64,000 nucleotides of DNA, taken from Clostridiales bacterium. GTDB taxonomy: Bacteria > Bacillota > Clostridia > Lachnospirales > Lachnospiraceae. This document shows, piece by piece, positions 1 to 64,000 of the stretch (within the stretch, counting starts at the first letter, position 1; each line of letters starts with the position of its first letter). The notes under the pieces were generated by a model. That model had not been told where the DNA came from, did no database searches, and saw only the letters and a program-made list of their open reading frames with translations. The DNA lies in contig JAAYNV010000040.1 of NCBI GenBank assembly GCA_012520645.1, positions 1 to 64,000 of the forward strand, given 5' to 3'. A program made the position numbers and the translations under genes.

Positions 1-753
1 TACAGAGATTAGTTTTACTATGCTTGCAAACACAGAACTTTTGTAAATGGTCACAAGTGTACTTATCGCAAGCAGTGGAATGAGGACAAAATCAATGCAG
101 CGGTGGAAGAGGTAATCCGTAAACTTGTGAATAATGAAAAATTCAAGGCGGAGATTCAAAAGCATATTGGTAACAGCATTGACACGGAAGAATTGGACAG
201 AGAGCATGCAGGCTTAAAAGACAGATTAAAGCAGGTAACCGGTGCAAAGAATAAGCTTGCAAATCAGATGGATAATTTATCTGTATCTGATAAACACTAC
301 GATAAGAAATACGAAGATATGCAGGTTAGACTGGACAAGTTTTATGATGAGATAGAGGAAATTGAAACTTCCATTGAAGCTGTAGAGACAAGACTGTATA
401 ATATTAAGCAGGAAAAGATATCCGGTGAAAATGTGTATCAGTTCTTATTATTCTTTGATAAGCTCTATGACAGATTTACGGATATGGAGAAGAAGATATT
501 TATGAAGAGTTTCCTCGAGGAAGTAAATATCTATGAGGCAGAACAAGAGGACGGTAGGATTTTAAGAAGCCTCAAGTTCCGTTTTCCAGTATTTTTCAAT
601 GGGAAAGAGATATACGAATTGGATTGGGACAATGAAAGTACAGTTGAAACTGTCTGTCTTTTGAGCAACCGAAATGCAAATCCGGATACCCGTGTAAAAC
701 GCAGCGTAGACACAGAAGAACTACAGAAAGTTAAGAACGGAGAAAAAATTTAA
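1..753 (+). pseudogene. C-terminal part of large serine recombinase, in-frame TAG at 10-12
   Basis: Frame 1 reads YRD*FYYACKHRTFVNGHKCTYRKQWNEDKINAAVEEVIRKL..., zinc-ribbon plus coiled-coil typical of large serine recombinases; the rest lies outside the window. Confidence 0.7.
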
Positions 754-892
754 TACACTGAGCTTATAGAAGAAAACTGTTAGTGTCTCAAAGCATTAGC
801 AGTTCTTTTCTTTTGCATAAAATGTTATAATAAACATGACATACAGTTGACGCGTTTTGGGTGATATTATAAAACAGGAAGTGAGAAATATC

Positions 893-1807
893 ATGAAGAT
901 AGACAGGCTTATCGGAATTTTATCTGTGTTATTGCAGGAGGAAAAGGTTACGGCACCTTATCTTGCAGAAAAGTTTGAGGTGTCCAGAAGAACCATCAAT
1001 AGAGACATAGAGGATTTGTGTAAAGCTGGTATTCCTATTAGTACTGTGCAAGGTGTCGGTGGTGGTATTCGTATTATGGATGGATATCGGATGGACAGAA
1101 CGATTCTGACATCCAAAGATATGCAGATGATAATGGCAGGGTTACGTAGTCTGGATAGCGTAAGCGGCAGCCACTACTACGGTCAGCTTATGGAGAAAAT
1201 TAAGGCTGGCTCATCTGAATATGTAAGCGGAAGTGAATCCATACTGATTGACTTATCATCCTGGTATAAGGAGTCTTTATCCTGGAAAATTGAAATCATT
1301 CAAATGGCAATCGAGGAGAGAAAAGTAATAAGCTTCGATTATTATGCACCAAGTGGAGATAGTGCAAGAGAGGTTGAACCATACTTTTTGATTTTCAAAT
1401 GGGCCAGCTGGTATGTCTGGGGTTGGTGCAGACTGAGAGAAGATTTTCGCATGTTCAAGCTGAATCGTATGGACAGGCTTATGCAGACACAGATGGATGT
1501 GACAAAACGTGAAGTGCCGATGCCTGATCTGTCCACAGAGAAGATATTTCCGGGAGATATAAACGTTAAGGCTGTCTTTGATGCCTCAATGAAATGGCAT
1601 CTGATTGAGGAATTTGGACCAGAGTCTTTTCGGGTGCAGGATGATGGGACATTATTGTTTGAACATGAGTATACTGATGAAGATGGTCTGATCGCATGGA
1701 TGCTGTCGTGCAGAGATAAGGTCACGGTTCTTGAACCGGAGTCTGTTAGAGAGAAACTTCTCCATATCACTTCCGAAATTGCTAAGAGGTATGTAATATC
1801 GAAATAG
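893..1807 (+). CDS. HTH/WYL-domain transcriptional regulator (YafY-like)
   Basis: MKIDRLIGILSVLLQEEKVTAPYLAEKFEVSRRTINRDIEDL, then WYL-like region; ATG at 893 preferred over 857. Confidence 0.85.
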   Translation: MKIDRLIGILSVLLQEEKVTAPYLAEKFEVSRRTINRDIEDLCKAGIPISTVQGVGGGIRIMDGYRMDRTILTSKDMQMIMAGLRSLDSVSGSHYYGQLMEKIKAGSSEYVSGSESILIDLSSWYKESLSWKIEIIQMAIEERKVISFDYYAPSGDSAREVEPYFLIFKWASWYVWGWCRLREDFRMFKLNRMDRLMQTQMDVTKREVPMPDLSTEKIFPGDINVKAVFDASMKWHLIEEFGPESFRVQDDGTLLFEHEYTDEDGLIAWMLSCRDKVTVLEPESVREKLLHITSEIAKRYVISK

Positions 1808-1819
1808 GGGAGGAAAAAA

Positions 1820-2443
1820 ATGGCAACAGTGTATGTTTATGTGATGGAAACTTTGGCAGATTGGGAAATTGGAAATGTTATGGCGGAATTGCATTCCAAA
1901 CGATTCTTCAGGAAAGACGCGCCGGAAATCGAAGTAAAAACAGTTGGCAGAACGAAAGAAGCCATACACTCTATGGGTGGACTTACAATCTTGCCTGATT
2001 GTACAATCAATGAGATGATTATTAAAAAGTCCAATATGTTGATTTTGCCAGGTTCAGATACATGGAGTGATTCTAAACATGTAACAATTCTTGAAAAGGC
2101 TGAAGAATTTCTGAAGGCAGGAGCCGGAGTTGCTGCAATATGCGGAGCTACGGTGGCACTTGCAGGAAGGGGATTGCTTGATGAAAGACCACATACGAGT
2201 AATGGAGTTGGATTTCTTGATATGATGTGCCCTGATTATAAGGGACAGATATTTTATATGGATGAGCCATCTGTTGAAAATGACAATCTTATTACGGCAG
2301 GAAGCACCAGCGGATTACTTATGGCAAAGCAAATTCTGAACTATCTGCATGTATTTAGTGCTGAAACACTTGAAGCGTGGTATGAATATTTTAGTACTGG
2401 AAAGGCAGAACACTTTTTCAAACTTATGCAGACGATACAGTAA
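1820..2443 (+). CDS. DJ-1/PfpI family protein
   Basis: AAICGATVALAGRGLLD nucleophile-elbow-like motif; RBS-like aggggaggaaa upstream. Confidence 0.8.
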   Translation: MATVYVYVMETLADWEIGNVMAELHSKRFFRKDAPEIEVKTVGRTKEAIHSMGGLTILPDCTINEMIIKKSNMLILPGSDTWSDSKHVTILEKAEEFLKAGAGVAAICGATVALAGRGLLDERPHTSNGVGFLDMMCPDYKGQIFYMDEPSVENDNLITAGSTSGLLMAKQILNYLHVFSAETLEAWYEYFSTGKAEHFFKLMQTIQ

Positions 2444-2469
2444 GAGTAATTGATTTATTTGCAAATTAG

Positions 2470-2643
2470 GGAATCACATGCCAAGAATTGTTTACCAATA
2501 CCTATTATCCATGGGGTGGCGGCAGCAGCCAATATGTAAATGTAAAGGACCTTGTATGTCCGGATGGGTGTGTGATGTTCAGACTGAAAGCCACGCTTCT
2601 TGGAAATAAGAATTTCCATAAGGGCGGATTTAGGAGGGAGTAG
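2470..2643 (+). pseudogene. Gene remnant without a convincing start codon
   Basis: Open frame GITCQELFTNTYYPWGGGSSQYVNVKDLVCPDGCVMFRLKATLLGNKNFHKGGFRRE* looks protein-like but follows a TAG at 2467. Confidence 0.4.
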
Positions 2644-2648
2644 TAGAT

Positions 2649-3275
2649 ATGGCATTCGATTTTAAGAAGGAATACAAAGAGTATTATATGCCAAAGAACA
2701 AGCCGGAGATTGTGAATATTCCAAAGGCGAATTATATTGCTGTTCGAGGTAAGGGGAATCCAAATGAAGAAGGGGGGGCATACCAGCAGGCAGTAGACGT
2801 GCTCTATGCAGTGGCATATACATTGAAAATGAGTTATAAAACAGATTATAAGATTGAAGGTTTCTTTGAGTATGTGGTGCCGCCGCTGGAAGGCTTCTGG
2901 TGGCAGAATCATGCGGCAGGTGTGGATTACAGCAATAAGGACTCATTCCATTGGATTTCTGTAATCAGACTTCCTGATTTTGTCACGAAGGCAGATTTTG
3001 ATTGGGCAGTGAAAACAGCTTCGAAAAAGAAGAAAATGGATTGTTCCAGTGCGGAGTTTTTTACAGTGGAAGAAGGGCTTTGTGTTCAGATCATGCATAT
3101 AGGACCGTTTGACGATGAGCCTGCGACTGTGGCTGTTATGAATGCATACCTTGCAGAAAATAATTATGAAAATGATCTGAGTGACAGAAGACTTCATCAT
3201 GAGATTTATATGTCTGATGTCAGGAAGACTGCACCGGAGAAATGGAAAACTGTGATCAGACATCCTATTAAATAG
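2649..3275 (+). CDS. GyrI-like small-molecule-binding domain protein
   Basis: MAFDFKKEYKEYYMPKNKPEIVNIPKANYIAVRGKGNPNEE... Confidence 0.8.
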   Translation: MAFDFKKEYKEYYMPKNKPEIVNIPKANYIAVRGKGNPNEEGGAYQQAVDVLYAVAYTLKMSYKTDYKIEGFFEYVVPPLEGFWWQNHAAGVDYSNKDSFHWISVIRLPDFVTKADFDWAVKTASKKKKMDCSSAEFFTVEEGLCVQIMHIGPFDDEPATVAVMNAYLAENNYENDLSDRRLHHEIYMSDVRKTAPEKWKTVIRHPIK

Positions 3276-3318
3276 AATAATGAACAGTCTTTTGATTATA
3301 AAAGAGGTGTATATATAG

Positions 3319-3471
3319 ATGGATATTAGAATACTTCGATATTTTTTGACCGTGGCGAAAGAACAGAACTTTACAAAAGCCGCAGAACAATTAAATATTA
3401 CACAGCCAACACTTTCAAGGCAACTTGCTGCATTGGAGGAGGAACTTGAAACAGCTCTTAATGCTGGATGA
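3319..3471 (+). pseudogene. Truncated LysR-family regulator (HTH only)
   Basis: MDIRILRYFLTVAKEQNFTKAAEQLNITQPTLSRQLAALEEELETALNAG*; effector domain missing. Confidence 0.8.
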
Positions 3472-3483
3472 ACTAAATGTTAA

Positions 3484-4068
3484 AGAAGAACTGATATTGA
3501 TCTTAAGACCAGGAGTATTATAACGGTGGTGGCACTAATGGCTTCCGGGATAACGGATTCATCCTTAATATATCATTTACAGAATGCAAAAGAACATGGT
3601 GTGACACAAAAGGAAATTGCAGCAATTATTACACATGTGGCATTCTATGCAGGCTGGCCAAAGGGCTGGGCCGTTTTTAATCTGGCAAAGGAAGTCTGAC
3701 AGCCAAATGATGCATTTGCAAAATATTTCGTTGGACAAAGCTACCTTGCTCCTATATCCACAGAGCAGGTTGGCATTTTCAACGTGACATTTGAACCCGG
3801 ATGTAGGAATAACTGGCATATTCATCATGCAAAAAGCGGTGGCGGACAGATTCTAGTATGCGTAGCCGGACATGGATTTTATCAGGAAGAAGGCAAGGAA
3901 GCGGTAGAACTGAAACCGGGTGACTGCATTAATATTCCTGCAGAAGTAAAGCACTGGCATGGAGCGGCTCCGGATGAGTGGTTTTCGCATCTGGCAATTG
4001 AGGTGCCGGGAGTAGACTGCTTTAATGAGTGGTGTGAGGCAGTATCGGAGAAAGAGTACACACAATGA
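3484..4068 (+). pseudogene. Carboxymuconolactone decarboxylase-cupin fusion interrupted by in-frame TGA (3697-3699)
   Basis: DLKTRSIITVVALMASGITDSSLIYHLQNAKEHGVTQKEIAAIITHVAFYAGWPKGWAVFNLAKEV*QPNDAFAKYFVGQSYLAPISTEQVGIFNVTFEPGCRNNWHIHHAKSGGGQ in one frame. Confidence 0.8.
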
Positions 4069-4138
4069 TGATAATTGCAGGGAAAATCAAGAAATGAAAG
4101 ATGATTCGGCAAGACCTGTTATCCATACTTATCCGTAC

Positions 4139-4225
4139 TTGATTTCGAAAAATCTATCCGAAAAAGCAAAACTATGGTACAATTGCAAGTAGCGATGTAT
4201 GCCATAGTAAAGAGCAGACTTCAAA
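4139..4225 (+). repeat. Repeated promoter/leader, copy 1
   Basis: TTGATTTCGAAAAATCTATCCGAAAAAG...TGGTACAAT...GCCATAGTAAAGAGCAGACTTCAAA; extended -10. Confidence 0.75.
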
Positions 4226-4312
4226 TCAAACCGAAGCCAATCCATGGAGAGTAAATCTTGGAGTTTGTCCTGACAACTAAGCCACTTTAAAGAAAGTTTA
4301 GAGAAATCCATT

Positions 4313-5098
4313 ATGAAGCAGATATTGATTTTATATTTTTCGGGAGTAGGTAATACAAAGTATGTTGCTGAATGTATGTATTCGAGTATAAAGAAGCAGT
4401 GTACTGTTGATATAAAATCTATAGAGGAAATAGATATAAGTTTTGATCTTTCTCAATATAATAAAATTGTTTTAGGAACTTCAACAATACATTCTGAACC
4501 GGCCAAACCTATGAAAGATTTTTTAAAAGCTATTAATAGATTGGAAAAACCAGTTCCGGCTTTTATATATGCGACCTATGGATTATATCCGGAAAATGTT
4601 TTGAGAGTATTCGCTGATTTATGTATTGCTAAGAATATTGTACCTGTATGTTATTCCGGATATAGATGCAGTGCAACGGATGGCATATTGCTTGTTCCAG
4701 CAATAAATTTTTTCGCAAAAAATGAAAAAAACATCAATAAGAAAGTGGAAAGGGATATTAATGAATTTATAAAGGAAGATAAAGCCGATTTCAATAAGCC
4801 TGAATATAAGTGGTATGGACTATTAAATTATCCTAACAAATGGATTGGGCAGCATTTTCATTTTAAAATATATCTTCATAAAAAGTATTGTGCCGGATGT
4901 AATAAATGTGTGGTTCATTGTCCTATGGGAGCAATAAAAAGGGATCATTTGGGGTATCCTGCTATTGATAGACAAAAATGTATAAACTGTTATAGATGTA
5001 TACATAATTGTCCCTATATGGCATTGTCCCTATTTAGAAAAAAGAGACATAAAAAAACTATAAAATATAAAAAACAGCGTTTTCTTGATGAGAGATAA
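4313..5098 (+). CDS. EFR1-type flavodoxin/2x[4Fe-4S] ferredoxin fusion
   Basis: N-terminal flavodoxin-like ILYFSGVGNTKYVAE; C-terminal CAGCNKCVVHCP and CINCYRCIHNCP. Confidence 0.85.
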   Translation: MKQILILYFSGVGNTKYVAECMYSSIKKQCTVDIKSIEEIDISFDLSQYNKIVLGTSTIHSEPAKPMKDFLKAINRLEKPVPAFIYATYGLYPENVLRVFADLCIAKNIVPVCYSGYRCSATDGILLVPAINFFAKNEKNINKKVERDINEFIKEDKADFNKPEYKWYGLLNYPNKWIGQHFHFKIYLHKKYCAGCNKCVVHCPMGAIKRDHLGYPAIDRQKCINCYRCIHNCPYMALSLFRKKRHKKTIKYKKQRFLDER

Positions 5099-5101
5099 GA
5101 T

Positions 5102-5154
5102 AAACCGCCAGGCAGGTGTACAGGATGATATCCAATACATTTGTCTGGCGGTTT
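5102..5154 (+). terminator. Hairpin, possible terminator
   Basis: AAACCGCCAGGCA...TGTCTGGCGGTTT immediately after the EFR1 gene; no strong U-tract. Confidence 0.5.
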
Positions 5155-5167
5155 CGACATTTTCATG

Positions 5168-5253
5168 TTTGATTTCGAAAATCTATTCGAAAAAACGAAA
5201 TTATGATACAATGACAAATAGTGATGTGTGCCATAGCAAAGAGCAGACTTCAA
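5168..5253 (+). repeat. Repeated promoter/leader, copy 2
   Basis: TTGATTTCGAAAATCTATTCGAAAAAAC...TGATACAAT...GCCATAGCAAAGAGCAGACTTCAAA. Confidence 0.75.
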
Positions 5254-5347
5254 AGTAATAAGATTTTGGGCGCACTTCAATAAAATGAATTGGTTATAGA
5301 GCTGAATGAGCAACGCGGGAGCATGGCAGTGAAAGGGAATTGAGGGT

Positions 5348-6268
5348 ATGATTGAAGTATTGAAGAAACAGATTAATGAATATTTTGTAGGAAAGGAAAA
5401 GGTGGTGGAGGACGTTCTGGTCTGTCTTCTGGCAGGCGGACATGTCCTTTTGGAAGATGTTCCGGGAGTAGGGAAGACGACACTGGTTCGTACGCTTTCC
5501 AAAGCAATTGACTGTAGCTTTGGCAGAATCCAGTTCACACCGGATACATTGCCGGGGGATGTTGTCGGTCTCTCTGTCTTTAATATGAAGACAGGTGAAT
5601 TTGAGTACAAGGAAGGGGCAATCATGCATCAGATGATTCTGGCGGATGAGATCAACAGAACATCCCCAAAGACACAGGCCTGTCTTCTGGAAGCCATGGC
5701 GGAAGGGCAGGTAACGGTGGATGGAAAGCTGTATAAACTACCGGATCCGTTCATGGTAATTGCAACACAGAACCCTGTAGAGTTTCTGGGTACCTATCCA
5801 CTGTTGGAAGCACAAATGGACCGGTTTATGATGAGGCTTACCATAGGTTATCCGGATGCCGCCGAAGAGATACATCTGGCAAAGAACTTTGTAGAAGGTA
5901 AAACAAGCGATTCTGTGGATACCGTATGCAGCGCCCGGGATATCATTGAATTAAAGAACAAGGTAAAAGAGGTATATGTGAGTGATGCGATCCTCTCTTA
6001 CATTCAGGAAATCATAAGCCTCACCCGTGAGGAGAGCAGATTTGTAATGGGCGCCAGTCCAAGGGCAATGCTTTTTCTGATATCTGCTGCAAGAGCTAAG
6101 GCGTATCTGGAGGGACGCGATTTCGTGAAACCGGATGACGTAAAGGCGGTAGCAATCAATATCCTTCATCACAGAATTACACTTACTGCAGAAGCAAAGA
6201 TTTGTAAGGAAGATATCGACAGCATTTTGAAGAGTATTGTAGTAAAGGCAAAGATTCCTATGGAGTAA
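5348..6268 (+). CDS. MoxR-family AAA+ ATPase
   Basis: GHVLLEDVPGVGKTTLVRTL Walker A; LADEINRTSPKTQACLLEAMAE. Confidence 0.92.
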   Translation: MIEVLKKQINEYFVGKEKVVEDVLVCLLAGGHVLLEDVPGVGKTTLVRTLSKAIDCSFGRIQFTPDTLPGDVVGLSVFNMKTGEFEYKEGAIMHQMILADEINRTSPKTQACLLEAMAEGQVTVDGKLYKLPDPFMVIATQNPVEFLGTYPLLEAQMDRFMMRLTIGYPDAAEEIHLAKNFVEGKTSDSVDTVCSARDIIELKNKVKEVYVSDAILSYIQEIISLTREESRFVMGASPRAMLFLISAARAKAYLEGRDFVKPDDVKAVAINILHHRITLTAEAKICKEDIDSILKSIVVKAKIPME

Positions 6269-6274
6269 TAATGT

Positions 6275-7438
6275 ATGAACAAAAATCTGATTATATTGGT
6301 CGTATTGTGGATCCTTTCTCTTGTCGGAATTTCGTTTTACGGTGGAGCGGTCAGCTACGGATTTTTTATCGTAATTACACTGATACCGGTGATTTCACTC
6401 ATATACATGCTCTTTGTATTTTTGAAGTTTACAATTTACCAGAAAATTGATATCAGAAATCTGATCAGTAATCAGACAGCACCTTTTTATTTTACGCTTC
6501 AGGATGAAAGTATGATTGCATTTTCAGGCGTTCGTGTCATTTTTTATTCCACCTTTTCCACCATAAACGGGCTGAATGACGGAATAGAATATGAACTTCA
6601 TCCACATAAGGGCATTCAGAAAAAGACGCAGATCGTATGCAAATACCGCGGAGAATACGAGGTAGGAATAAAGCAGGTAGTGATAAGAGACTTTTTCCGT
6701 CTGTTTTCAATCTGTTACAGAAACCGCGAACCGCTCCGTGTCATTGTAAAACCAAATCTTGTATATATCAGTGATCTGAGAAGTGCAGAGATTGCACTTA
6801 GTGCAGCCAGGGATTCCGGCGCGAACCGGACGGAGCCTGACGTTCTTGTAAGAGAATATGTTCCTGGGGATGACAGACGGCTCATTCACTGGAAATCCAC
6901 AGCGGCAACCCATAAACTGATGGTAAGAGAACGAATCGGAGAAGAACAACAGGGAATCGGTATCATCATGGATTCGCAGCGTTTTAGTGTCAAGATGGAA
7001 GATTACCTTCCGGTGGAAAATAAGATTCTCGAAACAGTGCTTGCCCTTACGCTTTTCTTTACAGGTAAAAATGTTCCTGTCACTGCCTATTACATGAATA
7101 GGGAAATGACAGAAACCGTCATTGAGGGAACCGCCAGATTCGATGACTTTTACGAGGAAATGGCAAAGTTTTCCTTTCGAAAGGAAAATGAGCACAGGGA
7201 AATGTTTGCCCGGATTTTGCAAAATGGCAGGATTTTTAGCAGGAAGATGGTATTTATGGTTCTTCATAAATGGAGCAGCCCTGCGGCAACCATGGCAGAG
7301 GAACTTAGCAGAAATCATATTCCTGTTGTTGCCTACATCATTTCAGACGAGAGTACAGATCGTGCGGCTCTTGAGCAGATATCCAGAACGACAGTAGTTA
7401 CCGTACCGACCGATGCAGATTTAAAAGAGGTGTTGTGA
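6275..7438 (+). CDS. DUF58 protein
   Basis: VREYVPGDDRRLIHWKSTAATHKLMVRE; follows MoxR. Confidence 0.9.
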   Translation: MNKNLIILVVLWILSLVGISFYGGAVSYGFFIVITLIPVISLIYMLFVFLKFTIYQKIDIRNLISNQTAPFYFTLQDESMIAFSGVRVIFYSTFSTINGLNDGIEYELHPHKGIQKKTQIVCKYRGEYEVGIKQVVIRDFFRLFSICYRNREPLRVIVKPNLVYISDLRSAEIALSAARDSGANRTEPDVLVREYVPGDDRRLIHWKSTAATHKLMVRERIGEEQQGIGIIMDSQRFSVKMEDYLPVENKILETVLALTLFFTGKNVPVTAYYMNREMTETVIEGTARFDDFYEEMAKFSFRKENEHREMFARILQNGRIFSRKMVFMVLHKWSSPAATMAEELSRNHIPVVAYIISDESTDRAALEQISRTTVVTVPTDADLKEVL

Positions 7439-9680
7439 TGATAGAATCGGTATATGATTTTATGTATATTATGCCGCTTTGTCTGATAGCGGCAATCTTT
7501 GGGCATTCCTATATCGGGGTCAGCGAAATCACACCACTGTTCTATGTGATCGTTAGTCTTGCAGGAACAGTCTGTGTCATTTTCCGTCATCTGAAGGTAA
7601 GAGGACGAGTCATTACAGTGGGAATAAGCTGTACGTCGCTTGTGGGGGCGGTTCTTGTGCGTGACGCGCAGGAAAGAAGTGCATTTATCCATAATAATCT
7701 TTGGGTGCTCTGGATGGTATTGATCTGTTTAGGCTGTTTTTTTGCCGGAAAGATGATTACCCATTATACGAAACTGCGGCTGGCATCAGCCTTTGTCGGA
7801 TTAGTGTCACTGATTGTCATCATGACAGCGAGAATTTCGGTAGAGAAAATAGCGGTAATGATGATATTGTTCCTTATTGTTATATCGGTTGTCGAAGAGA
7901 TACAGATCCGCTGGAAAAAGGAAGGATTTATCGATTCCAGAAAGCATCTGGTATTCATTTCTCCATTTCTGATTGCGCTTTTTTGCTTGCCGTTCTGGTA
8001 AAGACACCGGATAAGCCGTATGACTGGAAGTTTGTAAAAGACTTTGCAAACGCGGCAAGAATCAGGCTTGAGCTGCTATATCAGACATTGGTTCCGGATA
8101 AAGGATGGGACAGCAGCAATGCATCGATCGGTTTTTCTGACCGGGGAGATATCATGGGAAATATTACTTCAACACCATATGAAGTGCTTGGTATGACATC
8201 CGACTGTCAGGATAGCGCACGTATCTATTTTGGCGGAAAGACCTTTGATACATTTGATGGAAGAAAGTGGAGCAAAACGGATGAGAGTAAAACAGACTAT
8301 GCCACATTTGATACGCTTGAAACGGTAAGCGCTGTCATGAAGAGTGCTCCGAAGTCCCCTTCGGATTATCTGAGAAAAGTAAAGACAAATGTTTCGTATG
8401 TAGGTGTGAAAACGGCATGTGCCTTTACACCACCTAAAATACTGACCGTTGTGTCAGATGATGTGAATCGTATGACAGGCGGGGATATCGCTTTTTCAAC
8501 AAGAAGGAAAAACGGAGACGCCTATACGATCCAATATTACAGAGTAAATAGAGATAATCCTGATTTTCAGAAAATGCTTCGTGAAGAATATGTATTTGAT
8601 GAAAATATATGGAGAGCAGCGTTAGCCGAGACGGGGCAGTCTGATCTTACGCAGTATTCCTATGAGAATCTGATGGCATATCGTGATGAAGTCAGAAATG
8701 TTTATGGACAGCCTGTGGAACTGTCTCCACGCATGAGAGCGTTCATGGACGACCTGCTTGATGGAGCTGAGACGGATATGGATAAGCTCGAAAGAATCGA
8801 GAAGCTTCTTTGCGGGTATCAGTATAGTAATCAACCGGGAGATATTCCAGATACCGTTACTTCTCCGTCAGAATATCTGGATTACTTTGTTCTGGATAAG
8901 AAGGAGGGCTTTTGCAGTCACTATGCTACTGCATTTGTACTGCTTGCAAGAGCAGAGGGTATTCCGGCAAGGTATATCCAGGGATACAGCGTGTACTCTG
9001 AAAAGACCCATGTTGACGTTACTTCCGACAAAGCACACGCATGGCCGGAAGCCTATATAGAAGGTTATGGCTGGCTGGGCTTTGAACCAACACCAGGGTA
9101 TAAAAGAACAAGCGGCTGGACTGTTATGGAACAGGCTGGTACGGGTAATTACAACGCCGATGCGAATTATATTGAACAATATGACAAGACAGTCGATATA
9201 GTGAAGAGCAGTGGAATCAATCAGGAAGAGCCTGCTCAAAAACGTCCCATCAACTGGAAAAGAATTCTCGTTCCGGTTGGTCTTTGCGTCCTGTTTCTTT
9301 CTTTCTTTTTGATGGCAGACCATGCAAGAAAAAAGCGTAAGTATCAGAAAATGAGCAATCGCGATAAGGTGGTTACACTTTGCCGGAAGAACATGAAAAT
9401 GTTTCATCGTATGGGCTATCAACGGACAGAGGGTGAGACACTTTCGGAATACAGAAACAGAGTCAGGAAAACTGTGCCGGATGAGATATTGTCGTTTATC
9501 GATTATTACGAAAAAGTATCGTATACAGATAAAGAGATATGCGATTCGGAACTGGAAAGTATGGAAAAAATCAGTGCAGAGTGCGACAGCTATGTATGGC
9601 ATGAAATGTGGAAACGCTTTTGTGCGAGACAAAAAGAAGCGAGACAGCAAAGACATGAAAAATCTGCAAGCCACATGTAG
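7435..9680 (+). pseudogene. Membrane transglutaminase-like protein, apparently frameshifted at T6 run 7979-7984
   Basis: N-terminal TM region in frame 1 (7435-8001), remainder in frame 3 (...LAVLVKTPDKPYDWKFVK...GFCSHYATAFVLLARAEGIPARYIQGY...HAWPEAYIEGYGWLGFEPTP). Confidence 0.8.
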
Positions 9681-9714
9681 ACAAAAAATAATTTCAGGTT
9701 TACATATACAATAA

Positions 9715-9950
9715 AATATGATATTGTATCGAAAGCAGGTTCAGGCAGTGGAAAACTGTCTGATTAAAAGGGAAACAGGTGAAAATCCTGTACGAACTCG
9801 TCACTGTAAGCGGGGAGTGCAAGGTCATAAATGTCACTGAGAAATTGGGAAGGCGACCTTGGATGTGGATACGCAAGTCAGGAGACCTGCCTGTGTAATG
9901 GAGTGGGATTCTATTCCACCGGCCACGAGTAACTGGTCGCAAACCGATAT
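9715..9950 (+). promoter_or_regulatory. Cobalamin riboswitch
   Basis: AAAAGGGAAACAGGTGAAAATCCTGTACGAACTCGTCACTGTAAGCGGGGAG; GGAAGGCGACC; B12 box AGTCAGGAGACCTGCCTG at 9876-9893. Confidence 0.93.
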
Positions 9951-10020
9951 ATAATGAAAGGTACATGCCTTTGGCAAGCTGCAGTCCTGCCGGAAGGTTT
10001 ATTTTGTTATACTATCATCG

Positions 10021-10056
10021 CGCCCTTTTACTGATGCCCTCAGGAAGGGCGTTTTT
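10021..10056 (+). terminator. Candidate expression-platform terminator of the cobalamin riboswitch
   Basis: CGCCCTT...AAGGGCG followed by TTTTT. Confidence 0.65.
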
Positions 10057-10090
10057 ATGTGCGATCGCGCACCGATGAAAGGAGAAGAAA

Positions 10091-11239
10091 ATGAAGAAAA
10101 AATTACTTTCTGCGTTATTGACAACGGTTATGATCTGTCCGTTAATACTGACAGGATGTTCTAATGCAGACAAAGAGAAAGCCGATGAGGTGGCGACACT
10201 GATCGATGCAATCTATGTGCAGGAGAGAACAGATGAGACAGATGAACAATGCAAAAAGGCAAAGGCGGCGTGGGATGAATTGACGGATGCCCAGAAGGAA
10301 CTGGTGGAAGGTGAAAATGCCGATCCGGATTATTTTGGCAGAGATACCGGTGATGTATCCAGGGATGATCCGCGCAATCAGGATGAAATCGGGGAAAATG
10401 AAATTCTGGTCGTAAGCTTCGGTACTTCTTTTAATGACAGTCGTGCAGATGATATTAAAGGAATTGAGGATGCACTGCAGGAGGCATATCCTGACTGGTC
10501 GGTAAGAAGAGCATTTACGGCGCAGATTATTATTAATCATGTGCAGGCACGGGACGGCGAGTGTATTGATAATATGGATCAGGCATTGGAGCGTGCTGTG
10601 AAAAACGGAGTGAAGAATCTGGTAGTGCAGCCGACTCACCTGATGCACGGTGCAGAGTATGATGAATTGATGGAATCCGTGGAGACATATCGGGATCGAT
10701 TTGAGACGGTCAAGGTTGCAGAGCCGTTACTTGGTGAGGTTGGAGCAGATGCCACTGTCATCAATGCGGATAAGGCTGCAGTTGCAGAAGCAGTTACCGC
10801 AGAAGCGGTGAAGGATGCAGGTTATGACAGTCTGGATGCAGCAGCAGAAGATGGGACAGCATTTGTATTTATGGGACATGGTACTTCTCATACGGCGAAG
10901 GTTTCCTATAGCCAGATGCAGACGCAGATGGGTGAGCTTGGATATGATAATGTGTTTATCGGAACAGTGGAAGGAGAACCGGAAGAGACTTCCTGTGAGG
11001 CGGTCATAGATGCAGCTGCAAAGGCAGGTTATACCAAAGTAATTCTCCGTCCATTAATGGTTGTAGCAGGAGACCATGCCAATAACGATATGGCAGGAGA
11101 TGAGGAAGATTCCTGGATTAGTATGTTTCAGGCATCCGGCAAATTTGAACGTGTGGATGCACAGATTTCCGGTCTTGGTGCGATTGATGCCGTTCAGCAA
11201 ATCTATGTGGCGCATACGGCAGATGCCATGAAAAAATAG
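10091..11239 (+). CDS. Secreted lipoprotein CbiK-like sirohydrochlorin cobaltochelatase family protein
   Basis: Lipobox LILTGCSN; VVSFGTSFNDSRADDIKGIEDAL and AFVFMGHGTSHTAK chelatase motifs. Confidence 0.85.
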   Translation: MKKKLLSALLTTVMICPLILTGCSNADKEKADEVATLIDAIYVQERTDETDEQCKKAKAAWDELTDAQKELVEGENADPDYFGRDTGDVSRDDPRNQDEIGENEILVVSFGTSFNDSRADDIKGIEDALQEAYPDWSVRRAFTAQIIINHVQARDGECIDNMDQALERAVKNGVKNLVVQPTHLMHGAEYDELMESVETYRDRFETVKVAEPLLGEVGADATVINADKAAVAEAVTAEAVKDAGYDSLDAAAEDGTAFVFMGHGTSHTAKVSYSQMQTQMGELGYDNVFIGTVEGEPEETSCEAVIDAAAKAGYTKVILRPLMVVAGDHANNDMAGDEEDSWISMFQASGKFERVDAQISGLGAIDAVQQIYVAHTADAMKK

Positions 11240-11260
11240 AATAATCTGAGGAGGACTTGT

Positions 11261-12148
11261 ATGAAAAAGAAAATGAATGTAATCTGTGGTATACTTTTTG
11301 CCTGCACATTGCTTGGCGGGTGTGTGGATAAGAGCAGTATGCAGGAACCGGAAACGGCGGTTACGGTCGTGGAGACAGCCGTCCAGACAACGGAGCCGGA
11401 AGAAGCGGCAGAGACACCGGCAGCACTGCCGGATGGAGTTTATCTGGCGGATTTTAATACAGACAGTGGAATGTTCCATGTAAATGAGGCTTGTGACGGT
11501 AAGGGAACACTGAACGTAAAGAATGGAAAGATGGAGATTCATGTTTCTCTGGTGTCCAAGAAGATTGTGAATCTGTATCCCGGACTTTCAGAGGATGCAA
11601 AGAAGGATGGGGCAGAGCTGCTTTTGCCAACGGTAGATAGCGTGACATACAGTGACGGCATGACAGAGGAGGTCTATGGTTTTGATGTGCCGGTTCCAGC
11701 ATTGGATGAAGAATTTGATCTGGCACTGATCGGTGTCAAAGGAATCTGGTATGACCATAAGGTCAGTGTTTCCAATCCGGAGCCTGTGAAGGATGGGGAA
11801 GCATTGGAAGACAGCGACATTATGCCGGTGGATGGGACTTATACCATTGAGCTTACGTTTGAAGGCGGAAGCGGAAAGGCGGAGATTTTATCTCCTGCAG
11901 TCATTACGGTGACAGAGGGGAAGGTGACTGCAACAGTACAGTGGAGCAGCCCGAATTATGACTATATGATAGTGGGCGGAGAAAAGTATCTTCCGGTCAA
12001 TACAGAGGGAGATTCGGTATTTGAGATTCCGGTTCTGCTTTTTGATGAGCCGATGGATGTGATCGGCGATACCGTTGCAATGAGTAAGTCGCATGAAATT
12101 GAATATACCCTTACATTTCATGCGGATACGATGAAGCCAATGGAATAA
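11261..12148 (+). CDS. Lipoprotein with two related beta-sandwich-like repeats
   Basis: Lipobox LLGGCVDK; repeat-like LPDGVYLADF... and PVDGTYTIELTFEGGSGKAEILSPAVITVTEGKVTATVQWSSPNYDYMIV. Confidence 0.65.
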   Translation: MKKKMNVICGILFACTLLGGCVDKSSMQEPETAVTVVETAVQTTEPEEAAETPAALPDGVYLADFNTDSGMFHVNEACDGKGTLNVKNGKMEIHVSLVSKKIVNLYPGLSEDAKKDGAELLLPTVDSVTYSDGMTEEVYGFDVPVPALDEEFDLALIGVKGIWYDHKVSVSNPEPVKDGEALEDSDIMPVDGTYTIELTFEGGSGKAEILSPAVITVTEGKVTATVQWSSPNYDYMIVGGEKYLPVNTEGDSVFEIPVLLFDEPMDVIGDTVAMSKSHEIEYTLTFHADTMKPME

Positions 12149-12176
12149 GCATAGCAGAGATTTTTTGTAGGAACGC

Positions 12177-12219
12177 AAAAACGGACAGCATACTGTAAAG
12201 GGTTGCTGTCCGTTTTTTT
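12177..12219. terminator. Bidirectional terminator between convergent genes
   Basis: AAAAACGGACAGCA...TGCTGTCCGTTTTTTT. Confidence 0.9.
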
Positions 12220-12230
12220 ACTTATCTTTA

Positions 12231-12845
12231 TTAGCCTATTTTCAAAAAATTCAGAGACCCTGCCGGATTTTCGGTGCCCTTTTCCAGTAATGAAATCAAT
12301 CCCAGTATGGTATTGTCCACCTCGCTTTCCGAAGAGGGTACCAGAGTATTATCCAGCTTTATAGTGAGTACAATGAGTACAATTTCTGCCAGCGCAGCCG
12401 GGTAGTCAAAATGGATGGAGCCGCATTCGATCCCCTGACAGATTATATCGGTTAAAACGGGCTTCAATTCGGTAACGAGATAATGAAGATATTTCTGATG
12501 TAAAAAAGCCTGTTCCTTGTCATCGGTCGGAGCCGTCTTGCTGTTCTGTGCATGAAATTCCCCGGAAATATTGCGGCATGCCTGAAAAATCATTGCCATC
12601 CGGGTAAACGGAGATATGTCTTTTTGCTCCGCAAGGTGCTTTGCCGTTTCCATTGGCTGCTTGTAGTTGCGCTCGATCAAAGCATCCAGTATGGCATCTT
12701 TGGAAGGGAAATAGTAGTAAATGCTTCCCTTACCGATTCCGGCGGTCTGTGCGATTTCGCTGACGGATATATCCTGAATTTTTTTTTCGACCAGAAGTGT
12801 CTGTAAGGCATCCAGTATCTGATCAGATTTTGTGCTGCTTGGCAT
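12231..12845 (-). CDS. TetR-family regulator
   Basis: ISVSEIAQTAGIGKGSIYYYFPSKDAILDALIE. Confidence 0.9.
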   Translation of the reverse strand: MPSSTKSDQILDALQTLLVEKKIQDISVSEIAQTAGIGKGSIYYYFPSKDAILDALIERNYKQPMETAKHLAEQKDISPFTRMAMIFQACRNISGEFHAQNSKTAPTDDKEQAFLHQKYLHYLVTELKPVLTDIICQGIECGSIHFDYPAALAEIVLIVLTIKLDNTLVPSSESEVDNTILGLISLLEKGTENPAGSLNFLKIG

Positions 12846-12993
12846 GGTTATTCTTTTCCCCCAGTTTGAACGGAATGATTCGAATTATTTAACAGTATAC
12901 CATGCAAAATCCGAGCTGTACAAGCAGAAAAAATGTGTAAGACAGGAAAAGGCAGAAAAAAACAGATATGTACAACTTTTAGAATGATTCATA

Positions 12994-13050
12994 TTGACCC
13001 GAGGTCGAAAAAAGTGTTACATTACAGAAGAAATTAAACGACCGTTGGTC
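12994..13050 (+). promoter_or_regulatory. Promoter with two palindromic operators
   Basis: TTGACC -35 with TACATT-like -10; GACCCGAGGTCGAAAAA at 12996 and GACCGTTGGTCGAAAAA at 13040. Confidence 0.7.
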
Positions 13051-13077
13051 GAAAAAGTTTAGTAGAAGGAGGACGAT

Positions 13078-13407
13078 ATGACATACGCAGAATTTTTCTC
13101 GAAAATCAAAGGAAAATTTATGGAGGCAGATGTAAGTGGTATTAAGGAGCATCTTGCGTATCAGTTTAACATCGTAGGGGAGGCACAGGGAATTTTTTAC
13201 ATAGAGGTAAAGGACGGCAAACTGAGTGTGGAGCCGTATGAATATTATGACAGGGATGCAATGTTTATCTGTACTGCCGAAACGTTAAGAAAGCTGGAGT
13301 CCGGAAAGCTGGATCCGATTGCTGCGGTGACGCTGCAGAAGCTGAAGGTAGAGGGCAACATTGATAAAGCATTGAGATTAAAGGAACTGATTGACAGCTA
13401 CAAATAA
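13078..13407 (+). CDS. SCP2 sterol-binding-like domain protein
   Basis: FNIVGEAQGIFYIEVKDGKLSVEPYEYYDRDAMFICTAETLRKLESGKLDP. Confidence 0.75.
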   Translation: MTYAEFFSKIKGKFMEADVSGIKEHLAYQFNIVGEAQGIFYIEVKDGKLSVEPYEYYDRDAMFICTAETLRKLESGKLDPIAAVTLQKLKVEGNIDKALRLKELIDSYK

Positions 13408-13467
13408 AAACTGCAGGTTGAGGCAGATGAAAAGTCCATTGTGTGAAAATGGGGAAATGGAGCAGAA

Positions 13468-14415
13468 ATGAAAAAAATATTGAAAGCAGCCGCACTGCTT
13501 GCCGGGGTGACGGCAGCTGCCAGTGCAGGAGGAACCGCCTATTTTTACCGCAGAACGATGAAGCGGTATAACGCCAAAGTAGAGCGGACCATGAAAATGT
13601 CAGGAACCGACTGGAACCAGTATATGCCTTTGATGGAAACGAGAAAGGCGTACATGTTAGAGCAGCCGCACGAGGATGTTTATATTACCTCTGAGGACGG
13701 ACTGAAGCTCCACGGGGTATATTTCCCGGGTAAGGCGGATGCGGATAAACTGGTCATCTGCTGTCATGGTTATACCAGTCATTGTATGAGCGATTACATA
13801 GGATTATCCGATTATTATTTAAAGCACGGCTTTCGTATGCTTTTAGTGGATGCGAGGGCACACGGGCAGAGTGAAGGAACCTATATCGGTTTTGGCTGTC
13901 CGGACCGGAGGGATGTGCTTGGATGGATACATTGGGTGATTGAAAACTGCGGAGAACGGATGCAGATTCTTTTGCATGGTACCTCCATGGGAGGGGCTAC
14001 TGTGCTGATGACAAGCGGGTTGGAATTGCCGGAACAGGTAAAAGGAATTGTTTCCGACTGTGGATTTACTTCTCCGAAATATGTATTTACTCATGTATTG
14101 CATACGATGTATCATCTTCCAGCGTTTCCGATGATTCCGATTGCAGATTATGTCAATCGAAAAAGAGCAGGATACGGACTGGATGAATGCAATGCGGCAC
14201 GCGAGGTAAAAAAAGCAAAAGTGCCGATTCTTCTGATCCACGGAGATAAGGATAATTTTGTACCGTGTCAGATGTGTGAGGAAATATATGAGAATTGTGC
14301 ATCCCCGAAGACGAAATTAATCGTAGCCGGAGCTGCCCATGCAGAGAGTTATTATAAAGATATGGCAGCTTATGAACAGGCATTGGATGACTTTACAGGA
14401 GGTGCTTTAAAATGA
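13468..14415 (+). CDS. Alpha/beta hydrolase
   Basis: HGYTSH..., DARAHGQSEGTYIGFG, LLHGTSMGGATVLM, PILLIHGDKDNFVP. Confidence 0.9.
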   Translation: MKKILKAAALLAGVTAAASAGGTAYFYRRTMKRYNAKVERTMKMSGTDWNQYMPLMETRKAYMLEQPHEDVYITSEDGLKLHGVYFPGKADADKLVICCHGYTSHCMSDYIGLSDYYLKHGFRMLLVDARAHGQSEGTYIGFGCPDRRDVLGWIHWVIENCGERMQILLHGTSMGGATVLMTSGLELPEQVKGIVSDCGFTSPKYVFTHVLHTMYHLPAFPMIPIADYVNRKRAGYGLDECNAAREVKKAKVPILLIHGDKDNFVPCQMCEEIYENCASPKTKLIVAGAAHAESYYKDMAAYEQALDDFTGGALK

Positions 14416-15818
14416 TGAAAACAAGAAAAGGATATCCGGTATATCCGCTCACGGCAGCCCAGAAATTTCACTTGTTCTATCAGGATTTCTGCCCCAAAAA
14501 GGAAGTCCTTAATATCGGAACCAGTCTGACCATCGGAGCGGATATCGACTGGGATGTTTTAAAGCAGTCCGTATACAAGGCGATTGAGCGCCGTGATTCC
14601 ATGCGTCTGCGTTTTGCCAGGGATAAAGATGGAAACTGGTATCAGTATGTAGTGGAGAAAGAAGAGAGAGACATCGAATTTGTGGATTTTTCCAATCAGT
14701 CCATGGAAGAAGCCGAGGCACAAATGCGCAAATGGACGCAGGTGCCGTTTAAACGGGAAGATTCACCGATGAACCGTGTAGTCATGATTAAGACCTCGGA
14801 CGGCTTCAACGGTCTGTATCTGCTGATCGATCATATGACAGCGGATGCCCAGTCATTGATTGGATTTTTAAAGGATGTCATTGAGCTTTATTGTCATACA
14901 AAGTTTGAAAATGTACCTTATCCGAAGGAGATGGCTTCCTATATTGAGCAGCTTCAGAAGGATTTGGAATACGAAGCAGGAAGCAAGGCAAAGGAGCGCG
15001 ACGAGAAGTTTTTCCAGGATTTAATCGATAACAGCACGGAACCGATCTACAATGGCATCAGGGGAACCGGACAGTTGGAGGCAGAAAGAGAAAGAACCGG
15101 AAATCCGAATGCCAGAGCCGCTATTAATGTTTCCGACTCGGTGGATTCGGCACTGGATATTTTCCATCTGGAGGAGGAACCGACAAAACGGCTGCTTGAT
15201 TTTTGTGAGAAATATCATGTATCGCTTGTATGTCTGCTGATTATGGGACTGCGGACTTATTTCCAGAAAATGAACGGAAATGATGATGTATCTATCAATA
15301 CGGCAATCGCCAGACGCGCTACATTAAAGGAAAAACGATCCGGTGGAACGAGAATCCATTCCTTCCCATTCCGTACGATTATTTCCGAAGACAAGACCTT
15401 TTTGGAAGGTATTTATGAGATTCGTGACCTGCAGAATACCTATTTCCGTCATGCTAACTACGATCCGGTACAGTATTTTGCTTACCGCGGACGCAAATAT
15501 CCGTACAAGAACGGTGAGACCTACGAGCCGATGTCACTGACCTATCAGCCGCTTACACTTCAGGCAAAGTCGCTGGATGATCTGGGTGGAATTAAGTATA
15601 AGACAAAATGGTATCCGAATGGGGCGACGACACAGGCTATGTACCTGACCGTTATGCACAGACCGGAGGACAACGGTCTTGATTTTAACTTTGAACATCA
15701 GGTGAAGGCAGTCAGCAGAGAAGATCTGGAGTACCTGTACTATTATCTTTGCAAGATTATGTTTAAGGGAACCGAAAATCCGAATCTGCCGATTGGTGAT
15801 ATTATTAAGTTGATTTAA
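14412..15818 (+). CDS. Condensation-like/acyltransferase superfamily protein
   Basis: YPLTAAQKFHLFYQDF; LLIDHMTADAQS (variant of HHxxxDG keeping the second His and the Asp). Confidence 0.7.
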   Translation: MMKTRKGYPVYPLTAAQKFHLFYQDFCPKKEVLNIGTSLTIGADIDWDVLKQSVYKAIERRDSMRLRFARDKDGNWYQYVVEKEERDIEFVDFSNQSMEEAEAQMRKWTQVPFKREDSPMNRVVMIKTSDGFNGLYLLIDHMTADAQSLIGFLKDVIELYCHTKFENVPYPKEMASYIEQLQKDLEYEAGSKAKERDEKFFQDLIDNSTEPIYNGIRGTGQLEAERERTGNPNARAAINVSDSVDSALDIFHLEEEPTKRLLDFCEKYHVSLVCLLIMGLRTYFQKMNGNDDVSINTAIARRATLKEKRSGGTRIHSFPFRTIISEDKTFLEGIYEIRDLQNTYFRHANYDPVQYFAYRGRKYPYKNGETYEPMSLTYQPLTLQAKSLDDLGGIKYKTKWYPNGATTQAMYLTVMHRPEDNGLDFNFEHQVKAVSREDLEYLYYYLCKIMFKGTENPNLPIGDIIKLI

Positions 15819-15848
15819 TGTTGGACTGCTATTAGGAGGAGAGAGGTC

Positions 15849-16082
15849 ATGTTTGATAGATTAGTTGGAATTATTGGCAATTATGTAGATGTTGAGCCGG
15901 AAAATATTCATCCGGAATCACGTTTTATGGAAGATCTGGGGTTTACCTCCTTTGATTTTATGAGCATGCTCGGAGAATTGGAGGATGAACTGGATGTGGA
16001 GATTGATGAACAGGAGGCTGTTAATATCCGTACGGTACAGGAAGCAGCTGACTATCTGGAAAAGCTTGCCAGTGAAGAGTAG
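15849..16082 (+). CDS. Acyl/peptidyl carrier protein
   Basis: MEDLGFTSFDFMSMLGELEDELDVEIDEQEAVNIRTVQEAADYL. Confidence 0.85.
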   Translation: MFDRLVGIIGNYVDVEPENIHPESRFMEDLGFTSFDFMSMLGELEDELDVEIDEQEAVNIRTVQEAADYLEKLASEE

Positions 16083-16093
16083 GAGGAACAAGA

Positions 16094-17602
16094 ATGCAGT
16101 GCAGTACGATTCGTGAGATTTTAGTATATGCAGCAGAAAAATTCGGCGATGGGGATGCCATTCGCTACAAGGTAAAAAAGGACGTGACAGAGTCCAAATC
16201 CTATACACAGCTTAAAGCAGACAGTGAGAGCTTCTCCAAAGTTCTGGAAGAACTGGGAGAGAACGGACATCATATTGCAGTTACCGGAATGACATCCTAT
16301 CCATGGCTTGTAACCTATTTTGGAACCGTAAACAGCGGAAGCGTGGCGGTGCCGTTGGATGTATCCCTGCCGGCAGAGGAAATGTGCGAACTGATTGACC
16401 GTGCGGATGTGACGGTATTTGTGTTTGATGAAATCCGTAAGGATGTTGCTGCAATCGTGAAGGAACGCTGTCCGAAGCTCAAATATCTGATTTCCATGCA
16501 GAAGGAGACCGGGGATGAGGAAAGTCTTTCCTTCTGGGAGCTTTTAAAAAAGCAGGACGGAAGCTATGCTTTTATGCCTCAGCCCGATAGTCTTTGTACG
16601 ATCATGTTTACTTCGGGAACGACCGGGAAGAGTAAGGGTGTTATGCTTACGCATAGAAATATGGCAGAAAATGCGACCTGTCTGGATATGAAGATTGCGG
16701 AAAGAACGGTCATTTTATCCGTGCTGCCAATCCATCATGCCTATTGTCTTAGCATGGATATCCTGAAGGGAATTTCGCTTGGAAGCATTATCTGTATCAA
16801 TGATTCCCTGTTACGTGTGGCAAAGAATATCAAGCTGTTTAAGCTGAATATGATTCTGATGGTACCGCTTATGATCGAGACGATGGCAAAAAAGCTGGAA
16901 GAGGCATCGCTTCTTCCCCCTAAAATTGTGAAGCATCAGGTATTTGGAGAGCAGTTCCATACGATCTGCAGTGGTGGCGCTTATTTGAATCCGGCATATA
17001 TCGACTTGTTTGCAAAGTATGGAATTACGATTTTGCAGGGGTACGGCATGACGGAATGTGCTCCGGTTATCAGCACGACAATAAGCTGGGATATCCGCAA
17101 GGATTCTGTCGGACAGCTTCTGCCAAACTGTGAGGCAAAGAGCGTGGACGGAGAGCTGTGGGTGCGCGGCAGCAGTGTCATGCAGGGATATTACAAGATG
17201 CCGGAGGAAACCGCTGAGGCATTACAGGACGGGTGGCTTAGAACCGGTGATCTGGGATACGTTGGCGAGGACAATTTTGTGTATCTGACCGGCAGGAAGA
17301 AGAATCTGATCATTACAAAGAACGGTGAGAATGTGTCTCCGGAAGAGCTGGAAAATAAGCTTGGAGAACAGCGTTTGGTACAGGAAATCCTGGTGCGTGA
17401 GAACGAAGGTGTGATCGAAGCGGAGATTTTCCCGGATTATGATTATGTAAAGAAAAAGCGAATCAAGGATATTCCGGGCGAGCTTCAGAAGGTGATTGAC
17501 GATTATAATAAGACAGCACCGGCATATAAAAAAATTTACAGCCTAAAGGTAAGAGAAACGGAATTCGAGAAGACACCATCTAAGAAGATAAAGCGGTATT
17601 AG
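16094..17602 (+). CDS. AMP-binding acyl-CoA/ACP synthetase-like ligase
   Basis: CTIMFTSGTTGKSKGVMLTHRNMAE; GYGMTECAPVIS; RTGDLGYVGED; C-terminal EKTPSKKIKRY. Confidence 0.93.
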   Translation: MQCSTIREILVYAAEKFGDGDAIRYKVKKDVTESKSYTQLKADSESFSKVLEELGENGHHIAVTGMTSYPWLVTYFGTVNSGSVAVPLDVSLPAEEMCELIDRADVTVFVFDEIRKDVAAIVKERCPKLKYLISMQKETGDEESLSFWELLKKQDGSYAFMPQPDSLCTIMFTSGTTGKSKGVMLTHRNMAENATCLDMKIAERTVILSVLPIHHAYCLSMDILKGISLGSIICINDSLLRVAKNIKLFKLNMILMVPLMIETMAKKLEEASLLPPKIVKHQVFGEQFHTICSGGAYLNPAYIDLFAKYGITILQGYGMTECAPVISTTISWDIRKDSVGQLLPNCEAKSVDGELWVRGSSVMQGYYKMPEETAEALQDGWLRTGDLGYVGEDNFVYLTGRKKNLIITKNGENVSPEELENKLGEQRLVQEILVRENEGVIEAEIFPDYDYVKKKRIKDIPGELQKVIDDYNKTAPAYKKIYSLKVRETEFEKTPSKKIKRY

Positions 17603-17645
17603 TCTGTTCGTTTGCAGGAGCTTACGGAAAAGAAATAGAATGAAG

Positions 17646-17682
17646 ACCCTTTGGAGCAGTGTGCCCAAAGGGTTTTTGTTTT
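17646..17682 (+). terminator. Rho-independent terminator
   Basis: ACCCTTTGG...CCAAAGGGTTTTTGTTTT. Confidence 0.85.
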
Positions 17683-17743
17683 AATGGATTGTATGAAATA
17701 CGGTGCAGTTTTTAGAAGAATCTGATCAGGAGGAAAGTTTGAT

Positions 17744-18496
17744 ATGATGAAACAGAGAATATTTTTGTATGCGGCACTGTTTGTCCTTTCAGGAAGCATA
17801 ACAGGATGCCGGAATGCAGATAAAGAAATAGCCTCTAAAGTAGCTGCTATAGATAGGGATACAGAGCAGTCCGTGGAATTAGAGACCGATAAAAAGGAAG
17901 AGACCGATGACGGACAAGAAAAAGTATATGATATAGAAGAATACGGAACTGTGGAAGAAAGGCAGCAGGAGTTTTTCGAAAAAGAAACCGGAGAAATATC
18001 ATATTACTACAGACTGGAACAGTTTTTTGTGAAGGATGCGTTTACGAATGCGGCTGCCATAAACCGTACGCTGCAACAGGTTTATGATCAATACGAAGCA
18101 GACTATATAGAAGCAGCGGATAGCTTTGGTTTGGATGAGTTTGACGAACCGGTTCCCAATACGCCATACAGTGATTGGCATTTATTAAATCTGACCTATG
18201 CAGGGGAGGATTATATCAGTATCTTATATAATGATGTTTATTATATGGGCGGTGCACATCCGTATTCCAGATTTGATGGCATTACGATTGACTGCAAAAC
18301 AGGAGAACAGGTTTCCGCATCAGAACTTTTGGGAAAAAGCGATGAGGATATTTTGGCGAAGATCAGTCATACGATGGGATTTGATGTCATTGGCACATGG
18401 GATGATCTTGATTTTTACATGACGGATTCGGCAATTGTATTTTTTTATCGTGAGCCTGGCTTTTGGGAGGATGTAGTATTGCCCAGAGAAAAATAG
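17744..18496 (+). CDS. Lipoprotein, DUF3298/RsiV-like
   Basis: Lipobox ITGCRN; YISILYNDVYYMGGAHPYSRFDGITIDCKTGEQVSASELL. Confidence 0.7.
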   Translation: MMKQRIFLYAALFVLSGSITGCRNADKEIASKVAAIDRDTEQSVELETDKKEETDDGQEKVYDIEEYGTVEERQQEFFEKETGEISYYYRLEQFFVKDAFTNAAAINRTLQQVYDQYEADYIEAADSFGLDEFDEPVPNTPYSDWHLLNLTYAGEDYISILYNDVYYMGGAHPYSRFDGITIDCKTGEQVSASELLGKSDEDILAKISHTMGFDVIGTWDDLDFYMTDSAIVFFYREPGFWEDVVLPREK

Positions 18497-18611
18497 TCAG
18501 ACAGTATGGAGCAGGAAATTTCATGACTTCATATTCGGCTTCTGAAATCTGTGTCAAAGCTTTCATTCTGTACTGGAATGTTTATTTTGGGAGTAGGCAT
18601 TCAAAAAACGC

Positions 18612-18665
18612 TTGACAAAGAGACATGCGTGTCGCATAATAAGAAAAAGAGACACTGGTGTCTCT
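18612..18665 (+). promoter_or_regulatory. Sigma-A promoter with two operator palindromes
   Basis: TTGACA-17-CATAAT; GACATGCGTGTC in the spacer; perfect AGAGACACTGGTGTCTCT at 18648-18665. Confidence 0.8.
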
Positions 18666-18684
18666 TTTGAAAGGAGACGAGAGT

Positions 18685-19206
18685 ATGAAAGAATTTAGTT
18701 TAAGACCGTGGAAAAAGGAAGATGCAGAATCACTGGCAAAGGCAGCCAATAATCCGAAAGTTGCAGCAAAGTTAAGAAATGTTTTTCCGAATCCATATAC
18801 GTTTGAGGATGCAGAATGGTATGTCCATGACTGCATGGCGAAGGAGGGAAAGAATCAGCTTACGCGTGCCATCATTGTGGATGGGAAGGCGGTGGGCAGC
18901 ATTGGCGTTTTTGTGAAAGAGGATGTATATGAAAAGTCTGCGGAACTGGGTTACTGGCTTTCGGAGGACCACTGGAGGCAGGGAATCATGTCACGTGCGG
19001 TGATTCAGATTTGCAGGGAAGCCTTTCAAGACTTTGATATCATTCGTATTTTTGCGGAACCCTTTGAGGATAATGCAGGTTCCAGAGGAGTACTGGAAAA
19101 GGCAGGATTCACTTGTGAAGGAACCATGCGGAATGGAGTATACAAAAATGGACGGGTGCATTCCTATTGTATGTATTCCATTTTAAGGGAAGAAGCTGGG
19201 GTGTGA
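18685..19206 (+). CDS. GNAT N-acetyltransferase
   Basis: YWLSEDHWRQGIMSRAVIQICREAF...NAGSRGVLEKAGFTCEG; ATG at 18685. Confidence 0.9.
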   Translation: MKEFSLRPWKKEDAESLAKAANNPKVAAKLRNVFPNPYTFEDAEWYVHDCMAKEGKNQLTRAIIVDGKAVGSIGVFVKEDVYEKSAELGYWLSEDHWRQGIMSRAVIQICREAFQDFDIIRIFAEPFEDNAGSRGVLEKAGFTCEGTMRNGVYKNGRVHSYCMYSILREEAGV

Positions 19207-19209
19207 AGC

Positions 19210-19761
19210 ATGGGTGCAAAAGGCAGTCAGACGAAAGCGATGATACGGACAGAAGCCTATAAGCTGTTCGCGGAAAAGGGCTTTAAAGAAGTAACCATGA
19301 AGGATATATGCGAGAGCACAGGTTTAAGCAGAGGCGGCTTGTACAGACATTATGCCGGTACGCAGGAAATTTTTTCGGAAATTTTGTCTGAGGAATATTC
19401 GATAGCAGACCGGATTGAGAGGCATGAGAGTGCGAAAACCATTTTGGAGGATATGCTTCAGGCGATCGAAAAGGAGATTATGGAAAAGGAATTCTCTTTA
19501 AGTCTTGCCATTTACGAGTATGCGAGCATGGGGAATGAGGATTTTTTTATCCGAATCCATGAGAAAGCAAAGAAACGGTGGATTCATTTAATTCAATATG
19601 GAATTGAAACAAAGGAGTTTCAGGAAACAGACCCGGACAGGGTTTCCGATCTGATCCTGTATTATTATCAGGGACTGCGCATGTGGTCACGGGTTATTCC
19701 TTTTGATAACCGCACAGCAAAATATTATGCAGAGTCGGTACGTCAGATGTTGTATTTATAG
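19210..19761 (+). CDS. TetR-family regulator
   Basis: AYKLFAEKGFKEVTMKDICESTGLSRGGLYRHYAGTQEIFSEIL. Confidence 0.9.
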   Translation: MGAKGSQTKAMIRTEAYKLFAEKGFKEVTMKDICESTGLSRGGLYRHYAGTQEIFSEILSEEYSIADRIERHESAKTILEDMLQAIEKEIMEKEFSLSLAIYEYASMGNEDFFIRIHEKAKKRWIHLIQYGIETKEFQETDPDRVSDLILYYYQGLRMWSRVIPFDNRTAKYYAESVRQMLYL

Positions 19762-19815
19762 GAGGAAAGAACGATATAACGGTTGCCGGAAACTGTTAAA
19801 AAATCATAAATTCCA

Positions 19816-19843
19816 TTGACAAGCAGGATGCAGGTGTTATAAT
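19816..19843 (+). promoter_or_regulatory. Sigma-A promoter
   Basis: TTGACA-16-TATAAT. Confidence 0.8.
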
Positions 19844-19913
19844 TGTTTGACAATAAGAGCTTTGGAATAGAAATATGTCACTTCTCAGGAAGTGATATAT
19901 TTTTACAATTGGA

Positions 19914-19940
19914 TTAGCACTCAGCAAGAGAGAGTGCTAA
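19914..19940 (+). promoter_or_regulatory. CIRCE (HrcA operator)
   Basis: TTAGCACTC-N9-GAGTGCTAA, exact match to consensus. Confidence 0.93.
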
Positions 19941-19959
19941 CAAAAAGGAGGTTGTTAAT

Positions 19960-20469
19960 TTGAAAACGGATAATGAAATGGAGAGCCTGATCAATGAACT
20001 GACATACCATCGATACCTGATGAATAAGGGAGCTATCCGTGAGTGTTTTCGGAATATGAGTATTCCGGAATACATAGCCCTGCACAGTATTGCGGTAAAC
20101 AACGAAACATCAGTGATTTATGAAGGCAGGACTTACCTAAAGGATTTATCGGAGAAAATGAGGCTGACGATCCGACAGACATCTAAAATGGTGGGCGAAT
20201 TAAAGGAACGGGGACTGTTACTCTGGTCTCATGATGGCAACGGAAGTGAAGGAACCTATGTGACGATTACGGAAAACGGAAAGAACAAGTTAAAGGAGCA
20301 GGAAGCTGTTCTGAAAGAGTTTTACGGTAAGGTAATTTGCAAATTCGGAACAGAGAACCTCATTCAGCTGCTCCGGCTTATGAAGCAGTTGGAAACGGTA
20401 ATGAGCAGCACAATGGAAGAAATGGAGGACGGCAATGGAGAAAATGGGACCGAAGGATATGATGAATAG
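19960..20469 (+). CDS. MarR-like winged-helix regulator
   Basis: YLKDLSEKMRLTIRQTSKMVGELKERGLLLWSHDGNGSEGTYVTITENGKNKL; TTG start with aaggagg RBS. Confidence 0.7.
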   Translation: MKTDNEMESLINELTYHRYLMNKGAIRECFRNMSIPEYIALHSIAVNNETSVIYEGRTYLKDLSEKMRLTIRQTSKMVGELKERGLLLWSHDGNGSEGTYVTITENGKNKLKEQEAVLKEFYGKVICKFGTENLIQLLRLMKQLETVMSSTMEEMEDGNGENGTEGYDE

Positions 20470-21796
20470 CTATGTACAAAAAAAGGAGGAGGTCTGTCGT
20501 AAAAACGACAACATTGCCTCCCGGTTATATGAGGAATATGGAGTTAACAGAGGGCTTCGTGATGACAAGGGGAACGGAGTTTTGACCGGACTGACGAAAA
20601 TATCCAAAATAGTATCCTCGCGGATTGTGGATGGGAAAAAGATGCCCTGTGACGGTGAGCTGTGGTATAGAGGCTATCGGGTAGAGGAACTGATTGGAAG
20701 TCTTGGACCGGAGGAAATGGGGTTTGAAAAAATTGCGTATCTGCTTTTAATGGGAGAACTTCCGTCTGTCGAAGAGGAAAAGGCATTCCGGGAGGTGATT
20801 GGAAGCTGTCGAATGCTGCCGGCGAATTTCACAAGAGATGTGATTATGAAAGCACCGTCCGAAGACATTATGAATTCCATGACCAGAAGTATTTTGACGC
20901 TTGCATCCTATGATAATCAAGCAAAGGATACCAGTGTCAGCAATTCGCTCAGGCAGTGTATCCAGCTGATCAGCGAGTTCCCATTATTAGCGGTATATGG
21001 CTATAATGCTTATAATCATTATGAAAAGAATCAAAGTATGTTTATCCATAATCCGAATCCGAATCTGTCTACGGCAGAAAACCTGCTCATGCTGTTAAGA
21101 CCTAATCAGAAGTATTCTGCCGTGGAGGCAAAGGTGTTGGATACGGCATTGATTCTGCATATGGAGCATGGAGGAGGCAATAATTCTACCTTTACGACAA
21201 GGGTTGTTACGTCTTCCGGTTCGGATACCTACTCGACGATGGCGGCAGCCATGTGTTCATTAAAGGGACCAAAACATGGTGGTGCAAATATCAAAGTGAT
21301 GGAAATGATGGAGAATATCAGGGAACATGTAAAGGATTATGCGGATGAGGAGGAAGTGGAAAGCTATCTGACCAGGATCATAGAGAAACAGGCATTTGAT
21401 CAAAAGGGACTGATTTATGGAATGGGACATGCGGTGTATTCGTTATCTGACCCAAGAGAGAGGGTCTTTAAGCAGTATGTCAGGGAACTGGCGGCGGAAA
21501 AGGGCAGGGAAGCAGATCTGCTGCTCTATGAAAATATCGAAAAGCTGGCGCCGAAGCTGATTGCGGAAAAGAGACAGAGCTTAAAGGGAGTTAGCCCGAA
21601 CGTGGATTTTTACAGTGGATTTGTCTACGATATGCTCGGCATTCCGCAGGAATTATATACTGCCATCTTTGCTGTGGCAAGAATTGTCGGATGGAGCGCG
21701 CACCGCATCGAGGAGCTGATTTGCACGGACAAGATCATACGTCCGGCTTATATGAGCGTTATGGAGGAAAAAAACCTTTCTTTCTGCGAAAGTTAA
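20459..21796 (+). CDS. Citrate/2-methylcitrate synthase family
   Basis: HMEHGGGNNSTFTTRVVTSSGSDTYSTMAAAMCSLKGPKHGGAN; GMGHAVYSLSDPR. Confidence 0.93.
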   Translation: MMNSYVQKKEEVCRKNDNIASRLYEEYGVNRGLRDDKGNGVLTGLTKISKIVSSRIVDGKKMPCDGELWYRGYRVEELIGSLGPEEMGFEKIAYLLLMGELPSVEEEKAFREVIGSCRMLPANFTRDVIMKAPSEDIMNSMTRSILTLASYDNQAKDTSVSNSLRQCIQLISEFPLLAVYGYNAYNHYEKNQSMFIHNPNPNLSTAENLLMLLRPNQKYSAVEAKVLDTALILHMEHGGGNNSTFTTRVVTSSGSDTYSTMAAAMCSLKGPKHGGANIKVMEMMENIREHVKDYADEEEVESYLTRIIEKQAFDQKGLIYGMGHAVYSLSDPRERVFKQYVRELAAEKGREADLLLYENIEKLAPKLIAEKRQSLKGVSPNVDFYSGFVYDMLGIPQELYTAIFAVARIVGWSAHRIEELICTDKIIRPAYMSVMEEKNLSFCES

Positions 21797-21845
21797 TAGT
21801 AAAATAAAAGATAGCCGGAAGTATTTAAAGGAGAAAATAGAAACA

Positions 21846-23228
21846 ATGCATATATTTATATCGCATTCCTCAAAGGATGCAGAAACTGCCATGCAGGTAT
21901 GCAGATTGCTGGAGGAGCACGGAAAACCATGTTTTATCGCACCCAGAGATATCCGAATGGGAAAAGAGTATGCAGCAGAAATCGTGGATGGGATTGACCA
22001 TGCACAGGCGGTAGTGCTGTTAATGTCCAGAGCGGCAAACCAGTCCCCGCATGTACTGCGTGAGGTAGAGCGTGCCGTAAGCAAGTCCATTCCGATTCTG
22101 GTATGTAAACTGGAAGAGGTGGAACTGTCAAAGTCCATGGAGTATTTCCTGATGGCACATCAGTGGGTTTGTGACGGGACGGGAGAGGACGACTCAAAAA
22201 TACTGGCGATTCTTCGTGATTTTGAAAAGCAAAAAGAGCAGAAGGCAATACCGGAGCAGAAGATACCGAATCAGAAAATTCCGAATCAGAAAGTTCCGAA
22301 TAGAATCGGTCGGGGGATTCCTGCAAAAAGACGGCTTCAAAAGGCTGCGGTTATGCTGCTCCTTATCATCTTGCTTGCGGTCGGTCTGGGAGCCTGTTAT
22401 TTTGCCAAAACAGGAAGGGTGCAGACAGCCGGAGATATTGCGCTTAAAGAGGGGGATACCGTAGTGTTTGGAAGTTATAACGGTGAGCCCATCAGCTGGC
22501 GGGTACTGAAAGTGAATGAAGATCAGAAAAGTGCGGTTCTGGTAGCAAAGCATGTTCTTACGATGAAGGCTTTTGATGCGGCAGAAAGTGGTAGCTATAA
22601 CAGGGATGATACCAAGGATTACTGGGGGCAGCAGACAGAGGCGGATACGGACTTGAAGTTGCAGGCGTATGTTCGGGGAAGCAGTGAATGGAGAACCTCC
22701 AATATCAGAACCTGGCTGAATTCAGAGGATGAGGTTGTTGCATATACGGATCAGCCGCCTAAGAAAACTGCCATGGCAGAGCATAAAAACGGTTATGAGC
22801 ATGAGACGGGATTTCTGTATGATTTTACGGAAGCAGAACGTGCGGCGTTATTGGAAACGGAAATTGTGACAAGGGGAAATGCAGTGGCAGAGAGTGAAAC
22901 GATTACCACACAGGACCGGGTTTATCTGCTGTCCAGAGAAGAATTAAAATGGTTTGAGGAAGCCGGCATGAACCAGCTTGCCCTGCCGACAGAGGTAGCT
23001 GTAACACAGGATGAGAGCGGCTGGTATGCTTTGGAATTGAAGGAATATGGAATCAAGGAATGCAGCTGGTGGTTAAGAGATCCGGTGGAGAACGCTTCAA
23101 GTCTTTGCTATATGGTAGGAAATGGGTATGCAGATAATAATATATGGGAACGGAATGCAGGACTGGAGGGCTTTGGCATCCGTCCGGCGGTCACGGTGGA
23201 TTTGAGCGCAGGATGTCTACAGGAGTAG
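21846..23228 (+). CDS. TIR domain - TM helix - DUF6273-like domain protein
   Basis: MHIFISHSSKDAETAMQVCRLLEEHGKPCFIAPRDIRMG...; TM VMLLLIILLAVGLGACYF; C-terminal WRTSNIRTWLNSE...WWLRDP...GIRPAVTVDL. Confidence 0.85.
   Translation: MHIFISHSSKDAETAMQVCRLLEEHGKPCFIAPRDIRMGKEYAAEIVDGIDHAQAVVLLMSRAANQSPHVLREVERAVSKSIPILVCKLEEVELSKSMEYFLMAHQWVCDGTGEDDSKILAILRDFEKQKEQKAIPEQKIPNQKIPNQKVPNRIGRGIPAKRRLQKAAVMLLLIILLAVGLGACYFAKTGRVQTAGDIALKEGDTVVFGSYNGEPISWRVLKVNEDQKSAVLVAKHVLTMKAFDAAESGSYNRDDTKDYWGQQTEADTDLKLQAYVRGSSEWRTSNIRTWLNSEDEVVAYTDQPPKKTAMAEHKNGYEHETGFLYDFTEAERAALLETEIVTRGNAVAESETITTQDRVYLLSREELKWFEEAGMNQLALPTEVAVTQDESGWYALELKEYGIKECSWWLRDPVENASSLCYMVGNGYADNNIWERNAGLEGFGIRPAVTVDLSAGCLQE
22248..22304 (+). 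repeat. 15-bp tandem repeat encoding (I/V)P(E/N)QK linker
   Basis: ATACCGGAGCAGAAG ATACCGAATCAGAAA ATTCCGAATCAGAAA GTTCCGAATAGA. Confidence 0.9.
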
Positions 23229-23269
23229 AGACCATTGCAAAGTAAAGAACGATAAGGGGGGGAAGGAAT

Positions 23270-24415
23270 TTGTACAATGGAATAAAGCGGTTGTTTTTTG
23301 CAGTGGTGCATGTGGTTCTTTTGTCCTTGTTTTGGATTCCCCTTCCGGGAGGAGTAAAGGCGGCGCCCACAGTAGAAAGCGAATACCGGGAATATCAGAA
23401 ACGCTTTGAAGCAATGCATACGGTAGAGGACATCGAAGCCGCTGGTTTTGTGGTGGAGAAGGAACAGAAATTTCCGGTCTATCTGGAGCAGTTCGGGGAA
23501 GTGATGTTTCTTCCTGCAATCGATAAGCAGTGTAAACGGATGGCACTGTTTTTTGCGGATTCAGAGGGAAATATTACCTATAAGACGGATCAGCTGGAAG
23601 CAAACTTTCAAAAGCGCGGGAGCGTGAAACAGCAGGTAACCGGATTGTCAGCAGTTTCCTTTCAGGATATGAATGCAGACGGGTTGTGGGATATCGTACT
23701 GATTTCAGAATGCGAAAAAGAGAGCGCGGCAAAGGGCAGTGCAGAAAAGGAAACAGAGAATACAGCAGAGAATATAGTAGGAAATGACCGGAACTATCGC
23801 GTTGGAGATGTTTTGTTTCAGGGGAAAAAGTGCTTTTATAGAGACTGGCGGGTGTCGGATAAGGTCAACCGGTTTGGTATGAACAAGAGCATTAAAGTCA
23901 TTGCAGCATATGTGAGGGATGGTTATTCTACAGAATTTATGTATACGGCAGCAACGATGGATGAACTTTTGCAGAATGGTCTGCATGTTGTGTCGGAGCA
24001 GTGTTATTGGCGTACCTTTGAAAAGCTTGGCCGTTTGATGGTGGTTCCGGGGACCTATCGTATTGCGGATTATGAAGTATTTATGATCTATCTGGTCAAT
24101 GAGCAGGGAAATATCGTGTGGAGCTGTCAGCCTATGGAAGACTATGACAGTCTGTATGCTTTAAAGGGTATTAACTGCAGGGATATTGACGGAGACGGGC
24201 TAAAGGACCTTGTTGTACTGGCAAGATATAGCAAGGAGTGGAATGGCAGCGGAGTGAGCACTCAGACTGATTATGCGGTTTATTATCAGAGGGTGTCCGG
24301 TTTTACGGAGGATAAGGAAATCAAAGAGCAGTATATTTGCCGGGAGGACGAGACTATGACAGAGTTAGTCCGGGCAGCAAGAGCCTATTGGGGATGGAGT
24401 ACGGAAGATGATTAA
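23270..24415 (+). CDS. Secreted FG-GAP/VCBS-like repeat protein
   Basis: Signal peptide; Ca-binding-like DMNADGLWDIV and DIDGDGLKDLV; TTG start. Confidence 0.6.
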   Translation: MYNGIKRLFFAVVHVVLLSLFWIPLPGGVKAAPTVESEYREYQKRFEAMHTVEDIEAAGFVVEKEQKFPVYLEQFGEVMFLPAIDKQCKRMALFFADSEGNITYKTDQLEANFQKRGSVKQQVTGLSAVSFQDMNADGLWDIVLISECEKESAAKGSAEKETENTAENIVGNDRNYRVGDVLFQGKKCFYRDWRVSDKVNRFGMNKSIKVIAAYVRDGYSTEFMYTAATMDELLQNGLHVVSEQCYWRTFEKLGRLMVVPGTYRIADYEVFMIYLVNEQGNIVWSCQPMEDYDSLYALKGINCRDIDGDGLKDLVVLARYSKEWNGSGVSTQTDYAVYYQRVSGFTEDKEIKEQYICREDETMTELVRAARAYWGWSTEDD

Positions 24416-25067
24416 AATACTGATTGTAGATGATGAAAAGCCGATTTGTGATCTGATTGATCTGAATTTATCAGCGGCAGGCTATCACTGTGAGAGCGTA
24501 CAGAATGGATTGGATGCAATTGATAAGATTGAACAGGGAGAATATGATCTGATTTTGCTGGATATTATGCTGCCGGGGGCAGACGGTTATGACATTATGG
24601 AATATATAAGACCGTTGCAGATTCCGGTCATTTTTATTACGGCAAAACATGAGGTAAAGGACAGAGTTAAGGGGCTTAAGCTGGGAGCAGATGATTATCT
24701 GATCAAACCCTTTGATATCGTGGAGCTGATTGCCAGAGTGGAGGCGGTGCTGCGCAGATACCACAAGACGGAGCAGCAGCTTTCCGCACTGGATGTGATC
24801 GTGGATGTGGAAGCACACAGGGTCACAAAGGCGGGATTACCTGTGGAGTTGACGAATAAGGAATTTGGGCTGTTGGTTCTGTTTATGCAGAATAAAAATG
24901 TGGCGTTGTTTCGGGAGACGCTCTATGAAAAAGTACGGGAAGGCGAATATTTTGCAGACAGCCGGACTCTGGATCTGCATGTGCAGCGTCTGCGCCGGAA
25001 ACTCGGGTGGGAACATAGTCTGGTAGCCGTCTATAAGGTGGGCTATCGTTTAGAGGTGCCGCAATGA
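24408..25067 (+). CDS. OmpR-family response regulator
   Basis: MIKILIVDDEKPICDLIDLNL...LLDIMLPGADGYDIM; winged helix. Confidence 0.95.
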   Translation: MIKILIVDDEKPICDLIDLNLSAAGYHCESVQNGLDAIDKIEQGEYDLILLDIMLPGADGYDIMEYIRPLQIPVIFITAKHEVKDRVKGLKLGADDYLIKPFDIVELIARVEAVLRRYHKTEQQLSALDVIVDVEAHRVTKAGLPVELTNKEFGLLVLFMQNKNVALFRETLYEKVREGEYFADSRTLDLHVQRLRRKLGWEHSLVAVYKVGYRLEVPQ

Positions 25068-26488
25068 AATTTTCAATGAAACTGTTGCTGTGGACCATGA
25101 TCATAATTGCGATTGCTTTTGGCTTCAGCGGATTCTATTTTGTCAATTATGTTTTTGAAACGTCATTAAAGCGAGAGGTAGATCAGGCATTAGATGAAAG
25201 CAGTATCCTGCGGTTTGCATTGGAAACCGCTGCATTGAATATACCGGCAAAGTATGATGTGCTGCCGGATCACACGGTGGAGCAGATTGCCTCCAATCTG
25301 GAAAGCGGCGGACATGATGAAGGAAGACTGCTTCGCCTGAGTGGGGAAAGTAGAGAAACACTTTATGCCAGCGAAGGCTTTGAAGCGGATGCAGGACTTT
25401 TGTTTCAGACTGATGAAAGCAAACGGGCATACCGGGTGCTGCATATCGGAGAAAAATATTATATCCAGACGGCAGTAACGGTTAATGCGTTAGACCGTGT
25501 CCTCTATCTGGAAACCTTAAAGGATGTTTCAGCGGTATTTCAGGAGAGATCACTCGGTTTTTCGGTATACCGCAGGGTGACAATACTGGTACTTCTGTTA
25601 GGAACTGTGATTATGCATGTTATTTCCTCGTGGCTCACAAAACCAATCCGGATTCTGACCAGAGCGACCAGACGGATGGCAGCAGGGGAGTATGGGTACC
25701 GCGCCAGACAGGTCAGTCAGGATGAACTGGGACAGCTGACCGGGGCATTTAATCGGATGGCGAATGCGCTAGAAGAGAATATTCGAAAACTGGAGGAAGA
25801 GATTCGGGATAGAGAAGAGTTTGTCGGGGCGTTTGCCCATGAACTGAAGACACCGCTTACAGCAATCATCGGTTATGCAGATATGCTCCGTTCCAGAAAG
25901 CTGGATGAGGAAAAGAGCTTTTTAGCGGCCCAGTATATCTATACGGAGGGAAAGCGGCTGGAGGCTATGTCCTTTCGGTTGCTGGATCTGATTGTCACCA
26001 GACACGGGCAGGTGGAATTCCAGAAGACACAGGCGGAGCAGCTGTTTACTTATCTGAACGGGATGTTCCGGACAAAGAGCGGGGAGCAGTTTGATCTGGT
26101 ATTTGATTATGAAGCGGGAAGCATATGGGCGGAAGCCAATCTGATCAAGACCGTGATGATCAATCTGATTGACAATGCCTGCAAGGCTTCACAACCCGGC
26201 GGCAGGATTGAAATAAGTGGGAGGAGAGTGTCTGGAGGCTATAGTTTTTCCGTGCGGGATTACGGTGAGGGAATTCCGAAAGAGGAACAGGATAAGATCA
26301 TGAAGGCTTTTTATATGGTGGATAAGTCCCGTTCCAGAAGCCGAAATGGTGCAGGACTCGGTCTTGCCCTCTGTACGGAAATTCTGCTTTTGCATAACAG
26401 TAAGCTGACTGTGGAGAGTACCTTGGGAGAGGGAACTTGTATGAGCTTTGTGCTGCCAGAGGATGTGGGGGAAGGAGAAAACGCATGA
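25064..26488 (+). CDS. HAMP-HisKA sensor histidine kinase
   Basis: FAHELKTPLTAIIGYADMLRS; GAGLGLALCTEI. Confidence 0.95.
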   Translation: MKFSMKLLLWTMIIIAIAFGFSGFYFVNYVFETSLKREVDQALDESSILRFALETAALNIPAKYDVLPDHTVEQIASNLESGGHDEGRLLRLSGESRETLYASEGFEADAGLLFQTDESKRAYRVLHIGEKYYIQTAVTVNALDRVLYLETLKDVSAVFQERSLGFSVYRRVTILVLLLGTVIMHVISSWLTKPIRILTRATRRMAAGEYGYRARQVSQDELGQLTGAFNRMANALEENIRKLEEEIRDREEFVGAFAHELKTPLTAIIGYADMLRSRKLDEEKSFLAAQYIYTEGKRLEAMSFRLLDLIVTRHGQVEFQKTQAEQLFTYLNGMFRTKSGEQFDLVFDYEAGSIWAEANLIKTVMINLIDNACKASQPGGRIEISGRRVSGGYSFSVRDYGEGIPKEEQDKIMKAFYMVDKSRSRSRNGAGLGLALCTEILLLHNSKLTVESTLGEGTCMSFVLPEDVGEGENA

Positions 26489-27312
26489 AATGGACAAAAA
26501 GCAGTATGATCCTGTTAGCAGCGGCTGTTCTGGGCATGGTGTTTTCCATCTGGGGACCCGAGGCTATTACCAGATATAAGGATAAAAGTGTACTGGAGAA
26601 AATACATACACAGGATGTGGAGTCAATAGGAGAAGGTTACCGCTATATTTTGAGTGGAAGCGAGAGACTTTATATTCTGTCGGCATGTTTAAACCGGCAG
26701 ACCCAGCCGGGAAATGTGAAGAACACAGGAACAGACGGGGATGCAGAGACAGAATATGGGAATCTGGAGGGCAATTATGCTTTTATCCGTAATAGAAAAG
26801 GTGCTGTCGACAGCCAGATTTCAGAAAATGACGTATACGATACCTGCAATCAGGAAATTTCGAAGTTAAAAAAGCTGGGAATCCTGCCACAGGATACGGA
26901 GGATATTTCCGAAGAACTTTACGATGCCGTACTGTATTCCGCAATTGATGTGCTGGAGCCTGGAAACAATGTTTCGGTATGGAAGCTGGAGCTTTCGGAT
27001 CAGCAGAGAAATGTGGATAAGACCAACCGGCTGATGGATGCCTACATGGATGCGGGAGACGGAAAAATCTATGAATTTTATGTACGTACTTCATTAAGCT
27101 GGGAAGAAATTGACACCGATGACATTATCCGAAGCTATAGCGAGTATATGGGACTGGAAAAACCGATGCCTTATGAATCGGATAATCCGCTGTTAGAGTC
27201 CACGCCCTATTACAAAAAGTATACCTTTGAGGGGATGGGAGGCGAAAGAACGATTGTGACCGTAGGGTTTTATGAGGGAATCAATGAGCTCTTTTTAAAA
27301 ATTTCGAAATAG
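26485..27312 (+). CDS. Membrane-anchored protein of unknown function
   Basis: N-terminal TM; ATGA overlap with the upstream kinase. Confidence 0.6.
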   Translation: MKWTKSSMILLAAAVLGMVFSIWGPEAITRYKDKSVLEKIHTQDVESIGEGYRYILSGSERLYILSACLNRQTQPGNVKNTGTDGDAETEYGNLEGNYAFIRNRKGAVDSQISENDVYDTCNQEISKLKKLGILPQDTEDISEELYDAVLYSAIDVLEPGNNVSVWKLELSDQQRNVDKTNRLMDAYMDAGDGKIYEFYVRTSLSWEEIDTDDIIRSYSEYMGLEKPMPYESDNPLLESTPYYKKYTFEGMGGERTIVTVGFYEGINELFLKISK

Positions 27313-27452
27313 AGAAGTAAGATTGATCAAAAAGATTTCATACATAAATGTACAAAAAGCAAACAAAAATTAATTGAATGAATAGTTCGAAAGTTCTATA
27401 CTCAAACTAGCTAAAAGCATTGGCGATACGCAGGAAGAAGGAGATATGGAGT

Positions 27453-29468
27453 ATGCAGGGAAAAAAGCGAGGTAAGTCATTAAAGGTTATTTTGCTGGGA
27501 ATTCTGATTCCGCTTATTTTGGTCGGACAGATTGCCAGCACTATCGGAGCTACAAAAAATATTGCTGATTATGGTGATTCCGTAATACAGACAGACCTTT
27601 CGAATGGTTATAATGCGGCAGCACAGGCGTTGGACAATTACTTCTGGGGTATTGAATACCGTATGACAACGATGAGCATGACCGGCATTATTCAAAGAGA
27701 AATGTCAACGGGGGATTTTTCAGGAACGATGGGAATCCTGACCGGATTAAAGGGTGCGAACGATGTCATTACAGGCACCGTATTTCGTTCTGAACAGGGC
27801 GATAATCTGATCGTGGCGAATGATACCGACTATAAGAGTAAAGGTATGAATGAGGTTATTGAGGACGAATATTACGAAAAGGCAAAGGCAAATGAGAGCA
27901 TCTGGGTTGGACCGTATCAGGATAAACTGACAGGAGAAATGACGCTTTCCGAATACAGGAGCGTGACGGATAACAATGGCAAGGTACTTGGTGTCATAGG
28001 CATGAATATCAATTTTCATGACATTTCCCAGTTCTTTTGTGAAAAATCATTCAGTACCACAGGCTATTCGGTTATGTTAAAACCGGATGGAACGATTCTT
28101 TCCGATCAGATGGATATGAGTCGTGTACATACGAAGACGGATAACGCAACTTTGCTGGAAATCGCAGCCGGTACAGAGGAAATGGAAGGAACCATTCAAA
28201 TCAACGGCGGTACTTATTTTTATAAAGCCGGACCGATTCCAAGAACGGATTGGAGACAGGTCAGCCTGATCAGTGCAGCGGAGCATGATGATGTGACGCA
28301 CAAAAGCATGATTGTGCAATTTGCAATTATGGCAGGTGTTATTTTAGTCAGTGTGATTTTGGTATGGTTCTTTATCAGCAGCATTACAAGAAGACTGTTA
28401 CGGATTACCGTGGCAATCAATCAGGCAGGGGAAGGCAAGCTGACCAGTAAGGTGGATTTGAAAAAGAACGAAAACAAGCGGCAGGATGAACTGGATATGA
28501 TTGGTGATTCCTATAACCAGATGATTCATGATTTCAGCAGAACGATCGGAGAGACCAAGGAGACCTTAAGACAGCTGTTAGAGCAGAACAATGCCCTGAA
28601 TGAATCCTTTATCCGGCTGAATACCTCTTCAGAAGATATCAATAATACGATGCAGCAGGTAGCAGTTGTATCGGAAGAGCAGGCAAGAGCTACGACTACG
28701 GTTGTCAGTGAGACAGATGATCTTTCCAGAAATATTGAGGCAGTTTCCGGTCTGGTTAATACGATGAAGGATTCCTGTACTACGTTAAAGGATAAGACGC
28801 AGTTTGGTCTGGGAATTGTAAACAATCTGGTAGCCAGTTCGGAGGATACCATTCGTGTAACCGAGGAAATTACATCCAGTATTAATAACGTAGATTCCAG
28901 TTCGAAAGAAATCGAGGATATCATCGGTCTGATCAACTCCATTTCCGATCAGACAAACCTGTTGGCATTAAATGCTTCCATCGAGGCAGCAAGAGCAGGA
29001 GAAGCAGGTAAGGGATTTGCAGTGGTAGCGGATGAAATCCGGAATTTGGCAGAACAGTCCCAGAAGGCAACAGCCGATATCCGCAGTATCATCCAGACCA
29101 TGCAGAGTAAGATTGGTGAAACGGTAGAAGCGGTAACCAATGTCAATAAGGTTATGGCAACACAGAGCCAGAATGTCAAGGAGACCGAAGAGTCCTTCCA
29201 GAATATTTTTGGCGGTGTGGATTCCTTAGATTCGCTGTTATCCGAGGTAGAGGATAAGAATGCTTCCATGGTGGAAAAGAAGGAGGTTATTTTCTCGTCT
29301 ATGACGGATCTTTCCGCAGGAATCGAAGAGACTTCGGCATCCACACAGGAGGTAACCAACAGTGCACACAGTCAGGCAGAGATCATCCGCAGCTTAAATG
29401 AGCTGACGGACAGAGTAGCAGAGTGCAGTGACAGACTGCGTGAGAATCTGAATCATTTTGTATGCTAA
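27453..29468 (+). CDS. Methyl-accepting chemotaxis protein
   Basis: TM-extracellular-TM-HAMP; [40 protein letters not shown]. Confidence 0.95.
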
Positions 29469-29486
29469 GGCAGCATATTCATACAG

Positions 29487-29531
29487 AAAAAGCGAAAGAG
29501 TCCGGTGGAAACCGGACTCTTTCGCTTTTTC
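29487..29531 (+). terminator. Strong intrinsic terminator
   Basis: AAAAAGCGAAAGAGTCCGGT-GGAA-ACCGGACTCTTTCGCTTTTT. Confidence 0.95.
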
Positions 29532-29731
29532 TTATGAGGGGGGAGATAGTGAGTGTTATCAACTATCTGAAATACAATATAATCAATAAATGTGTTTATT
29601 TTGTGTTCAAAAAGTGAAAAAACTAGTAAAAATCTAAAGAGAATATAAAAAGACTCCCTTTGTTGAAAAACCCCCTCATTTGTGCTATCTTAAAAAGGAA
29701 ACGCAATTTGGAAAAGAATCGAGGTAATAGA

Positions 29732-31207
29732 ATGTATTCGGTCAGCAAATTAATGGAGAAGCTAGATTATACCTGCATCTGTGGAAGTGCGGATGTATCC
29801 GTTACGGATGTCGTGTATGATTCCAGAAAGGTACGGGAAGGCAGCATGTTCATCTGCATTGCTGGTGCCAATGTGGATGGACATAATTTAATAGAAGAGG
29901 CAGTAGGAAAGGGCGCGAAGGTTCTTGTTGTGGAGCGGGATGTAGAGTTTCTAAAGGGAGCGGACATCACGATTCTCAGGGTGGCAGATACCCGCTATGC
30001 CATGGCTTTTATTGCAGCGGCGTATTTTGATTATCCGGCAGAGAAGCTGAAGGTGATTGGCATTACGGGAACGAAGGGAAAGACGACAACGACCTATCTG
30101 ATTAAGTCGATTTTGGAGCATGCAGGACGCAAGGTAGGACTGGTCGGTACGATTGAAGCGATCATCGGGGAAAAACACATTCCTGCGAACAATACGACAC
30201 CGGAGTCCTTTATTTTACAGGATTATTTTCATCAGATGGTGGAGGCAGGCTGTGATACCGTCGTCATGGAGGTATCCTCACAGGGACTGATGATGCACCG
30301 GACACAAGGCTTTCTGTTTGATATCGGTATTCTGACCAATGTGGAACCGGATCATATCGGTCCGAATGAACATGCCAGTTTTGAAGAATATATGGCATGC
30401 AAGGGGTTATTATTCAAACAGTGCCGGATTGGTATCGTGAATGCGGATGATGTCCATACAAGGACTGTGACCGAAGGACATACGTGTACGCTGGAGACTT
30501 ATGGATTTTTCAAGGATGCAGACCTTAGGGCAGAGGATTATGAACTGGTGCACAGACCGGGCAGTCTTGGTGTGACCTTCCGGGTAAGCGGGTTGCTTGA
30601 GATGAAGGCAGAGATTGCCACACCGGGAAAGTTTAGCATATACAATGCGTTGACGGCGATTGCCGTATGCAGACATTTTGATGTTTCGATCGAAGATATG
30701 CAGGCGGCGCTTTTACAGGCAAAGGTTAAGGGCAGAATTGAGATGGTAAAGGTATCGGATGATTTTACGCTGATGATCGACTATGCCCACAATGCCATGG
30801 CGTTAGAAAGTCTTCTTGGCACATTGAAGGAATATAGACCAAACAGGCTGATATGCCTGTTCGGCTGCGGTGGAAACCGTTCTAAGCTGCGCCGTTATGA
30901 GATGGGTGAGGTCAGCGGAAGGTTGGCGGATCTTACGATCATTACTTCCGATAATCCGCGGTTTGAAAAGCCGCAGGATATTATAGAGGATATTAAGACC
31001 GGAATTGCAAAGACCACAGGAAAATACGTGGAAATCTGTGACAGAAAAGAAGCCATCGCCTATGCGATCGATCATGGTGAGCCGGGGGATATTATTGTGT
31101 TAGCCGGAAAAGGGCATGAGGATTATCAGGAAATTGAAGGCAAAAAATATCCAATGGATGAAAGAGTACTGATTCAGGAGATACTGGATGAGAGGAAAGT
31201 ACGTTAA
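29732..31207 (+). CDS. murE: UDP-MurNAc-tripeptide synthetase MurE
   Basis: VIGITGTKGKTTTTYLI; DNPR motif (meso-DAP type). Confidence 0.93.
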   Translation: MYSVSKLMEKLDYTCICGSADVSVTDVVYDSRKVREGSMFICIAGANVDGHNLIEEAVGKGAKVLVVERDVEFLKGADITILRVADTRYAMAFIAAAYFDYPAEKLKVIGITGTKGKTTTTYLIKSILEHAGRKVGLVGTIEAIIGEKHIPANNTTPESFILQDYFHQMVEAGCDTVVMEVSSQGLMMHRTQGFLFDIGILTNVEPDHIGPNEHASFEEYMACKGLLFKQCRIGIVNADDVHTRTVTEGHTCTLETYGFFKDADLRAEDYELVHRPGSLGVTFRVSGLLEMKAEIATPGKFSIYNALTAIAVCRHFDVSIEDMQAALLQAKVKGRIEMVKVSDDFTLMIDYAHNAMALESLLGTLKEYRPNRLICLFGCGGNRSKLRRYEMGEVSGRLADLTIITSDNPRFEKPQDIIEDIKTGIAKTTGKYVEICDRKEAIAYAIDHGEPGDIIVLAGKGHEDYQEIEGKKYPMDERVLIQEILDERKVR

Positions 31208-33413
31208 TGTTATAGTGGACATAGCACATGAAAAAGTGGATAGACCGTTCCAGTACCGGATTCCACCTTCACTTCAGGGAAGTATTGAGGAAGGCATGGC
31301 GGTGACGATACCGTTTGGAAAGGGCAACAAGGAAATTGCCGGCTACGTGGTAGAGGTGACAGACCGGGCAGAATATGCGGAGGATAAGCTGAAGGAAATT
31401 ACCGGTATCCGCACGGGGGATATGCCCGTGGAAGCGGATTCCATACGGTTGGCAGGCTGGATGAAAAGACAGTACGGTTCCACGATGATCAACGCATTAA
31501 AGACCGTGCTGCCGGTCAGGCAGAAGAAAAAGCAGGTTGAGAAGCGGACCGTTTCTTTAGTGTTAGAGGAGGATGCCGCAAAAAAACAGCTTGCCCTTTA
31601 TGAAAAGAAGCATCAGACAGCGCGGGCAAGGATGCTTGCAGAACTGATTGCACAGAAGGAGCTTCCCTATGAGCTGATTACCGGAAAGCTGCATATTACG
31701 GCGGCAACCATACGGACATTATGTGAGGCTGGCATTTGTACCGTACATTCCGAGGTGCTTTACAGAAATCCCGTCAAACTGGAGCACAGAGAAACAGAAA
31801 GAAAAAAGTTAAGTGACAGACAACGAGAGATCGTTGAGTGTATTGCAGAGGATCTGAAACAGGAAAAGCCGGGGGTGCATCTGATCCACGGAATCACCGG
31901 AAGTGGAAAGACCGAGGTCTATCTGACACTGATTGAACAGGTGATTGCGGGCGGGAAACAGGCCATCGTACTGATACCGGAAATTGCCCTGACCTACCAG
32001 ACGCTGATTCGTTTTTTTAACCGGTTTCCGGGTCGGGTTTCTGTCATGAATTCCAGACTCTCGGATGGGGAAAAATATGACCAGTTTGAACGGGCAAAGG
32101 CGGGAGAGATTGATGTCATGATCGGTCCCAGATCTGCTCTGTTTACTCCGTTTACAAGGCTTGGGCTGATCGTTATAGATGAAGAACATGAAAACAGCTA
32201 CAAAAGCGAGAGTATGCCGAAATACCATGCCAGGGAAACGGCAATTCAGATAGCGGCATTTCAGGGCGCCGGAGTGGTGCTTGGCTCTGCGACTCCTTCC
32301 ATAGAGAGTTATTACCGGGCGAAAAACGGTGCGTACCGACTGTATGAAATGACAGAACGACTGACTGGAGGTTTTCTGCCGAAGACCTATATCGTGGATC
32401 TGAGGCAGGAGTTAAAAGAGGGTAATCGTTCTATTTTCAGTAGAAAGCTTTCCCTGCTTTTGGAAGACCGTTTGAGCCGGGGAGAGCAGAGTATTTTATT
32501 TTTAAACCGGAGAGGCTATGCAGGATTTATTTCCTGTCGTTCCTGTGGACATGTGATGAAATGTCCGCACTGTGATGTGTCGCTTTCGGAGCATAGGGGA
32601 GGCAGACTCGTATGTCATTACTGCGGTTTTGAACAGCCGGTGGTGAAACGCTGTCCGGTCTGTGGTTCCAAATATATTCTTGGCTTTCGGGCCGGTACCG
32701 AGCAGATTGAGGAGCAGGTCAAAAAGATATATCCCCGGGCACGGGTGCTTAGGATGGATGCAGATACGACAAGGGGCAGGGAAGGATATGAAAATATCCT
32801 GTCGGCATTTGCCAACAAGGAGGCAGACATTCTGATCGGTACCCAGATGATTGTAAAGGGGCATGATTTCCCGGATGTGACGCTGGTTGGGATTCTGGCG
32901 GCGGATCTTTCGCTTGCTGCAGGAGATTACAGAGCGGCAGAACGGACATTTGAACTGTTGACGCAGGCTGCAGGACGTGCCGGGCGGGGGGAAAAACCTG
33001 GAGAGGTCGTCATTCAGACCTATCAGCCGGAGCATTACAGTGTACAGTATGCGGCAGAGCATGACTACAAAGGCTTTTATGAGGAAGAGATTCTGTTCCG
33101 TGAAATGATGCAGTATCCTCCGGCAGCACATATGCTGGCAGTACAGATTATGGCGGTATCCGAGGAGGCGGGTGAGGCTATGGCAAAGAAATTTGCCGAA
33201 GCGTTAAAACAAAAACAGGAGCTGCGTGTCATCGGACCGGCACCGGCATCCATTGGAAAGGTGAACGATATTTACCGTTTTGTTATTTATATTAAGCATA
33301 AGGATTATGAAAAACTGGTCGAGGTCAAGGACTTTCTGGAGGAATTTCTGAATCGTATGGAGAACCGTAAAGAGACGGCATACTTTGACTTTGATCCGGT
33401 AAATCCATATTAA
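31188..33413 (+). CDS. priA: Primosomal helicase PriA
   Basis: LIHGITGSGKTEVYLTLIEQ; VIDEEHENSYKSE; zinc-binding Cys pairs. Confidence 0.95.
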   Translation: MRGKYVNVIVDIAHEKVDRPFQYRIPPSLQGSIEEGMAVTIPFGKGNKEIAGYVVEVTDRAEYAEDKLKEITGIRTGDMPVEADSIRLAGWMKRQYGSTMINALKTVLPVRQKKKQVEKRTVSLVLEEDAAKKQLALYEKKHQTARARMLAELIAQKELPYELITGKLHITAATIRTLCEAGICTVHSEVLYRNPVKLEHRETERKKLSDRQREIVECIAEDLKQEKPGVHLIHGITGSGKTEVYLTLIEQVIAGGKQAIVLIPEIALTYQTLIRFFNRFPGRVSVMNSRLSDGEKYDQFERAKAGEIDVMIGPRSALFTPFTRLGLIVIDEEHENSYKSESMPKYHARETAIQIAAFQGAGVVLGSATPSIESYYRAKNGAYRLYEMTERLTGGFLPKTYIVDLRQELKEGNRSIFSRKLSLLLEDRLSRGEQSILFLNRRGYAGFISCRSCGHVMKCPHCDVSLSEHRGGRLVCHYCGFEQPVVKRCPVCGSKYILGFRAGTEQIEEQVKKIYPRARVLRMDADTTRGREGYENILSAFANKEADILIGTQMIVKGHDFPDVTLVGILAADLSLAAGDYRAAERTFELLTQAAGRAGRGEKPGEVVIQTYQPEHYSVQYAAEHDYKGFYEEEILFREMMQYPPAAHMLAVQIMAVSEEAGEAMAKKFAEALKQKQELRVIGPAPASIGKVNDIYRFVIYIKHKDYEKLVEVKDFLEEFLNRMENRKETAYFDFDPVNPY

Positions 33414-33433
33414 AAAAACAAAGGAGAGAAACT

Positions 33434-33925
33434 ATGGCAATTAGAAATATCAGGGAAATCGGTGACGAGGTCCTGACCAAGAAATGTAAGGAAGTAAAGG
33501 AAATGACGGATCGTACCAGAGAGCTGATCGACGATATGATCGAGACAATGTATGAGGCAAACGGAGTCGGACTGGCAGCGCCGCAGGTCGGTATCTTAAA
33601 AAGAATCGTAGTCATAGATACAACAGGAGAAGGCGCTATTGTGATGATTAATCCACGCATTGTAGAAACCAGTGGAGAGCAGATCGGTTATGAAGGATGC
33701 TTAAGCGTGCCGGGCAAGACCGGAGTAGTCACCCGGCCAAATTATGTAAAGGCGGTAGCACTGGATGAGGAGATGCAGCCGTTTGAAATTGAGGGAACAG
33801 AGCTTTTGGCACGTGCCATCTGTCATGAGTTAGAGCATCTCGATGGACATCTGTATGTGGAGAAGGTCGAAGGGGAACTGCAGGATGTCGGAGAAGAAGA
33901 TGAATTAGAAGAGGAAGAAGTGTGA
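33434..33925 (+). CDS. def: Peptide deformylase
   Basis: GVGLAAPQVG; EGCLSVPG; ICHELEHLDG. Confidence 0.95.
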   Translation: MAIRNIREIGDEVLTKKCKEVKEMTDRTRELIDDMIETMYEANGVGLAAPQVGILKRIVVIDTTGEGAIVMINPRIVETSGEQIGYEGCLSVPGKTGVVTRPNYVKAVALDEEMQPFEIEGTELLARAICHELEHLDGHLYVEKVEGELQDVGEEDELEEEEV

Positions 33926-34881
33926 AGAATAAGATGAAAATAGTTTTTATGGGAACACCGGATTTTGCCGTGTTAGCTTTAGAGGCCATTGTAGAGGCAG
34001 GGCATGAAGTGACCTGTGTAGTGACACAGCCGGACAAACCAAAAGGGCGGGGAAAGGAAATGCAGTACACACCGGTCAAGGAGTGTGCATTAAAGTATGG
34101 TATTCCTGTCTTTCAGCCGGTGAAGATCAAACAGCCGGAGGAAATTGCCATCTTAAGAGAGTATGAAGCGGATATTTATGTGGTAGCGGCATTCGGACAG
34201 ATTCTTTCACAGGAGATACTGGATATTCCGAAGTTTGGCTGTGTGAACATTCATGCTTCTCTTCTTCCGAAATACCGGGGGGCGGCACCGATCCAGTGGG
34301 CGATTCTTGACGGAGAGACGCAAACCGGTGTCACAATCATGCAGATGAATGCAGGACTGGATACCGGAGATATGCTGACAAAGGTAGTTGTACCGATTAC
34401 GCAAGAGGACACAGGGGAGAGCCTGCATGATAAGCTGAGTGCGGCAGGAGCAAAACTTATCGTAGAGACGTTACCCTTGATTGAAAGGGGCGAGATCATC
34501 CCCGAAAAACAGGACGATTCCAAGTCCTGTTATGCCAGAATGTTAAATAAGGCTATGGGAAAGATTGACTGGAGCCGACCGGCAGTGGAAATTGAGCGTC
34601 TGGTCAGAGGACTCAATTCCTGGCCATCCGCTTTTACTTCTTTCCGCGGTAAAAATCTGAAAATATGGGAAGCTAAGGTGGCAGAGATAAAAGGAACAGA
34701 GGCAAAGCCGGGCTGTGTTACAGAAGTGGACAGGGAATCCTTTACGGTACAGACCGGAGAGGGAGGGCTTCGAATTTTCAGCGTACAGATAGAAGGAAAG
34801 AAAAGGATGACAGTCCGGGATTTCCTTCTGGGATATAAGGTAGAGCCGGGTGAGAGACTCGGTGACAGTATGGGAAAATAA
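33922..34881 (+). CDS. fmt: Methionyl-tRNA formyltransferase
   Basis: MGTPDFAV; NIHASLLPKYRGAAPIQWAI. Confidence 0.95.
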   Translation: MKNKMKIVFMGTPDFAVLALEAIVEAGHEVTCVVTQPDKPKGRGKEMQYTPVKECALKYGIPVFQPVKIKQPEEIAILREYEADIYVVAAFGQILSQEILDIPKFGCVNIHASLLPKYRGAAPIQWAILDGETQTGVTIMQMNAGLDTGDMLTKVVVPITQEDTGESLHDKLSAAGAKLIVETLPLIERGEIIPEKQDDSKSCYARMLNKAMGKIDWSRPAVEIERLVRGLNSWPSAFTSFRGKNLKIWEAKVAEIKGTEAKPGCVTEVDRESFTVQTGEGGLRIFSVQIEGKKRMTVRDFLLGYKVEPGERLGDSMGK

Positions 34882-34907
34882 AAGGAAACAGAATGGAGAG
34901 ATGAAGG

Positions 34908-35612
34908 ATGCCATATTACGGTTTTTACTATGATCCAACTTATGTTTTGGTCTTGATCGGAATTATTTTGACGGTGTTTGCCTCTATGAGAGTAAACAGT
35001 ACTTATAGCAAATATGCGAAAGTGCGCAGTATGTCCGGAATGACCGGTGCGGAAGCAGCACAGAGATTATTGTGGAATGCCGGGATTCAGGATGTGCGGA
35101 TTGAGCATGTGCGGGGGAACCTGACGGATCATTATGATCCCAGAGCAAAGGTTCTTCGTTTGTCGGATGCGACCTATGGTTCCGCTTCCGTTGCGGCGGT
35201 CGGAGTGGCAGCGCATGAGTGTGGTCATGCGATTCAGCATAAAGAGGGATATGCACCGTTAAGTATTCGTTCCGCTCTTGTTCCGGTTGCCAATTTCGGT
35301 TCCAGACTGGGTGTGCCGATTATTCTGCTTGGGCTTTTGTTTGGTTCCGGCAGTCTGTTGATCAATATCGGAATCTGGGTATTTTCCTTGTCCGTGCTGT
35401 TTCAGGTTGTGACCCTTCCGGTGGAATTCAATGCCTCCAGCCGTGCACTCAGACTGTTGGAGAGTCAGGGCATTTTGGGACATCAGGAGATCGGACAGTG
35501 CAGAAAGGTACTTAGTGCGGCGGCACTGACCTATGTGGCAGCGGCGGCGGCTTCCCTTCTTCAGCTGCTTCGTCTGGTGCTTTTGTTCGGAGGCAGACGA
35601 AGCGATGACTAA
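34908..35612 (+). CDS. Zinc metallopeptidase, YugP-like
   Basis: GVAAHECGHAIQHKEGYAPL. Confidence 0.9.
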   Translation: MPYYGFYYDPTYVLVLIGIILTVFASMRVNSTYSKYAKVRSMSGMTGAEAAQRLLWNAGIQDVRIEHVRGNLTDHYDPRAKVLRLSDATYGSASVAAVGVAAHECGHAIQHKEGYAPLSIRSALVPVANFGSRLGVPIILLGLLFGSGSLLINIGIWVFSLSVLFQVVTLPVEFNASSRALRLLESQGILGHQEIGQCRKVLSAAALTYVAAAAASLLQLLRLVLLFGGRRSDD

Positions 35613-37065
35613 GAAGCAGGAACAGAAAGAAAGTCATGTCAATACAAGAGCCATCGTATTGGATATGCTGATGGAAATACTGGAGAACAAGGGAAAGAGC
35701 CATATTGTCATAAAGAATGTTTTGGATAAGTACAATTATATGGATGTGCAGGAAAAGGCATTTATGAAACGGCTGACGGAGGGAACTCTGGAACGGAAGA
35801 TTCAGTTGGATTATGTGATTGACAGCGTTTCCAATACGCCGGTAAACAAGATGAAGCCGCTTATTCGAAATCTTCTGCGAATGAGCGTATACCAGCTTTT
35901 GTTCATGGATCACATACCGGACAGTGCGGTGTGTAATGAGGCGGTGAAGCTTGCACAGAAGCGGAAGTTTCATTCGTTAAAAGGCTTTGTGAATGGTGTG
36001 CTTCGAAACATTGCCCGCAGTAAAGCGCATATTGTTTATCCGGACAGAGAACAGGAACCGGTCCGGTATTTGTCGGTCTTGTATTCCATGCCGGAGTGGA
36101 TCATTCAGATGTGGCTTCTTGATTATGGCATAGAGCGCACGGAAAGACTTTTAGCGGCTCTGTTAGAGGAACATCCGGTGACCGTTCGTATGCGTGAAAC
36201 GCTTTCGGAGGAAGAAAAGGAAGGCGTGCTTCTGGAGTTAAGGGCGGGCGGAGTTTCCGTGGAAAGGCATCCGTATCTGCCATATGCCTATGTGCTGACC
36301 CATACGGAGGGTATCGGAAACCTTTCGGCATTTCGGAGAGGGGAACTTTATGTGCAGGATGTGAGTTCCATGTTTGTGGCAGAGTGTGCCGGAATCCGTG
36401 CCGGAGATTATGTGTTGGATGTCTGTGTGGCACCGGGCGGAAAGAGTCTGCATGCGGCGGAAAAGCTCCTGTTAGCGGAAAATGGGATGAAGATACAAAG
36501 AGAAGCGGGAGAGTGCGCCGATGGACAGAAGGAGCGGAAAACGTGCATAGCCGGATGCGTTGAAGCGAGGGATGTCTCCGGGGAAAAGGCAGAAAAGCTT
36601 CAGGAGAATATGGAACGGCTTCAGATTCCCAATATGAAGATTCGGGTGCAGGATGCGACCGTGACGGATGCTTTTTCGGTGGATAAGGCAGATGTGCTTT
36701 TTCTGGATATTCCCTGTTCCGGACTCGGAATCATGGGAAAGAAACGGGATATCAAGTACAATGTGGAGCCAGAAAGAGTGGCTGAACTTGCCGTATTGCA
36801 GAAAAACATACTGCGCACCTGTATCCCTTATGTAAAAAAGGGCGGAGTCGTCATGTTTTCGACCTGTACGATACATAAACAGGAAAATGAGGAACTGCTT
36901 TCCTGGCTCCTTTCCGAGTTCCCGCTTGAGACAGAGAGCCTGAATGCGTATCTGCCAGCGTGTCTGCACAGTGAGACAACAGAGCAGGGGTATATACAGT
37001 TTCTGCCGGGAGAGCAGGAGACAGATGGATTTTTTCTGGCAAGGCTTCGAAGGAAAAACATTTGA
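35605..37065 (+). CDS. rsmB: 16S rRNA m5C methyltransferase RsmB
   Basis: NusB-like N-terminus; VLDVCVAPGGKSLH; DIPCSGLGIMGKKRDIKY. Confidence 0.93.
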   Translation: MTKKQEQKESHVNTRAIVLDMLMEILENKGKSHIVIKNVLDKYNYMDVQEKAFMKRLTEGTLERKIQLDYVIDSVSNTPVNKMKPLIRNLLRMSVYQLLFMDHIPDSAVCNEAVKLAQKRKFHSLKGFVNGVLRNIARSKAHIVYPDREQEPVRYLSVLYSMPEWIIQMWLLDYGIERTERLLAALLEEHPVTVRMRETLSEEEKEGVLLELRAGGVSVERHPYLPYAYVLTHTEGIGNLSAFRRGELYVQDVSSMFVAECAGIRAGDYVLDVCVAPGGKSLHAAEKLLLAENGMKIQREAGECADGQKERKTCIAGCVEARDVSGEKAEKLQENMERLQIPNMKIRVQDATVTDAFSVDKADVLFLDIPCSGLGIMGKKRDIKYNVEPERVAELAVLQKNILRTCIPYVKKGGVVMFSTCTIHKQENEELLSWLLSEFPLETESLNAYLPACLHSETTEQGYIQFLPGEQETDGFFLARLRRKNI

Positions 37066-37144
37066 CAAACCGGAGTACAAGCGCTGACAGAGATAGAAAA
37101 TCCGATAAAATCGGATAAAAGTCGGATCAAAAAGAGGTGAGGTT

Positions 37145-38218
37145 GTGGAGCGGATCACACAGAACGGAAAAACGGATATCAAATCGTTAACCTTAAAAGA
37201 ACTTAAGGAAGAAGTGTCTGCCATGGGGGAAAAGCCGTTTCGTGCTAAACAGATGTATGAGTGGATGCACAAAAAGCTGGTGCGGGATTTTTCGGAAATG
37301 AGCAATCTGTCCAAGTCTTTCCGGGAAGCCTGTGAAAAGCGGTATGCGTATACGGCGCTGATACCGGTGCGGGAACAGGAATCCAGGATAGACGGCACGA
37401 AGAAATTTTTGTTTGAGCTTTCGGATGGCAATCTGGTGGAAAGTGTTTGGATGCGGTATAAGCACGGCAATTCTGTCTGCATTTCTTCGCAGGTCGGCTG
37501 CCGGATGGGCTGCCGTTTCTGCGCTTCCACGTTAGATGGACTGGAGCGGTCGCTTCTTCCGTCGGAGATGCTGGATCAGATTTATGCGATTACACTGCTG
37601 ACCGGAGAACGTGTATCCAATGTGGTGGTGATGGGAACCGGGGAACCGATGGATAATTATGATAATCTGCTGCGGTTTCTGGAGCTTTTGACCGATGCGA
37701 ACGGGCTGAACATCAGCCAGCGGAATGTGACCGTATCAACCTGTGGTATTGTGCCGAGGATGCGGCAGTTAGCAGAGGAAAAACTGCAGATTACACTGGC
37801 ACTTTCCCTTCATGCACCGACGGATGAGAAACGGAGGAAGCTGATGCCGGTTGCCAATCAGTATTCGCTTACAGAACTGATGGATGCCTGTGCCTATTAT
37901 TTTGAACAGACCGGAAGGCGCATTACGTTTGAATATTCCCTGGTGGCAGGCGTCAATGACAATAAAGAGGAAGCAAGAGAGCTTTCGGACCTGATCGGGC
38001 ATTTAAACTGCCACGTAAACCTGATTCCGGTCAACCCGATTGAGGAGCGGGATTATAAGGAATCCAGCCGTGCGGCAGTGCTTGCTTTTCAAAAGGAACT
38101 TGAAAAAAACAAAATAAATGTTACTATTAGAAGGGAAATGGGACGCGACATCGATGGTGCCTGCGGACAGCTCAGGCGAAGACATACGAAAAAGACAGTG
38201 GAGGACTTAACGTGTTAA
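37145..38218 (+). CDS. rlmN: 23S rRNA adenine methyltransferase RlmN
   Basis: SSQVGCRMGCRFCAS radical SAM motif; GTG start. Confidence 0.95.
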   Translation: MERITQNGKTDIKSLTLKELKEEVSAMGEKPFRAKQMYEWMHKKLVRDFSEMSNLSKSFREACEKRYAYTALIPVREQESRIDGTKKFLFELSDGNLVESVWMRYKHGNSVCISSQVGCRMGCRFCASTLDGLERSLLPSEMLDQIYAITLLTGERVSNVVVMGTGEPMDNYDNLLRFLELLTDANGLNISQRNVTVSTCGIVPRMRQLAEEKLQITLALSLHAPTDEKRRKLMPVANQYSLTELMDACAYYFEQTGRRITFEYSLVAGVNDNKEEARELSDLIGHLNCHVNLIPVNPIEERDYKESSRAAVLAFQKELEKNKINVTIRREMGRDIDGACGQLRRRHTKKTVEDLTC

Positions 38219-38955
38219 AGACGTTTTCCATAACGGACATTGGAAGAAGAAGAAAACTGAATCAGGATTTTGTATATAGCTGTGAACGCCCGATCGGTAA
38301 TCTGCCGAATCTTTTTATTGTGGCAGACGGAATGGGCGGACATAATGCGGGGGACTATGCGTCCAAGTATACGGTGGAAACGATCGTAGAGGAAATCGGA
38401 AAATCATTTGAAAAAAATCCGGTCAGAATTTTAGAGAAGGCCATTCAGAAGGCAAATGAACATATCCGGGAAAAGTCTATGGAAGAGGAGGCTCTTTCCG
38501 GTATGGGGACTACGGTAGTAGCTGCGACCTGTCTGGGAAAATATTTACAGGTAGCAAATGTGGGTGACAGCAGACTGTATGTAGTGGGTGACGAGATTAC
38601 GCAGATTACAAGAGATCACTCTCTGGTAGAAGAAATGGTCCGCATGGGCGGAATTGACAGAGAAAGCGCAAGAAATCACCCGGATAAAAATATCATTACC
38701 AGAGCAGTCGGAGCGCAGGATACAGTGGACATTGACTTTTTCAGTGTGGAACTGAAGGAGGGGGAAATGGTACTTATGTGCTCCGATGGACTGACCAATA
38801 TGCTGGAGGATGAAGAAATCCGGATGATCTTAAGCGGTCAGAGAGATATTGTGGAGAAGGCGGAGGAGCTTATCAAAGCAGCCAACAATAACGGCGGGAA
38901 GGATAATATTGCAGTGATTATTATTGAACCGTTCGCAGATGAGGTGAAAGGTTGA
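38212..38955 (+). CDS. PP2C-family Ser/Thr phosphatase
   Basis: VADGMGGHNAGDYAS; LMCSDGLTNMLED. Confidence 0.93.
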   Translation: MLKTFSITDIGRRRKLNQDFVYSCERPIGNLPNLFIVADGMGGHNAGDYASKYTVETIVEEIGKSFEKNPVRILEKAIQKANEHIREKSMEEEALSGMGTTVVAATCLGKYLQVANVGDSRLYVVGDEITQITRDHSLVEEMVRMGGIDRESARNHPDKNIITRAVGAQDTVDIDFFSVELKEGEMVLMCSDGLTNMLEDEEIRMILSGQRDIVEKAEELIKAANNNGGKDNIAVIIIEPFADEVKG

Positions 38956-39038
38956 AAATCATTGATTTTTAACCGGAGATATTATATGTGGAATGAAACA
39001 CAGTATCTCCAGACTTTGAAAGGAGCATAGTTATAGAG

Positions 39039-41180
39039 ATGATAAAGATAGGAATGCTAATCGGCGATCGCTATGAAATACTTGAAAAAATCGGCACCGG
39101 CGGCATGTCTGATGTGTATAAAGCAAAATGTCACAAGCTAAACCGCTTTGTGGCAGTCAAGGTGTTAAAGCAGGAATTCAGTGAAAATACAAATTTTGTA
39201 TCCAAGTTTCGGATTGAGGCGCAGGCAGCCGCAGGACTGATGCATCCGAATATCGTCAATGTCTATGACGTAGGAGAAGAAAACGGCATTTATTATATTG
39301 TCATGGAACTTGTGGAGGGAATCACCCTCAAAAAATATATTGAAAAGAAAGCAAGGTTATCCGTGAAGGAGGCTGTGACCATTGCCATTCAGGTGTCTAT
39401 GGGAATCGAGGCCGCGCACAATAACCATATCATACATCGTGATATTAAACCGCAGAATATCATCATTTCCAAGGAAGGGAAAGTAAAAGTTACAGACTTT
39501 GGTATCGCTAAGGCGGCTACGAGCAATACGATTACTTCAAATGTGATGGGAAGTGTGCACTATACGTCGCCGGAGCAGGCAAGAGGCGGTTATAGTGATG
39601 AAAAGAGCGACATTTATTCGCTGGGTATTACGTTGTTTGAAATGCTGACTGGCAGGGTGCCGTTTAACGGAGAAACAACCGTGGCAATCGCTATTAAGCA
39701 TATTCAGGAACCCATGCCGTCTCCACGTGATTATGTACCGGAGATTCCCGTCAGTGTAGAACAGATTGTATTCAAATGTACCCAGAAGAGTCCGGACAGA
39801 CGTTATCAGTCCATGCCGGAGTTGGTGGAGGATTTAAAACGTTCTCTGATCAATCCGGATGATGACTTCGTCAAGGTGATTGATGTGGACGGGAATGGGG
39901 AAACCAGAGCCATTTCTGACAGGGAATTTGAAAAAATCAAAAAGCAGTCTGCAAGAAGGGATGACTATGAGGAATCTCTCAGACTCAATGATACCGGAAG
40001 GGTCCAGCCACCGGCCAGACCAAACAGACAGACACGACCGAAGCAGAAGGCAGTGCGTGTGGAAGAGCCGGAAGTAGTTTATGAGGATGAAGCATACAAT
40101 CCGAAGATGGAAAAGCTGACCACAGTACTTGCGGTCATTGCGGCTGTCATTATCGGACTGATTGTGATCTTTTTGGCAGGGAAAGCATTTGGTCTGTTTG
40201 GTGCGGATGGTCTGGGCGGTATTTCCATTGGAAGTGAAAGTGGAAAGGGCATTATGCCTGATATTGTTGGCAAGACACTGGAGGAAGCGAAGAAGGAACT
40301 TCGAAATGCCGGCATTGATTATGAAATCCGTTATGAGGAATCACAGAAATATGGTGCGGATGTTGTCCTTTCTGCAAGTGTGAATGCCGGGGAAAAAGTC
40401 GGTGCAAATCAGACGGTTTCCGTTGTAGTCAGTGCCGGACAAAATGGAGTAGCCGTACCGGATGTGACCGGAAAGAGCGAGGCGGAAGCGACAGCAATTC
40501 TGGAAAAAGAAGGATTTGTGGTCAGCAAGGCAGAAGGCAATTCGGATACGGTGGAAAAGGGCAATATTATTTCACAGTCTCCTAAGGGAGGCGAAAAAGC
40601 TCCGCTTGGATCGTCCATCAGTATTATTATCAGTGCCGGTTCGGACAACAGCAATAAGGTGGCAATGCCACAGCTGGTGGGTCTTTCCGAGATGGATGCG
40701 ACCGTACAGCTGACGGAACTTGGTTTAAATGTCGGAAACGTGGAGATGATCAATCACGAGGATCCTGCCTATACAGGACTGGTTTGTTATCAGAGCTATT
40801 CGGTAGGAACGTATGTGGAACTGGGAACAGCGGTGGACTTAAAGGTCAGTACCGGACCGGAAAATGCGAGGTTCAGCTATAATGCCAGCATTGATTCGCC
40901 TGCAATGGAAGACCCGCAGTATCAGCCGGGGACTTCAACACAGGTCATTTTGACAACGGCAGAGGGGATTGAGCTGATGAGGACGACGACGTCATCCTTC
41001 CCGATTGCTGTGAATTTTAGTGGAATTGAGGGTTCCGGAACTGGTGTGATTACCTTTGTCTATGATGTGACAACAGATGCGGCTACTACTACGGATGAGA
41101 ACGGAGAGACGGTGACTCTGCCGGGGACAACACAGCAGAAGACTACCCAGAGGGCGGTGGCATTTACACCGGAATCCTAA
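39039..41180 (+). CDS. prkC: PASTA Ser/Thr kinase PrkC/Stk-like
   Basis: IHRDIKPQNIIIS; TM; three PASTA-like repeats. Confidence 0.93.
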   Translation: MIKIGMLIGDRYEILEKIGTGGMSDVYKAKCHKLNRFVAVKVLKQEFSENTNFVSKFRIEAQAAAGLMHPNIVNVYDVGEENGIYYIVMELVEGITLKKYIEKKARLSVKEAVTIAIQVSMGIEAAHNNHIIHRDIKPQNIIISKEGKVKVTDFGIAKAATSNTITSNVMGSVHYTSPEQARGGYSDEKSDIYSLGITLFEMLTGRVPFNGETTVAIAIKHIQEPMPSPRDYVPEIPVSVEQIVFKCTQKSPDRRYQSMPELVEDLKRSLINPDDDFVKVIDVDGNGETRAISDREFEKIKKQSARRDDYEESLRLNDTGRVQPPARPNRQTRPKQKAVRVEEPEVVYEDEAYNPKMEKLTTVLAVIAAVIIGLIVIFLAGKAFGLFGADGLGGISIGSESGKGIMPDIVGKTLEEAKKELRNAGIDYEIRYEESQKYGADVVLSASVNAGEKVGANQTVSVVVSAGQNGVAVPDVTGKSEAEATAILEKEGFVVSKAEGNSDTVEKGNIISQSPKGGEKAPLGSSISIIISAGSDNSNKVAMPQLVGLSEMDATVQLTELGLNVGNVEMINHEDPAYTGLVCYQSYSVGTYVELGTAVDLKVSTGPENARFSYNASIDSPAMEDPQYQPGTSTQVILTTAEGIELMRTTTSSFPIAVNFSGIEGSGTGVITFVYDVTTDAATTTDENGETVTLPGTTQQKTTQRAVAFTPES

Positions 41181-41208
41181 ATAGGTGTCTGGAAGGGCAA
41201 GGGTTTGT

Positions 41209-42087
41209 ATGCAGGGAAAGATTATCAGGGGAATCGCAGGATTCTATTATGTGCATATAGAAGGCAAGGGCATTTATGAGTGCAAGGCAAAGGGCGTATT
41301 TCGAAAGGATCATAAGAAACCTTTAGTCGGAGACAATGTGGAAATCGATGTGCTTTCGGAGGAAGAAAAGCTGGGTAATATTTCCGTATTGCTCCAAAGA
41401 AAAAATGCGCTGATACGCCCGGCAGTTGCCAATATTGATCAGGCACTTGTCATATTTGCGGCTGCAAAGCCGGAGCCTAACTTTAATTTGTTGGATCGTT
41501 TTCTTATTATGATGGAACAGCAGGGGTTGCATAGTACAATCTGCTTTAATAAGCTGGATATCATATCGGAAGAAGAGAAGGCAAGGCTTAAAAGCATTTA
41601 TGAGCCGTGCGGCTATACGGTACTGTTCGTCAGTGCCAGAGAAGAAAAAGGCATAGATTCCCTAAAGGAGCTTTTAACGGGTAAAACGACTGCCGTGGCA
41701 GGACCAAGCGGAGTGGGAAAATCTTCTCTGGTCAATACGCTGCAGAGCCATACGCAGATGGAGACCGGAGCCATCAGTGAAAAAATCGAACGGGGACGGC
41801 ATACGACCCGTCATACGGAACTGATTTCCATAGAGCAAAATACCTATATCATGGACACACCGGGATTCAGTTCCTTAAATCTGGCAGAGACGGAAAAAGA
41901 GGAGTTAAAAGACTATTATCCTGAATTTGCTCCGTATCACGGCGCGTGCCGCTTTCAGGGATGCGTCCATATACACGAACCGGACTGCGCTGTAAAGAGA
42001 GCGCTGGAAGCAGGAAAAATCCACCGGATGCGGTACGACAATTATGTACTGCTTTATGAGGAATTGAAAAACAGGCGGCGTTATTAG
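41209..42087 (+). CDS. rsgA: Ribosome small subunit GTPase RsgA
   Basis: GPSGVGKSSLVN; permuted GTPase; C-terminal Zn-binding CRFQGCVHIHEPDC. Confidence 0.93.
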   Translation: MQGKIIRGIAGFYYVHIEGKGIYECKAKGVFRKDHKKPLVGDNVEIDVLSEEEKLGNISVLLQRKNALIRPAVANIDQALVIFAAAKPEPNFNLLDRFLIMMEQQGLHSTICFNKLDIISEEEKARLKSIYEPCGYTVLFVSAREEKGIDSLKELLTGKTTAVAGPSGVGKSSLVNTLQSHTQMETGAISEKIERGRHTTRHTELISIEQNTYIMDTPGFSSLNLAETEKEELKDYYPEFAPYHGACRFQGCVHIHEPDCAVKRALEAGKIHRMRYDNYVLLYEELKNRRRY

Positions 42088-42129
42088 AAGCCTTAAAATA
42101 AAGGATACAAAAGGAGATTAGAACAGACT

Positions 42130-43227
42130 ATGAAACTAGGAATCGTAGGACTTCCGAATGTGGGAAAGAGCACATTATTTAATTCATTGACAAAGGCGGG
42201 CGCAGAATCGGCAAACTATCCGTTCTGTACCATTGATCCGAACGTGGGAATCGTTACCGTACCGGATGAGCGATTAAAGCTGCTTGGAGATATGTACCAG
42301 TCTAAAAAGGTAACACCTGCAGTCATTGAATTTGTAGACATTGCAGGTCTGGTAAAGGGTGCATCCAAGGGAGAGGGACTGGGAAATCAGTTCTTAAGCA
42401 ATATCCGCGAGGTGGATGCAGTCGTGCATGTAGTCAGATGCTTTGAGGATGCCAATGTGGTTCATGTAGACGGTAGCATTGATCCGTTGCGTGACATTGA
42501 AACAATCAATCTGGAGTTGATTTTTTCCGATATTGAGATTCTGGATAGAAGAATTGCCAAGACTTCCCGTGGGGCAAGAAATGACAAGACACTGGCAAAG
42601 GAACTGGCGCTTCTTGAGCGCATCAAGGCGCATTTGGAGGAAGGAAAGCTGGCAAAAGGTTTTGAAACAGCAGACGAGGATGAAGAGGAATGGTTTAATT
42701 CCTACAATCTGCTGACTGCAAAGCCGGTTATCTTTGCAGCAAACGTGGCAGAGGATGATCTGGCGGATGACGGGGCAAATAATAAGGGCGTGGCGGCTGT
42801 ACGGGAATTTGCAGCAGCAAACGGCAGTGAGGTATTTGTGATCTGTGCACAGATTGAGCAGGAGATTGCAGAGCTGGATGAAGATGAAAAAGCCATGTTC
42901 TTAGAGGATCTTGGTCTCAAAGAGTCGGGTCTGGAAAAACTCATCAAGGCAAGCTATCAGTTGCTTGGTTTGATCAGCTTCTTAACGGCGGGCGAGGATG
43001 AGACACGCGCCTGGACGATTAAGGTTGGGACGAAAGCACCGCAGGCAGCAGGAAAGATTCATACGGATTTTGAAAGAGGATTTATCAAAGCTGAGGTTGT
43101 AAACTATAAGGATCTGTTAGAGCAGGGTTCCCTGTCTGCAGCAAGAGAAAAGGGATTAGTCGGAATGGAAGGAAAGGAATACGTTGTAAAGGATGGCGAT
43201 GTGATCCTCTTTAGATTCAACGTATAG
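42130..43227 (+). CDS. ychF: GTPase YchF
   Basis: MKLGIVGLPNVGKSTLFNSLTKAG. Confidence 0.95.
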   Translation: MKLGIVGLPNVGKSTLFNSLTKAGAESANYPFCTIDPNVGIVTVPDERLKLLGDMYQSKKVTPAVIEFVDIAGLVKGASKGEGLGNQFLSNIREVDAVVHVVRCFEDANVVHVDGSIDPLRDIETINLELIFSDIEILDRRIAKTSRGARNDKTLAKELALLERIKAHLEEGKLAKGFETADEDEEEWFNSYNLLTAKPVIFAANVAEDDLADDGANNKGVAAVREFAAANGSEVFVICAQIEQEIAELDEDEKAMFLEDLGLKESGLEKLIKASYQLLGLISFLTAGEDETRAWTIKVGTKAPQAAGKIHTDFERGFIKAEVVNYKDLLEQGSLSAAREKGLVGMEGKEYVVKDGDVILFRFNV

Positions 43228-43228
43228 T

Positions 43229-44119
43229 GTGATAAGAATGCAGGATTTAATGGGAGCGGGAGATATAGCATTTCCGCATCTTGGCATTTATCTGGAAAAT
43301 GTGCCAAAATCTTTTAGTGTCTTCGGATTTGAGATTGCGTTTTACGGAGTCATTATTACGTTTGGTGTGCTTGCCGGATTAATATTAGCGCTTAGAGAGG
43401 CGAAGATTAGCGGGCAGAATCAGGATGATTACTGGGATTTTTTCATGTATGCACTCATCTTCTCCATACTGGGAGCCAGACTTTACTATGTGATTTTTGC
43501 AGGAGGCTGGGAGAGATATAAGAAAAATCCACTTTTAATCTTGAACACCAGAGAGGGCGGACTGGCCATTTACGGTGCGGTGATTGCAGCGTTTCTGACC
43601 CTGTTTGTCTATACCAAGGTCAAAAAGAAGTCGTTTTTTCAGATGGGTGATACTGCAGTGCCGGGACTGATTCTCGGACAGATCATTGGACGTTGGGGAA
43701 ATTTTATGAACAGAGAAGCGTTTGGCGAGTATACAGATGGTCTGTTCGCCATGCGGTTGCCGACAGCGGCAGTGCGCGCCAATGAGATTACCGATACAAT
43801 GCGGGCACATATGACTGATGGAGTCAATTATATTCAGGTTCATCCCACGTTTTTATATGAGGGGCTTTGGAATTTGTTTGTATTGAGCTTAATGATGCTG
43901 TATCGAAAGCATAAGAAATTCGAGGGTGAGATCTGTCTGTTTTATCTGGGCGGCTATGGAATCGGTCGTTTCTTTATCGAAGGGCTCAGAACCGACCAGC
44001 TTCAGATCGGCAGTACCGGAATTGCAGTTTCCCAGATGTTGGGAATCGGGTTGTTTGTTTTCTCGGCGGTAACGGATATTGTGGTCCGGATACGTCTTCA
44101 AAAAAAGCAGCAGGCATAG
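43229..44119 (+). CDS. lgt: Prolipoprotein diacylglyceryl transferase
   Basis: GLILGQIIGRWGNFMNREAFG. Confidence 0.95.
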   Translation: MIRMQDLMGAGDIAFPHLGIYLENVPKSFSVFGFEIAFYGVIITFGVLAGLILALREAKISGQNQDDYWDFFMYALIFSILGARLYYVIFAGGWERYKKNPLLILNTREGGLAIYGAVIAAFLTLFVYTKVKKKSFFQMGDTAVPGLILGQIIGRWGNFMNREAFGEYTDGLFAMRLPTAAVRANEITDTMRAHMTDGVNYIQVHPTFLYEGLWNLFVLSLMMLYRKHKKFEGEICLFYLGGYGIGRFFIEGLRTDQLQIGSTGIAVSQMLGIGLFVFSAVTDIVVRIRLQKKQQA

Positions 44120-44136
44120 AAAAATTAAATAAGGAT

Positions 44137-44174
44137 AAAAAAAGGCATTCCAATATTTTGGGGTGTCTTTTTTT
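44137..44174 (+). terminator. Terminator after lgt
   Basis: AAAAAAAGGCATTCC...GGGGTGTCTTTTTTT. Confidence 0.75.
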
Positions 44175-44252
44175 GTGCCTACAATATGTTGGAAAGCCTT
44201 TATAAATCTTAAAAAATTCTTTAGAAATAATTTACAAATTGCCCATTTTTGC

Positions 44253-44335
44253 TTGTCAAAGGGTCCTGAATGGGTTAAAATGACTTCATAAGTGGAGAAA
44301 AGTGGTGCAAAATGGTTCAGAGTGGGACAAAGTGG
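44253..44335 (+). promoter_or_regulatory. dcw promoter plus five MraZ-type boxes
   Basis: TTGTCA-17-TAAAAT; A(G/A)TGG at 44291, 44301, 44311, 44321, 44331. Confidence 0.85.
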
Positions 44336-44364
44336 TAAAAATCTGACCAGACCGCTTTTGGCAG

Positions 44365-44805
44365 GTGATTGTTATGTTTATGGGCGAATACAACCACACA
44401 ATTGATGCCAAGGGCAGGCTTATCATCCCTTCCAAATTCCGGGAGAGTCTGGGCGAGGCTTTCGTTGTGACGAAGGGGCTGGATGGCTGTCTGTTTGTGT
44501 ACGACGAGGAAGAGTGGAAACGCCTGGAGGAAATTTTAAAAAACCTGCCGTTAAACAGTAAGGATGCCAGACAGCTGGTACGTTTCTTTCTTGCAGGTGC
44601 CATGGAAGCAGAGGTGGACAAGCAGGGAAGAATACTGCTCCCATCCAATTTACGGGAATATGCCGGATTGGAAAAGGATGTCGTGCTGATTGGCGTAGCG
44701 AGCCGCGTGGAAATCTGGAGTAAGGAGCGCTATGAGGGAACTGTCACTTATGACGATATGGATGAAATTGCAGAGCGTATGTCAGAGCTTGGTTTTAGTA
44801 TTTGA
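44365..44805 (+). CDS. mraZ: Transcriptional regulator MraZ
   Basis: [24 protein letters not shown]. Confidence 0.95.
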
Positions 44806-44856
44806 TGCTTCACGTAGGATGTTTTATAGCGGATGCTGTACGAGAAAGGAATGGAC

Positions 44857-45792
44857 ATGGAGTTTAAACATACCTCCGTACTTCTTGCGGAAACGATCGA
44901 ACAACTGCATATCAGACCGGAGGGAATTTATCTGGACGGAACACTCGGTGGCGGCGGACATGCCTATCATGTGGCAGAGAGACTTAGTGGAAAAGGCAGA
45001 CTGATCGGAATCGATCAGGATGAAGCAGCCATTCAGGCAGCAGGCGAGAGACTTGCACCCTTTGAGGACAGGGTTACAATTATACGTAATAATTACTGCA
45101 ATGCAAAGGAAGCACTAAAGAAGATCGGTGTGGAGAAGGTGGATGGTATTGTACTGGATTTAGGAGTGTCTTCCTATCAGTTAGATACCGTGGAAAGAGG
45201 ATTCTCCTATAAATATGATACGGCACTGGATATGCGCATGGACAGACGCCAGAGTCTGACTGCAAAGGATATTGTAAACGATTATTCCGAGATGGAACTG
45301 TATCGGATCATCCGGGATTACGGCGAAGATCAGTTCGCAAAAAATATAGCCAAGCATATTGTAAGAGCCAGAAGCGAAAAAACAATTGAAACGACCGGAG
45401 AACTAAATGAGATCATAAAGGCAGCGATACCGGCAAAGATGCGGGCGACCGGAGGACATCCATCCAAGCGCACGTTTCAGGCAATCCGGATCGAATGCAA
45501 CAGAGAACTGGAGGTACTGAAGAATTCTCTGGATATGATGATTGATCTGTTGAATCCGGGAGGAAGGCTTTGTATTATTACCTTTCATTCCCTGGAGGAC
45601 CGAATCGTCAAATCCGGTTTTAAGAAGAACGAATCACCGTGTACCTGTCCACCGGATTTTCCGGTATGTGTATGCGGAAAGGTTTCAAAAGGAAAGGTAA
45701 TCACGAGAAAACCGATTCTTCCGGGGGAGGAAGAACTGGAGGAGAATAAACGCTCTAAGAGTGCAAAGCTGAGGGTGTTTGAACGAAAATAA
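44857..45792 (+). CDS. rsmH: 16S rRNA (cytosine1402-N4)-methyltransferase
   Basis: [13 protein letters not shown]...[12 protein letters not shown]. Confidence 0.95.
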
Positions 45793-45813
45793 ATTTTGAA
45801 GGGGTAGATTGTC

Positions 45814-46323
45814 ATGGCAGCATCCAGGAACAGACAACAGACGAATCGAAGACAAACTACATATCGAAAAAACGAGGCGGAGAGAAGAAATACCTATATC
45901 TACGATAACACAGCCAGAGAACTGGATGTCAGAAGGGCGATGGAGGAGGCTCCGAAAAAGAAGCTTTCCCACACAGCCCGTAAGAACCGGGAAAAGGCTC
46001 GCCATATGAATCTCGGATATGTCCTGTTTCTGACGATGGCATTAGGTGTGACGGGTATTATTTTGATTGGCTATATCAGACTCCAGTCGGATATTACGGC
46101 AAGCGTGAAGAACATTTCCAGACTGGAGAGCAGGTTAAGCACACTGAAAATGGAAAATGATGAGGAACTCAGCCGGATTGAGAGTTCCATTGATCTGGGA
46201 GAGGTAAAGCGGATCGCAATGGAGGAGCTAGGCATGACCTATGCGGAGGAGGGACAGATCGTGGAGTATTCCTCGGAGGGAAGTGATTATGTCAGACAGG
46301 TGGCAGAGCTTCCGGGGATGTAG
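45814..46323 (+). CDS. FtsL-like division protein
   Basis: Single TM, short coiled coil, dcw position. Confidence 0.7.
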   Translation: MAASRNRQQTNRRQTTYRKNEAERRNTYIYDNTARELDVRRAMEEAPKKKLSHTARKNREKARHMNLGYVLFLTMALGVTGIILIGYIRLQSDITASVKNISRLESRLSTLKMENDEELSRIESSIDLGEVKRIAMEELGMTYAEEGQIVEYSSEGSDYVRQVAELPGM

Positions 46324-46349
46324 GAAAAACAGGAAAAGCGGGTGTCTAT

Positions 46350-48578
46350 TTGAGTAAACAGAGAGTGCGTCAGGAAAGAGCAGGAACAGAAAGAAAGAAA
46401 AAAGAAAATCGAAATAAATTTACCACGAGAATGCAGAAAAAGCTGCTGGTGCTGTTCTTTTTTGTACTGCTGGCTTTTGCCGGATTGAGTGCAAGACTGA
46501 TTCTGATCAATAAAGAAAACGGCGAATCCTATAAGAAGCAGATTCTTTCACAGCAGCAGTATGAAAGCAAAACCCTGCCCTATAGGCGGGGCGATATCAT
46601 GGATTCTAAAGGGAGCAAGCTGGCAGTCAGCGAAAAGGTATACAATGTGGTTCTGGATACCTATCTGATGACGGAAAAAGAGGAATATATAGAACCGACG
46701 ATCAGTGCCCTGACAAAATGCTTTGGAGTAAACGGAGCAGAGATCCGGACATATATTGCGGAAAATCCAACCTCCCGTTACAATGTACTGGCAAGAAGAT
46801 TAAGTTATGAGGAGGTCAGTCCGTTTTTGGAGATGGAAGCGGATAAGGAAAACGGCGGGGCTAATATACAGGGAATCTGGTTTGAAGAGGAATATAAAAG
46901 AGTTTATCCGAACGGAGAACTGGCGAGTACAATCCTTGGATTTATGGGGAAGGATAATGGTTCTTATGGATTGGAAGAATACTACAACGATATTTTGAAT
47001 GGAACCAATGGCAGGGAATATGGCTATCTGAATGATGACGCTACTCTGGAGCGCAGCATTAAGCCGGCGGTGGACGGCAATTCACTGGTGCTGACGGTAG
47101 ATGCCAATATCCAGAGTATTGTGGAACGTTGCCTGAAGGAATATCGTGAGGAATATACCAATTCGGTAGTGGACGGTCCGGGCTATAAGAATGCCGGCTG
47201 TATTATTATGGATATCCATACCGGAAATATCCTCGCCATGGCAGACAGTTCCGGCTATGATCCGAATAATGCGCAGAATCCCGAAAAACTGATCGGACAG
47301 TTTAAAATTGATGTCAGCGGGAATGGTACGGATGAACTGATTACACAGGAAGTACTTTCCGATATGGTGTCGGACAATGATCTTTTGTATCAGAATCTGA
47401 ACAATATGTGGAAGAATTTCTGTATCAGCAATACCTATGAGCCTGGTTCGGTAGCAAAACCGTTCACCGTTGCCACTGCAATTGAGAGTGGTGCAATTAC
47501 GGGAAATGAGACATACAATTGCGGCGGATTTCTGGAAATCGGAGGACATAAGATCAAATGTCATAATACGCTGGGAGATGGTACATTGACTGTGGGAGAA
47601 GCGATTGAACGTTCCTGTAACGTTGCCATGATGCACATCGGAGAGGCAACGGGAGTCAATACCTTTACCAAATATCAAAGTAATTATAACTTTGGTCTGA
47701 AAACAAATGTGGATATGGCAGGAGAGGCGCGAACGGCAGGACTGCTCTATGATGCGTCAAATATGGGTCCGGCAGAACTTGCGACCTCGACCTTCGGGCA
47801 GGGCTTTAATGTGACGATGATTCAGATGATCACGGCATTTTCGTCCCTGATAAACGGTGGCTATTATTATGAGCCTCATATTGTCAGCAAAATTGTGAAT
47901 GCAGACGGCGCAACCGTCAAAAATATTGAGCCGAGGGTGCTGAAGCAGACCATATCACGGAGTACTTCGGATAAGATCGTAGAATATTGTAATCTGGTCG
48001 TAACAGGAGAGCATGGAACCGGTAAGACTGCACGTCCGGCAGGTTATATGATTGGCGGCAAGACGGGTACGGCGGAGACGCTGCCCCGTGGAAACCATAA
48101 ATATGTCGTTTCCTTTATGGGTTATGCCCCGGCAGACGATCCGCAGATTGCAATTTATGTGGTCGTGCAGGAGGCAAATGGTGATTATCATGGTGATGCC
48201 AAGCACGCGACCAGAATTGTCAGGAGCATTTTGACAGAGGTACTTCCTTATCTGAATATTTCCATGACGGAAGAGCTTTCAGAAGAGGAAAAACAGGAAT
48301 TAGCGGAACACAAGCTGGAAGTGACCGGAGCTGCAAAAAACGTATCGGACAATGAAGCGGATGAAAATGCAGATGAAAATGCGGAAGGAAGTGCTGGGGA
48401 CGAAAGCGACGGGGACGATAGCAGTGCCGGAACAGAAAACGGAGAGGGCAACCTACAGGAACCGGAAATTACGATCGATCCGGAGACAGGCTATGCGGTC
48501 AACTTTGAGGGAGAGCTGGTTGATCCTGCAACCGGAGTTCCGGTAGAACCATCCGGCACCGGACTGGACGGTCTTTAA
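46350..48578 (+). CDS. Class B PBP (FtsI-like) with acidic C-terminal tail
   Basis: EPGSVAKPFT; GGKTGTAETLP. Confidence 0.9.
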   Translation: MSKQRVRQERAGTERKKKENRNKFTTRMQKKLLVLFFFVLLAFAGLSARLILINKENGESYKKQILSQQQYESKTLPYRRGDIMDSKGSKLAVSEKVYNVVLDTYLMTEKEEYIEPTISALTKCFGVNGAEIRTYIAENPTSRYNVLARRLSYEEVSPFLEMEADKENGGANIQGIWFEEEYKRVYPNGELASTILGFMGKDNGSYGLEEYYNDILNGTNGREYGYLNDDATLERSIKPAVDGNSLVLTVDANIQSIVERCLKEYREEYTNSVVDGPGYKNAGCIIMDIHTGNILAMADSSGYDPNNAQNPEKLIGQFKIDVSGNGTDELITQEVLSDMVSDNDLLYQNLNNMWKNFCISNTYEPGSVAKPFTVATAIESGAITGNETYNCGGFLEIGGHKIKCHNTLGDGTLTVGEAIERSCNVAMMHIGEATGVNTFTKYQSNYNFGLKTNVDMAGEARTAGLLYDASNMGPAELATSTFGQGFNVTMIQMITAFSSLINGGYYYEPHIVSKIVNADGATVKNIEPRVLKQTISRSTSDKIVEYCNLVVTGEHGTGKTARPAGYMIGGKTGTAETLPRGNHKYVVSFMGYAPADDPQIAIYVVVQEANGDYHGDAKHATRIVRSILTEVLPYLNISMTEELSEEEKQELAEHKLEVTGAAKNVSDNEADENADENAEGSAGDESDGDDSSAGTENGEGNLQEPEITIDPETGYAVNFEGELVDPATGVPVEPSGTGLDGL

Positions 48579-48623
48579 AAAGAGGATGTTTCAAAGTTTT
48601 TACAAACTGACAAAATTGGGAAT

Positions 48624-48673
48624 AACCTCATAGGAAGGATAATAAATTGTAAAAATATCCTTTCTATGAGGTT
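48624..48673. other. 18-bp inverted repeat between PBP genes
   Basis: AACCTCATAGGAAGGATA ... TATCCTTTCTATGAGGTT. Confidence 0.8.
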
Positions 48674-48712
48674 TCTGATATTGAAAAATAAAACCTTTCA
48701 CCGAAAAAAATC

Positions 48713-50407
48713 ATGACGGTGTTTGTGGGATGTCTTCTTATATTTCTGTTACTGGCAGGGCGGCTTGTTTATCTGATGGTAGGGTGTTCTGACTATTATT
48801 CGGAGGAGGCGCGCAGACTGCATGAGAGAGAGCGCAGCATCAAGGCGGCACGTGGCAGAATCATAGATGCGAACGGAGTGGTGCTGGCAGACAATAAGAC
48901 GGTCTGTACGGTTTCTGTGATTCACAATCAGATTGAGGACAAGGAAGCGGTCATACAGGTACTCTGCGAAAAGCTTAATCTGGAAGAGGAGTATGTCCGC
49001 AAGCGAGTGGAAAAATATACAGCCATTGAACGTATTAAAAGCAATGTTGATAAGGAGACCGGTGATGCGATTCGTGAACTGAAGCTTCCCGGTGTAAAGG
49101 TGGATGAGGATTACAAGAGGTATTATCCTTATGATTCACTGGCATCCAAAGTGTTAGGTTTTACCGGAGGAGATAATCAGGGTATTGTCGGACTGGAGGT
49201 CAAATATGAGGAATATCTAAAGGGAACGGAAGGAACAATTTTAACGGTGACCGATGCCAAGGGTATTGAAATTGATACGGCAGGAGAGAATAGAATAGAA
49301 CCGGTGAGTGGAGGTGACCTGCATATCAGTCTGGATATGAATATTCAGAAATACGCGACCCAGCTTGCCATGCAGGCAATGGAGACCAAACAGGCGGAAA
49401 GTGTATCCATTCTGGTCATGAATCCCAAGAACGGAGAGATTCTGGCGATGGTCAATGTGCCGGAATTTAATTTAAATGACCCGTTTACTCTGCCAGGGGA
49501 TGCAGATACCTCTGGAATGAGCGAAAAGGAAAAGCAGGATGCCCTGAACCGGATGTGGCGTAACGGCTGTATCAATGATACTTACGAGCCGGGGTCTACT
49601 TTTAAGGTAATTACGGCAGCTGCCGGACTGGAGGCCGGGGTTGTAACAACAGAGGATACTTTTTCCTGTCCGGGATATGTGATGGTGGAGGACCGCAGGA
49701 TACGCTGTCATAAAGCAGGAGGACACGGAACTGAAAATTTTGTGCAGGCGACGATGAATTCCTGCAATCCGGCTTTTGTAACTGTGGGTCTTCGAATTGG
49801 AGCAGAGCGGTATTATGATTATTTTCAAAAGTTTGGGCTGCTTTCCAAGACCAACATCGATCTTCCCGGTGAGGCGGGAACGATTATGCACAAGAAAGAG
49901 AATATCGGTATGGTGGAGCTTGCGACCATGTCTTTCGGACAGTCCTTTCAGATTACGCCGATTCAGCTTGCAACCACCATTTCTTCTATTATAAATGGTG
50001 GTGACCGGGTTACTCCTCATTTTGGAACTTATGTGACATCACCGGACGGGGAGGTCATCCAGAAATTCGAATATCCCGTGAAAGAGCATATTGTCAGTGA
50101 GGAGACATCGGAAACAATGCGCTATATGTTAGAACAGGTAGTGGAGAATGGCGGTGGACAGAAGGCATATATAGAGGGCTATCGGATCGGTGGTAAGACG
50201 GCAACCAGTCAGACACTACCCAGAGGCAGCGGCAGATACATTGCATCTTTCTGCGGTTTTGCTCCGGCAGATGATCCGCAGGTACTTGCCATAGCAATCA
50301 TACACACACCGCAGGGAGTCTATTACGGAGGACAGATTGCAGCGCCGGTGGTAAGACAGCTTTTTGAAAATATTCTTCCTTATTTAGAAGAAATGGATTA
50401 TAATTAA
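48713..50407 (+). CDS. Class B PBP (SpoVD/FtsI-like)
   Basis: EPGSTFKVIT; GGKTATSQTLP; true start may be TTG at 48681 if A7 is undercalled. Confidence 0.88.
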   Translation: MTVFVGCLLIFLLLAGRLVYLMVGCSDYYSEEARRLHERERSIKAARGRIIDANGVVLADNKTVCTVSVIHNQIEDKEAVIQVLCEKLNLEEEYVRKRVEKYTAIERIKSNVDKETGDAIRELKLPGVKVDEDYKRYYPYDSLASKVLGFTGGDNQGIVGLEVKYEEYLKGTEGTILTVTDAKGIEIDTAGENRIEPVSGGDLHISLDMNIQKYATQLAMQAMETKQAESVSILVMNPKNGEILAMVNVPEFNLNDPFTLPGDADTSGMSEKEKQDALNRMWRNGCINDTYEPGSTFKVITAAAGLEAGVVTTEDTFSCPGYVMVEDRRIRCHKAGGHGTENFVQATMNSCNPAFVTVGLRIGAERYYDYFQKFGLLSKTNIDLPGEAGTIMHKKENIGMVELATMSFGQSFQITPIQLATTISSIINGGDRVTPHFGTYVTSPDGEVIQKFEYPVKEHIVSEETSETMRYMLEQVVENGGGQKAYIEGYRIGGKTATSQTLPRGSGRYIASFCGFAPADDPQVLAIAIIHTPQGVYYGGQIAAPVVRQLFENILPYLEEMDYN

Positions 50408-50437
50408 CTTCGGATAAAATCCGCAGGGAGGTAGAAG

Positions 50438-51394
50438 ATGAATTATACAGTAGTAATACCTGTTATTACAGCTTTTGTGATCAGCGTTGTATTGGGACCG
50501 GTCGTAATCCCGTTTTTAAGAAAGTTAAAGGTAGGGCAGACGGTCCGGGATGAGGGACCGCAGAGTCATCTGAAAAAGAGCGGGACTCCGACCATGGGCG
50601 GCATTCTGATTTTAACGAGTGTGGTTATCACATCTCTTTTTTATGTGAAAGATTACCCGAAGATTATTCCAATCCTGTTTCTGACTCTGGGATTTGGACT
50701 GATCGGCTTTCTGGATGATTATATTAAGGTGGTGCTCAAACGATCCATGGGGCTGAGAGCCTGGCAGAAGATGCTGGGACAGCTTGTAGTGACCGGTATT
50801 TTTGCATATTATATGGTTCACTATACGGAGGTCAGTCTGGCAATGAAAATTCCGTTTCTGCCCGGCAGGTATGTAGATTTTGGTATTTTTAATATTCCGA
50901 TGTTGTTCTTTATTGTGATCGGAACAGTAAACGGGACGAACTTTACGGACGGTCTGGACGGACTTGCCAGCAGTGTGACTGTTATGGTAGCAACCTTTTT
51001 TACTGTGGTTGCAATCGGTACAGGAAGCGGTATTGAGCCGATCACCTGCGCGGTAGTGGGTGCGCTGCTCGGTTTTTTGCTGTTCAATGTCTATCCGGCA
51101 AGTGTTTTTATGGGAGATACGGGTTCCCTTGCGCTGGGCGGTTTTGTAGCGGCTGCCGCCTATATGATGCAGATGCCGATTTTTTTGGCTATTGTGGGCT
51201 TTATCTATATGGTAGAGGTTTTATCCGTTATGATACAGGTTACTTATTTTAGGATCACAGGCGGAAAAAGGTTTTTTAAGATGGCACCGATTCATCATCA
51301 TTTTGAATTGTGCGGCTGGTCAGAGACGAGAGTGGTCGCAGTATTCTCGATTGTAACGGCTATTTTGTGTCTGGTGGCATTGATGGCTCTTTAA
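50438..51394 (+). CDS. mraY: Phospho-MurNAc-pentapeptide transferase
   Basis: GTPTMGGILIL; NFTDGLDGLA; APIHHHFELCGWSE. Confidence 0.96.
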   Translation: MNYTVVIPVITAFVISVVLGPVVIPFLRKLKVGQTVRDEGPQSHLKKSGTPTMGGILILTSVVITSLFYVKDYPKIIPILFLTLGFGLIGFLDDYIKVVLKRSMGLRAWQKMLGQLVVTGIFAYYMVHYTEVSLAMKIPFLPGRYVDFGIFNIPMLFFIVIGTVNGTNFTDGLDGLASSVTVMVATFFTVVAIGTGSGIEPITCAVVGALLGFLLFNVYPASVFMGDTGSLALGGFVAAAAYMMQMPIFLAIVGFIYMVEVLSVMIQVTYFRITGGKRFFKMAPIHHHFELCGWSETRVVAVFSIVTAILCLVALMAL

Positions 51395-51420
51395 GGTGTG
51401 AGATAAAGGAGATGTGGAAA

Positions 51421-52782
51421 GTGGAGTTGAAACAAAAGAAGGTACTTGTTATTGGAAGCGGCATCAGTGGTATCGGTGCGGCAGATCTTTTGACCGGGCA
51501 GGGGGCAGAGGTGTTTTTGTTTGATGGAAATGACAAACTGGACCCGGAAGCAATACGTACAAGGCTGAAAGATGGGAAAAAGGTAAGTATCTTTTTAGGT
51601 ACCATGCCGGAGCAGGAGCTTAAAGAAATAGAGCTTGCCGTGTTCAGCCCGGGGGTTCCGGTGGATACGCCGTTTGCGGACGATTTACGAAACCGGGGCA
51701 TACGCATCTGGGGCGAGATTGAACTGGGCTATCAGTTTTCAAAGGGGAGGCTCCTTGCGATTACGGGCACGAACGGTAAGACCACGACAACGGCATTAAC
51801 GGGGCAGATCATGAAGGATTATTTTTCCAGTGTTTATGTGGTCGGCAATATCGGTAATCCGTATACAGTGGATGCTTTGCATACGACAGAAGAAACTGTG
51901 ACTGTGGCGGAGATCAGCAGCTTCCAGTTAGAAACGGCAGAACAGTTCCGTCCAAAGGTATCAGCTATTTTGAATGTGACACCGGATCACTTAAACCGTC
52001 ATCATACGATGGAAAATTACGTGGCAGTTAAGGAAAGCATTGCAAAGAACCAGACAAAGGATGACTTCTGTATTTTAAATTATGAAGATGAATATACCAG
52101 AAATTTCGGCAAAAGATGCAGTGCGGCTGTGGTATACTTTTCTTCGGCAAGAGAGCTGGAAGAGGGCATCTATTTAAAGGGAGAAGAAATATATTTATCT
52201 CTCTTTGGAGAGACAAAACATGTCATGAACATTCATGAAATGAAGCTGCTTGGAACACACAATGTGGAGAATGTGATGGCTGCCATCGCTATGGCATACT
52301 GTTTTGGTGTACCGCTTGAAAATATTGTAAATACCGTAAAGGAATTCCGTGCAGTGGAGCACCGGATTGAGTATGTGGCAACGAAGGGCGGTGTGGATTA
52401 CTATAACGATTCCAAGGGAACGAATCCGGATGCAGCAATTAAAGGCATTCAGGCAATGGTGAAGCCAACCATACTGATCGGCGGCGGCTATGACAAGCAA
52501 AACACCTATGATGAGTGGATTGAAGCTTTTGATGGAAAGGTTAAATGGCTTGTGCTGTTAGGACAGACCCGTGAGAAGATTGCCGAATGTGCAAGAAAGC
52601 ATGGATTTACGAATATTATCCTGGCTGACAGCTTTGAGGAGACGATGCAGATCTGCACAGAAAAGGCGGAACCGGGAGATGCGGTTTTATTGTCTCCGGC
52701 CTGTGCCAGCTGGGGAATGTTTCCCAATTATGAAGTCAGGGGACAAATGTTTAAGGAATATGTGAAGCAGCTGAAGGAGTAG
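51421..52782 (+). CDS. murD: UDP-MurNAc-alanine-D-glutamate ligase
   Basis: LLAITGTNGKTTTTALTGQ; GTG start with AAGGAG RBS. Confidence 0.93.
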   Translation: MELKQKKVLVIGSGISGIGAADLLTGQGAEVFLFDGNDKLDPEAIRTRLKDGKKVSIFLGTMPEQELKEIELAVFSPGVPVDTPFADDLRNRGIRIWGEIELGYQFSKGRLLAITGTNGKTTTTALTGQIMKDYFSSVYVVGNIGNPYTVDALHTTEETVTVAEISSFQLETAEQFRPKVSAILNVTPDHLNRHHTMENYVAVKESIAKNQTKDDFCILNYEDEYTRNFGKRCSAAVVYFSSARELEEGIYLKGEEIYLSLFGETKHVMNIHEMKLLGTHNVENVMAAIAMAYCFGVPLENIVNTVKEFRAVEHRIEYVATKGGVDYYNDSKGTNPDAAIKGIQAMVKPTILIGGGYDKQNTYDEWIEAFDGKVKWLVLLGQTREKIAECARKHGFTNIILADSFEETMQICTEKAEPGDAVLLSPACASWGMFPNYEVRGQMFKEYVKQLKE

Positions 52783-52786
52783 AAAG

Positions 52787-53947
52787 GTGCCCGGAGCGAG
52801 AAGCAGAAAGAAAAAACAATCTGAATATTTTTTTGATTACAGCCTGTTGTTTATCGTGCTGTTTTTAATAGGATTTGGGCTGATCATGATCTATTCGACC
52901 AGTTCTTATGAGGCGAAGCTGGAGTATGATGATGCAGCTTTTTATCTAAAGAAGCAGGCATTTGCCTCGGCGCTCGGACTGGTTATGATGTTTGTGGTAG
53001 CGCAGATTCCTTATCATTTCTGGGAACGGTTTGCCACCCTCGGATACATTGTATCGGCAATTCTGATTCTGCTTGTGCAGACAGGACTGGGACGTGAAAG
53101 CCACGGTGCAAGAAGATGGCTGAATCTGGGTGGAATTTCCCTGCAGCCGGCGGAGATTGCAAAACTTGGTATGATTCTCTTTTTGGCGAGTCTGGTTTGT
53201 AAGATGGGAAGATCGATTCGTTCCATGAAGGGATTTATGACGGTACTGCTGGTACCGGCACCAATCTGTCTGATGGTGTGGAAGATCACGGATAACATGA
53301 GTTCCGCCATCATCATTTTCGGAATTGCCGCGCTGATGCTGTTTGTGGCAAGCCCGGATTATAAGAAATTTGTTCTTATTACAATGGCTGGTATTGCCGT
53401 CGCCGCTCTTGTTGTTTTTGTGATCTCGAAGCAGGAGATGGGCAGCGGGACTCTGGATTTCCGTGGAGAACGAATCTTGGCCTGGTTAGACCCGGAGGCG
53501 TATGCGTCCGGAAAGGGGTTCCAGACACTGCAGGCACTGTATGCGATTGGATCCGGTGGTATTTTCGGAAAGGGGCTGGGACAAAGTATGCAGAAGCTCG
53601 GCTTTTTGCCGGAGGCACAGAACGATATGATATTTTCCATTATCTGTGAGGAACTGGGACTGTTTGGAGCGATTGCAATCATATTGATGTTCGTGCTGCT
53701 CATCTGGCGGCTGATGGTCATTGCCAATAATGCCTCGGATCTGTTTGGTGCACTTTTGGTTGTGGGTGTGCTGGGGCATTTTGCGATTCAGGTCATACTG
53801 AATATCGCGGTTGTGACCAATACGATTCCCAATACCGGTATCTCCCTTCCGTTTATCAGTTACGGCGGTTCGTCTGTCATGTTTTTGTTAGTTGAGATCG
53901 GGTTGGTGTTAAGTGTGGCAAGAGGCATCCGGTTAAAGGAGTATTGA
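52787..53947 (+). CDS. ftsW: FtsW/SEDS protein
   Basis: GIGLIMIYS-like SEDS; NTGISLPFISYGGSS. Confidence 0.93.
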   Translation: MPGARSRKKKQSEYFFDYSLLFIVLFLIGFGLIMIYSTSSYEAKLEYDDAAFYLKKQAFASALGLVMMFVVAQIPYHFWERFATLGYIVSAILILLVQTGLGRESHGARRWLNLGGISLQPAEIAKLGMILFLASLVCKMGRSIRSMKGFMTVLLVPAPICLMVWKITDNMSSAIIIFGIAALMLFVASPDYKKFVLITMAGIAVAALVVFVISKQEMGSGTLDFRGERILAWLDPEAYASGKGFQTLQALYAIGSGGIFGKGLGQSMQKLGFLPEAQNDMIFSIICEELGLFGAIAIILMFVLLIWRLMVIANNASDLFGALLVVGVLGHFAIQVILNIAVVTNTIPNTGISLPFISYGGSSVMFLLVEIGLVLSVARGIRLKEY

Positions 53948-54041
53948 CCGCATTAATTCCAGGAGACAAGATGCCAAATCAATTTTTTTACATAGGATAG
54001 AATAGGTCTTATCTGCAATCTGATTACGAGAGGGTGAAGGA

Positions 54042-55352
54042 GTGGATTCTATTCTGATTTGTGGAGAAACGCCGCTGTATGGACGGCTGAGAGTACAGGG
54101 CTCCAAAAATGCGGCGCTGCCGATTCTGGCGGCAACGGTTCTGGTCCCCGGCATAAGTGTCCTTCATAACTGTCCGAAGATCGAAGATGTCAGACTGATG
54201 TGCAAGCTGCTTGAGACCGTGGGCTGTCAGGTAAAATGGGAGAATCATACAGTTACCGTGGATGCGTCAGGAGTAGTGTGTGGCACGCTGCCGTCTGAAT
54301 ATGTGGAAAAGATGCGTTCCTCCGTGATTTTTATGGGAGCTATGCTGGGGCGTGTGGGGGAGGTTTCCCTGAAATATCCGGGAGGCTGTGTCATTGGAAA
54401 GCGTCCCATTGATCTGCATCTGAAAGCGATGGAGCAGTTTGGCGTCCAGACCAGACAGACGGAGGAAGGCATTGTAGCAAATGCCGGTAAAATGAAGGGT
54501 GCTCATATCATATTTCCGATTTCCAGTGTGGGAGCAACAGAGAATACCATTCTGGCAGCAGTGTATGCGGAGGGAACTACTGTTCTGGAACAGGCAGCCA
54601 GAGAACCGGAGATACAGGCGCTATGTGCTTTTTTGCGCAGGGCTGGAGCTGAAATAGCAGGAGATGGAAGTGGAAGAATCAGGATTGACGGACAGAGAAC
54701 GCTTCATGGCTGTGAGTATACGATCCCCCCTGACCGGATCGTAACGGGAACATATCTGCTTGGCTGTATGGCTGCAGGCGGGGAGATTTGTCTGGAAAAT
54801 GCACCGGCAGAGGAGCTTTCCGCAGTCTTCCATGTGTTAAAGAGGATGGGGGCAGAGCTTTTTATCTGTTCTGGTGAAGTCCACTGCAGAAGGACGCATG
54901 CTCTTAAGAGTGCAGGAAATATCATGACAGAGGTTTACCCGGGATATCCTACTGATCTGCAGTCACCGATGCTTGCTGTGATGGCTCTGGCGGAGAAAAA
55001 CTCCAGTATGACAGAAACGATCTTTGAAAACCGTTTTCGGATCGTGGAGGAATTGAACCGTATGGGAGCCGGTATTCACATACAGGGGAAAACGGCTTTC
55101 GTGCCGGGCGCAAGGAGACTGCATGGTGCAAGGGTCACCGCCCAGGAACTGAGAGGCGGCGCGGCGTTAGTGATCGCCGGACTTGCGGCAGAAGGTATTA
55201 CAGCAATATCCGGCAGACAGTATATCGACCGTGGATATGAAAACATTGCCAAAGATTTTGAGACCTTGGGAGCAAAAGTCTTATATGAAGAAAACAGTGG
55301 GAAGGACAGCAGGCAGCCGGTCACAGCTGCGGCTGGTAAAGAAAACCGATAA
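54042..55352 (+). CDS. murA: UDP-GlcNAc 1-carboxyvinyltransferase
   Basis: GSKNAALPILAAT; YPGGCVIGKRPIDLHL; GTG start. Confidence 0.92.
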   Translation: MDSILICGETPLYGRLRVQGSKNAALPILAATVLVPGISVLHNCPKIEDVRLMCKLLETVGCQVKWENHTVTVDASGVVCGTLPSEYVEKMRSSVIFMGAMLGRVGEVSLKYPGGCVIGKRPIDLHLKAMEQFGVQTRQTEEGIVANAGKMKGAHIIFPISSVGATENTILAAVYAEGTTVLEQAAREPEIQALCAFLRRAGAEIAGDGSGRIRIDGQRTLHGCEYTIPPDRIVTGTYLLGCMAAGGEICLENAPAEELSAVFHVLKRMGAELFICSGEVHCRRTHALKSAGNIMTEVYPGYPTDLQSPMLAVMALAEKNSSMTETIFENRFRIVEELNRMGAGIHIQGKTAFVPGARRLHGARVTAQELRGGAALVIAGLAAEGITAISGRQYIDRGYENIAKDFETLGAKVLYEENSGKDSRQPVTAAAGKENR

Positions 55353-56097
55353 GAAAACGGAATATAGGAAAAGAGGCGGAGCCTATAAGTGGATCATTGT
55401 TTCCATTGTTCTGCTGATCATAGCTGCACTGCTTAGTCTTTATCTCTACATTCAGAGTCATTATACGGTGAAGACCGTATATGTGGAAGGCAATGTCCAT
55501 TATACAAATGAAGAGATTATGGATATGGTTATGGGTGGATACTTCGGAGATAATTCGTTGTTTCTTTCCCTGAAATACAGAGGCAGGGAGATTGAGGGAA
55601 TTCCTTTCGTGCAGACGATGGATGTGGAAATTCTCTCGCCGGATACGATCCGTATCAATGTATATGAGAAAGCTCTGGCCGGATATGTGGAATATCTTGG
55701 GAAATATATGTATTTTGATAAGGATGGAATTATTGTAGAATCCTCCGATGCTAAGACAAATGGTATTCCGCAGGTGACCGGCCTGAAGTTCGGCTATGTC
55801 ATTTTACACGAAAAACTTCCGGTGGAAAATGAAGCGATCTTTACTAAAATTTTGAACATCACACAGCTTGTGACAAAATATGGAATCTGTGCGGATAAGA
55901 TATACTTTGACGAAAACTATAATATGACGCTTTATTTCAGTGACGTACGTGTAAAGGTGGGAAGTGATGAAAAAATAGATGAAAAAATTATGAAATTGCA
56001 GTCTATTTTGCCGAGTCTTGAGGGAAAAAGCGGTACCCTTCAAATGGAAAATTATACGGAAGAGAGCAAAAACATCACCTTTTCACTGGATGAATAG
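55285..56097 (+). CDS. ftsQ: FtsQ/DivIB
   Basis: TM then POTRA-like YTVKTVYVEGNVHYTNEEI. Confidence 0.85.
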   Translation: MKKTVGRTAGSRSQLRLVKKTDKKTEYRKRGGAYKWIIVSIVLLIIAALLSLYLYIQSHYTVKTVYVEGNVHYTNEEIMDMVMGGYFGDNSLFLSLKYRGREIEGIPFVQTMDVEILSPDTIRINVYEKALAGYVEYLGKYMYFDKDGIIVESSDAKTNGIPQVTGLKFGYVILHEKLPVENEAIFTKILNITQLVTKYGICADKIYFDENYNMTLYFSDVRVKVGSDEKIDEKIMKLQSILPSLEGKSGTLQMENYTEESKNITFSLDE

Positions 56098-56239
56098 GGA
56101 GAGAGACAGCATGGGCATTTTCATGGAAAAGTCAATGAAAAAATCCGCTGGAAAATAAAAAAGATGTTGATTAATTCATCAAATAATTATATGATAGACT
56201 ATATGGAGTTTATAAGGGAGTAAGAAGGAGGATATACCT

Positions 56240-57472
56240 TTGCTTGAAATTAAGACTAATGATGCTGAATCTGCTGCAAAAATCATCGTTGTAGGTGTGG
56301 GCGGAGCAGGTAATAATGCTGTAAATAGAATGATCGATGAAAGTATTGATGGTGTAGAGTTTATCGGAGTGAATACAGACAAGCAGGCATTGCAGCTGTG
56401 TAAGGCACCGAAGCTGTTACAGATCGGCGAGAAGCTGACGAAAGGACTTGGTGCAGGTGCAAAGCCGGAGGTTGGTGAGAAGGCAGCGGAAGAAAGTGAA
56501 GAAGAAATTGCTGCGGCGTTAAAAGGTGCCGATATGGTATTCGTTACCTGCGGTATGGGAGGCGGAACAGGAACCGGTGCAGCTCCCGTAGTAGCCCGTA
56601 TTTCCAAAGATATGGGCATTTTGACGGTAGGTGTAGTGACAAAACCCTTCCGTTTTGAGGCAAAGACACGTATGGTCAATGCAATTGGTGGTATCGAGAA
56701 GCTCAAAGAGAGCGTAGATACCCTGATTGTAATTCCGAATGATAAGCTTTTAGAAATTGTGGACAGGCGTACAACGATGCCGGAGGCACTGAAAAAGGCA
56801 GATGAGGTACTCCAGCAGGCTGTTCAGGGAATTACCGACCTGATCAATGTACCGGCAATCATTAATCTGGACTTTGCGGATGTGCAGACAGTCATGAAGG
56901 ACAAGGGTATCGCGCACATCGGTATCGGTACAGGTAAGGGCGATGACAAAGCGAGTGAGGCTGTCAAGATGGCGGTGGAAAGTCCGTTGCTTGAGACGAC
57001 GATCAGCGGTGCTTCCCATGTAATCATCAATGTATCCGGTGATATTACATTGGCGGATGCAGCAGACGCAGCCGATTATGTACAGAATCTGGCAGGAGAT
57101 GATGTCAATATTATCTTTGGTGCGATGTATGATGCTTCCCAGAGTGATTCCTGCAGCATTACGGTCATTGCAACCGGACTGGAAACCCACACCAAATTCC
57201 CGGCAGGTTTCGGTACATACAGACCGCAGACCGCACAGACAGCTGCCAGACCGACGGTTCCGCCGATACCGGCAAGAACCGTGACACCGACACAGCCGAC
57301 AACGACCACAGGACTTGGTACCGGAGCAGCAGGAGCGGGCGCAGCCGGCACAACGGCACAGAGACCGGCAACTGCATTTGGCATCCAGAAGCCGGGGGAC
57401 ATCCACAGCAGAGTGGAGGAGAAGAGTCTGAATATTCCGACCTTCTTACAGCGTGGAAACCGTGATAAGTAA
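56240..57472 (+). CDS. ftsZ: Cell division protein FtsZ
   Basis: [30 protein letters not shown] start with aggagg RBS. Confidence 0.97.
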
Positions 57473-57505
57473 AATGAATAGCATAAGATAAGTAAGTATT
57501 TTTTG

Positions 57506-57537
57506 AAAGCATGGACATTTGTCCATGCTTTTTTTGT
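57506..57537 (+). terminator. Terminator after ftsZ
   Basis: AAAGCATGGAC-ATTT-GTCCATGCTTTTTTT. Confidence 0.92.
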
Positions 57538-57638
57538 CGATTTTTGAGGATAAAAATAGTAGAGTATATACGCATTTTTGACAAAAAAATCAAAGTTACT
57601 TTCTTATAATATTCAAAGGAAGGACAGGGAGGTGAAGC

Positions 57639-58489
57639 GTGCGGTACCAGTTGTACATAGACAGTTATTTCTTCTTAAGTTTTATGATGAACGGCTTCAT
57701 CCTGTTTCTGATGGAGGAACTTTCGGAATGTAGGCACCGTTTGAAATGGTGGGTTTTCGGAACAGTCTGCGGAACCGTATCAGCCGGTTTGTTTATATTT
57801 CTTCCCGGTATGCCTGCAGTTATAAAAAGCATAGCAGGGCAGTTTTGTGCAGGAATCGTCATGACGGGTTTTGTGGTTCGGGGCTTTGAAAAGGAACAGA
57901 AGAAGTCGGAGAGTGAGGGAAGACTGAAAAAAAGATTTTGGACAGTATTTATCCATTTCTGGATCAGTACATTTCTCACAGGTGGCATACTGATTTCCTG
58001 GCAGAACCTCTTTTTTCTCCTGACGGGCCGACCGGTTGGAATGATTGGAAGGCTGATATCAGGAGGCATAGCAGTATGGGGAATCGGAAAAGGGATCCGG
58101 GTATACCGCAGGCATAAAAAGCAGTTGATTTTTTCGTGGAGTTAAGGCAGCAGGAGCATTATGAGGTGGTATATGGTCTGCTGGATTCAGGGAACAGTCT
58201 TATAGAACCGGTATCCGGGATTCCGGTCTGTCTGTTGGATGGGGAGATTATGGAACATTTTCTGCCGCACGACTACAGAGATGCACATCCGGAAAAATTC
58301 CGTATTGTTCCGTTTCATAGTGTCGGGAAAAAGAATGGGCTGTTAGATGGATTTTTAGTAGAAGAAGTCATAGTGCACAGACCGGAAGGAAAACTGTGCA
58401 GAAGAGATGTGGTGTTAGCAAAAGCACCGGAGCAGGTATCGATGGAAGGGCGGTATCAGATGATTTTGAACCGCTGCTTTTCGAGTTAA
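57639..58489 (+). pseudogene. spoIIGA: SpoIIGA, apparently frameshifted at T6 run near 58130
   Basis: Five-TM-like N-terminus in one frame (57639-58145) and protease domain VVYGLLDSGNSLIEP in -1 frame (58136-58489). Confidence 0.8.
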
Positions 58490-58527
58490 AAAGAAAAAGG
58501 AAGGCATAGACAGAATGGAGGTTAATC

Positions 58528-59268
58528 ATGATATTTAAGGTCGCAATACCGGGAAAGGTACAGTTTCGTACTGTGAAAAGAGAAGCCGGCATTTTTATGG
58601 CAAAGCAGGGAGAAATTCACTACATTGGAGGCGCTGAAGTACTTCCGCCGCCTCTGGAAAGTGAGAAGGAAAATGAGGTCATACAGGATCTTGGAACGGA
58701 ATATGAAGAGGATGCTAAAGCAATCCTGATTGAACACAATCTTCGTCTGGTTGTGTACATTGCTAAAAAGTTTGATAATACCGGTATCGGTGTGGAGGAT
58801 CTGATTTCCATTGGAACGATCGGACTGATCAAATCGATCAATACCTTCCGGCCGGATAAGAATATTAAGCTTGCGACTTATGCGTCCCGCTGCATTGAGA
58901 ATGAAATACTGATGTACTTAAGGCGTAACAATAAGACCCGTATGGAGGTATCCATTGACGAGCCGCTTAATGTGGACTGGGACGGAAACGAACTGCTTTT
59001 GTCTGATATTCTGGGAACCGATGAGGATGTGATCTACCGGGGGATTGAAACAGAGGTAGAAGGACAGCTTTTGAACCGCGCCATCGGAAAGCTTTCGGAC
59101 AGGGAGCGCACGATCATCAATTTGCGGTTTGGATTGGGAAGCAGGGATGGAGAGGAGATGACGCAGAAGGAGGTTGCGACTCTCCTTGGTATATCCCAGT
59201 CCTATATATCCCGTTTGGAAAAGAAAATTATGAAACGGCTGAAAAGGGAAATGGTGCGGGAATGCTAG
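58528..59268 (+). CDS. sigE: Sporulation sigma factor SigE
   Basis: Pro-sequence-like N-terminus; [24 protein letters not shown]; after spoIIGA. Confidence 0.92.
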
Positions 59269-60041
59269 AGCAGATACTGCTTCATGGTTTTCAGCGCATT
59301 CTTTTCAAGGCGTGAGACCTGTGCCTGGGAGATGCCGATCAGTTCGGCAACTTCCATCTGGGTCTTACCTTCGAAAAAGCGGAGCGTAATAATTTCATTT
59401 TCCCGCTTGTTCAGGCGTTTCATTGCTTCACTTAAGGAGAGGTGTTCGACCCACACCTCTTCTTTATTTTTTTTATCACTGATCTGATCCATGACATAGA
59501 GCGTATCACCGCCGTCTGTATAGACCGGATCATAAAGACTCATCGGATTCTGGATGGCATCCAGAGCATAGACGATGTCTTCCTTGGAAATTCCGATTTC
59601 CTCTGCAATTTCCGTAATGGTCGGTTCTTTTAGATTTTTCCGGGTCAGATATTCTTTGGTGTAGATTGCCTTATAGGCAGTGTCCTTTAAGGAACGGGAT
59701 ACGCGGATTGTGTTGTTGTCCCGAAGAAAACGCCGTATCTCCCCGATGATCATGGGAACCGCGTAGGTTGAAAATTTGACATTCAGGGTGGAGTCAAAAT
59801 TATCGATGGCCTTGATCAGGCCGATGCAGCCAATCTGGAACAGATCATCCACGTTTTCATTGCTGGAGGAAAAGCGTTTGATGACACTCAGAACAAGCCG
59901 GAGGTTTCCTTCGATATAACGTTCTCTTGCGTCCATATCCCCGTTTTCAATCCGGCTGAACAGCTCTTCCTTTTCGTCGAGCTTTAGAAGGGGAAGCTTG
60001 GAGGTATTTACACCACATATTTCAACTTTTCCATTTACCAT
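59265..60041 (-). CDS. sigG: Sporulation sigma factor SigG
   Basis: [38 protein letters not shown]; internal ATG preferred. Confidence 0.9.
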
Positions 60042-60136
60042 TTTTTTTGTCTGCTCCTGTCCTTTTTTACCTCGTTTATAAAATAAACCGAAGGCTCTTA
60101 ACAAAAGGATGTACAGGAAGCGGATGAAATATTCAG

Positions 60137-60370
60137 CTAAAGACACAAATCCACGAGAATGATATCGGGACCGATCTGACGGATATCCTTGAAGCAGATA
60201 CAGAAATCATTTGCCGGTTTGAAAAAGTTGCAGAAGGAATTTCCACTGCTTACGACGATTTTGCAGATGCAGCCGGTACATTCGTCAAATTCCAGATCGG
60301 TCACGTGTCCCAGCTTCTTGCAGTCTTTTATATTGATGACTTCCTTGTCGGAAAAATCACTCAGCATCAT
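60137..60370 (-). CDS. YlmC/YmxH-family PRC-barrel protein
   Basis: MLSDFSDKEVINIKDCKKLGHVTDLEFDECTGCI. Confidence 0.85.
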   Translation of the reverse strand: MMLSDFSDKEVINIKDCKKLGHVTDLEFDECTGCICKIVVSSGNSFCNFFKPANDFCICFKDIRQIGPDIILVDLCL

Positions 60371-60430
60371 GATAGGTTCTACCTTCTTCTTTTTATTATT
60401 CTATGCGGATCCGGGTGAGAAGGTGCCCAG

Positions 60431-60459
60431 TTGACATAAGTAAAATACTGCCTTATAAT
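60431..60459 (+). promoter_or_regulatory. Sigma-A promoter of nrdR
   Basis: TTGACA-17-TATAAT. Confidence 0.85.
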
Positions 60460-60503
60460 AAAAACAATACGAACAATCGTAAACATAGTTTGGAGGGTAT
60501 CTT

Positions 60504-60974
60504 ATGAAGTGTCCGTTTTGCAGCCATGAAAACACCAGAGTCATTGATTCCAGACCGGCAGAGGATAATAATTCGATCAGACGCCGCCGGGTCTGCGATG
60601 AATGCGGGAAACGCTTTACCACCTATGAAAAGGTCGAGACGATTCCGCTTATTATTATCAAGAAGGACGATAACAGAGAAGCCTATGACCGTTCCAAAAT
60701 TGAAGCCGGAGTTTTGCGGGCATGCCATAAGAGACCGATCAGTGCCAGCCAGATTACCCAGTTGATCAATGCGGTAGAGACAGAAATTTTTAATATGGAA
60801 GAAAAAGAGATTCCGAGTCGTGTGATCGGAGAACTGGTGATGAATAAGCTCAAGGATCTGGAAGCTGTTGCTTATGTCCGTTTTGCTTCTGTATACCGGG
60901 AGTTTAAAGACATCAATACCTTCATGGAAGAACTGAAGGATGTGCTGAGTACGGAAGAGATTAAGAAGAAATAA
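60504..60974 (+). CDS. nrdR: Transcriptional repressor NrdR
   Basis: MKCPFCSHENTRVIDSRPAEDNNSIRRRRVCDECGKRFTTYE. Confidence 0.97.
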   Translation: MKCPFCSHENTRVIDSRPAEDNNSIRRRRVCDECGKRFTTYEKVETIPLIIIKKDDNREAYDRSKIEAGVLRACHKRPISASQITQLINAVETEIFNMEEKEIPSRVIGELVMNKLKDLEAVAYVRFASVYREFKDINTFMEELKDVLSTEEIKKK

Positions 60975-60979
60975 GGAGC

Positions 60980-61261
60980 ATGGACATCAAAATGGAAGAA
61001 GAAAAGAAGGCGGCTCTTGCCTCCCTTAGAAAAAAACTGGACATTGCCAACAAATTCAGACTGGCGTTTCTTTTTATTGCACTGGTCATTCTGTTGATGG
61101 TTTTCTGGGGAAATAAATTATGGGAGGGACAGGTGTGGTTTGAAGCATTCCGAAGCAAAAGCTATACGATTGCCTTATGGGACCTGCTCTTAATGTTTTT
61201 TGCCACTTTTGCAAAACTGATTATTGCGATGCGGTATAATAAACTGTTAAAGAAAATGTAG
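60980..61261 (+). CDS. Small two-TM membrane protein
   Basis: Two hydrophobic segments; close behind nrdR. Confidence 0.55.
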   Translation: MDIKMEEEKKAALASLRKKLDIANKFRLAFLFIALVILLMVFWGNKLWEGQVWFEAFRSKSYTIALWDLLLMFFATFAKLIIAMRYNKLLKKM

Positions 61262-61336
61262 AAAGAGTGATTTCTTAGCATTTTCTGAGCAGGCAGATGG
61301 TTGACCGGAGAGTGATTCTTGTGATAATTTGATATT

Positions 61337-61474
61337 GTTAAGAGGGAGTAGTTTTTATGTAAAGCCAACATACCCCGGTGAGAAGGACCGTGGTTTTACA
61401 TCTTTCCCATGGAAAGTACGAGACTTTTAGCGTACCCGGATGAAATTCCGGGTATGTTAAGGGTCTCTTTTTTT
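61337..61474 (+). promoter_or_regulatory. yybP-ykoY (Mn2+)-like riboswitch with terminator
   Basis: GTTAAGAGGGAGTAG ... TACGAGACTTTTAGC pairing as P1; internal helix ATGTAAAGCC/GGTTTTACAT; hairpin CTTTCC-CAT-GGAAAG; terminator 61420-61474. Confidence 0.75.
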
Positions 61475-61502
61475 GAAAATAACAGAAAGGGAGAATGAAA
61501 AT

Positions 61503-63143
61503 ATGGAATGGAGCAGTATACTCGCATTGCCTGGTGGATTGGCACTTTTTCTTTATGGGATGCAGATGATGAGCGGCGGCTTGGAGGCGGCAGCCGGAAA
61601 TCGTATGAAATCAATTTTAGAGAAGCTGACTTCGAATCGTATCAAAGGAGTGCTGGTTGGCGCAGCAATTACTGCAGTCATACAGTCCTCTTCCGCTACA
61701 ACCGTTATGGTTGTTGGATTTGTCAATTCCGGGCTGATGAGTCTGACCCAGGCAATCTGGATTATTATGGGTGCCAATATCGGTACAACGATTACGGGAC
61801 AGCTCATTGCGCTGGACATCAGTGCCATTGCACCATTTATTGCATTTGCAGGTGTGGTTCTGGTGGTTTTTACCAAAAACGAAAGGCTGCATCATATCGG
61901 GGATATTATAGCCGGTCTGGGAGTACTCTTTATCGGTATGGAAATGATGGGAAATGCCATGGAACCGCTGCAGTATTGTGCAGGGTTTAGGCGGATCATC
62001 ACACAGTTTGACAATCCTTTTTTTGGCATTCTTGCAGGTGCCATCTTTACCGCCATGATACAATCCTCGTCAGCATCGGTTGGTATTTTACAGGCGTTGG
62101 CGGGAAGCGGAATGATCGGGCTTTCCGGGGCGGTATATGTGCTGTTTGGACAAAATATCGGAACCTGTATTACAGCAGTATTAGCCTCCATCGGAACAAA
62201 AGTAAATGCCAGACGGACCACTCTGATTCATCTGATGTTCAATATTTTCGGAACGATCGTTTTTACCCTGATCTGTCTGTGCACGGGTTTTATTCCATGG
62301 GTGGAACAGCTTGTACCGGATAATCCTGTGGCACAGATTGCCAATGTACATACTATCTTTAATGTGGTTACAACGCTGCTTCTCCTGCCGGTGGGGGCAT
62401 ATCTCGGGAAAATCGCCGTAAAGATTTTGCCGGAAAAGGAGGAGGATCTGGAAGCTAAAAGGCAGCTTTTATATCTGACACCAATTGATTATCGCAGAGG
62501 GCATCTGGTGGGGCAGCTTTCGGTATCCATTTCGGGACTTTTGAAAGAAATCAGGCGGATGCACAGTCTGGTCAGAGAAAATGTAGAGGCGGCATTTGAA
62601 GCAGTCCTAAGGGGAGAAGAGGAAGGATATTCGGCAATTCAGGATAAGGAAGAATACATTGATTACCTGAATGCAGAGATTTCCAGTTACATTGGAAAGG
62701 TTATGGTTATGGAGATGTCGGAACAGGATTCAAAGCTGATTAGCGCCTGTTTTTCGGTGATCGGGAATCTGGAACGAATTGGAGATCATGCCATGAACAT
62801 AGCGGGCTATGCGGCAGATCTACAGAGGAGAGGATTGGAACTTTCACCGTTTGCAAAAATCGAAGTGCTGAAGATGAAGGAAATTTCCTTACAGGCAGTG
62901 GATAATATCAGTGGAAAAGAGGGAATGCTTTTTTATAGAGTTTTGGAACAGGCGGCTAAATATGAGCAGAAAATAGATGATATGAATGAAGAATTCAGAG
63001 AGAATCAGGTACAGCGGATGAAGGAGGGGCTGTGTAAACCGCAGGCAGGGATTCTGTTTTCAGAAATGCTTACGGACTTTGAACGGATCGGAGATCATAC
63101 TTTGAATATAGCAAACCAGTATCGCAGAATGGAAAAACAGTAA
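61503..63143 (+). CDS. Na/Pi cotransporter family with PhoU-like C-terminus
   Basis: AAITAVIQSSSATTVMVVGFVNSG; TAMIQSSSASVGILQALAGSG. Confidence 0.93.
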   Translation: MEWSSILALPGGLALFLYGMQMMSGGLEAAAGNRMKSILEKLTSNRIKGVLVGAAITAVIQSSSATTVMVVGFVNSGLMSLTQAIWIIMGANIGTTITGQLIALDISAIAPFIAFAGVVLVVFTKNERLHHIGDIIAGLGVLFIGMEMMGNAMEPLQYCAGFRRIITQFDNPFFGILAGAIFTAMIQSSSASVGILQALAGSGMIGLSGAVYVLFGQNIGTCITAVLASIGTKVNARRTTLIHLMFNIFGTIVFTLICLCTGFIPWVEQLVPDNPVAQIANVHTIFNVVTTLLLLPVGAYLGKIAVKILPEKEEDLEAKRQLLYLTPIDYRRGHLVGQLSVSISGLLKEIRRMHSLVRENVEAAFEAVLRGEEEGYSAIQDKEEYIDYLNAEISSYIGKVMVMEMSEQDSKLISACFSVIGNLERIGDHAMNIAGYAADLQRRGLELSPFAKIEVLKMKEISLQAVDNISGKEGMLFYRVLEQAAKYEQKIDDMNEEFRENQVQRMKEGLCKPQAGILFSEMLTDFERIGDHTLNIANQYRRMEKQ

Positions 63144-63166
63144 GTCGGAAAGGAAGGAACAGATAT

Positions 63167-64000
63167 ATGGCAGAAAAGTGGCATGCAAAAGAAATCAGGG
63201 AGATTTATGATACATTGAGTATTTCCGGAGAGGGTCTTTCTGGTGAAGAGGCAAAAAGACGTCAGGAGAAGTATGGAAGAAATGAGTTGGCAGAGAACGG
63301 AAAGAAGAGTATACTGCGTATTTTTATGGAACAGTTTCAGGATTTTTTGGTACTGATACTCATTGTGGCGGCTGTAATGTCCGGTTTTATGGGAGATCTG
63401 GAGAGCAGTCTGGTCATTCTGGCAGTCATTACCATGAATGCCGTTTTAGGAACAATTCAGAACAAAAAGGCGGAGCAGTCCTTAGAAGGTCTGAAAAAAA
63501 TGTCAGCCCCGCAAGCAAAGGTGTTACGGGATGGGGAACTGACTGAACTTGCGGCAGCGCAACTGGTACCGGGGGACATTTTGTTTCTGGAGGCGGGCGA
63601 TTTTGTTCCGGCAGACGGACGGATTCTGGAAAATGCCAGCATGAAGTTCAATGAAAGTGCCCTGACAGGAGAGAGCGTTACAGTGGAGAAATCCACGGAG
63701 GTGCTTGCGGCGGAAACATCGCTTTGTGACCGGAAGAATATGGTATTTTCCGGCAGCTTTTTAACCTACGGCAGAGGAAAGGTTGTAGTGACGGATACTG
63801 GTATGAATACGGAACTTGGGAAAATAGCGGTATTGCTTAAGAATACGAAGGAGAAGCTTACGCCACTGCAGGTCAGTCTGAACCGGTTCGGACGAAGTCT
63901 TTCGTTTCTGATCCTTGGAATCTGCGTGGTACTGTTTGTGATCAGTACGATGCGGGGAATGAAAATGGCAGATGCTTTTTTGTTTGCGGTGGCTTTGGCA
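63167..64000 (+). CDS. Cation-translocating P-type ATPase (partial)
   Basis: MAEKWHAKEIREIYDTLSISGEGLSGEEAKRRQEKYGRNELAE...; SALTGESVTVEK; open to window end. Confidence 0.9.
   Translation, partial: MAEKWHAKEIREIYDTLSISGEGLSGEEAKRRQEKYGRNELAENGKKSILRIFMEQFQDFLVLILIVAAVMSGFMGDLESSLVILAVITMNAVLGTIQNKKAEQSLEGLKKMSAPQAKVLRDGELTELAAAQLVPGDILFLEAGDFVPADGRILENASMKFNESALTGESVTVEKSTEVLAAETSLCDRKNMVFSGSFLTYGRGKVVVTDTGMNTELGKIAVLLKNTKEKLTPLQVSLNRFGRSLSFLILGICVVLFVISTMRGMKMADAFLFAVALA

Follow-up and report, generated by a model that had tools for sequence, protein, structure and literature searches.

Our analysis indicates, with a probability of about 0.87, that the gene cluster at positions 12231-17602 of the window (the whole 64,000-nucleotide stretch of DNA analysed here) serves the biosynthesis of fatty acid amides (FAA; N-acyl amines) and represents a C-carrier-ligase (CTA) operon, an assignment made by analogy with characterized relatives of its condensation (C) protein. 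It is a gut-type operon of a sort that has only lately been recognized and that, by the same analogy, most likely couples fatty acids with small amines, giving hormone-like lipids. An earlier note on this DNA had described five close-packed genes with a divergent TetR gene and a terminator, and all of them were found at the positions it had given. The features of the locus are as follows.

12231 to 12845, minus strand: TetR-family regulator, divergent from the operon (Pfam TetR_N, 1.9e-12; TetR_C_39, 2.3e-8)
12994 to 13009, unstranded: predicted operator 1, TTGACC-CGA-GGTCGAA, whose left half is the -35 hexamer TTGACC
12994 to 13023, plus strand: predicted promoter, TTGACC - 18 - TACATT with TG before the second hexamer (9/12 matches)
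13038 to 13053, unstranded: predicted operator 2, ACGACC-GTT-GGTCGAA, 44 bp from operator 1
13078 to 13407, plus strand: SCP2-fold lipid carrier protein (Pfam SCP2, 1.7e-12; AlphaFold model, pLDDT 92)
13468 to 14415, plus strand: alpha/beta hydrolase of the esterase/lipase type with an N-terminal helix (Pfam Hydrolase_4, 3.5e-17; triad S173, D262, H291)
14412 to 15818, plus strand: stand-alone C protein of the fatty acid amide synthase type (Pfam Condensation, 5.5e-39; motif DHMTADA with H141 and D145)
15849 to 16082, plus strand: acyl carrier protein of 77 aa (Pfam PP-binding, 5e-12; attachment serine S34 in GFTSFDF)
16094 to 17602, plus strand: AMP-forming fatty acyl ligase, presumed acyl-ACP ligase (Pfam AMP-binding, 1.7e-62; motif FTSGTTGKSKG)
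about 17646 to 17683, plus strand: intrinsic terminator, hairpin ACCCTTTGG...CCAAAGGGT, then TTTTGTTTT

The divergent TetR gene is followed by the packed SCP2, hydrolase, C, carrier and ligase genes and the terminator, and the start of the C gene overlaps the hydrolase gene by 4 bases. A profile search of the window's proteins placed all six gene families above the Pfam cut-off, which confirmed each of the SCP2, hydrolase, condensation, carrier and AMP-ligase families named in the earlier note. The motifs it had listed, LLIDHMTADAQS read in the C protein, GFTSFDF in the carrier and FTSGTTGKSKG in the ligase, are likewise present where it had put them. The terminator scan assigned the hairpin at about 17646-17683 to the minus strand, so the terminator may be bidirectional.

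To the C protein, phmmer against PDB structures aligned 12KH over residues 10-467 (E 1.9e-109), the next-best matches being C domains of nonribosomal peptide synthetases (NRPSs) at 1e-9 or weaker. The protein in 12KH is OaaC, a stand-alone condensation protein and FAA synthase from Coprococcus eutactus; together with OaaA and OaaACP it forms the oleoyl aminovaleric acid pathway (OaaA-OaaACP-OaaC) of this bacterium (PMC13142362). In vitro, OaaC converts carrier-bound fatty acids and small free amines such as aminovaleric acid to amides; it depends on a loaded carrier, oleoyl-CoA is not a direct substrate, and binding of the holo or acyl-loaded carrier opens the OaaC dimer (PMC13142362). The product class, given as unknown in the earlier note, is thus indicated by this full-length match. 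The note's proposal that the ligase loads the carrier and the C protein transfers the acyl group is essentially what has been shown for the homologous OaaA-OaaACP-OaaC (PMC13142362). It had left the donor as acyl or amino-acyl; going by the OaaC homologue, a fatty acid is a more likely donor than an amino acid. By the same comparison a small free amine is the most likely acceptor, a point the note had missed.

Both PMC13142362 and PMC13060934 credit Chang et al. 2021 (Nat Microbiol 6, 792) with discovering clusters like this in gut Clostridia, and C-carrier-ligase operons have been named CTA operons (PMC13060934). In living Blautia (B. wexlerae) and Coprococcus (C. catus) they have been tied to the making of acyl amines, and CTA-carrying Lachnospiraceae contain more oleoyl-, palmitoyl- and linoleoyl-ethanolamine than relatives without CTA (PMC13060934). 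In Blautia wexlerae, added amines rescue the cells from fatty acid toxicity, and detoxification of free fatty acids has been proposed as the role of the operon (PMC13060934). The window resembles these CTA operons of gut Clostridia and Lachnospiraceae in having separate C, carrier and ligase in one operon and in belonging to the same family. However, when compared by description, the CTA operons are three-gene operons, whereas the window and the other members of its clade (clade A, below) carry a five-gene, TetR-controlled form with SCP2 and hydrolase.

In the tree, the FAA-type C proteins form one branch (support 100/100) apart from the sampled C domains of large NRPSs. Within this branch the window C protein falls in clade A (support 95/99), OaaC falls in clade B, and a third group, I, comes from a sister family of the same order; the placement of one long-branched row (L146) is unsure. 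Clade A members are 56-82% identical to the window C protein in the family sample and at most 87% in named genomes, group I members 45-49% and clade B members 35-39%. One genome (G149) has both a clade A operon (L019/L044) and a clade B C protein (L145). The catalytic His and Asp and the Ala that follows (H141, D145 and A146) are present in 101/101 aligned clade A rows, and the first motif position is Asp in 91 of the 101 and Asn, His or Ser in the rest. The window's DHMTADA is an instance of the noncanonical FAA motif (D/H)HxxxD(S/A), which in clade B and group I is mostly DHxxxDS. In the published FAA set the last motif position is Ser in 42%, Ala in 36% and Gly in 17% (PMC13142362), and because of this share of Ala, clade A-type sequences are probably already included in that set.

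The window and the OaaA-OaaACP-OaaC pathway are alike in that ligase, carrier and C are separate proteins; the C proteins align over their full length with the catalytic His and Asp retained, and in most of the sampled OaaC-clade (B) relatives the C, carrier and ligase genes are adjacent in that order. In contrast, identity to OaaC is only about 36-40%, Ser follows the catalytic Asp in OaaC where clade A has Ala, and the sampled clade B loci are without a linked SCP2 gene and without the GACC-N3-GGTC operator described below. Given this identity and the different clade, the window's donor and acceptor may differ from those of OaaC. The class nearest to FAA C proteins is that of starter condensation domains (PMC13142362), which in lipopeptide NRPSs share the condensation fold and an acyl donor but are domains of large enzymes with carrier-bound amino acid acceptors and the canonical HHxxxDG. 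A canonical NRPS module was rejected for the window on three grounds: C, carrier and ligase are on separate genes, the motif is DHxxxDA rather than HHxxxDG, and the tree places the C protein elsewhere. The cluster thus has an FAA-clade C protein with the noncanonical motif, a separate carrier and ligase with the carrier gene between those of C and ligase, and a host in the Lachnospiraceae or close kin, which are among the features by which FAA clusters are recognized.

The earlier note had named a non-conserved neighbourhood as an outcome that would count against it. The neighbourhood comparison was run, and the five-gene set is conserved, its order recurring in dozens of Lachnospiraceae, so the arrangement is far beyond chance. 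The exact order of minus-strand TetR, SCP2, hydrolase, C, carrier and ligase occurs in 53 of the 80 named loci, and SCP2 is present in 68 of them, several others being cut by contig ends. The clade A operon occurs, among other hosts, in Merdimonas faecis, in the complete genome of Claveliimonas bilis and in many metagenome-assembled genomes of Lachnospiraceae. In most relatives a TetR homologue of 43-79% identity is encoded divergently from this operon, and the hydrolase gene adjoins the C gene in almost every clade A operon. SCP2 and hydrolase are close to constant in this clade; some complete operons lack SCP2 (e.g. L102, L109 and L127), and group I of the sister family retains TetR-hydrolase-C-carrier-ligase with SCP2 absent. 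In the sampled clade B loci SCP2 is unlinked and the hydrolase occasional. The FAA-type cluster is frequent in the Lachnospiraceae sample and also occurs in the sister family. Among 399 genomes of the phylum no stand-alone C relative was found outside the order at E 1e-30, the five other matches at this threshold being larger open frames of 716-1460 aa. The flanking genes for a CbiK-like lipoprotein, a PdaC-like protein, an acetyltransferase and citrate synthase are unconserved beside relatives, and no hint of the amine was found among operon-linked genes in the window and in the relatives' neighbourhoods.

Of the accessory proteins, the hydrolase has Ser173, Asp262 and His291 invariant in 98/98 sequences. 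Its model (pLDDT 80) has the Pyrococcus furiosus esterase Pf2001 as nearest fold, with monoacylglycerol lipases further down. Residues 2-30 are predicted to form an N-terminal helix of borderline hydropathy (1.47; above 1.6 in only 19 of the 98), which may anchor the protein in the membrane. Amidases and thioesterases also occur among alpha/beta hydrolases. On the reading we prefer, the hydrolase would supply acyl chains, a role that we infer; it could also break down the amide. That it instead degrades the amide product or edits mis-loaded acyl-carrier is a lesser but real possibility, which concerns the hydrolase only and is compatible with amide synthesis by the operon. The breadth of the superfamily would suit it, as would the gene's place next to C in almost every clade A operon, but the nearest folds are esterases, monoacylglycerol lipases ranking lower, and the predicted helix, despite its borderline hydropathy, suggests attachment to the membrane.

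SCP2 proteins bind sterols and other lipids. The SCP2 model matches SCP2 structures, among them the fatty-acid-bound 1PZ4 (mosquito SCP2 with a C16 fatty acid). Both fold and Pfam profile thus assign the protein to the SCP2 family, and a lipid-carrier role fits its predicted fold. SCP2 was rejected as a fixed part of amide synthesis and is not essential: some clade A operons and the sister family lack it, and in other genomes it stands alone. These observations also bear on the improbable case that the C protein acylates another acceptor, an alcohol (giving an ester), an amino acid, a peptide or a sterol-like molecule, with SCP2 presenting a lipid acceptor. The Ala after the catalytic Asp in clade A, the 35-39% identity to clade B and the lipids bound by SCP2 proteins would all allow it. 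However, the published FAA set already has 36% Ala at that position, some clade A operons do without SCP2, and the clade A and clade B C proteins lie in one branch.

The carrier's attachment serine is invariant in 99/99 aligned rows, and an AcpS gene was found in the window's genome; both make a carrier without phosphopantetheine, which the earlier note had listed as a refuting outcome, less likely. The best NCBIfam match of the ligase is a long-chain fatty acid-CoA ligase (7.8e-73, below the curated cut-off), and the window ligase is the only strong copy in its genome. That the operon serves mainly fatty acid salvage, making acyl-CoA or acyl-ACP for membrane lipids with supply by hydrolase and SCP2 and with C as an accessory, is very unlikely: the ligase does resemble fatty acid-CoA ligases and the hydrolase and SCP2 have lipid-handling folds, but C, carrier and ligase are kept together in a conserved operon, the catalytic residues of C are invariant, and the closest characterized relative, OaaC, needs a carrier and makes amides.

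GACC-N3-GGTC occurs twice in the gap between the TetR and SCP2 genes and nowhere else in the 64 kb window, where 0.37 copies would be expected. Across clade A the operator consensus is TYGACC-N3-GGTCGAA, with at least one copy in 77 of 85 distinct promoter regions and two copies in 44, compared with 0.4% of dinucleotide shuffles and 0/85 equal-length C-gene segments. The two copies are 42-45 bp apart in 43 of the 44 twin promoters. In 42/42 twin promoters listed the first operator begins with TTGACC and a -10-like element lies between the sites, so that the position of the promoter relative to the operators is conserved. As the -10 element score failed to separate the strands, only the -10 position and the TTGACC overlap were used. 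The operator was found in 2 of 3 group I loci and was not found in 13 clade B loci. In the window's genome TCGACC-N3-GGTCGA occurs at 10 places with at most 2 mismatches, and only the two copies of this promoter have at most 1; this rarity of near-perfect copies points to a dedicated local TetR repressor. The divergent promoter region carries a conserved palindrome, as expected of a regulator with a local operator, and TetR is a probable dedicated repressor of the operon, the sign of control being read from site position only.

In the 200-genome family sample, two genomes (G106 and G067) have the same TetR (61-71%) with its operator and an SCP2 gene (60-70%), whereas hydrolase, C, carrier and ligase are missing; this unit of TetR, GACC-N3-GGTC operator and SCP2 with the amide enzymes absent is seen at loci L169 and L170. 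In G031 (L168:5610-7563) TetR, operator and SCP2 are intact, the hydrolase, C and carrier genes are gone and the ligase is in fragments. Because a broken ligase remnant lies beside the intact parts, this is a decayed copy of the operon and reflects loss. In the same sample a short contig of G016 carries TetR and SCP2, and SCP2 occurs alone in several genomes. Since TetR goes on controlling SCP2 after loss of the amide enzymes, as would suit a regulon that responds to lipids, a lipid fits better than an amine as its inducer, a suggestion drawn from four genomes.

Taken together, AcpS would convert the carrier to the holo form, the ligase would use ATP to activate a fatty acid of medium or long chain length and attach it to the carrier, and the C protein would transfer the acyl chain onto a small amine that diffuses freely, releasing the fatty acid amide, as in homologous systems. 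For the accessory proteins, we infer that SCP2 would carry the fatty acid or the product inside the cell, and that the hydrolase, with its intact triad and possibly membrane-held, would free acyl chains from lipid esters for the ligase. By binding one or two palindromes, which lie across the -35 element and immediately beyond the promoter, TetR would keep the operon repressed, and a lipid, for instance surplus fatty acid, would lift the repression. The benefit to the cell is likely free fatty acid detoxification, with host signalling as a by-product. More tentatively, clade A may be a separate regulated form of FAA operon, in which a lipid-sensing TetR with twin operators, a membrane-held lipase, an SCP2 shuttle and the ligase, carrier and C protein lock acyl chains away as non-toxic amides, so that amide signals to the host would follow dietary lipid load.

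The earlier note had ranked the cluster as the strongest biosynthetic novelty candidate in the window; for the chemistry this is unsupported, because FAA/CTA clusters of this kind are already known. Possibly new are the arrangement in five genes, the DHxxxDA subclade in which the accessories are nearly fixed, and the twin operator conserved there. The accessible FAA/CTA literature contains no description of SCP2 and hydrolase accessories, of a twin-site repressor or of how FAA operons are switched on; Chang et al. 2021 may already draw accessory genes. Fatty acid amides made by Lachnospiraceae of the gut activate human receptors, GPR119 among them, and are reported to raise GLP-1 (PMC13142362, PMC13060934). 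With a conserved operator and a dedicated regulator, induction of an FAA operon can be tested directly, and the presence of SCP2 and hydrolase hints at a possible source of the fatty acid.

Three further observations concern the rest of the window. Upstream of the operon, a CbiK-type cobalt chelatase gene (Pfam) with a lipoprotein-like signal, PLILTGCSN, lies at 10091-11239; the next gene, at 11261-12148, is also lipoprotein-like and matches no Pfam family, and the two are possibly an extracytoplasmic metal or tetrapyrrole pair. At 5348-9680, a MoxR-type ATPase and a DUF58 protein are followed by a large transglutaminase-type-like open reading frame, which looks like the common MoxR-DUF58 set. 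Downstream of a citrate synthase gene, a protein encoded at 21846-23228 combines a TIR domain and DUF6273.

Follow-up and report, generated by a model that had tools for sequence, protein, structure and literature searches.

The HrcA/CIRCE system controls the class I heat-shock regulon of Firmicutes, made up of the groE and dnaK operons. To our knowledge, HrcA regulons consist almost entirely of chaperones and proteases. HrcA binds CIRCE, needs GroEL, and is released once non-native proteins make GroEL unavailable (PMC3842655, PMC8762339). In delta-proteobacteria, groESL is the only constant member of the regulon (PMC545781). Few non-chaperone targets have been published: rpoH in Geobacter sulfurreducens (PMC545781) and genes predicted to lie behind CIRCE in L. 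plantarum (PMC3842655) and in Chlamydia (PMC8762339), none of them a citrate synthase. Besides this regulon, duplicate type I chaperonins are found in Actinobacteria, Chlamydia, Rhizobia, and Myxococcus, where loss of the GGM tail is tied to new functions (PMC5904260); the chlamydial groEL2 and groEL3 are devoid of CIRCE (PMC8762339). Autogenous MarR-family operons and leader attenuators with an intrinsic terminator are two further systems to which the present locus can be compared.

The window, that is, the whole 64-kb stretch of DNA analysed here, carries a CIRCE in the leader of two genes encoding a MarR-like regulator (HTH2) and a second citrate synthase (CS2). We consider it likely that this marR-CS2 leader contains a genuine HrcA operator, derepressed under protein damage, together with a site for the MarR-like protein acting as second repressor and a hairpin terminator. 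A literature search, largely confined to journals outside subscription, returned no earlier report of the marR-CS2 operon or of its leader. The features of the locus are as follows.

19816-19843, + strand: sigma-A type promoter, TTGACA-16-TATAAT, 12/12 match, with TG before the -10 box
19844-19874, + strand: putative binding site for the MarR-like protein, a degenerate tandem operator with its repeats at +1 and +16 relative to the end of the -10 box
19875-19904, + strand: terminator-like hairpin, from covariation and folding energy (stem 19875-19884 with 19889-19898, loop 19885-19888), followed by a T-run (19900-19904)
19914-19940, + strand: CIRCE, putative HrcA operator, exact consensus kept in orthologous loci
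19945-19951, + strand: Shine-Dalgarno sequence AAGGAGG, from sequence reading, 8 nt before the TTG start
19960-20469, + strand: HTH2, transcriptional regulator of predicted MarR fold, 169 aa, TTG start at 19960, from AlphaFold and PDB matches
20435-21796, + strand: CS2, second citrate synthase, 453 aa (Pfam PF00285, E 3e-116; PRK14032)
21846-23228, directly 3' of CS2: protein combining TIR_2, a transmembrane segment, and DUF6273 at its C-terminus

The CIRCE reads TTAGCACTC-AGCAAGAGA-GAGTGCTAA over 27 bp, with 18 of 18 arm bases matching the consensus, and lies between the promoter and the Shine-Dalgarno sequence. Both the operator, TTAGCACTC-N9-GAGTGCTAA, and its placement are thus those of the class I regulon. 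The differences concern the targets, here a MarR-like regulator and a second citrate synthase, and the leader, which adds a covarying hairpin with a U-run and a MarR-type operator. A scan of the window genome (2.7 Mb, 72 contigs, 88% complete) with up to three mismatches, a check proposed in the sequence-only reading, finds five CIRCEs, at groES-groEL, hrcA-grpE, htpG, hsp20, and marR-CS2, and no match to a reversed control pattern. Hence, hrcA and its canonical targets co-occur with the marR-CS2 CIRCE in the same genome, and the marR-CS2 unit would belong to the HrcA/CIRCE regulon by every sequence test. That earlier reading had also announced an exact CIRCE, a good promoter, and a MarR-like gene: the first has no mismatch, the second holds as a pattern, and the third agrees with the structural model described below. 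Elsewhere in the family, the genes identified behind CIRCE were for the most part htpG, hrcA, groES, hsp20, and lon; all belong to proteostasis, so that citrate synthase stands out. Three further Lachnospiraceae loci have a CIRCE 5' of Lon-type AAA proteins (L144, L145, L157), with a Lon substrate-binding domain detected in L145 and L157.

In the mechanism that we propose, GroEL would keep HrcA active in the unstressed cell, and HrcA bound to CIRCE, about 65 bp past the transcription start, would block marR-CS2. This position counts against the model, since in the best-characterized examples CIRCE lies closer to the start. Unfolded proteins occupying GroEL would then render HrcA inactive and allow marR-CS2 expression. 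The MarR-like protein would act as an autogenous second repressor at the operator beside the start site. The hairpin and U-run before CIRCE most likely form an intrinsic terminator, which would be strengthened by HrcA stalling the polymerase on the U-run. CS2 may thereby represent a stress-time supply of enzyme, produced alongside the folding machinery upon protein unfolding, which would either replace damaged enzyme or raise flux into glutamate.

The 5' part of the leader points to the second repressor. A promoter with a 16-bp spacer also stands 5' of CIRCE in most related leaders. Immediately 3' of the -10 box, relatives carry a tandem, AT-rich palindrome, GTTTAAAATTAAAC or GTTTGGAAACAAAC, found at the fixed +16 register in 12 of the 15 loci that also contain a second chaperonin operon, groESL2 (type A, see below), and practically never in shuffles. 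Several HTH2-CS2 loci lacking both CIRCE and groESL2 also have the palindrome at their promoter, which makes it a probable operator of HTH2. The window copy matches at merely 9 of 14 positions, and the site is degenerate in the window's genus too, which speaks against this part of the model. As for HTH2 itself, Pfam gives nothing above threshold and sequence profiles are marginal. Its AlphaFold model (pLDDT 78) has as best PDB matches in Foldseek only MarR proteins (NMB1585, MftR, MexR; E 3e-7 for the strongest, TM normalized by target at most 0.76), so that a MarR winged-helix fold is predicted; identity with orthologues is 42-69%. The MarR fold, the regulator preceding an enzyme gene, and the relatives' palindrome at the transcription start all recall autogenous MarR-family operons. 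In contrast with these, HrcA control and a hairpin in the leader would come in addition here, and the window operator is degenerate.

In the window the hairpin has a folding energy of -17 kcal/mol (z = -6.75), and compensatory changes affect 9 of its 10 pairs among 28 aligned leaders. The whole leader structure yields 50 two-sided covariation cells, all within the hairpin helix, vs. 18.4 in shuffles, none of 500 reaching as high. The CIRCE arms are conserved as sequence, with no compensatory change in the same 28 leaders. Apart from CIRCE, the T-run is the best-preserved part of the leader (0.97-1.0 identity per column). The alignment of the 28 leaders reveals a common order: TTGACA-16-TATAAT, palindrome, hairpin and T-run, 8-10 nt, CIRCE. 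The distance from promoter to T-run varies from 47 to 105 nt, and that from T-run to CIRCE is 9.1 nt on average (SD 0.5) with an unconserved sequence; since few indels are expected anyway in any 9-nt stretch, the constancy of this gap is merely suggestive.

The stem directly adjoined by a U-run is the layout of an intrinsic terminator, for which a role in termination is predicted from the leader sequence. As the hairpin and U-run end 9 nt 5' of the operator, HrcA would halt the polymerase approximately on the U-run, where it would terminate. The layout thus suggests a repressor acting via termination. A covarying stem followed by a T-run between the promoter and the first gene is also what characterizes leader attenuators. 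Unlike these, the roughly 55-nt leader has no antiterminator or ligand-binding domain that we could find, an Rfam search of it gave no meaningful match to a known riboswitch or RNA family, and the structure stands at a fixed distance from a repressor site. Alternatively, the hairpin may be an mRNA-stabilizing or folding element, HrcA simply blocking at CIRCE. This is possible, though we do not regard it as probable. CIRCE stem-loops are reported to influence mRNA stability, the CIRCE of the window itself folds in mRNA (-11.7 kcal/mol), the stems are AU-rich, and we found no partner antiterminator; however, the T-run, so strongly kept, would be superfluous for a stabilizing stem.

A second promoter considered at 19882-19909 was dropped: what relatives preserve there is the T-run, not its -10 box. 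Model R1, when run across the family, mostly returns, at scores under some 50 bits, CIRCE accompanied by a chance stem (htpG, hrcA, lon, groES) and therefore provides no genome-wide census. Because R1 was built from sequences that it later recovered, only these low CIRCE-only scores and the match in genome G162, which is outside the alignment and precedes an HTH2 gene, are informative.

CS2 contains the HGGAN, GHxVY, and NVDFYSG regions, which align with solved enzymes; the catalytic motifs are present, and oxaloacetate, rather than another 2-oxo acid, is the presumed substrate. The window genome has another citrate synthase, 57% identical to CS2. The idea that CIRCE regulates the housekeeping citrate synthase was rejected because CS2 is a paralogue, while no CIRCE lies close to the other gene.

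We surveyed 80 citrate synthase loci across public genomes, many of the relatives being metagenome assemblies. Nearly all CIRCE cases fall in one 44-row clade of the citrate synthase tree; the trees, computed rapidly and weakly supported at many branches, do not fix the direction of gene-order change. Two arrangements carry CIRCE. Type A (15 loci, among them those of Roseburia porci, Oliverpabstia intestinalis, and Fusibacillus kribbianus) has the order CIRCE-groES2-groEL2-HTH2-CS2. Type B has CIRCE-HTH2-CS2 and comprises 14 loci, namely the window, 12 others, and G001, the one same-genus genome covered, in which a perfect CIRCE precedes the same MarR-like gene and CS2. The element is thus present in orthologous loci of both kinds, the conservation that the sequence-only reading had proposed to look for. 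Remoter loci have HTH2-CS2 without CIRCE, or a lone CS2. In relatives, CIRCE and CS2 are separated by 2.5 kb that were first guessed to encode aconitase; Pfam gives Cpn10 and Cpn60.

Some variations accompany these arrangements. A second MarR-like gene of about 145 aa, HTH1, lies directly 5' of the groESL2 leader in L010 (1801-2238), L131, L132, L133, and L136, and some loci without CIRCE (L017, L019, L048, L049, L057, L062) have HTH1 and HTH2 as a tandem pair 5' of CS2. In L034, L036, L037, and L042, a terminator-like hairpin (for example GGGAAGTGACAGTCTGTTGCTTCCCTTATTTT) between groEL2 and HTH2 suggests partial read-through into HTH2-CS2. L021 has a second perfect CIRCE at about 2880-2906, just 3' of CS2 and before a 147-aa ORF; the latter, possibly hsp20, clusters with the ORF that L024 and L029 have in divergent orientation to an additional CIRCE.

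The genes associated with CS2 in type A loci constitute a second chaperonin. Among the 32 genomes covered by a GroEL search, type A genomes hold two groEL genes. Identity to the groEL of the window genome is mostly 83-95% for the main copy and about 70-75% for the operon copy. The operon copies form a single branch (SH-aLRT 99) and end in PDMGY, PEMY, or alike, without a GGM tail. In their divergence and their missing tail they resemble the duplicate chaperonins described above, from which groESL2 differs by its cognate groES, its own CIRCE, and its operon with citrate synthase. Five type B genomes have groEL2 on another contig, likewise behind CIRCE, so that groESL2 and HTH2-CS2 are separate with CIRCE at both loci; another small HTH gene precedes the separate groESL2 in four of the five. 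A single groEL was found in the window genome, which is 88% complete, and in those of L006, L007, L021, L022, and L028. Since the L006 genome (G231 in the survey) is 99% complete, the loss of groESL2 is real there, and it is likely in the window genome. The absence of chaperones from the window locus thus looks lineage-specific, CS2, the regulator, and CIRCE having apparently been retained when groESL2 was lost. The events may have begun with insertion of groESL2 between two HTH genes, followed by loss or separation.

Chaperonins are routinely assayed in the laboratory with citrate synthase as substrate (PMC5406781, PMC5019054), so that a natural operon of groESL2 and citrate synthase makes the question of a dedicated client testable. 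That an undescribed regulatory module of Lachnospiraceae couples groESL2 to CS2 as such a client, through a three-part leader where CIRCE-bound HrcA works by forced termination on the U-run of the hairpin and the MarR-like protein adds a metabolic signal, is in our opinion a rather unlikely version of the scheme.

The homology of the groESL2 and HTH2-CS2 leaders also raises the question of whether CIRCE is a relic, left functionless for citrate synthase after groESL2 was deleted or moved away. The window genome has no groEL2, and the CIRCEs of two type B loci, L006 and L031, are decaying, with three mismatches each. In contrast, the arms are kept equally well with or without groESL2: mean mismatches are 1.07 in type B vs. 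1.40 in type A (p = 0.38). Likewise, identity per column is 0.931 in type B vs. 0.927 in type A plus the separate groESL2 loci, the 10 columns 5' of CIRCE being at about 0.54. Moreover, two genomes of the window's genus have perfect copies despite differing leader sequences, and genomes with separate loci retain CIRCE at both. Because the arms are undecayed without groESL2 and CIRCE persists at both separate loci, we read HTH2-CS2 itself as being under selection for HrcA control, and a relic appears improbable. A CIRCE kept before a central metabolic enzyme, even without a chaperonin neighbour, would tie proteostasis to carbon flux in common gut anaerobes. The sequence-only reading had placed the whole operon, TIR gene included, under HrcA control in a setting free of chaperones. 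The sequence half of this claim stands, CIRCE being present and constrained in orthologous loci; the setting is free of chaperones in the window but not in many orthologous loci, where groES2-groEL2 occur.

Inclusion of the TIR-DUF6273 gene in the CIRCE operon would place a defence-like gene under proteotoxic stress control. Only 50 bp, devoid of any terminator-like site, separate its start from CS2, so that read-through from CS2 would be possible. However, no examined relative has a TIR gene behind CS2 and the matches of the protein to Thoeris models are weak; we therefore hold its membership in the CIRCE-controlled unit to be very improbable. Finally, a chance palindrome resembling CIRCE, favoured by nothing except the odd neighbour genes, can be set aside, the element being the sole match in the 64 kb even with three mismatches permitted, against 0.01 expected per shuffled window, absent in reversed form from the genome, and conserved in relatives.

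Elsewhere, the window contains a cobalamin riboswitch at 9720-9908 (Rfam RF00174, 104 bits) and, at 14412-17602, a small NRPS-like set made up of a Condensation-domain protein, an acyl-carrier-like protein (15849-16082), and an AMP-binding enzyme.
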